From positions 1-21,581 of the IMG/VR virus record IMGVR_UViG_3300010396_000423: DNA of 21,581 nt. One strand, 5' to 3'. Source of the stretch: a virus. Positions 1 through 21,581 of this stretch are shown here, piece by piece. How positions within the stretch are numbered: position 1 is the stretch's first letter; the number at the start of each line of letters is the position of its first letter. The notes beneath the pieces were generated by a model. That model did not search any database. It was not told the origin of the DNA and was given only the letters and a program-made list of their open reading frames with translations. A program made the translations under genes and the position numbers.

Positions 1-348
1 CGCGAGCTTGAGGCGTGGACGACCGGCTGGCGCAATACCAAAGGCTCGCCTATCGTCTATACGATCGAGACCGAGACCGCCAAGACTATCGCCGTCTATC
101 CGGTGCCCTCCGCGACTTCGCCGCCGATCGTTCCGGTTCATGGATTGCCGATCGGCGAGGATTATCAACCTGGCAACGGCATCGCGATCTATTCCGAGTA
201 TCGTCACGACCCGTTGCCGTACCTGACCATACCCATCGCTCTACTCATTCTCGCGCGCGAATATGCGCGTGAGAGCGACCATCAGGATTTCGCTTTCGGA
301 ACGGCCTGCAAATCGCTCGGTGATACACTGTTGGGGATGCTGCGATGA
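1..348 (+). CDS. Neck/adaptor-like virion protein, 3' part only
   Basis: The frame is open from the first base of the window and ends at a TGA, giving 115 residues of a protein whose start lies upstream. The visible part has a Trp-containing stretch (LEAWTTGWRN), a beta-rich middle ending in EYRHDPLPYLTIP, and a helical C-terminus (ALLILAREYARESDHQDFAFG). Short proteins with beta strands followed by C-terminal helices, sitting just before the long nozzle gene, are typical of podovirus head-to-tail adaptor or tail-tube components. That assignment rests on shape and position, not on a motif specific to the family. The stop overlaps the next start as ATGA, so the following gene is probably translated by coupling. 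It could also be another minor neck protein. Confidence 0.55.
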   Translation, partial: RELEAWTTGWRNTKGSPIVYTIETETAKTIAVYPVPSATSPPIVPVHGLPIGEDYQPGNGIAIYSEYRHDPLPYLTIPIALLILAREYARESDHQDFAFGTACKSLGDTLLGMLR

Positions 349-569
349 CCAATGATGAAATGAATCGGCTAGTATTTCTGGAGGCCCGCAAGCAACAATA
401 CGAATATGGCATACCAGCGGGGCTGCCTCGTGTCGAACGAGTGATGAATGAATTTATCGAAACGGCACAACTCGCTCTGGGATGCGGCAACGTGGGCGAC
501 TTCGAGGAATGGATTAGGTGCGCTGAGTATGCAGTACAGAAATGGAGAGCACTAGAGCGACTACGATGA
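345..569 (+). CDS. Small acidic/helical protein of unknown function
   Basis: This 74-residue protein starts at an ATG that overlaps the previous stop (ATGA). It is mostly predicted helix with several Glu and Arg residues (VERVMNEFIETAQLAL, FEEWIRCAEYAVQKW). I see no signal peptide, membrane segment or catalytic motif. The tight overlaps at both ends and the same strand as the flanking virion genes support a real gene. I do not recognise the family. A small chaperone or minor neck protein is possible from position but unproven. Confidence 0.6.
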   Translation: MTNDEMNRLVFLEARKQQYEYGIPAGLPRVERVMNEFIETAQLALGCGNVGDFEEWIRCAEYAVQKWRALERLR

Positions 570-784
570 AGCCAGTCAGCCGCCTTCAAATCGACCACAG
601 CAATTATCAAGGCGCGCGCTTGCACAACGACCTGAACAAGACGGTGCAGCAGACCAACGAGAACTTCCTGAGCCATCAGGCCATGATCGATGCCAATGTA
701 GCCAATATCGGTACATTGCAAACCCAACTGGCGTCCGCGCTCGCTCGTATCACCGCACTGGAAGCCTCGCAGAATGCCAGCTAA
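566..784 (+). CDS. Small coiled-coil-like protein
   Basis: I chose the ATG at 566 because it overlaps the previous stop as ATGA, like its neighbours. An in-frame ATG at 542 would add eight residues and deepen the overlap. The 72-residue product begins MKPVSRLQIDHSNYQ. Its second half has heptad-like spacing of hydrophobic residues (IDANVANIGTLQTQLASALARITALE), which suggests a coiled coil and oligomerisation. It ends 11 bases inside the following nozzle-like gene. Short coiled-coil proteins next to tail genes are often minor tail components or assembly factors. I do not recognise this one. Confidence 0.6.
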   Translation: MKPVSRLQIDHSNYQGARLHNDLNKTVQQTNENFLSHQAMIDANVANIGTLQTQLASALARITALEASQNAS

Positions 785-3527
785 GCGCATCAGCTTCACT
801 AATTTCGATCGGCGCTTGGTGCTCTCCGGCGGCCGCGAGCAGACCGGACAGGCGGCGATGCGCCGCGCATCCGGTATCGCTCCCGAACTCACGATCTCTG
901 TGCTATCGCGATGGGGTTCGGAACTGCTTTACAACATCGCCGCGATCCAGACCTATTACTGGAATGGCGCGCGCTACCAGTACGACGGTGCGAATCTCTA
1001 CAAGAACGGCTCGTCGATCGTCTCCGGGTTTAACGGCTCACGCATCACCTTCAATTCGATGCCTCCGCAAGCCGGGTTAAACGATTATCTTTTCATTCTC
1101 GGCGGCGGCAAGACTCCATTCAAAATCAGCCCGACTGGCACCATCTCGAACTGGGGAATCGTCGCACCGGTCAATCAACTAGTCGCGACCAACGTCGCGC
1201 AAGACCAGATCGTAATCGATAGCTTCGTGAATCACCATGCGAACTACACTACCGGCAACTGCACTCTGGCCGATGAATCGACGATCGTGGCGGTCGGAGC
1301 CGGCTCTCTTAATGTAAACCCCGGCAGCACGGGGGCTTACGACTTCTACCAAAATTACGCATCGGCGCTGAATTTAGCGCAATACGGTAACGGCGATCTG
1401 TCGCTCAATACCGATGTGTTCCAGATGTGGATATACATCGATTCCTATCCGACCAACGTCAGCACCGCGACGTGGCTTGAAATCGACTTTGATGTTGACG
1501 ATCAGACTTTCAAAAAGAACTGGTATTCCTGCTCGATCGGACTGATCCCGGCGACGGCGCCCAATCCGCGCTTGCCGCTTCATCACAATGTCAATGTCAC
1601 CTATGTCTTTCAGGTCGGCCAGTGGATTCAAGTCACGATTCCGAAGTCCGAGTTCAACCGCAACGGCACGGAATATCAACTCGACTGGTCAATGGTGCAA
1701 GCGATTCGCTTCAAGGGCGGCAATTTTATCGGCACAGGTCATATCTATCTCGATAATCTAACCTTGTCGGGCGGATGTGCGATGGGCGCCGGGCCTGCGG
1801 TGGGCAATGGTGGAAGCGAATATGACTACTACACCACTTATCTGAATCTGACGACTGGCTCGGAATCGAACGGCCAGCAGACACCGACCAAAGTATTCAA
1901 TGTGCAGGATAACAAGGTCTCGCTGACCAATGTGCCGATCTCGCCAGACGCGCAGGTGACCGCGCGCAACCTATATCGCTCGTCGGCTCAGGTGCTGGCC
2001 GGCGCGGTATTCCCGGCCTATTATCTCGATACTATCTGGGACAATTCGACGACAACTTACACCGACAACACGGCGGACTTCTCGGTGCCGCTGGTGCAGA
2101 CGCCGTGGGTCGCAAATATCGTGGTGCAGCCGTCCGATCCGACTAATCCGAGTACGGCGAATTACTACATCGACGCTGGCAACGGTTATTACTTTCTGCT
2201 GACGACGCCAGGGACGACCGGCATCCAGCCGCCGGCGTGGGTTATTCCGACCACGCAGTGGTCGCCATTTTCCATTTTCTTGCTCAATGAGACCGTGGCG
2301 CCGCTCAAGGCCAACGGACAATTCTGGATCGTGACGACGCCGGGAACTTCCGGTGTTATTCAGCCGAATTGGGCGGCATCTCCGGCGGTCGGTGCTACTA
2401 TCACCGATGGAACCGTGGTGTGGACGAATCAGGGCACGCAAGTGACAGTGGACGGCTCGGCGGTGTGGACGTTTCAGGGAATCAATTCGACCAATACGCT
2501 TTCGCAAACACCGCTTCTGTTCGATAACACGCCCCCGCAAAGCACATATGGCGATGCGTTCGGGCCGTTTCAGGGTTCGATGATTTGGACTCGCGACAGC
2601 GCCGCGCCCGGCTACGTCTATGTCTCGCCGCCGGGACGCCCGGAAGGCGTCGGACAGGCATATCTCGTATCGAGTTCCAACGATCCCATGCAGAAGGTCG
2701 TCGAATGGGATGGCATCATCTGGGCGATTTCGACACAACGGGCCTACCAGAGCAACGGTTCCTATCCGGCACTCAGTTTTCCAACCGTTGATGACTCACT
2801 GGGAACGTTACAGCCTTATACGGTCGTCGCGATCAAACTCATCGGTATCATGTACTGGGCGCCGGATGGCATTCGCATCTTGAATTGGTCGGGATCTGTG
2901 CTCATCGGTTTCAGGGAACTGGCGCCGATCTTCCGGAGCCAATCCGAAGAGAATGTCCCGGCGTGGAATGAGACGACCGGGCCGGTCTGGGCCGAAGAGA
3001 TGCGCAACGAGGTTATCTTCTCGGATGGTACGACTCTCACGCTCGGATTGACCTACGACGGCACCAGCGCGCCCGTGTGGCGTCAGCCTGGGCAGATTCT
3101 GACGGCGGGTTACTACGAGCATCAGACCGGCGAATTTCAGGCCGCATGGGGCGGCAATGTATATCTGTTCGAGCATCCGGGGTCGTTACAGGACGGTTCG
3201 ACACCGATCCCGTATGAGATTCAGTCTCCCGGCGATATGCCCGACAGCGGCGCGCAATTCACGGGGCAGCGCCTCTATTTGAACATCAATCCGAACGTAT
3301 CGAGCGTTCCGCAAGTCATTACGCCGAGCCTCATTGTCGATGGCACGGTCAATGCTTTACCCGCGATCACGGCGACGGGGCGGCAGATGTTCGAGCTGCC
3401 GATCAGTCAGTATCATGGACGCTTGTTCGAGGGTGTGCGTCTCGAGGGTAGTCTGACGGGCAGGATCGAGGTTTTCAGGATCGAGGCCGACGTGTGGCTC
3501 GGGGAGCAGCAGGAGACCAATGATTGA
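774..3527 (+). CDS. Tail nozzle/hub-like protein with an inserted carbohydrate-binding-type domain
   Basis: The 917-residue product has the pattern of large podovirus nozzle or hub proteins. Near the N-terminus is an Arg/Ala-rich opening and a short-strand segment (LLYNIAAIQTYYWNGARYQY, residues 51-70). Residues about 600-760 hold repeated strand units of a beta-propeller type (GYVYVSPPGRPEG, VEWDGIIWAIS, IGIMYWAPDGIRIL). Residues about 147-335 look like an inserted jelly-roll or galactose-binding-type module, with WIQVTIPKSEF, AIRFKGG and HIYLDNLTLSGG. Residues about 470-570 carry a repeated motif of the type TTPGTxG-P-W-DGTVVWTNQG seen in phage tail proteins. GGAAG lies about nine bases before the ATG. 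The gene overlaps its neighbours at both ends. P22 gp10-like or T7 gp12-like roles are inferred from size and order; a tailspike is the main alternative. Confidence 0.6.
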   Translation: MPAKRISFTNFDRRLVLSGGREQTGQAAMRRASGIAPELTISVLSRWGSELLYNIAAIQTYYWNGARYQYDGANLYKNGSSIVSGFNGSRITFNSMPPQAGLNDYLFILGGGKTPFKISPTGTISNWGIVAPVNQLVATNVAQDQIVIDSFVNHHANYTTGNCTLADESTIVAVGAGSLNVNPGSTGAYDFYQNYASALNLAQYGNGDLSLNTDVFQMWIYIDSYPTNVSTATWLEIDFDVDDQTFKKNWYSCSIGLIPATAPNPRLPLHHNVNVTYVFQVGQWIQVTIPKSEFNRNGTEYQLDWSMVQAIRFKGGNFIGTGHIYLDNLTLSGGCAMGAGPAVGNGGSEYDYYTTYLNLTTGSESNGQQTPTKVFNVQDNKVSLTNVPISPDAQVTARNLYRSSAQVLAGAVFPAYYLDTIWDNSTTTYTDNTADFSVPLVQTPWVANIVVQPSDPTNPSTANYYIDAGNGYYFLLTTPGTTGIQPPAWVIPTTQWSPFSIFLLNETVAPLKANGQFWIVTTPGTSGVIQPNWAASPAVGATITDGTVVWTNQGTQVTVDGSAVWTFQGINSTNTLSQTPLLFDNTPPQSTYGDAFGPFQGSMIWTRDSAAPGYVYVSPPGRPEGVGQAYLVSSSNDPMQKVVEWDGIIWAISTQRAYQSNGSYPALSFPTVDDSLGTLQPYTVVAIKLIGIMYWAPDGIRILNWSGSVLIGFRELAPIFRSQSEENVPAWNETTGPVWAEEMRNEVIFSDGTTLTLGLTYDGTSAPVWRQPGQILTAGYYEHQTGEFQAAWGGNVYLFEHPGSLQDGSTPIPYEIQSPGDMPDSGAQFTGQRLYLNINPNVSSVPQVITPSLIVDGTVNALPAITATGRQMFELPISQYHGRLFEGVRLEGSLTGRIEVFRIEADVWLGEQQETND

Positions 3528-3702
3528 CGACGAACGCTTGGATAAACTGATCAGTTACGTTTCGCATCTCGCGCAAGCGAACGCGGAAGCGGTCACTATT
3601 AAACCAGCATTTCAGGCGATTCCGCTGGTAGCAGATCCGACGGAAGCGTTGGAAATCATGTCGGAATTACGAGAGCGGAGACGCCACGCGAAAGAATCGT
3701 GA
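3520..3702 (+). CDS. Small protein of unknown function
   Basis: This 60-residue protein starts at an ATG inside the last codons of the nozzle-like gene (8-base overlap). AGGAG lies four bases upstream and GGGGAG a little further. The sequence is helical at both ends (LDKLISYVSHLAQANAEAV and EALEIMSELRERRRHAKES), with a basic C-terminus. I find no recognisable domain. Its stop overlaps a GTG start as GTGA. Its place between the tail hub and a GNAT-like gene suggests a minor structural or assembly role, but this is only inferred. Confidence 0.55.
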   Translation: MIDDERLDKLISYVSHLAQANAEAVTIKPAFQAIPLVADPTEALEIMSELRERRRHAKES

Positions 3703-4472
3703 TCGAATACGACCGCGATAAGCACGAAATGCTGGTGGTGAACTGGTACGTGCAGGAACTCGCGGCTAAGCCTGCCGAGTTCGCCAACCTGTTCGCCAAG
3801 CCGCTGCGCAACCTGACCGAGATTCTGTTCTGGTCGGCGCGAACGGTGAAGCTCTATTTCGAGCTGGACATTCGTGGCATCTGGATTGCTTCATGGGTCG
3901 AGCCTTGCATGAGCGGCGCGTACTGGGGCGTCTGGGTGCGTGAGGACAAGCGCAAGAGTAAGGCCATGCTTGCTCACGTCAACCAATCGCTCGATTTCGC
4001 GCTGACGCATTTCCCCGTGTTGATGGCTCCGACGAAGCAACCGCGCCTGCAAAAGGAGATGGAACGGCTAGGCTGGATTAGAGAAGGGCAAATACCGCAC
4101 CTATTTGACGGTGACGCGGCAGGCGTATATTGGTTAGACAAGGAGTCTCGCGATGCCAGGTTCGGGCGGCGGAAAAAGTTCAAGCAGCACAAGCAGCCAA
4201 TCGAGTCCCTACGCCCCGATCTTGGCCGCGATCGGTTCGCAGATGTGGAATACGGCGAAGCCGGTGTACCAGACCTACGCGAATCAGGCGAACGAGGCGC
4301 TGAAAACGGGCGGAGTGAACGCGAACATACCGAGCATCAACGCAGCCGTGGACGCCTCAAGGCAAAGCTCAAGCCAAAGCGAAACGCAGACGCGGCAAAG
4401 GCTCGCGCAATCGGGACTAGAAGGCACTCCGTTCGCACAGACGATACTCGCACAGGAGCAGGGGACGGATAA
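3699..4472 (+). CDS. GNAT-like acetyltransferase-fold protein with a long overprinted C-terminus
   Basis: The gene starts at GTG overlapping the previous stop (GTGA). The first 150 residues resemble phage GNAT-fold proteins often found beside podovirus tail genes. Features are a strand pair (YFELDIRGIWIASWVEP), a segment after it (YWGVWVREDKRKSKAMLAHV) where GNATs bind acetyl-CoA, a helix (LDFALTHF) and a final part with MERLGWIREGQ and YWLDKE. The usual Gln/Arg-x-x-Gly-x-Gly/Ala pocket motif is not evident, so catalysis is uncertain. The frame then stays open for another 107 residues of Arg-rich, low-order sequence inside the next gene. That tail looks like the shadow of the other frame, so either the tail is overprinted or an earlier stop was lost. 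Confidence 0.6.
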   Translation: MIEYDRDKHEMLVVNWYVQELAAKPAEFANLFAKPLRNLTEILFWSARTVKLYFELDIRGIWIASWVEPCMSGAYWGVWVREDKRKSKAMLAHVNQSLDFALTHFPVLMAPTKQPRLQKEMERLGWIREGQIPHLFDGDAAGVYWLDKESRDARFGRRKKFKQHKQPIESLRPDLGRDRFADVEYGEAGVPDLRESGERGAENGRSEREHTEHQRSRGRLKAKLKPKRNADAAKARAIGTRRHSVRTDDTRTGAGDG

Positions 4473-4683
4473 CGCGCGCACGGGAGCCATTCCGGCCGAC
4501 GCGACACAGGCATTCATCTCGCAGGCGGTGCCGACTGTATTGAACGAAGGCAACGCGGGCATCGGCGCACTTGGCACGGCTGGTGGCCTCGACATCAATA
4601 CAAAATCCACCAGTACGCCGAGCTTTTGGGACACCTTTATGCAGGGTGCGGGCATCGGTGCTACGGCATTCGCGGGAGCATAA
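4153..4683 (+). CDS. Internal virion-type protein (Ser/Gly-rich start)
   Basis: An AAGGAG lies at 4139-4144, eight bases before the ATG, and strongly supports this start even though it lies inside the GNAT-like frame. The 176-residue product opens with a Gly/Ser-rich segment (MPGSGGGKSSSSTSSQSS). It continues as Ala/Gln/Ser-rich helical sequence with the pattern RQRLAQSGLEGTPFAQTIL, common in phage internal or ejection-type proteins. It ends with a small hydrophobic Gly/Ala stretch (GAGIGATAFAGA) that could touch a membrane. No enzyme motif is seen. It is the first of three consecutive proteins of this character. A role in the virion interior or DNA ejection is inferred from composition and order. 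Confidence 0.65.
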   Translation: MPGSGGGKSSSSTSSQSSPYAPILAAIGSQMWNTAKPVYQTYANQANEALKTGGVNANIPSINAAVDASRQSSSQSETQTRQRLAQSGLEGTPFAQTILAQEQGTDNARTGAIPADATQAFISQAVPTVLNEGNAGIGALGTAGGLDINTKSTSTPSFWDTFMQGAGIGATAFAGA

Positions 4684-5702
4684 TGGGCGCAGCACTAGGC
4701 ATGATCCTTGGCGCAGGCGCGCGGATGCTCGGCAACGAGGCGGCGGATAAGCGGCAGCAAAAACAGCAGGCCGATCAGCATTTCCTCGAAACCATCGACG
4801 AGCACATGAAGGCGCATCCCGAAGATGCGGCCAATCCCGAATTTGCCAAGTACGGCAAGAAGATTTACGGTGAACATTGGGAGCCGATGCAGCAGATTCT
4901 CGGCTTCGCGGCGCAAGCCAAGCAGAAAGAGGACGCCCAGTTCCAGCAGCTAACTGGTGGCGGTGGTGGTCAGCCCGCTCCGCAAGGCGCTGCGCCCCAG
5001 CAAGGACAGCCGCGGCCGGTCGGCGCGCAACAACCGCAAACGCCCGACGAATGGGAAGCCTATCGTCACAAACTGATTCAGGCGCGCGGCCATTTTACCG
5101 ATCCGGCGCATCTCAAGGCGCTCGACGATGAAATCGCCTTTGCCAAAGACCAGACCGACAAGGCGGAGCATCACCAGGAGTTCGAGCAGACCCAGCAGCG
5201 CATCGCGCAGAACGAACAGACATTGACGGCGCTGCGTCAGCAGGGCATGGAAGATTCGCAGGAAGCCCGCGCAACGATGGTCGCGCTACGTCAGTCAGAA
5301 ATCCAGTCGCAAGATCAGTTCCGCACGATGATGGCCGGTTTCAAGGAATCCGAGGACAAGTCGCAGAATCAGGCTCGATTGACGACTGCGGTCAGTTCGT
5401 TGCAGGCACGGGCAAAGGCGATCGCTGCGTTGCCGCCCGACCAGTTCAAACCGCTCCTTCCCGGCTACAACGCCAATGTGAAGTTGCTCAAGAAGCAGTT
5501 GAAGGACACAGGCCTCGGTGACGTAGCAGATGGAATTGAACCGCTCAAGGCCGAGACGGTTTCGACGTGGGGCGGCTATGGCCCGAATAAGGAGCAACTC
5601 GCGCCTGACGAAAGTGGTGCCGCATCGGCCCCCGTTACGGCCACGAACGACAAGGGCGAGAAAATTCAGTGGGACGGCAAAGCATGGAATCCGGTGAAAT
5701 AG
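4683..5702 (+). CDS. Internal virion-type protein (Gln-rich, coiled-coil-like)
   Basis: I start it at the ATG at 4683, which shares a base with the previous stop (TAATG), rather than at an in-frame ATG at 4626. The 339-residue product begins with a small hydrophobic Gly/Ala segment (MGAALGMILGAGARMLG). It continues as long polar helices rich in Gln, Lys and Glu (ADKRQQKQQADQHFLETIDE; HHQEFEQTQQRIAQNEQTL). A Gly/Pro/Gln linker lies near residues 97-120. The C-terminus ends GEKIQWDGKAWNPVK, a short strand-like cap. Hydrophobic N-terminus plus long coiled coils fits phage ejection or internal proteins. I do not recognise a named family. Confidence 0.65.
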   Translation: MGAALGMILGAGARMLGNEAADKRQQKQQADQHFLETIDEHMKAHPEDAANPEFAKYGKKIYGEHWEPMQQILGFAAQAKQKEDAQFQQLTGGGGGQPAPQGAAPQQGQPRPVGAQQPQTPDEWEAYRHKLIQARGHFTDPAHLKALDDEIAFAKDQTDKAEHHQEFEQTQQRIAQNEQTLTALRQQGMEDSQEARATMVALRQSEIQSQDQFRTMMAGFKESEDKSQNQARLTTAVSSLQARAKAIAALPPDQFKPLLPGYNANVKLLKKQLKDTGLGDVADGIEPLKAETVSTWGGYGPNKEQLAPDESGAASAPVTATNDKGEKIQWDGKAWNPVK

Positions 5703-5703
5703 A

Positions 5704-7662
5704 ATGGGTGGCACGCCGACGCCACCGCCGGGATTCAAACTGGGCGCTCCCCCGCCACCGCCCGGTTTCAAACTAGACAATTCTCCGTCTGTGATGGACC
5801 CGAAGAGTCAGCCGACTCTGGGTCAGAAATTCAAACAGATCGGTAAGTCTCTTGCCGCTCCCGTCGCAGGCATGGGTACGGCTGTAGAAGGTGCGGAAAT
5901 CGGCGGCGCGCTCGCCGGTCCACCCGGCGCAATTGGTGGCGCTGCCATCGGCGGCATGGCCGCTCCGTTTGTCGAGCACGCCACGCAATCAGCCGTTACC
6001 GGCCAACCGTACCAGCCCGTCTCGCGATCGGAAGTCATCAAATCCGCGGTCACCAATGCGGCCTTTACTGGCGCGGGGGAAGTCGGCGGTGCGTTGACGA
6101 AACGCGCGCAAGTCGAGGACGCTGTTCGTGAAGAACTGCAAAACTTGCCGCAAGCGCAGCGGACGACAGCGCGCGTGAAACAGATTCGGCAGGCGATTCA
6201 GGATCGCGTCGAGACCGCTGCTGGCAATACAGCCAAAGTCAGCGTGCAGGATTTGCGCAATCGCAATTTCTGGAAGGCTCACGGCCTGAACGACGAACAG
6301 ATCGATAGCGTACTCAAAAGTCCCGATTTGCAGGCGCAACTTGCACAATCGATCAAGGCTGGCGGCCAGTACAAAGACTCGTTTCAAAACATTCTGAACC
6401 ACCAGCGAGCAGACTTCACCAATCGCTTCGATACAGCCTATGGTGGCCTCAAGGAAACGCCGATTCCGACACAACCAGTCGGACAGGCTATCAAGGGCGT
6501 TTACGATCAACTGGGAACGGAACGGCAACTCAGCCCGGGATTGAAGAAATTCCTTGATTCCAAGTTGGCGGAATTTGGACAAACGGACAATGCGGCGCCC
6601 GACGTGTCGTATGGAAAGACGGCCGCATCGAATGAACAGATTGAGAAGTTGAATCAGCGTATCAAGGCTGAGAAAAAAGGAATGATTCCGCCGGCGAAAG
6701 CTGAGCTTCCGGCCCATGAATTGCGCGACTTCATCACAGAACTCAATGAGCATCTTCCGCGCGGTGCCAGCCAGATCGACAAGATGGCCGTGCAACAAGT
6801 GGAGCAGGCCGCAGAGAAATCCTTCGACGCGGGCCTGAAAGAGGCGGGTGCGAAGCCGGAACAGTTGGCGAGTTTTGAGGCTATCCGACAAGACTATCGC
6901 CGCTTTATGAATACCGTGCGGGAACTCGATCCGCGCTCCGCAGATTATGGCAAACAAGTCGGTGATCTCTTATTTGATCCGATGGCGAAAGACTCAGAAA
7001 CCGCGCTGAACTTCATGAGTATGGCGAAAGCCGCCGAAGCTGCGCGACCAGGCCAAGTCATGCCGCAATTGCGCGAAGCATTTCTCCAGAAGGCGCTTGC
7101 TGAGTCTCGCGTCGGCGGCGCGCCGATGGACGAACTCAAGATGCTTCAGAAGCTCCAGAGAACATGGGGCACGGACAAGAACGCACGCGCGGTTATGGGT
7201 GAAATGTTCGGCAAGGACTCGCCGCTGGCAGATCCGGCGCAATTCACGAAGGTTGTCGATACGGTTAACCATCCTGAACCGCTCAAACTCGCTATCTCGC
7301 AGCCGGGTATGGCGCGATCTATTCTTTCCAGCAAGTATTTTCAGGGCATGATTTCGGCCGGACTGGCGGAATCCATGATGGGTCTCAAGCCGACTTCATT
7401 CTTTCAGGGGCTATTGGGTGAAAAAGGGCCGGAAGTGCAGACGATCGCGATTATATCGGCGCTGGCAGGGCCAAAAGTTATCGACTTCATGGTGAAAAGT
7501 GGCGATTCACCATTGCAGCGCGCCGCCGTCGCGTTCCTGACCAATCCCAATGCGGATAATGCTATTCGTTACGCGGGAAGATTGGCCGGCGGAGTCAGTA
7601 CGGCAATGAACGGAATGCCGAGTCCTCAAGAGACTGCCGATAGTGCTTCAGTCAACCCCTGA
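5704..7662 (+). CDS. Large internal/ejection-type virion protein
   Basis: The 652-residue product begins with a tandem motif, PPPGFKL repeated at about residues 7-13 and 18-24. A Gly/Ala-rich hydrophobic stretch (residues about 51-90, containing GAEIGGALAGPPGAIGGAAI) follows and could insert in a membrane. A long helical, Gln/Lys/Glu-rich body comes next. A further Ala/Gly-rich hydrophobic part lies near residues 540-600 (QTIAIISALAGPKVIDFMV). No lysozyme or transglycosylase motif is visible. This is the largest of three adjacent internal-type proteins, as in podoviruses whose ejected proteins form a channel across the envelope. It starts two bases after the previous stop, with GGTGA about six bases upstream. 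The role is inferred from composition and order. Confidence 0.65.
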   Translation: MGGTPTPPPGFKLGAPPPPPGFKLDNSPSVMDPKSQPTLGQKFKQIGKSLAAPVAGMGTAVEGAEIGGALAGPPGAIGGAAIGGMAAPFVEHATQSAVTGQPYQPVSRSEVIKSAVTNAAFTGAGEVGGALTKRAQVEDAVREELQNLPQAQRTTARVKQIRQAIQDRVETAAGNTAKVSVQDLRNRNFWKAHGLNDEQIDSVLKSPDLQAQLAQSIKAGGQYKDSFQNILNHQRADFTNRFDTAYGGLKETPIPTQPVGQAIKGVYDQLGTERQLSPGLKKFLDSKLAEFGQTDNAAPDVSYGKTAASNEQIEKLNQRIKAEKKGMIPPAKAELPAHELRDFITELNEHLPRGASQIDKMAVQQVEQAAEKSFDAGLKEAGAKPEQLASFEAIRQDYRRFMNTVRELDPRSADYGKQVGDLLFDPMAKDSETALNFMSMAKAAEAARPGQVMPQLREAFLQKALAESRVGGAPMDELKMLQKLQRTWGTDKNARAVMGEMFGKDSPLADPAQFTKVVDTVNHPEPLKLAISQPGMARSILSSKYFQGMISAGLAESMMGLKPTSFFQGLLGEKGPEVQTIAIISALAGPKVIDFMVKSGDSPLQRAAVAFLTNPNADNAIRYAGRLAGGVSTAMNGMPSPQETADSASVNP

Positions 7663-7810
7663 AATACTGGCGATCGCGATCTCGCTCGATGAGGGTATCG
7701 CGAAGCTGACGGCTGGCGAGCAGCAGCTTGCCATTCAGCGCATGGAAGTGCGGCTACGAGTGCAAATGAAGGTCACGAATGCTAATCAATTGGCAAGTCA
7801 TTCCGCATAG
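7643..7810 (+). CDS. Short ORF, hypothetical 55-residue protein
   Basis: A GTG-start ORF of 55 codons bridges the gap between the large internal protein and the HEFIE protein, overlapping the first by 20 bases and the second by 32. Its sequence is a plausible amphipathic helix (ILAIAISLDEGIAKLTAGEQ, then RMEVRLRVQMKV). The Shine-Dalgarno match is weak (AAGAG about 10 bases upstream). Without it, about 115 bases would be non-coding, which is unusual in this densely packed window. It could be a chance ORF; function unknown. Confidence 0.4.
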   Translation: MLQSTPEILAIAISLDEGIAKLTAGEQQLAIQRMEVRLRVQMKVTNANQLASHSA

Positions 7811-8144
7811 CGAACAGCGTTACGAGACTTGCGGAGACTATTGGGAGGACGGTTCGTGCGTCTATTTCCGCACGTCGAGACTGTCGCATCCGAAACATGA
7901 CTGGCTTCTATTCCTGCACGAGTTCATCGAATGTTTCCTGTGTAAATTCGCAGGGATTGCCATCAAGGATATCGACGCTTTCGATCTCGCATACGAGGGC
8001 GACGGAGAGCCGGGAATGGATAAAGCCGCGCCTTACCACTGGCAACATCGCATGGCCGATATCGTGGAGCGCGCAGCCGCATTTGCTTTGGGAGTAGATT
8101 GGGTTGCCTACGATCGCGAAGTCGAGTCACTTCGCAAACCCTAA
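7779..8144 (+). CDS. Phage protein with HEFIE motif
   Basis: GAAGG lies six bases before the ATG and supports this start. The 121-residue product resembles a recurrent phage protein: an opening of the type INWQVIPHSEQRYETCGDYW, a middle HEFIECFLCKFAGI, then FDLAYEGDGEPG. The spaced His-Glu and Glu (HExxE, residues about 47-51) resemble metal-binding helices but do not match the full HExxH peptidase motif, so enzyme activity is not claimed. It is the last gene of the left + strand block. Its final 18 bases overlap the end of the reverse ATP-grasp gene. Its role in the phage is unknown. Confidence 0.7.
   Translation: MLINWQVIPHSEQRYETCGDYWEDGSCVYFRTSRLSHPKHDWLLFLHEFIECFLCKFAGIAIKDIDAFDLAYEGDGEPGMDKAAPYHWQHRMADIVERAAAFALGVDWVAYDREVESLRKP
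8116..8135. terminator. Possible bidirectional hairpin at convergent gene ends
   Basis: A perfect 7-base inverted repeat (GCGAAGT, 6-base loop CGAGTC, ACTTCGC) lies exactly where the + strand HEFIE gene and the - strand ATP-grasp gene converge. Neither side has a T-run, so it is not a classical intrinsic terminator. It also lies within coding sequence of the + gene and spans the stop of the - gene. A transcript-end hairpin is possible; a chance palindrome is the alternative. Confidence 0.3.
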
Positions 8145-9353
8145 CTTCGCCGCTTTCTCGATTTCTTCTTTCACGTCCTCCAGCTTCCCTTTGTCGCAAT
8201 CGAGTCTATCGGCTTTGATCGCTGTGCAATTTGCGGTCGCCATATCGAACCCCTCTTGCAAATCCCCGAATCCGATCGCGGATCCAAACTCTGCCATTTC
8301 CGAATCGTGCGGGATGACCCAAACTTTGCCATCGATCATGCAATAATTGTGGAACGTGTAGCCATCGAGGCTTGGCACATCGACTTCGAGATAGTGATGG
8401 CTCACCCAATCGGACTTCATTACGACCTCGAACAACCAATCACCGGCGAAGTCAGGAGGAACCGGCGTGCCATCGCCGAGCCCTTTCATTACCGCCGACA
8501 AGTTACGGCACGCCGCCATTAGGACGCCACCGGGGGGCGATGGCACGCGGCAGGTCGCGTCGGTAAAGAACACCTGCCCGTTGGGGAGCACGCGCATTTC
8601 GTTGGAGAAAAAGCCTCGATATTGGTGTTTGCCGAAATACTTGCCCAGCGCCACGACCACCTTCTGCACTTCCTTCGGTAACCTTTTGGTGGACTCACAG
8701 ACATACCCCCAATAGCGGGAATCTTTCGTCTCCGCGCCGACGACGAATGGCTCGGCCAGCGCCCCATCACACCACCACCCATCGATACCGATTTCAAATG
8801 CGTCGGGTATGGCGTCCTCGATGATGAATCGCATCTTGGCGCCTAGCGGCCCGAGGCGGCTCTTGAGGTCGTCGTACTCGGTCAGCCAATCGCGGGCGCT
8901 CCGCGTCTCCATGTCGCCGCGAAACACGCTCACTTTGATGTATGTATCGGGATGCTCTTTCAGATAGTCCTTGACGTGCTCGATGCCCTCGATTTCGACC
9001 GACATAATCACGTCCAGGTCGTGCTCGGTCAGAAACTCCTTCAAGTGCCAGCGGTCGGTTTCGAGCTGGGCGGCATCGCCAGCGCCGATGGTCGGAATCC
9101 CGGCCTTGCGCGCCAGCATTTCATAATCGGTGAGATAGAGATCGGGAACCACCACCAGATCGGGCTTGTCCATGAGCGCGCGAATTGGCTCATTGACGCG
9201 TTCTACGCCGGGGATGCCGAGGCCAACTGCCTGCTCTCGGGAGAGCGGGAACGAATTGCCCCAAGTGGAGAAATATCGAACGTCGTAGGACTTGGCGAGA
9301 TGACGGGCCACGTCGGGGAATAGACCGTTATCGATGACGAGGGCTGAGGGCAT
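8127..9353 (-). CDS. ATP-grasp superfamily enzyme
   Basis: I start it at the ATG at 9353 because AAGGTG lies six bases before it; a GTG at 9362 would add three residues. The 408-residue product has a pre-ATP-grasp-like N-terminus (VIDNGLFPDVARHLAKSYDV, DLVVVPDLYLTDYEMLARKAG). ATP-grasp-like elements follow: GAGDAAQLETDRWHLKEFL (residues 90-108), YIKVSVFRGDMET (138-150), IIEDAIPDAFEIGIDGWW (177-194) and a terminal metal-site region NGQVFFTDATCRVPSPPGG (258-276). In glycinamide ribonucleotide synthetase-like enzymes the last element carries Glu and Asn; here Asp and Thr/Cys occupy it. The family ligates a carboxylate to an amine or thiol with ATP. Substrate unknown. It is the only reverse gene in the structural core, suggesting independent acquisition or regulation. 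Confidence 0.75.
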   Translation of the reverse strand: MPSALVIDNGLFPDVARHLAKSYDVRYFSTWGNSFPLSREQAVGLGIPGVERVNEPIRALMDKPDLVVVPDLYLTDYEMLARKAGIPTIGAGDAAQLETDRWHLKEFLTEHDLDVIMSVEIEGIEHVKDYLKEHPDTYIKVSVFRGDMETRSARDWLTEYDDLKSRLGPLGAKMRFIIEDAIPDAFEIGIDGWWCDGALAEPFVVGAETKDSRYWGYVCESTKRLPKEVQKVVVALGKYFGKHQYRGFFSNEMRVLPNGQVFFTDATCRVPSPPGGVLMAACRNLSAVMKGLGDGTPVPPDFAGDWLFEVVMKSDWVSHHYLEVDVPSLDGYTFHNYCMIDGKVWVIPHDSEMAEFGSAIGFGDLQEGFDMATANCTAIKADRLDCDKGKLEDVKEEIEKAAKLGFAK

Positions 9354-9359
9354 AAACTT

Positions 9360-9365
9360 CACCTT
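9360..9365 (-). promoter_or_regulatory. Shine-Dalgarno site deciding the ATP-grasp start
   Basis: On the reverse strand AAGGTG lies six bases before the ATG at 9353. The alternative GTG start at 9362 overlaps this site and so has no room for it, which favours the shorter protein. Confidence 0.6.
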
Positions 9366-9368
9366 GCG

Positions 9369-9396
9369 TTGACAGTAGCACGGCGTTTGATATATG
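9369..9396 (+). promoter_or_regulatory. Promoter-like motif, copy 1 (ahead of the portal operon)
   Basis: TTGACA at 9369-9374 and TATATG at 9391-9396 are separated by 16 bases. The spacer (GTAGCACGGCGTTTGA) is nearly the same as in a second copy at 12425: 23 of 26 bases match from TTGACA through TATA. Conservation inside the spacer is more than a host sigma-70 promoter needs, so a phage-specific promoter or a promoter with a bound regulator is likely. It lies between the divergent ATP-grasp gene and the first gene of the portal operon. Confidence 0.65.
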
Positions 9397-9410
9397 GCTA
9401 AATCAAACGC
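9383..9410. repeat. Inverted repeat over the -10 of copy 1 (possible operator)
   Basis: GCGTTTGA at 9383-9390 and TCAAACGC at 9403-9410 form perfect 8-base arms around a 12-base centre that contains the TATATG -10 element. A dyad in this place could bind a repressor or activator dimer, or form a hairpin near the start of the transcript. The second promoter copy lacks the downstream arm, so the dyad is specific to this divergent region. Confidence 0.5.
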
Positions 9411-9436
9411 TGTTCTCGTGCAATGGAGCGATGACT

Positions 9437-9634
9437 ATGCCTCGCGGCTCAAACGGTTCCGAAGAAATTTCCCGCATCCGGTCTGGAGAAGATTCGATTC
9501 GCAATGGTGATCGTCAGAGCGGCAAACGCGGCTCCGGCGTCGGCATCGATGGCTTCGGCCCCGGCAATAAAAAGGGGTTTGGCTCTGGCTCGATGCAGAA
9601 GAACCCCTCGCGGATGAAAAAGCCGAGCTTCTAA
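9437..9634 (+). CDS. Small Gly/Ser/Lys-rich basic protein
   Basis: I chose the ATG at 9437 because GGAG (9425-9428) is eight bases before it; an ATG at 9431 would be only two bases from that site. The 65-residue product is low in hydrophobic residues and rich in Gly, Ser, Arg and Lys (SGKRGSGVGIDGFGPGNKKG), so it is probably disordered. It ends GSGSMQKNPSRMKKPSF, which loosely resembles the end of another small protein at 15967. It is the first gene after promoter copy 1 and touches the next gene (TAA then ATG). Capsid interior or DNA binding is possible; function unknown. Confidence 0.6.
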   Translation: MPRGSNGSEEISRIRSGEDSIRNGDRQSGKRGSGVGIDGFGPGNKKGFGSGSMQKNPSRMKKPSF

Positions 9635-9964
9635 ATGGCTGCTGGCGTCACCGTCGTAACGAACGGCAGGACGTGGACGATCGCCTATGCGACATCTTCG
9701 TCGAACACGTTGCCGTACACGCTTTGCACGTATGATCTGATTCCGAAGCGGATTGTCTGTGTCGGTTCCGCGAGCGTGGTAGCTGGCGGCACGGTCATCA
9801 TTCAGAGCCAACCCACTGGCGGCACCGCGACCGACGTTTACAAGCAGATCGCCGCAGCCGCCGACTTCGATCCTACCGAGCAACGCCCGACGACTTCATG
9901 GTCAGGCCCGATAGTCATCACACAATTTGATGTGGGCATGGAAGTTCTGATCGACTTGGTTTAA
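9635..9964 (+). CDS. Small beta-rich probable structural protein
   Basis: This 109-residue protein starts directly after the previous stop. It is predicted to be rich in beta strands (GVTVVTNGRTWTIAYATSSS, IVCVGSASVVAGGTVIIQ, GPIVITQFDVGMEVLIDLV). There is no signal peptide or catalytic motif. Its position just before the portal operon core and its composition suggest a minor virion or decoration protein. I do not recognise the family. It ends with TAATG, sharing one base with the next start. Confidence 0.6.
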   Translation: MAAGVTVVTNGRTWTIAYATSSSNTLPYTLCTYDLIPKRIVCVGSASVVAGGTVIIQSQPTGGTATDVYKQIAAAADFDPTEQRPTTSWSGPIVITQFDVGMEVLIDLV

Positions 9965-10338
9965 TGTCTGAGCTACGCGCCACTATCAGCTTTGAGCTTG
10001 ACGGCATTCCTCTCGCAGACATGCCGATCGTGCGCCGGTACATCGTGAACGAAGTATCGACGCAGATGAATATCGTGGCGGCGGCTGACAACGGCTCGAC
10101 CTACCATCCGATCGCGGCAGCAATCATGCCCACTCTTGGCGTGATCTGCCTGACGATGGATCAGGCGCTCAATCTCAACATCAACCAGAATACTCCGCTG
10201 CCGATGAACGCGGGGGGTCTGGTGCTGATCATGGGTTGCGCGCTCGCGCAGGGCACGCCCACCGACAATATCGAGTACAACAACCCTGCCGTATCGCAAT
10301 CCGCCAATCTTGGCATCCCCGTTCTCGGGGGCACTTAA
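9964..10338 (+). CDS. Small probable virion protein ahead of the portal
   Basis: The 124-residue product opens with strands (LRATISFELDGIPLADMPIV), then a segment RRYIVNEVSTQMNIVAAADN, and a final Asn/Gly-rich part (PMNAGGLVLIMGCALAQG). I have an impression of similar short beta-rich proteins in environmental phages, where they accompany head genes, but cannot name a family. It is coupled to the previous gene by a TAATG overlap and is followed two bases later by the GTG start of the portal. A head decoration or minor structural role is inferred. Confidence 0.6.
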   Translation: MSELRATISFELDGIPLADMPIVRRYIVNEVSTQMNIVAAADNGSTYHPIAAAIMPTLGVICLTMDQALNLNINQNTPLPMNAGGLVLIMGCALAQGTPTDNIEYNNPAVSQSANLGIPVLGGT

Positions 10339-10340
10339 AC

Positions 10341-12206
10341 GTGCGAACGATATCGATCGGCGAGGGCAAGCCGCTCAAGGTTACGATCGATCAGCGCGCG
10401 CGCCTCAAAGACTTCCTCGAAAACGAGCACAAGAAGGCGCTCCAAGCCCGTGCTGGCTGGGAGAATATGTGCCGCACGGCGATTCGCATGTATCAAGGGA
10501 CGCCGCCCGACCATCAACGCTGGCTGCCATTCGAGAATGCTCCGGTAATCGAGGTTACGATCGGCGCGATGGCCTGCGATACGGTCATCTCCCAAGCCGA
10601 AGATTTGATTTTTCAGGTCAAACCGCCCCTGACCATCCGCTCGCGTAAGGGCGATTTCGACGATACCGCGGATGCCGTGCAGGATTTGGTCAACCACGGC
10701 GTCGAGTCGGGATTCTGGAACTTCGAGCCGGGAGTCAAGGAAGGGCTGATCGACCAGGTGCAGCTTGGCATGGTCGTCGGCTACATCCCGTACACCAAAA
10801 CGGTGCGCAAAACCGACGTGCGCGAGGTCGTTACCTTCGGCCCCAAGATACATTGTCTCGCGCCGGAAGATTTCATCATCCCGCCGAACGCCACGAAGGA
10901 CATTCAAGTCTGCAAATTCGCCACGATGCGCATGTGGATGGGTACGAAGGAACTGAAACTTCGCGGCCGACTCAATAACTGGACGGTTGATGACGCCAGC
11001 GCCCCAGATTCGTCGAGCGTAGTACGCGCCGACCGCCTCCGTACCGCTGGCGTGAGTGGTGGCGGCCTTGATACCAAGCCGCCCGTCGTGATTGGCGATA
11101 CCTTTTGCTACTTCGATATCGACGACGACGGCATCGAAGAAGATTTGGAAGTGATCTGGAACATGACCTCGGGGAACATCCTGAAAGTCATGTACAACCG
11201 CTACGATTCGCGACCGTTCGTGCTGGAGTGCTACCAGGATCGCGCGCACACAGCGTTTGGTCTCGGCGTACTCGAAATGATGATCCCCTACGAGCGCGAA
11301 GTCACCGAAATCCACAACAATCACATCTGGAACATGATGATCGCCAACACGAAGGTCTATCAGGGGCCGGCCACGGGGATGCAAGAGACCACGGCGATCT
11401 ATCCCGGCAAGTACATGATCAACGATGAAGGCCCCGGTGGCCGTATCGAGGTCATGGACATGGGCACGGTCAATGGCACGGCGATTCAGGCGGAGTCCGT
11501 CGTGACTGCGATGGCGCGCGAGCGCGTCGGTACGACTCAGCTATCGGCACCGATCCGGTCGTCGAGTCGAACCCCCGGCATTTCGATGCTCTCGATGATG
11601 CAACAGGCCAACCGGCGCTTCACGCATCCGTTTAACAACATGCGGAATTTCGGCGCTCAGGTCGTGATGCACTGTCTCTATCGCCTACAGGAACAGGTGC
11701 GCGCGGGCAACAAGGACGTAAAGAAGAAGCTCAAAGAAATTCTGGGCGACGACAAGGCCGAATTGGTCATCGACCTGTTCAAGGCGAGTGATGTGGAATT
11801 GACCGATGCGCTCGATGTTCAACTCACTGCGTCGAGCGTCAGCGTCAATCGTGAATCCGACCGGCAGAACATGGTCATGCTCGCGACCCAGATTTACCCG
11901 GTTTACTTCTCGGCGATGAAGGAATTGGCGCAGTTTATCGCGCAGCCGCCGTTCCCCGGCGCCGACAAGGTGGCGAAGCAGGCCGAGAAGATGATCAACA
12001 AATTCTTCGGCAAGGTGCTCAAGACCTTCGATCAGATCAGCGATGTGCGGAGCCTGCAAATCGACCTCGACCAGATTCAGCCGGTGATGCAACAGCTTGG
12101 CATGGAGCAGACGCCGGGGATGCTCAATGGCATGGTCGGCGCGATGGGCGGCCCGCAAGGCCAACCGCAACCGGGCGGCGCACCGCCGGGAGTCCCGATT
12201 CAGTAA
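10341..12206 (+). CDS. Portal protein
   Basis: The start is GTG at 10341, two bases after the previous stop, with GGGGGC about ten bases upstream; an in-frame ATG at 10236 would be inside the preceding gene. The 621-residue product has the layout of podovirus portal proteins. A helical N-terminus is followed by a beta region and the segment DIDDDGIEEDLEVIW at about residues 258-272. The wing/stem region follows with ECYQDRAHTAFGLGVLEMM and PYEREVTEIHNNHIWNMM (about 298-335). The C-terminus is long, helical and Gln/Gly/Pro-rich. Portals form a twelve-subunit ring at one capsid vertex and pass DNA during packaging and ejection. Context fits: a small gene, a scaffold-like gene and the capsid gene follow. 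Confidence 0.85.
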   Translation: MRTISIGEGKPLKVTIDQRARLKDFLENEHKKALQARAGWENMCRTAIRMYQGTPPDHQRWLPFENAPVIEVTIGAMACDTVISQAEDLIFQVKPPLTIRSRKGDFDDTADAVQDLVNHGVESGFWNFEPGVKEGLIDQVQLGMVVGYIPYTKTVRKTDVREVVTFGPKIHCLAPEDFIIPPNATKDIQVCKFATMRMWMGTKELKLRGRLNNWTVDDASAPDSSSVVRADRLRTAGVSGGGLDTKPPVVIGDTFCYFDIDDDGIEEDLEVIWNMTSGNILKVMYNRYDSRPFVLECYQDRAHTAFGLGVLEMMIPYEREVTEIHNNHIWNMMIANTKVYQGPATGMQETTAIYPGKYMINDEGPGGRIEVMDMGTVNGTAIQAESVVTAMARERVGTTQLSAPIRSSSRTPGISMLSMMQQANRRFTHPFNNMRNFGAQVVMHCLYRLQEQVRAGNKDVKKKLKEILGDDKAELVIDLFKASDVELTDALDVQLTASSVSVNRESDRQNMVMLATQIYPVYFSAMKELAQFIAQPPFPGADKVAKQAEKMINKFFGKVLKTFDQISDVRSLQIDLDQIQPVMQQLGMEQTPGMLNGMVGAMGGPQGQPQPGGAPPGVPIQ

Positions 12207-12428
12207 ATGGCGAGCGCCGATCGCCTGATTTTCGCCTGTCGCGAAGATACTGCCGTACTCACCAGCCTGCGCGCGTGGCTCAATGAAGCCCGCGAAGTTC
12301 TCAAAGAACGCGCCATCAAAGAGGCCGACCGCGACGAGATTCTGAGGCTTCAAGGCGCGGCGGCGAACCTGCATAAATTGGCCGAATCGATTGCCCAAGA
12401 AGTGAAGGCCAAAAAGCATCCCGCTTGA
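12207..12428 (+). CDS. Small helical protein between portal and scaffold
   Basis: The ATG immediately follows the portal stop. The 73-residue product is almost all predicted helix with charged residues (LRAWLNEAREVLKERAIKEA, DRDEILRLQGAAANLHKLAE) and ends in a basic tail. Short helical proteins in this place, with an LQG-type segment, occur after portals in many phages, where they may help capsid assembly or the neck. No specific function can be assigned. The second promoter motif begins over its last four bases. Confidence 0.65.
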   Translation: MASADRLIFACREDTAVLTSLRAWLNEAREVLKERAIKEADRDEILRLQGAAANLHKLAESIAQEVKAKKHPA

Positions 12429-12452
12429 CAGTAGAACGACGTTCGATATAGA
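12425..12452 (+). promoter_or_regulatory. Promoter-like motif, copy 2 (ahead of the scaffold/capsid operon)
   Basis: TTGACA at 12425-12430 and TATAGA at 12447-12452 with the same 16-base spacing as copy 1; the spacer GTAGAACGACGTTCGA differs from copy 1 at three positions. It fills the only gap in this part of the operon. A sigma-70-type start would fall about seven bases after the -10, only a few bases before the ATG at 12462, giving a nearly leaderless transcript. Confidence 0.65.
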
Positions 12453-12461
12453 GCATTAGTT

Positions 12462-13343
12462 ATGCCCGACGAAAAGCCCAACGAAACGGCATCCAATCCC
12501 CAAGACGATAAACTCGCCGCTACGGTCGCTGCGGCTGTTACCGCTGGTCTCAAAACGGCGTTACCGGAAGCTATCAAACCGTTTGCCGATCAGATCAGCG
12601 GCGGTTCGATTCGTCGCGACGCCCCTGCGCCCCGACAGCAGATTCAGCCGATTGCCGACGTGAGCGAGGAGTCGATCGCGGAAGCGATGGCGGCGGGCGA
12701 TACGAAAGAAGTTACGCGATTGCTCAAGCAGCAACGCGCCGCGGATCGTCAACGAGCCGATCAAGAACTCGCGCGCATCACGTCAGCTGGTGGCGCGGCT
12801 TTTGGTTCCGTCTCGCGCATGGCGGCCGACAAGCTCCCCTACTACTCCGGCAAGTACAAAAAGCTAATCGACGAAAAGATCGAGCAGTTTCAGGCCAACA
12901 ATCCCGGCGTGATGATCACTCCCGACCATTACAAGGCCGCTCACGATATCGTAGTGGGCGAGAATATCGCCGACATTCAGGCGGCTGACCGCGAAGAGGC
13001 CATCCGCAAGTCACGCGAACCCGACCCGGCGCTACTGCCCAATGGCGGCCGTGTCGTCATCGAAGACGAAGAGAAAGAACCAGAAAATCTGGCTCAAGTA
13101 CTCGCTGGCGACTGGAAGAAGGAATTTCGCGTCAAGCAGCGCGCCGTTGGTGGCCGCAGCGATGACGAAGAATTGCGCAAACTCGACTATCGCGGCGGAC
13201 TCAAGGAGTTCGTACAGGCCCGCAAGCAGATGGACGCCATCGACGAAGAGACTTCGGGCAGCTTTGGCCTCGACCGCGATTGGACAGATGAGCAAGGCCG
13301 TCAAGGCCCGCGCGCCAACAAGGAAAAAGGAGCCTGGGTATAG
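12462..13343 (+). CDS. Scaffold-like protein
   Basis: The 293-residue product is highly charged and Ala/Gln-rich with long helices. Examples are KLAATVAAAVTAGLKTALPE near the start, EEVSEESIAEAMAAGD-like acidic helices around residue 70-80, VTRLLKQQRAADRQRADQEL, and acidic stretches such as VVIEDEEKEPENLAQVL near residue 200. This composition and its place between portal and capsid fit a scaffolding protein, which organises capsid assembly and leaves before DNA packaging. There is no protease motif. The Shine-Dalgarno match is weak, and promoter copy 2 ends only nine bases upstream. The stop overlaps the next start as TAGTG. Confidence 0.65.
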   Translation: MPDEKPNETASNPQDDKLAATVAAAVTAGLKTALPEAIKPFADQISGGSIRRDAPAPRQQIQPIADVSEESIAEAMAAGDTKEVTRLLKQQRAADRQRADQELARITSAGGAAFGSVSRMAADKLPYYSGKYKKLIDEKIEQFQANNPGVMITPDHYKAAHDIVVGENIADIQAADREEAIRKSREPDPALLPNGGRVVIEDEEKEPENLAQVLAGDWKKEFRVKQRAVGGRSDDEELRKLDYRGGLKEFVQARKQMDAIDEETSGSFGLDRDWTDEQGRQGPRANKEKGAWV

Positions 13344-14077
13344 TGCCGAAAGCCCCCCAAGACATTCCGGCCGGTCACGAGCGCGAAGAAGTCAAAAAGG
13401 CCGTTGCCGATTCGTTGCAAGAGGAAATCGAGACGCGACAGGCGCGCGACGGTATCGAGCCGATCGACGCATCCAAGTTCGCGCAGCGCGACAACGAAAT
13501 TCTCGGCCAGCTCGACGCGGCGGGAAATATCCCGATCGAAAACGGGCGCCCCGGTTTCCGCTATGTGTTTCTGACCGCTGCGGACGGCTACCCGGACAAC
13601 GCGAAATCGAACATTCGCCAGATGCATGCGACGGCGAAGCGCCTCGGTATGAAGGCGGTACAGGGCAACGATAATCCGGTAGCCGCGAATCTTATCGGCA
13701 ACGACGTGGCGAGCGGCACGACTCTGCGCGCTGTCGGCGACACGGTGCTGTTCGAGCAGCCGGAAGAGGCTGCGCAGGACATGGAAGCCGCCAGTCAGCG
13801 CAAGATGGATAACATGATGGCGGTTGAAGAAAACTCCGTCGTCTATGCCAGCGAGCGCCTCGGCCGGCACGGTTTGCCGAACACCATGCACGGAATGGCG
13901 GGCGATTTTGGCCGCGATCCGGTGATGAGCCGCATTGCAGGCTCCGCCGGTCACGCCGAAACCTTCCAGTACAACCCGAATCGAACGAATTTCACGGAAG
14001 GCGATTTGCGCCGTGGCTCCATGCCGGGGCCGGATGGGCGGACGCTACAGCCGGGATTTGAGAGGAGAGCACGTTAA
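13343..14077 (+). CDS. Pre-capsid virion protein of unknown function
   Basis: A GTG start overlaps the previous stop (TAGTG), with AAGGAG (13327-13332) ten bases upstream. The 244-residue product has a polar helical N-terminus (HEREEVKKAVADSLQEEIET). A central part reads GFRYVFLTAADGY, then RLGMKAVQGNDNP and LRAVGDTVLFEQPEE, then a helix (DMEAASQRKMDNMMAVEENS). It ends in a Gly/Arg/Asn-rich part. The centre resembles short domains seen in phage proteins between portal and capsid, where a variable-length insert precedes a VGDTxLM/F strand; I know no formal name for it. A role in capsid assembly is inferred from order. Confidence 0.6.
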   Translation: MPKAPQDIPAGHEREEVKKAVADSLQEEIETRQARDGIEPIDASKFAQRDNEILGQLDAAGNIPIENGRPGFRYVFLTAADGYPDNAKSNIRQMHATAKRLGMKAVQGNDNPVAANLIGNDVASGTTLRAVGDTVLFEQPEEAAQDMEAASQRKMDNMMAVEENSVVYASERLGRHGLPNTMHGMAGDFGRDPVMSRIAGSAGHAETFQYNPNRTNFTEGDLRRGSMPGPDGRTLQPGFERRAR

Positions 14078-14571
14078 TGGCCTCGAACATTCAGCCCATC
14101 AAGCAGGGGCAGACTATGGGTAGCTGGCAGGATGCCTTCACTTTGCATTATGTCGAAGCTGCCGCTCAGAGTTACGTGACCGGCGCCCCGCTAAAGTTCT
14201 CGTCTGGCGGCATGGCGGTTATCAGTTCTGTTACCGCCCCGACGATCGCGGGGATTGCACTCGCGAATGCGACCGGCGTAACTGGCGCCGACGCTCCGGT
14301 GATTCTGCCGCTTGACCAGGTATTTTTCGAGGTGAGCGTGGATACCACCACCACTTCGGGGACGGCGGCGCTCGGCACCGGAAAGCCGTCCGATTTCACC
14401 GTCGGCACCAGCTATCAGCTTTTGCTCGATTCGACCAGCGGCAATTATTACATGGGCACGGGCACCGGGAATCCGGTGTTTCAGTTGATGGGCTACGACC
14501 CCGATCAGGCAAGCGTCATCAATGGCCGGGTGTACGTGCGCATCCTCACCAGCCAGACCATTTACAGTTAA
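14077..14571 (+). CDS. Capsid-associated (decoration-type) protein
   Basis: GAGGAG (14062-14067) lies nine bases before the ATG, which shares a base with the previous stop (TAATG). The 164-residue product is Thr/Gly/Ala-rich and beta-like (VTGAPLKFSSGGMAVISSV, TSYQLLLDSTSGNYYMGTG, GRVYVRILTSQTIYS). It has no signal peptide. Short beta-rich proteins directly before the capsid gene are often head decoration or stabilising proteins. This is inferred from context. The 12-base gap to the capsid gene holds that gene's strong ribosome-binding site. Confidence 0.6.
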   Translation: MASNIQPIKQGQTMGSWQDAFTLHYVEAAAQSYVTGAPLKFSSGGMAVISSVTAPTIAGIALANATGVTGADAPVILPLDQVFFEVSVDTTTTSGTAALGTGKPSDFTVGTSYQLLLDSTSGNYYMGTGTGNPVFQLMGYDPDQASVINGRVYVRILTSQTIYS

Positions 14572-14575
14572 GGAG
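14570..14575 (+). promoter_or_regulatory. Strong Shine-Dalgarno site of the capsid gene
   Basis: AAGGAG lies eight bases before the capsid ATG and overlaps the preceding stop. It is among the best matches in the window, as expected for the most abundant virion protein. Confidence 0.7.
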
Positions 14576-14583
14576 AACCGTTA

Positions 14584-15486
14584 ATGCCGGCCGTAACCAG
14601 CGCATTTTCAGACCTGCTCTCGACGAGGTTCCAGACCTACCTCGTGAACGTGGGCAAGGGATATCCCCGCCTCTGGCCTCGCTGGATCAAGAGCGTGGAC
14701 ATGGAGACCAACCCGTATATCTCATCGAAGATTTCGGGCATGGGGCAGCAGCCATATAAGCCGGAAGGCCAGCAGTTCGTTCCTGACCTGCCGATTCCGG
14801 GGCCGAACTTCCAAGTCACCGCGACTCCCTACGGGCAGTTATTCAGTGTGACTTGGGAAATGTGGCGCGACGACAAGTACGGCGTGATGGGCGAGATGTG
14901 GACTGACATGGGCCGGTCCAATCGCTTCCGGCAGGAAGTGCAGGCTTTCGCGACGTGGCCGAACAATGCCTTTTCGGTGGCAACCGGCTATGACAACGCG
15001 ACGCTCTACAATACCGCGCACGTTGACCTCGACGGCACCACGCAGGCCAACCGGCCGTCGCCCGATGTGACGCTCTCGCAGACGGCGGTACAGGCAGGGC
15101 AAGTCAACTTCGACCTGCTGAACGACGAACGCAGCCGCCCGCAGAACATGGCGGCAACCCGCGTGATGATTCATCCGAGCAATCGGTACGTCGCGCGCGT
15201 GCTGTTCGGTTCGAGCGGTCAGAGCGGGACAGCGGACAACGATACCAATTCGATCATCGAGGACGACCTGAGCTGGGGCGTCGTGCGATACATGGTGCGC
15301 ACTCAGGACTGGACGCTCTCGGCGCCGATGATGGAGTCGGACATAGAGTTCATGTGGCGCGACCGCCCGCGCGCGCGCACTTTCGACGACCCGTTTATCG
15401 AGGCCTCGGATCATACTGTCTATCAGCGGTTCGCTATGCGAATCGGTGATTGGCGCTGGACTTACGGTTCGAGCGTAGGTTTCTAG
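14584..15486 (+). CDS. Major capsid protein (Mu gpT-like, HK97-type fold)
   Basis: The 300-residue product matches the pattern of Mu-type head major subunits. An early aromatic/basic segment (YPRLWPRWIKSVDMETNPY) is followed by a strand and helix region VTWEMWRDDKYGVMGEMWTD continuing with MGRSNRFRQE (residues about 89-118). The conserved NNAFSVATGYDNATLYNTAH element is at 127-146. A Leu/Asn/Arg region follows (FDLLNDERSRPQNMAATRVM), and the domain ends with a Trp-rich strand (IGDWRWTYGS). The length suits the family without a large protease domain. A separate scaffold-like gene upstream fits independent scaffolding. The assignment is secure by motif pattern and operon position. Confidence 0.85.
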   Translation: MPAVTSAFSDLLSTRFQTYLVNVGKGYPRLWPRWIKSVDMETNPYISSKISGMGQQPYKPEGQQFVPDLPIPGPNFQVTATPYGQLFSVTWEMWRDDKYGVMGEMWTDMGRSNRFRQEVQAFATWPNNAFSVATGYDNATLYNTAHVDLDGTTQANRPSPDVTLSQTAVQAGQVNFDLLNDERSRPQNMAATRVMIHPSNRYVARVLFGSSGQSGTADNDTNSIIEDDLSWGVVRYMVRTQDWTLSAPMMESDIEFMWRDRPRARTFDDPFIEASDHTVYQRFAMRIGDWRWTYGSSVGF

Positions 15487-15490
15487 TCCA

Positions 15491-15967
15491 ATGGGGAAAA
15501 CCTATTTCAGCGGAAGCGGTGGCATTTTCGTGTCGGCATCTCGGATGACGGGATACGTTGGCACCTTCACGCTTACGCGCAATGCAGCCGGCAATTACTC
15601 GCTCAATTTGACTGCGGCGGCTAACTCGCCGTTTGTAGAAGTGCCACTGGATCGTGGATTGACCCTAACTTCTTTCGACGTGATCTATTCGATTGCGACG
15701 GCGGCCTTGACCACGCATACGGCGGCGCTGTACCGGGCTAAATATACTACGGGCGCGGCTGTGGCGATGACGACTGAGCAGGCCGCAGCGGCAATTGGGA
15801 CGGCAACTACAACCAATCTCAGGGTATCCAATATCAAGGTGGCGAGTCCTTACGACGTGGGAGTCACTACCGATGCTGCCGATATGCTCGAAATCGCCAT
15901 CGTCAACCCGGGCACAGCGGTTTATGTGCTCTATGGCGTCATGCTCTACGGCAACAAGATCGAATAA
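15491..15967 (+). CDS. Post-capsid beta-rich structural protein
   Basis: The ATG follows the capsid stop by four bases. No strong Shine-Dalgarno site is visible, so translation may depend on coupling. The 158-residue product is beta-rich and Thr/Ala-rich (GIFVSASRMTGYVGTFTLTR, SFDVIYSIATAALTTHTAAL, EIAIVNPGTAVYVLYGVMLY). I see no signal peptide. Its size, composition and place just after the capsid gene suggest a decoration or head-fibre-type protein. I do not recognise the family. Its stop shares a base with the next start (TAATG). Confidence 0.6.
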   Translation: MGKTYFSGSGGIFVSASRMTGYVGTFTLTRNAAGNYSLNLTAAANSPFVEVPLDRGLTLTSFDVIYSIATAALTTHTAALYRAKYTTGAAVAMTTEQAAAAIGTATTTNLRVSNIKVASPYDVGVTTDAADMLEIAIVNPGTAVYVLYGVMLYGNKIE

Positions 15968-16119
15968 TGGCCGATAACAAACAGGGCAAAGTCGCCATTC
16001 CGGCGAAGAACATCATCCAGCGCATTGGCGAGAAGTCAGGGCCGATTGCGGGCACTGGAGTTGCCAAGCGCGGGTACGGCTCGATGAATACGCAGAAGCC
16101 GGGCAAAGCGAATGTCTAA
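15967..16119 (+). CDS. Tiny basic protein 1 of the post-capsid cluster
   Basis: This 50-residue ORF begins at TAATG overlap and is followed by an 8-base overlap with the next ORF. The protein is Lys/Gly-rich with little hydrophobic content (MADNKQGKVAIPAKN at the start; AKRGYGSMNTQKPGK near the end). Tight coupling to both neighbours supports it as real. Its GxGSM-type end recalls the small protein at 9437. Function unknown; a capsid-interior or DNA-contact role is possible. Confidence 0.55.
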   Translation: MADNKQGKVAIPAKNIIQRIGEKSGPIAGTGVAKRGYGSMNTQKPGKANV

Positions 16120-16294
16120 GGCGACAACCTGCAAGACCTGCGGACAGCCGATGCCTAAAGGTGCCACGCCAAAAGGTTCATCTCTCTTTGACGAGGCGAA
16201 ACAGGCTGGCGGCATGGTCAAAAAAGGCTTCAACATCTTCACTGGCCGCGACGAGGTGAAGAAAGTCGGCAAGATGTTACGGGGCGACAAGTGA
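16112..16294 (+). CDS. Tiny protein 2, single CxxC
   Basis: The 60-residue product begins with CKTCGQPMPKGATPKG, a single Cys-x-x-Cys pair that resembles half of a zinc ribbon. A Lys-rich tail follows (KKGFNIFTGRDEVKKVGKML). With only two Cys, zinc binding would need a dimer or other ligands such as His, of which it has none. It overlaps the previous ORF by 8 bases and its stop overlaps a GTG start (GTGA). Function unknown; nucleic-acid contact is plausible from charge. Confidence 0.55.
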   Translation: MSKATTCKTCGQPMPKGATPKGSSLFDEAKQAGGMVKKGFNIFTGRDEVKKVGKMLRGDK

Positions 16295-16506
16295 AAAAGA
16301 GCATGAAAAAGGGCGGCGGTGGCCGCTTCGCAAAACTCGTCGGCAAACTCGAAAAGAAGGGCAAGAGTCCCGCGATGGCAAAGGGAATCGCCGCCAAAGT
16401 GGGCCGTGAGAAGTACGGCGCGAAAGACATGGCGAAGATGGCAGCGGCAGGGAAGAAGCGCAAAAAGACCGGCATCACCCGCAAGGTTGGAAAGGCGCTG
16501 TCATGA
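16291..16506 (+). CDS. Tiny protein 3, very basic
   Basis: The GTG start overlaps the previous stop (GTGA). The 71-residue product is strongly basic and Ala/Gly/Lys-rich. Its central pattern GKSPAMAKGIAAKVGREKYG followed by AKDMAKMAAAGKKRKK is one I associate with short proteins in many environmental phages. No family function is known to me. High positive charge suggests DNA or RNA contact, perhaps inside the capsid. Its stop overlaps the next start as ATGA, so it belongs to a coupled set of four tiny genes. Confidence 0.65.
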   Translation: MKKSMKKGGGGRFAKLVGKLEKKGKSPAMAKGIAAKVGREKYGAKDMAKMAAAGKKRKKTGITRKVGKALS

Positions 16507-16610
16507 ATCGTAAAGGGCCGATGGGCACGGATCAGGCTTACAAGCCGACACCGCCCATCCTTGGAGGAAACGTGAAGAAGAAAGACAAGAAGAAGTCCAA
16601 GAAGAAGTAG
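16503..16610 (+). CDS. Tiny protein 4, poly-Lys tail
   Basis: This 35-residue ORF starts with ATGA overlap and ends KKKDKKKSKKK. The N-terminal part (MNRKGPMGTDQAYKPTPPIL) has no recognised motif. At this length a chance ORF is possible, but the coupled start, the lack of other content in the gap and the clear charge theme shared with its neighbours favour a real gene. The GTG of the next gene lies eight bases downstream. Confidence 0.45.
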   Translation: MNRKGPMGTDQAYKPTPPILGGNVKKKDKKKSKKK

Positions 16611-16618
16611 GGTAGCAT

Positions 16619-17650
16619 GTGGCGATCGCGGTTAGAGAAGTCGCAAGACAAGTCGTTGCCAATCTCGGGTTGGATTCTGGCTACGAACTCGCCTCTCAGT
16701 GGGTCGGGCAGCGGTACGCTGAACTCTGTGCCCGTGGAAAATTCCGCCATCTAAGACAGTATGGGCAAGTCTATCTGCCCGCTCCAATCAATTCCGGCAC
16801 TGTCACTGTCACACTCGACAATACGACTGTTCTGCTAGATTCTCAGGCCCTGGCTACGTGCCAAGCGAATCAGTTCTTTCAATGGCCCGATGGATTCACG
16901 GGCCTGTGGTTTCGCCCACAAGTCGCGCTTACCTGGTATCGCATCGCGTCGGCTTATGAGCAGAACGGCGTCGGCACGCTGATACTTGAGACGCCCTTTG
17001 CGCAGGACAACGGGTTTCTCTTTAACCAGAGCAATCCGCCGCCGATCACGCAGAGCGGTATCCCATTTTACATCCTGCCTCGATATGTCGAACTCGCCAC
17101 TGATGCACGCCAGCTTGGGGTATTCGTGTGCGACTTCATGTATCGCACGCTCGATCTCCTGAGCGAAGATGAATTGAACCGCAAGGCTCCGAACCGTTTT
17201 CTGGTCTGGGCCTACCCGCAATTTGTCGCGGAACTCAATAGTAATTTGAACGCGACGGGCGCGCCGAAACAGGTCGAGATTTATCCGTGGCCGACCGAAT
17301 CGGTGACGATGCACTACACCTATTGGGCGACTCCGCGTCTGCTGGGTATCGAGGATTATTTGCCGCCGACTATCGACCCTGACATCGTTCGCACGGGCGC
17401 GATGGTCGATGCGTGCAACAACCGCGCGGGCAAGGCGGTGCGAGCGGGGAATCTGCAAGAAGCGGCATACTGGACGAACCTCGGCAATCAGAACCGGACT
17501 CAATTTGAGAGCAAAGTCGCGCGCGCGATCCGCAACGATATGGGCGCCGAGGACTTGGCGTTCTCGCTCCTGCGCGCGGGATGGAAGCCACCACTCGATT
17601 GGGATCCAGTGACGAGTGCTTACGAAAACTTCCTCGCAAGGGGCGTCTAA
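16619..17650 (+). CDS. Neck/adaptor-like structural protein
   Basis: I use the GTG at 16619; an ATG two bases earlier is in a different frame and reaches a stop after about 44 codons. The 343-residue product begins with helices (VREVARQVVANLGLDSGYEL; ASQWVGQRYAELCARGKFRH). A beta part follows (GTVTVTLDNTTVLL, GLWFRPQVALTWYRI), then VEIYPWPTESVTMHYTYWAT near residues 219-238. It ends in helices with EAAYWTNLGNQNRTQFESKV. The YPWPTESVTMHYTYWA type of element followed by DxDIVRTGAMVDA occurs in phage neck or tail-tube proteins encoded after the capsid gene. That makes it the likely connector between portal and tail, alongside the partial gene at the window start. Confidence 0.6.
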   Translation: MAIAVREVARQVVANLGLDSGYELASQWVGQRYAELCARGKFRHLRQYGQVYLPAPINSGTVTVTLDNTTVLLDSQALATCQANQFFQWPDGFTGLWFRPQVALTWYRIASAYEQNGVGTLILETPFAQDNGFLFNQSNPPPITQSGIPFYILPRYVELATDARQLGVFVCDFMYRTLDLLSEDELNRKAPNRFLVWAYPQFVAELNSNLNATGAPKQVEIYPWPTESVTMHYTYWATPRLLGIEDYLPPTIDPDIVRTGAMVDACNNRAGKAVRAGNLQEAAYWTNLGNQNRTQFESKVARAIRNDMGAEDLAFSLLRAGWKPPLDWDPVTSAYENFLARGV

Positions 17651-19026
17651 TGCGTTGGCGGTTCATATTCTTGGCGGTATTGCTGGCTGGCTGTACCACG
17701 GTCAATCAGCCCGGCAAATATGCGACAGGTCTTGACGACAGCAATACCGTCAACTCGCTCACGAATCTAAATCCGGCACTAACGACCTATGGCGGATCGT
17801 CCTACGCGAGTCAGCTTTACAACAGTCTCGCCGATGAGGACGCGAATCGCTGGTATGAGCAGGGCTTCGGCAATTTCGTCAGCACCATAGCAAACGCCAA
17901 TGCGTGCCTCGGAGGGACGAGCGCGGGACTGACGATGACGCCGACGGCCTGTGTGGCCTATAACGCGGGCTATCGCGGGACTGAGAGCGGCAGCATCACC
18001 TTCTCGAACGGCGCGACTACCTGGGTTGCGATGGACGAGAACACCAGCGGCAACAATGCGAACCTGCCGAATTTCACGCGCGTGACGGGTACGCATTACC
18101 TGATCGATTCAATCGATGTCGGGAAGCCGACGATGGCTTTCGACTCGCAACTTTTGATGCAGGTGGTGACGAGCGGCGGCGCGATCACAGGCGTCACGGA
18201 TGAGCGAACATTACTGGTGCCCGCGAACATCGCTCCTGCTACTGGAGTCGTCTGGACGGTCGCGCAGGGCGGCACGGGGCGCTCTACGCTGACGGCGCAC
18301 GATATTTTACTGGGTGAGGGGACGGCGAGCATCGGGGAATTGGCGTGCGCGAACAATCAATTCCTTGCGGGCGTCACGTCATCCGATCCGGCGTGTCGAT
18401 TACTCACTACCGCGGATGTGCCCGGCTTCGATGGAGTCACGGTGACGGGGACGCCGAGCGCGGGGCAGGTGCTTACGGCGAGCGGTACGAGCGCAGCTAC
18501 GTGGTCATCGGGGAACATCACGCGCAGCAATCTCCAGACCGGCAACCCGCTCGCGACGGTGAGCAATTCAACCACCGAGACGACGATGTTCACCTATTCG
18601 CTGGCGGGAGGGACATTAACCGTGAACGGAATCCTGCGGTGTCATGCGGAGGGGAATTATCTAAACAATTCGGGCGCTGACGGAACTGCGACATTCAAGT
18701 TCTATTACGGGGCCTCGGCAATTCTCACTGCGGGTACCACCATCCCGGGTGTTTCGGCTAGCGCGACGCCATCGCCCTGGGCAGCCGATATCACTCTGGG
18801 CACAATCGGAGCAACCAACACGGAATGGGCGGCGATAACTTTAGATGCCCCGACAGTTGGATTTGTGGACAATGCGCAAGGTCAAGCCGGCGTTCACATG
18901 TCGCGCAATTCCTCAGTCGCGGTGGACTCCACGGCCAGTCAGACCGTGACACTCACCGGAACGATGTCCACGGCAACTTCGTCGCAGACGCTGAATATTT
19001 TTACCAGCTTTTGTCAGCTCCAATAA
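17650..19026 (+). CDS. Tail-fibre-like protein with lipoprotein signal
   Basis: I start it at the ATG at 17650 (TAATG overlap; AAGGGG six bases upstream), which gives the N-terminus MRWRFIFLAVLLAGC. That is a textbook lipoprotein signal: Arg residues, hydrophobic core and lipobox LAGC with Cys at residue 15. An in-frame ATG at 17581 would bury this signal inside the previous gene. The rest of the 458-residue protein is fibre-like: Thr/Ser/Gly/Ala-rich, the VAQGGTG motif typical of tail fibres at residues 204-210, then ILLGEGTASIGELAC. A C-terminal beta domain runs from about residue 300 (TETTMFTYSLAGGTLTVNG to the end). Virion fibres are normally cytoplasmic, so the lipobox is unusual. The alternative is a surface lipoprotein that borrows fibre domains. 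Confidence 0.65.
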   Translation: MRWRFIFLAVLLAGCTTVNQPGKYATGLDDSNTVNSLTNLNPALTTYGGSSYASQLYNSLADEDANRWYEQGFGNFVSTIANANACLGGTSAGLTMTPTACVAYNAGYRGTESGSITFSNGATTWVAMDENTSGNNANLPNFTRVTGTHYLIDSIDVGKPTMAFDSQLLMQVVTSGGAITGVTDERTLLVPANIAPATGVVWTVAQGGTGRSTLTAHDILLGEGTASIGELACANNQFLAGVTSSDPACRLLTTADVPGFDGVTVTGTPSAGQVLTASGTSAATWSSGNITRSNLQTGNPLATVSNSTTETTMFTYSLAGGTLTVNGILRCHAEGNYLNNSGADGTATFKFYYGASAILTAGTTIPGVSASATPSPWAADITLGTIGATNTEWAAITLDAPTVGFVDNAQGQAGVHMSRNSSVAVDSTASQTVTLTGTMSTATSSQTLNIFTSFCQLQ

Positions 19027-19260
19027 TCAGGAGTCCGACCAGCAGGCAGTCGTAACGGAATTGGGAAGCCAGAACGGATTATAGCCGCTAACGCTCGACG
19101 AAACGGTGGTAAACAGCGCGGCTGTCGTATTGCAATCGGTCTGCGAGGCGAACGGCCCGAACTGAATAGGTGAGAACGATTTGGCGTGCGACGACTTCAC
19201 CGGGATGGACAGGATGAAGAAGAACCCCCCGATGGCAAGCAGATGGATGCAGCGTTTCAT
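19027..19260 (-). CDS. Small secreted Cys-containing protein
   Basis: The ATG at 19260 is preceded by GGAGG at an eight-base spacing on the reverse strand, a very good ribosome-binding site. The in-frame TTG at 19275 overlaps that site and is less likely. The 77-residue product starts MKRCIHLLAIGGFFFILSIP with basic start, hydrophobic core and a SHA cleavage-like site, i.e. a Sec signal peptide. The mature part of about 50 residues contains FGPFASQTDCNTTAALFTTV and ends SVTTACWSDS, with two Cys. The FGPFxxxxxC...C-W layout resembles small exported proteins seen in bacteria and phages, with no function known to me. It abuts the stop of the fibre gene (convergent) and is divergent from the next one, 29 bases away. 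Confidence 0.65.
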   Translation of the reverse strand: MKRCIHLLAIGGFFFILSIPVKSSHAKSFSPIQFGPFASQTDCNTTAALFTTVSSSVSGYNPFWLPNSVTTACWSDS

Positions 19261-19268
19261 ATTCGTAA

Positions 19269-19273
19269 CCTCC
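19269..19273 (-). promoter_or_regulatory. Shine-Dalgarno site of the secreted small protein
   Basis: Reverse-strand GGAGG lies eight bases before the ATG at 19260. It decides the start and is the main evidence that this reverse ORF is a gene and not an antisense shadow. Confidence 0.6.
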
Positions 19274-19289
19274 AAGAGCGATAACTAGC

Positions 19290-20438
19290 ATGAAAGTACG
19301 CCGCATAGGAAGCCTCTGTATTGCAGCGTTGCTGTGGGTCGTTCCGGCCTTCGCAACGCCCACGGCAGGCACCAATCAGCCGCCGACGGCATACGGAACG
19401 TGCATGGGCTATCAGCCGGGCATTGGCGGCGATTTCTGCCTCAATGACGGATCGGCATCGTTCTGGCAGAAATTCATCGGCGACGTGACCAACGACTCGC
19501 GCGGGACTCCGCAGTGTTCGCCGACCAACACGACGAATTGCGGCCATCTCAAGGTGCAGGGCTTTCAAGGCGTTCCACTGGTTGGCAGCCCGACGGATGG
19601 GCAGACCTTTTGTTATCAGGCATCGCCGGGGCCGGAGTTCGTGCCTTGTCCCGGCAGCGGTAGCGGATTCGTCAGCAACGTAACCGCCAGTCCACCTCTG
19701 GGTTCGTCCGGGGGGGCAACCCCGAACATCACCGCGAGCGTCGTGCAGGGGAACGGCACGAAGCTACAGCTTTCAACCGGCACGACGACCACAAACGATT
19801 GCGTGAAGTACGACGCCAACGGGAATACCGTCGATGCGGGAGTCTCGTGTTCATCGTCGGGGCAATACCCGTCGGGTGCACCACCGCAAATCGCCGGCTA
19901 CAGCACGACGAACACGCCGGAAGCTGAGACCGTCAGCGGCGACGGCAGCTTTGCTCGCGCGGGGGCCAATTCCTACACGCTGACCGTCACCAAAATAAAC
20001 GGCACGACACCCGGTGGAAGTTGTTCGGCAGGCTCGATTGTAACCAGCATCAGCGCAAGCGGTGTTCCGACGTGCACGCAGAAAACCGATCCGTTCGTGT
20101 GCGGGTCTATCCCCGTTCCAACGAACAGCCAAGTCCTATGCGACATTCCGATCACCAAGGCTGAGACCATCCCGAGCAATTGTACCGGGTCGCAAGCAGG
20201 CTCGACGATCGCGGCAACGGGAACGGCGACCTTTACTATCAACAAGATTCACTCCGGCTCGACGACGGCAGCGGGAACGGTCGCATGGTCTGGCTCTGGT
20301 ACGACAGGCGCGTTTACCTGCTCCGGCTCTACTTCGTTCGTCGCGGGCGACATTTTACAAATCGTGGCTCCAAGTTCAGCCGACGCAACGCTTGCGGGCC
20401 TCGGGATTGCGATTTCGATGAACGCTGGGGCGCTGTGA
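19290..20438 (+). CDS. Tail-fibre-like protein with Sec signal peptide
   Basis: The 382-residue product begins MKVRRIGSLCIAALLWVVPA then FATPT, giving a positive start, a hydrophobic core and an AFA cleavage-like site after residue 22. The mature part is Gly/Thr/Ser-rich with low-complexity strands, several Cys and a fibre-like texture. Its C-terminal domain (from about residue 274) contains IPVPTNSQVLCDIPITKAET, then FTINKIHSGSTTAAGTVAWS, and ends SFVAGDILQIVAPSSADATL. This resembles the common phage fibre-tip domain with GDxLxIxAP and DATLA near its end. The ATG has only a weak Shine-Dalgarno site (AAGAG at spacing 11). Its stop overlaps the next start as GTGA. Confidence 0.65.
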   Translation: MKVRRIGSLCIAALLWVVPAFATPTAGTNQPPTAYGTCMGYQPGIGGDFCLNDGSASFWQKFIGDVTNDSRGTPQCSPTNTTNCGHLKVQGFQGVPLVGSPTDGQTFCYQASPGPEFVPCPGSGSGFVSNVTASPPLGSSGGATPNITASVVQGNGTKLQLSTGTTTTNDCVKYDANGNTVDAGVSCSSSGQYPSGAPPQIAGYSTTNTPEAETVSGDGSFARAGANSYTLTVTKINGTTPGGSCSAGSIVTSISASGVPTCTQKTDPFVCGSIPVPTNSQVLCDIPITKAETIPSNCTGSQAGSTIAATGTATFTINKIHSGSTTAAGTVAWSGSGTTGAFTCSGSTSFVAGDILQIVAPSSADATLAGLGIAISMNAGAL

Positions 20439-21581
20439 TTCGGCGCTTCGTCATAGCTCTCGCGTTGCTTCTGTGTGCCGCGCCGGCCTTTGCGCAGACG
20501 CGGACGCTGATTGCGTCGGGCGGCTGGGAAGGCTACGGCGCGCCATCTCCGATCAACGCGGCGACGGGCAACTACTTCTTTCCACCGTACAACATCAACG
20601 AGCCTAACTGTTTCGCTATCAATACCATCGTGAAGCCGCCGTGGGACCCGAATGGCGCGGGTGGCACAGACCATTACGTGCAAGCGACCGGCAGTTGCAG
20701 CAGCGGGAATCCGGGGGCCGGACTCTATCTGCGCATGGGCGCGCCACATCGCGCGATCGAGATAGTGAAGTGGATTCGCCTCGATAGCAACGTCACGTCA
20801 TCCGACCTCTTTGTTGATCGCTGGAATGATTCCACGCACGTATCGACTACCGGCACCATGATCGGCGCGCTCGATTACGCGACTGATTTTTTCGACACCA
20901 GCAACCGATTCAATAACAGCGGCGTGAGCACACCGAGCACCGCATTCGTACTCGGCGTGTGGCATCAGATCGATTCCTGCTTCATCGCGGGAATCAACGG
21001 CAGTGCCACGATTCCGACGGCGGCGACACTCTGGATCGACCAGACGCTTATCGGAACGGGAACTCCGGCGACTACTGCTTCAAACGGTGGAGGCGATACC
21101 GTCACCATAGCCGACAACGAATTGGGCGGTGGCGCGGCGAGCACAGGGCCGTACATGATTTTCGACGTGGGGACATCCTGCCCCGCGAGCGCCTATCCGA
21201 CCTTCTATTCTGTAGCGGTTCAGCCGACCGGCAATAACACGGTCGCGTTCACGCCGAGCGCGAATACCAACTGGCAGAACGTCGCGGGAATTGCGGGGGC
21301 GCTTGGTTTTAATTCGGACGCGACGGTGGGCGCACAGGATTATTACAATCTGACGCTCCCGACGGTAACTAACGTCGTCGCCGTCAACGAGCGGATCAGC
21401 GTGCAACAAGACGCTGGCGGTACGCGTATAGCCCTACCGCTTTATAACAGCGGCAGCACTCCGACGGAATGCCCGATTAGCAATGGCCTGACGCTGGGCG
21501 GGGGACCATTTCAGCCGGGGCAGCCGATCGCATTACAGGTCGGCATCTATCAGTCGGTCATGTGCAATCTCGCGGCTGCTC
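20435..21581 (+). CDS. Tail-fibre-like protein with Sec signal peptide and LamG-like domain, 3' end cut off
   Basis: The GTG start overlaps the previous stop (GTGA), and the frame stays open for 382 codons to the end of the window. The N-terminus VIRRFVIALALLLCAAPAFA is a clear Sec signal with an AFA site before Gln21. Residues of about 50-255 look like a laminin-G/concanavalin-type domain (LYLRMGAPHRAIEIVKWIRL, FVLGVWHQIDSCFI, TLWIDQTLIGTG). A segment from about residue 260 (NWQNVAGIAGALGF, VGAQDYYNLTLPTV, RISVQQDAGGTRIAL) matches a pattern seen in many phage virion proteins after a LamG-type domain. Glycan binding at the cell surface is a reasonable guess. The 3' end is missing, so total length and C-terminal domains are unknown. 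Confidence 0.65.
   Translation, partial: MIRRFVIALALLLCAAPAFAQTRTLIASGGWEGYGAPSPINAATGNYFFPPYNINEPNCFAINTIVKPPWDPNGAGGTDHYVQATGSCSSGNPGAGLYLRMGAPHRAIEIVKWIRLDSNVTSSDLFVDRWNDSTHVSTTGTMIGALDYATDFFDTSNRFNNSGVSTPSTAFVLGVWHQIDSCFIAGINGSATIPTAATLWIDQTLIGTGTPATTASNGGGDTVTIADNELGGGAASTGPYMIFDVGTSCPASAYPTFYSVAVQPTGNNTVAFTPSANTNWQNVAGIAGALGFNSDATVGAQDYYNLTLPTVTNVVAVNERISVQQDAGGTRIALPLYNSGSTPTECPISNGLTLGGGPFQPGQPIALQVGIYQSVMCNLAAA

Follow-up and report, generated by a model that had tools for sequence, protein, structure and literature searches.

Two putative host-type late promoters with a conserved shared spacer among the structural genes of uncultured phages

Results

Genes and promoter-like sequences of the structural region

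The window analysed here, a 21,581-nucleotide stretch of an IMG/VR virus record (IMGVR_UViG_3300010396_000423), holds a set of rightward structural genes preceded at two places by near-identical promoter-like sequences, named P1 and P2 (Table 1). P1 lies in a divergent gap (9363-9436), with a minus-strand gene on one side and plus-strand genes on the other, and P2 lies in a gap of just 33 nt. A reading made from the sequence alone had placed the pair in sizeable plus-strand gaps ahead of the portal and scaffold/capsid genes; both places stand, but the first gap is divergent, the second is short and three small ORFs (orf65 at 9437 and two more), all rightward, precede the portal gene. The orf65 start falls approximately 40 nt past the P1 -10 hexamer, a spacing that is retained in most relatives. 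Family searches returned zero matches for the divergent gene and for the scaffold-type gene.

Table 1. Positions of the promoter-like sequences and neighbouring genes in the window
Feature	Position	Strand	Remarks
Divergent gene	8127-9362	-	411 aa; ATP-grasp-like by eye only; kept in distant relatives
P1	9369-9396	+	-35 TTGACA at 9369-9374; 16-nt spacer GTAGCACGGCGTTTGA; -10-like TATATG at 9391-9396
Third, partial copy	9399-9424	-	ATTGCACGAGAACAGCGTTTGATTTA; 19/26 to consensus; faces the divergent gene
orf65	9437-9634	+	65 aa (MPRGSNG...); first gene 3' of P1
Portal protein gene	10341-12206	+	SU10-type; PF23899, 3.6e-21; phrog_1216
73-aa ORF	12207-12428	+	stop codon overlapped by the P2 -35 TTGACA
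P2	12425-12452	+	-35 TTGACA at 12425-12430; 16-nt spacer GTAGAACGACGTTCGA; -10-like TATAGA
Scaffold-type protein gene	12462-13343	+	directly 3' of P2; role assigned by its location between the portal and capsid genes
Major capsid protein gene	14584-15486	+	PF25209, 1.7e-11

The shared motif, TTGACAGTAGMACGRCGTTYGATATA, was found at 9369-9394 (as TTGACAGTAGCACGGCGTTTGATATA) and 12425-12450 (as TTGACAGTAGAACGACGTTCGATATA) and nowhere else in the window, the two copies being identical at 23 of 26 positions, exactly as first described. Within the window no other two 26-mers on one strand match at 23 or more positions. Composition predicts 0.009 such pairs per window, and of 304 sequences simulated with a third-order Markov model 6 contained one at any place. 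Two given 16-nt spacers would agree by chance at 13 or more of their positions with a probability of approximately 6e-6. The sequences flanking the pair had been called unrelated, and the likeness is indeed confined to the promoter footprint, except that it extends slightly beyond TATA once relatives are added to the comparison (GATATA-n-RGC-www-A).

Both copies have the hexamers and spacing of host sigma-70-type promoters, matching the consensus at 6/6 positions of the -35 and at 4/6 of the -10 (TATATG and TATAGA), or 5/6 in the TATAAG that relatives carry at P2, and P1 has a TG immediately 5' of its -10, as in extended -10 promoters. Promoter matrix scores exceeded those of most shuffled sequences in the window (p 0.04 for P1, 0.025 for P2) and were higher still relative to shuffles in the related genome G001 (0.01 for P1; 0 of 200 shuffles for P2). 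A stricter promoter scan, in which the final T of the -10 was required, called neither copy, that T being absent from the hexamers TATATG (P1) and TATAGA (P2). An Rfam search gave zero matches.

A third, inverted copy beside P1

A third, partial copy lies on the minus strand directly beyond P1. It is without a good -35, and its core, GAACAGCGTTTGATTTA, is identical in the four relatives holding the region (L003, L004, L007 and L010). As a strong minus-strand promoter for the divergent gene it was rejected, because the good -35 is missing and its scores were no better than those of shuffles.

Together with P1 this copy makes an inverted repeat, GCGTTTGAT-N10-ATCAAACGC, of 9 bp in the window (shuffle p 0.006) and 7 bp in G001 (p 0.02). 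Such symmetry above shuffles, along with a GAAC-N3-GTTC dyad in the P2 spacer, would be expected if these were operators or an RNA element in place of a promoter pair, such as binding sites for a repressor or a hairpin formed in the divergent gap. We consider this highly improbable: an RNA hairpin at P1, seen in the window, weakens from 9 bp to 7 bp among relatives without compensation; the P2 dyad (4+4 bp), degenerate in P1, does not rise above shuffles, so that it was set aside as an operator; and TTGACA is the part kept across distant relatives (see below), contrary to what an operator or RNA element would predict. Dyads at the P1 site of distant relatives were likewise compared with shuffles, and none was significant.

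Both copies and their spacer are kept in close relatives

Close relatives were IMG/VR contigs recovered by a portal search (portal identity 84-90%), and those holding the region have both copies, together with their spacers, at these two gaps, departing from the consensus at 0-2 positions. P1 was kept in G001/L003, G004/L010, L004 and L007, and P2 in further loci holding the region, L009 and L035 among them. Two contigs, G001 (54 kb) and G004 (60 kb), were judged to span the whole genome unit of approximately 49.5 kb because the portal region is repeated at both of their ends, and each unit holds exactly two full copies, in the same two places. A search for further copies had been proposed from the window sequence; it added no full copies within the genome, while confirming that close relatives keep both sites. 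An IMG/VR-wide scan with 18 fixed bases gave matches confined to contigs of this close group, a motif with 20 fixed bases had zero matches in 84,980 bacterial and archaeal species genomes, and no portal relatives were found in the phage collection searched or among prophages.

The rate at which the spacer changes was compared with that of four-fold synonymous sites, an imperfect neutral yardstick, at which the window and G001 are identical at 57% (portal), 64% (capsid gene) and 50% (scaffold gene) of positions. By comparison, 14 of 16 spacer positions are identical in each promoter (approximately 0.01 each), and the stretch from P1 through the inverted site is identical at 45 of 47 nt (p approximately 2e-9 at 57%). 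In P1 and P2 alike, the changes between window and G001 affect the middle positions 15 and 16, and the second copy of L009 retains 13 of 16 spacer positions. Since the spacer evolves more slowly than four-fold synonymous sites, the shared, clade-specific spacer is probably under selection, as judged from the few independent lineages that the clade offers (the window, the G001/G004 group and L009). The conservation beyond the -35 and -10 remarked on from the window sequence is thus above chance, within the close clade. Fixed spacers are not the rule in these phages, because another putative promoter of theirs (G001 at ~35956, G004 at ~20658) keeps its -10 and downstream bases and varies its spacer.

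The likeness of P1 and P2 could also have arisen by duplication, if an ancestor of the clade copied one promoter over the other and the spacer was then kept because the extended -10, the shape of the spacer and contacts with the polymerase set promoter strength, with no dedicated regulator. This is possible, if on balance somewhat unlikely. It agrees with a likeness that stops at the promoter footprint, with the unrelated spacers found at the same sites in distant relatives, with the fact that no regulator was identified, and with the copy-specific bases retained in all relatives (C/A at position 11, T/C at position 20), as an old duplication would give. However, a free spacer would be expected to drift to the 50-57% identity of four-fold sites, well below the 14/16 kept per copy, and promoter strength alone does not explain why the partial third copy, which has no -35, keeps its core fully conserved.

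Most distant relatives keep the place and vary the spacer

Distant relatives were gathered by a capsid-profile search, at 67-78% capsid identity with some at 36-41%, and include six loci at 54-57% portal identity (L012, L013, L056, L057, L058 and L059). Of the 9 genomes examined, 8 have TTGACA upstream of the scaffold gene and one (L058) has TTGACT, and the P2 homologues at 54-57% portal identity have a TA-rich -10 some 16-18 nt from the -35. Upstream of the orf65 gene, most distant relatives have a TTGAC-type or TTTACA -35, with the -10 approximately 40-50 nt before the ATG. Their spacers are unrelated to those of the window, to one another and between the two sites of one genome, where only 4-7 of 17-18 positions match. 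Promoter matrix scores in L056, L058 and L059 were weak or not above shuffles, and the support for promoters in these three therefore comes from position and the -35 element.

A place that is kept while the spacer varies, as host sigma-70-type promoters would show, was thus found in 9 of 9 genomes before the scaffold gene and in most before orf65. The promoter role proposed from the window alone gains from this, the position being retained in relatives of very different sequence. The place of the promoters is thus old, and the sequence of the spacer is particular to the clade. Because the spacers at these sites in distant relatives are unrelated, the particular sequence is dispensable for the promoter as such.

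Searches for a phage polymerase, sigma factor or regulator

From the spacer conservation the sequence-only reading had suggested a phage RNA polymerase, an alternative sigma factor or an activator in place of a plain host promoter. The single-subunit phage RNA polymerase domain (PF00940) was absent in G000, G001, G004, G005 and G006 in a search that recovered T7, the positive control, at 9.9e-110, which speaks against the first of these. Against the second, searches with Sigma70_r4 (PF04545), Sigma70_r4_2 (PF08281) and phiEco32 gp36 were negative save for one sub-cut-off, 16-bit Sigma70_r4 match in G005, although the Sigma70_r4_2 profile missed phiEco32 gp36 too and very divergent sigma factors could escape it. 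Among the PHROG families listed for 29 early-region G001 proteins (25 of 58 families) there was no sigma family; those listed include methyltransferases, QueC and an excisionase-like HTH_17 protein. The gene for the HTH_17 protein lies upstream of those for the terminase in G001 and G004; the protein was not found in G005 or G006, and is a candidate regulator by its presence only.

The idea of a phage sigma factor was a reasonable one, because low-copy, well conserved, plus-strand intergenic repeats led to the phage sigma promoters of 7-11 and phiEco32 (PMC4331800). Those phages also resemble the present one in having such a motif before late structural genes and a related (SU10-type) portal family, and the 7-11 late promoters are bipartite with 16-nt spacing (PMC8948821). 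Nevertheless, we regard it as improbable that the 26-base motif is recognised here as a whole by an RNA polymerase specific to the phage or by an alternative sigma factor. A motif unlike the host consensus and present in several copies, as in phage-sigma systems, was not what we found: the elements are TTGACA and TATA, near the host consensus, where those of phiEco32 and 7-11 are tAATGTAtA and GTAAtg-16-aCTA (PMC4331800, PMC8948821), and full copies number two with no sigma gene found, against six to eight promoters and a sigma gene there. The spacers also vary freely in distant relatives. Promoters of the T7 type are similar in being contiguous conserved motifs of 20-30 nt before late genes, and differ from P1 and P2 on the same grounds, the hexamers here being host-like, the full copies only two and a polymerase gene not having been found.

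Discussion

The reading that best accommodates these results, to which we give a probability of roughly 0.6, is that P1 and P2 are late promoters of the host sigma-70/RpoD-type polymerase and that their shared spacer is most likely read by one common factor. The use of the host polymerase, the late timing and the start sites are inferred, and the common factor most of all. P1 would start the structural operon (small proteins, portal and onward) through the host housekeeping RNA polymerase, and P2 would act as an internal booster just 5' of the scaffold and capsid genes. One common factor reading the shared spacer and discriminator would switch the late promoters together; this factor may be a host polymerase modified by the phage, or else a small DNA-binding protein of phage or host origin. 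The shared sequence is partly repeated, in inverted orientation, towards the divergent gene. As explanations of the spacer we prefer such a common regulator and find promoter duplication with intrinsic tuning plausible and nearly as good.

Resemblance to host sigma-70/RpoD promoters extends to the TTGACA, the 16-nt spacer, the TATA-type -10, the TG in P1, the gaps before operons and a spacer free to vary in distant relatives; P1 and P2 depart from them in sharing a spacer and discriminator that are kept in the close clade, and in a -10 without the final T. In form they come near to CTTGAC-N17-CTATAT, the promoter consensus of alphaproteobacteria (PMC2573895), which may not be that of the host. 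The late promoters of phage Mu are activated by protein C, and two of them, lys and I, share a 10-bp match (PMC4461284). Mu thus likewise has a few host-polymerase late promoters with an extra common sequence, coordinated by one phage activator; in contrast to P1 and P2, where the -35 is perfect and the common part is the spacer, the site bound by Mu C overlaps a poor -35 or lies upstream of it, and no activator was identified for P1 and P2. We would class the pair with the host-type late promoters of phages, as a further example marked by a conserved shared spacer.

A more detailed version of the common-factor reading, put forward tentatively and doubtful as a whole, is that a small phage protein such as the HTH_17 protein reads the spacer core GMAC-NNN-GTTYGATWTA at P1, at P2 and at the inverted third site, and so co-switches both late operons and the divergent gene while the host polymerase transcribes them, with a specificity particular to this clade. 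If the extra sequence is a regulator site, it would provide a compact model for the timing of capsid production in phages without a polymerase of their own. More generally, the comparison of close with distant relatives separates the promoter proper from a lineage-specific extra, and the promoters are thereby mapped across the structural genes of a group of uncultured phages.

The position of P2 also bears on the scaffold mRNA. The P2 hexamer ends 9 nt before the scaffold-type ATG (12462), close relatives included, and transcripts from P2 would begin approximately 2-5 nt before that ATG; because the hexamer ends so near to it, a nearly leaderless scaffold mRNA is predicted from the sequence for the close clade. 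Distant relatives have leaders of 57-98 nt before the scaffold gene, many of them with a hairpin at their ATG end; covariation was sought in these hairpins by automatic alignment, which yielded no consensus structure. A near-leaderless scaffold mRNA predicted in one clade thus stands against a structured leader in its relatives.

Leaders, contig ends and accessory genes in the relatives

In the distant relatives (portal identity 54-57%), the scaffold-type gene between portal and capsid is preceded by a leader of 57-98 nt, with a hairpin of 8-14 bp at its 3' end adjoining the start codon. This leader is missing from the window's clade. The leader of L012 folded much more strongly than shuffled sequences (z -5.9), and that of L058, in which a stretch of T residues lies immediately 5' of the ATG, resembled an intrinsic terminator. 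An Rfam search gave no matches.

The product of the gene divergent from the structural operon was 40-48% identical to its distant-relative counterparts and gave no matches in Pfam or PHROG. By eye alone, it appeared ATP-grasp-like.

In the near-complete close relatives G001 and G004, the portal region was present at both contig ends (L003/L006 and L010/L011, respectively), with one G001 copy carrying, for instance, an additional 108-aa ORF between portal and scaffold. As the two copies differ slightly in content, this suggested that each assembly merges a mixture of strains. Both genomes also carry a further putative promoter, of which the -10 and downstream bases are kept and the spacer varies, followed by a small ORF. 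The DnaA-domain protein of G001 lacks the remainder of DnaA, and the QueC-type gene hints at 7-deazaguanine DNA modification in this phage.

Coordinates of features in the window and its relatives
Feature	Location	Strand	Remark
411-aa protein gene	window 8127-9362	-	kept in distant relatives
Scaffold leader, distant relative	L012:12290-12375		
Scaffold leader, distant relative	L013:12210-12281		
Scaffold leader, distant relative	L056:5080-5173		
Scaffold leader, distant relative	L057:2060-2146		
Scaffold leader, distant relative	L058:5700-5827		
Scaffold leader, distant relative	L059:5410-5495		
Putative promoter	G001 ~35956 (within L015); G004 ~20658 (within L018)		3' end TGATATAGCTTGT
QueC-type protein, G001	L015:5629-6090	-	PF06508
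109-aa protein, chiefly DnaA C-terminal DNA-binding domain, G001	L015:13484-13813	+	PF08299, 1.9e-23

Follow-up and report, generated by a model that had tools for sequence, protein, structure and literature searches.

The window, the whole stretch of DNA that was analysed, corresponds to the record of an uncultured virus (21,581 bases) and encodes an SU10-like portal (PF23899) and a capsid protein. Directly upstream of its fibre module lies a forward-strand structural gene of 343 aa (16619..17650), for which a role as an adaptor is suggested by its place between the capsid and fibre genes; no Pfam or PHROG name was found for this adaptor-like gene. The module comprises three forward-strand genes: A (17650..19026), encoding a 458-aa fibre-like lipoprotein precursor, B (19290..20438), encoding a 382-aa fibre-like precursor, and C (20435..21581), encoding a fibre-like precursor that extends over 382 aa to the contig end and remains open there. 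A small divergent gene on the reverse strand (19027..19260) encodes a 77-aa protein with a Sec signal (called by rule), MKRCIHLLAIGGFFFILSIPVKSSHA, ending in an S-H-A site, and 2 mature cysteines. Its ATG is preceded at a short distance by GGAGG, a good ribosome-binding site, and no homologue was found among the related loci.

The N-terminus of A consists of MRWRFIFLAVLLAGC (17650..17694, forward strand) followed by TTVN, and was called by rule as a signal with the lipobox LAGC, which conforms to the pattern L-[ASG]-[AG]-C with which bacterial lipoprotein signals end. Lipidation of A, at Cys15, is predicted from this lipobox. B begins with MKVRRIGSLCIAALLWVVPAFA (19290..19355, forward strand; also a rule-based call) followed by TPT, while C begins with MIRRFVIALALLLCAAPAFA followed by QTR, its signal being (V/M)IRRFVIALALLLCAAPAFA (20435..20494, forward strand). 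Both end in an AFA site and combine a positive n-region, a hydrophobic core and small residues at positions -3/-1, as in signals of the Sec/signal peptidase I type. The open reading frames and signals are thus as the sequence-only reading had described them, and its argument that the starts are supported by position also holds: the ATG of A overlaps the upstream TAA (TAATG), the GTG of C overlaps the TGA of B (GTGA), and the ATG of B and the divergent start at 19260 are 30 bases apart. The same three starts were chosen by a codon-usage gene caller that is blind to signals. True starts downstream of the signals, a possibility raised in the same reading, found no candidate in A, B or C, as there are no in-frame starts between signal and conserved domain other than TTG codons located within the signals. 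The next ATG of B is codon 39, inside its conserved cysteine domain, and any start further downstream would therefore truncate conserved sequence. Signal calling relied on a simple rule plus inspection by eye. When applied at the threshold used to a 45-kb stretch of E. coli with 37 genes, the rule caught FhuA, BtuF and BamA and missed DegP, Skp and FhuD, its false calls being multi-pass membrane proteins.

The conserved part of A is confined to the N-terminal ~190 aa, the remainder being divergent. By alignment, its N-domain spans residues 29-190 (17734..18219, forward strand), is conserved in 8 loci and has a mean identity of 0.73, as against 0.35 in the signal region. Cys86 and Cys101 of this domain are present in every homologue covering it, and A contains 6 mature cysteines after the lipobox cysteine. 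A profile search of the PDB with the A domain gave no match, and AlphaFold2 modelling of A from a 9-row alignment yielded a pLDDT of 31, too low for a usable model. B contains 14 mature cysteines in closely spaced pairs. Its N-domain (19401..19649, forward strand; alignment) includes six invariant cysteines (38-50, 76-84 and 108-120) and occurs in locus L061 as a stand-alone 111-aa protein with 6 mature cysteines; the mean identity of the domain adjoining the signal is 0.65, compared with 0.47 in the signal region. Residues 269-382 of B (20094..20435, forward strand) form a C-terminal tail-fibre domain with 4 cysteines. Complete homologues of C are 409-410 aa long and have signals, and AHAQTR occupies the position of the predicted cleavage site of C in L006 and L016. 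The cysteine pair 134/146 of the L016 homologue is also found in L006, and both its members are missing in the window. AlphaFold2 gave a pLDDT of 27 for C (3 rows), again too low to be of use.

The adaptor-like gene, which shows 57-86% identity to its counterparts in 7 other loci, was used as an anchor for locating the same site in related phages; 10 adaptor relatives were found in IMG/VR and 14 with an alignment, with further relatives obtained via the portal. Comparison of homologues confirmed the N-terminal signals: every A homologue (8 loci) and every B homologue (6 loci, including L061) with an intact N-terminus carries one, and no signal-less A or B homologue with an intact N-terminus was present among the related loci. 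The gene downstream of the adaptor also begins with a signal in every readable case, namely MRRLIPILFALLIGC (L008), MRQSILFLALFVFGC (L010), MKRLAMVLLILLVFCVQVWA (L012), MKRLPLVATLIFLTLGVAFA (L013), MKKLIPFIPVALLLCVAATA then MKQALLSLGFAIAVLLLVARTSHA (L014), MKDRKTRFLLLVLAAALLLLIPVFA (L006) and MATKFVIALLLCLTPALGWA (L061). Across these phages, one and the same A domain is combined with two signal types: a lipobox in L006, L007 and L008 and a variant, FGC, in L010 (the forms in A homologues being IAGC, IGC and FGC), or an SPI-type signal in L012, L013 and L014. In the related IMG/VR contigs, strong signals were called in 36 of 41 genes of the fibre zone beside the adaptor gene and in 15 of 304 genes elsewhere (Fisher p ~2e-31, a value that overstates the difference, as related phages do not contribute independent genes). 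Of the 15 signal-bearing genes elsewhere, several are fibre-gene copies or encode lipoproteins of the lysis region. The apparently complete L006/L024 has seven consecutive signal-bearing genes, one of which encodes only 100 aa and is possibly a membrane anchor. A second signal-bearing cluster adjoins a large tail gene in L013/L031, and L015, a separate lineage, has a similar signal-bearing fibre gene.

Conservation across relatives rules out an artefact of wrong starts or chance for A, B and C, and contamination was also rejected. One false case was recognized among the relatives, in L023/L026, where an apparent signal before MANPAY was rejected as an out-of-frame reading from the end of the upstream gene. 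In the window, however, no alternative start separates signal from conserved domain, and A, B and C have signals that overlap upstream genes by stop-start at most, so that wrong starts or chance hydrophobic N-termini are barely credible as an explanation. That the three proteins are exported is judged very likely.

Cysteine counts provide a second, independent line of evidence. Disulphide-bonded exported proteins tend toward even numbers of cysteines. Among 28 curated exported proteins of the group, the mature cysteine count is even in 26 of the 27 that contain cysteine (p = 2e-7), and the precursor count is odd in all 13 curated proteins whose signal includes a cysteine; the curated set was picked after inspection of the sequences, and its members share domains. 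In an automatically derived set the count is even in 23 of 28 proteins and in 12 of 14 with a signal cysteine, as against 43 of 85 other genes. The difference is smaller for proteins with at least 4 cysteines (17/19 versus 19/27 in other genes). The capsid of the window and the genes before it contain no cysteine. Signal-less cysteine-rich proteins also exist in the group, such as the 11-cysteine product of L005 5067-6074. The parity would fit a mature periplasmic form from which the signal has been removed and argues for it, and disulphide bonds formed in the periplasm are judged likely for A, B and C.

The same counts bear on the proposal that the hydrophobic N-termini stay uncleaved, either anchoring the protein in the manner of SAR endolysins or inserting the fibre into the tail or a membrane. 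Phage endolysins provide an example of signal-anchor export (PMC6116005), and a clean cleavage site is missing in some homologues (the L005 B-type protein, which has a hydrophobic stretch, and L006 15074). Most signals nevertheless have a terminal A-x-A or lipobox, and in 13 of 13 cases the signal cysteine falls outside the even mature count, which makes retention of the N-termini very improbable. Among the ideas offered by the sequence-only reading, that of signal-anchored fibres acting late, during assembly or release, comes closest to the present results, but its anchoring component is disfavoured by the cleavable appearance of most signals and by the cysteine parity.

The arrangement at the locus is that of tail fibres, with conserved N-domains and variable C-termini encoded directly after the adaptor gene, and the N-terminal part of A may bind the tail. 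The C-terminus of B matched PHROG 7049 (tail fibre) and, weakly (E 0.003-0.09), proteins annotated as tail components in cultured phages of Burkholderia, Caulobacter and Mesorhizobium. A and C themselves gave no family match, whereas the L006 homologues of A and B do match tail-fibre families. Exported homologues include proteins with collagen-like stalks, tail-fibre PHROGs and a weak pectate-lyase-like match (L014); fibre-like proteins reach 1077 aa in the relatives and number ~3 to 8 per phage. No C-terminal membrane anchor was evident in the C-termini inspected.

The main rival reading is that the exported proteins act on the infected cell and never enter the virion, the lipoprotein A and the periplasmic B and C blocking or masking receptors or altering the envelope. 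A has a lipobox, and T5 Llp provides a precedent as a small lipoprotein encoded beside the receptor-binding protein gene that blocks FhuA (PMC9586334). Proteins of the Llp type have, however, been described as small and single, whereas the fibre site here encodes ~3 to 8 mostly large proteins, with collagen-like stalks and tail-fibre domains among them, and few signal-less fibre candidates are left in the genomes of these phages. Furthermore, A has a lipobox in some relatives and an SPI signal in others, which implies that membrane anchoring is inessential. Superinfection exclusion or receptor masking, also suggested in the earlier reading, is hence not favoured in view of the size and number of the proteins, their adaptor-side site in a structural operon, their conserved N-domains with variable C-termini and their tail-fibre domains; action on the cell is considered unlikely, though not negligible. 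Less likely still, A, B and C may be freed at lysis as lectins or depolymerases acting on surrounding glycans, or as decoys, without being parts of the virion. Lysis would indeed release periplasmic proteins, and the exported L014 homologue is weakly pectate-lyase-like, but no catalytic domain was found in the proteins of the window, and conserved N-domains, collagen-like stalks and an adaptor-side site suit fibres better.

In tailed phages, fibre folding and attachment are generally assumed to be cytoplasmic events that precede lysis. On sequence grounds, cytoplasmic assembly is opposed here by the signals conserved in homologues with intact N-termini and by the even cysteine counts; the view that export signals on consecutive fibre-like proteins point to another biology thus proves right, the signals being real and conserved. 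The explanation that we prefer, with modest confidence, is that A, B and C are exported, periplasmically disulphide-bonded fibres of a phage with an SU10-like portal, which join the tail at or after lysis. According to this model, A, B and C would be tail-fibre or spike-type proteins made as preproteins and exported by the host Sec system. Signal peptidase I would cut B and C, while A would receive a lipid and be processed by signal peptidase II. The proteins would then fold with disulphide bonds in the periplasm and join otherwise finished tails at or after lysis, as cytoplasm and periplasm mix. T4 fibres and P22 tailspikes can be added to particles in vitro. As to the last step, both the virion location and the timing are inferred, and the balance inclines slightly towards A, B and C being virion fibres joined late. 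Whether they represent a tailed-phage lineage with two-compartment building, in which capsid and tail are made in the cytoplasm and fibres in the periplasm (via Sec and partly with lipidation), with completion only at lysis, is regarded as evenly poised.

The phages of this group are uncultured and of a soil type. In a genome scan, the adaptor as query gave no match, and the portal matched a single contig of 7.3 kb from a Candidatus Acidiferrales MAG, the only portal-matching contig among 396 genomes of the phylum of that MAG. As a single MAG contig among 396 genomes, it gives no more than a hint of an Acidobacteriota host for the window phage. A truncated fibre-like match was observed in another genome of the phylum. 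Cultured phages searched with the portal, the adaptor, the A domain, whole B, a C homologue and the L015 fibre gave no match, and the sole match of the L014 fibre among them was to a short segment of a tail protein from an Aeribacillus phage.

If the preferred model of late-joining periplasmic fibres is true, these phages operate a two-compartment assembly line for tailed phages, which would explain the disulphide-rich make-up of the fibres and would make the Sec, lipoprotein and disulphide-forming enzymes of the host part of virion production. Production of such fibres for study would then require a periplasm. Caution is also advisable with ‘secreted’ genes in viral contigs, as these are possibly structural, and a signal combined with an even cysteine count may serve as a simple marker when other uncultured phages are screened for this strategy.

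Tailed phages are known to export proteins of lysis (endolysins and spanins), Lom and superinfection exclusion proteins, and the open-licence papers searched provided no precedent for Sec-exported fibres in a tailed phage. The target proteins of phage DGRs, which include fibres, have been reported to lack signal peptides (PMC6199706). The secreted or SAR endolysins fOg44 Lys44 and P1 Lyz also come from tailed phages and leave the cytoplasm through Sec during infection (PMC6116005), but are lysis enzymes rather than fibres. The lom gene of lambda, located between the tail spike and tail fibre genes, encodes a signal peptide (PMC12309495), although Lom is an outer-membrane beta-barrel, unlike the fibre-like A, B and C. 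T5 Llp and Cor resemble A as phage-encoded exported lipoproteins beside receptor-binding genes (PMC9586334); they are described as small and as acting on host receptors, whereas A has 458 aa, a fibre architecture and similar companions, and B and C are not lipoproteins. In Porphyromonas gingivalis phages (proposed Nixviridae), several genes with Sec signals, some of them structural, have been reported; in the parts of that report considered here, the capsid signals are attributed to the prohead protease, the remainder are functionally unassigned, and no fibre module or cysteine pairing is described (PMC10367356). The tail fibres of BcepSauron (Burkholderia), phiCbK-like Caulobacter phages and Mesorhizobium phage Cp1R7A-A1 share the C-terminal domain of B (~90-115 aa) in a tail-fibre setting, and phiCbK gp101, the counterpart of CcrKarma gp102, has been detected in purified virions (PMC3556154). 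These fibres have no signal peptide and no cysteine in the shared domain, in contrast to the four cysteines of B, and the cultured fibre proteins that were matched, or listed beside the matches, contain 0-0.65% cysteine. A receptor-binding virion protein with a Sec signal is found in M13, the minor coat protein G3p (PMC8310372); M13, however, is not tailed and assembles at the membrane.

A second lineage with a signal-bearing fibre gene is possibly represented by phage contig L015, in which a fibre gene (L015:7410-8786) starts with an export signal and whose remaining genes revealed no kinship to the phage group of the window. The small gene that precedes this fibre gene apparently also begins with an export signal. 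An apparent signal peptide before MANPAY/MANPLY in two relatives (L023:11660-13357 and L026:5099-6820) was rejected, as it arises when the last part of the tail gene lying upstream is read out of frame, a case that illustrates a pitfall for automatic signal calling.

In the window, the 3' end of a small minus-strand gene (19027-19260) directly abuts the stop of the fibre-like gene A. This small gene has a Sec signal, a good ribosome-binding site and two cysteines in its predicted mature product, and no homologue was found among the compared loci. Cysteine richness is not confined to signal-bearing genes, since a protein with 11 cysteines and no signal is encoded between the capsid and adaptor genes of another locus (L005:5067-6074).

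Within the structural operon of the window, a conserved minus-strand gene of about 410 aa (8127-9353), for which a Pfam search yielded no match, keeps its position in the relatives examined. Papain-family cysteine protease genes (PF00112) are located near the lysis region in related phages (L025:5687-6520 and L014:13654-14454).

The ends of the L006/L023 and L007/L026 contigs (60 kb and 54 kb) self-overlap with an identity of about 90% instead of 100%, which suggests that the genomes are circular or terminally redundant and were assembled from mixed strains. A portal relative (55%) is encoded on a 7.3-kb contig (L068, JASHWB010000471.1) binned in a Candidatus Acidiferrales MAG, which provides a weak hint as to the host.
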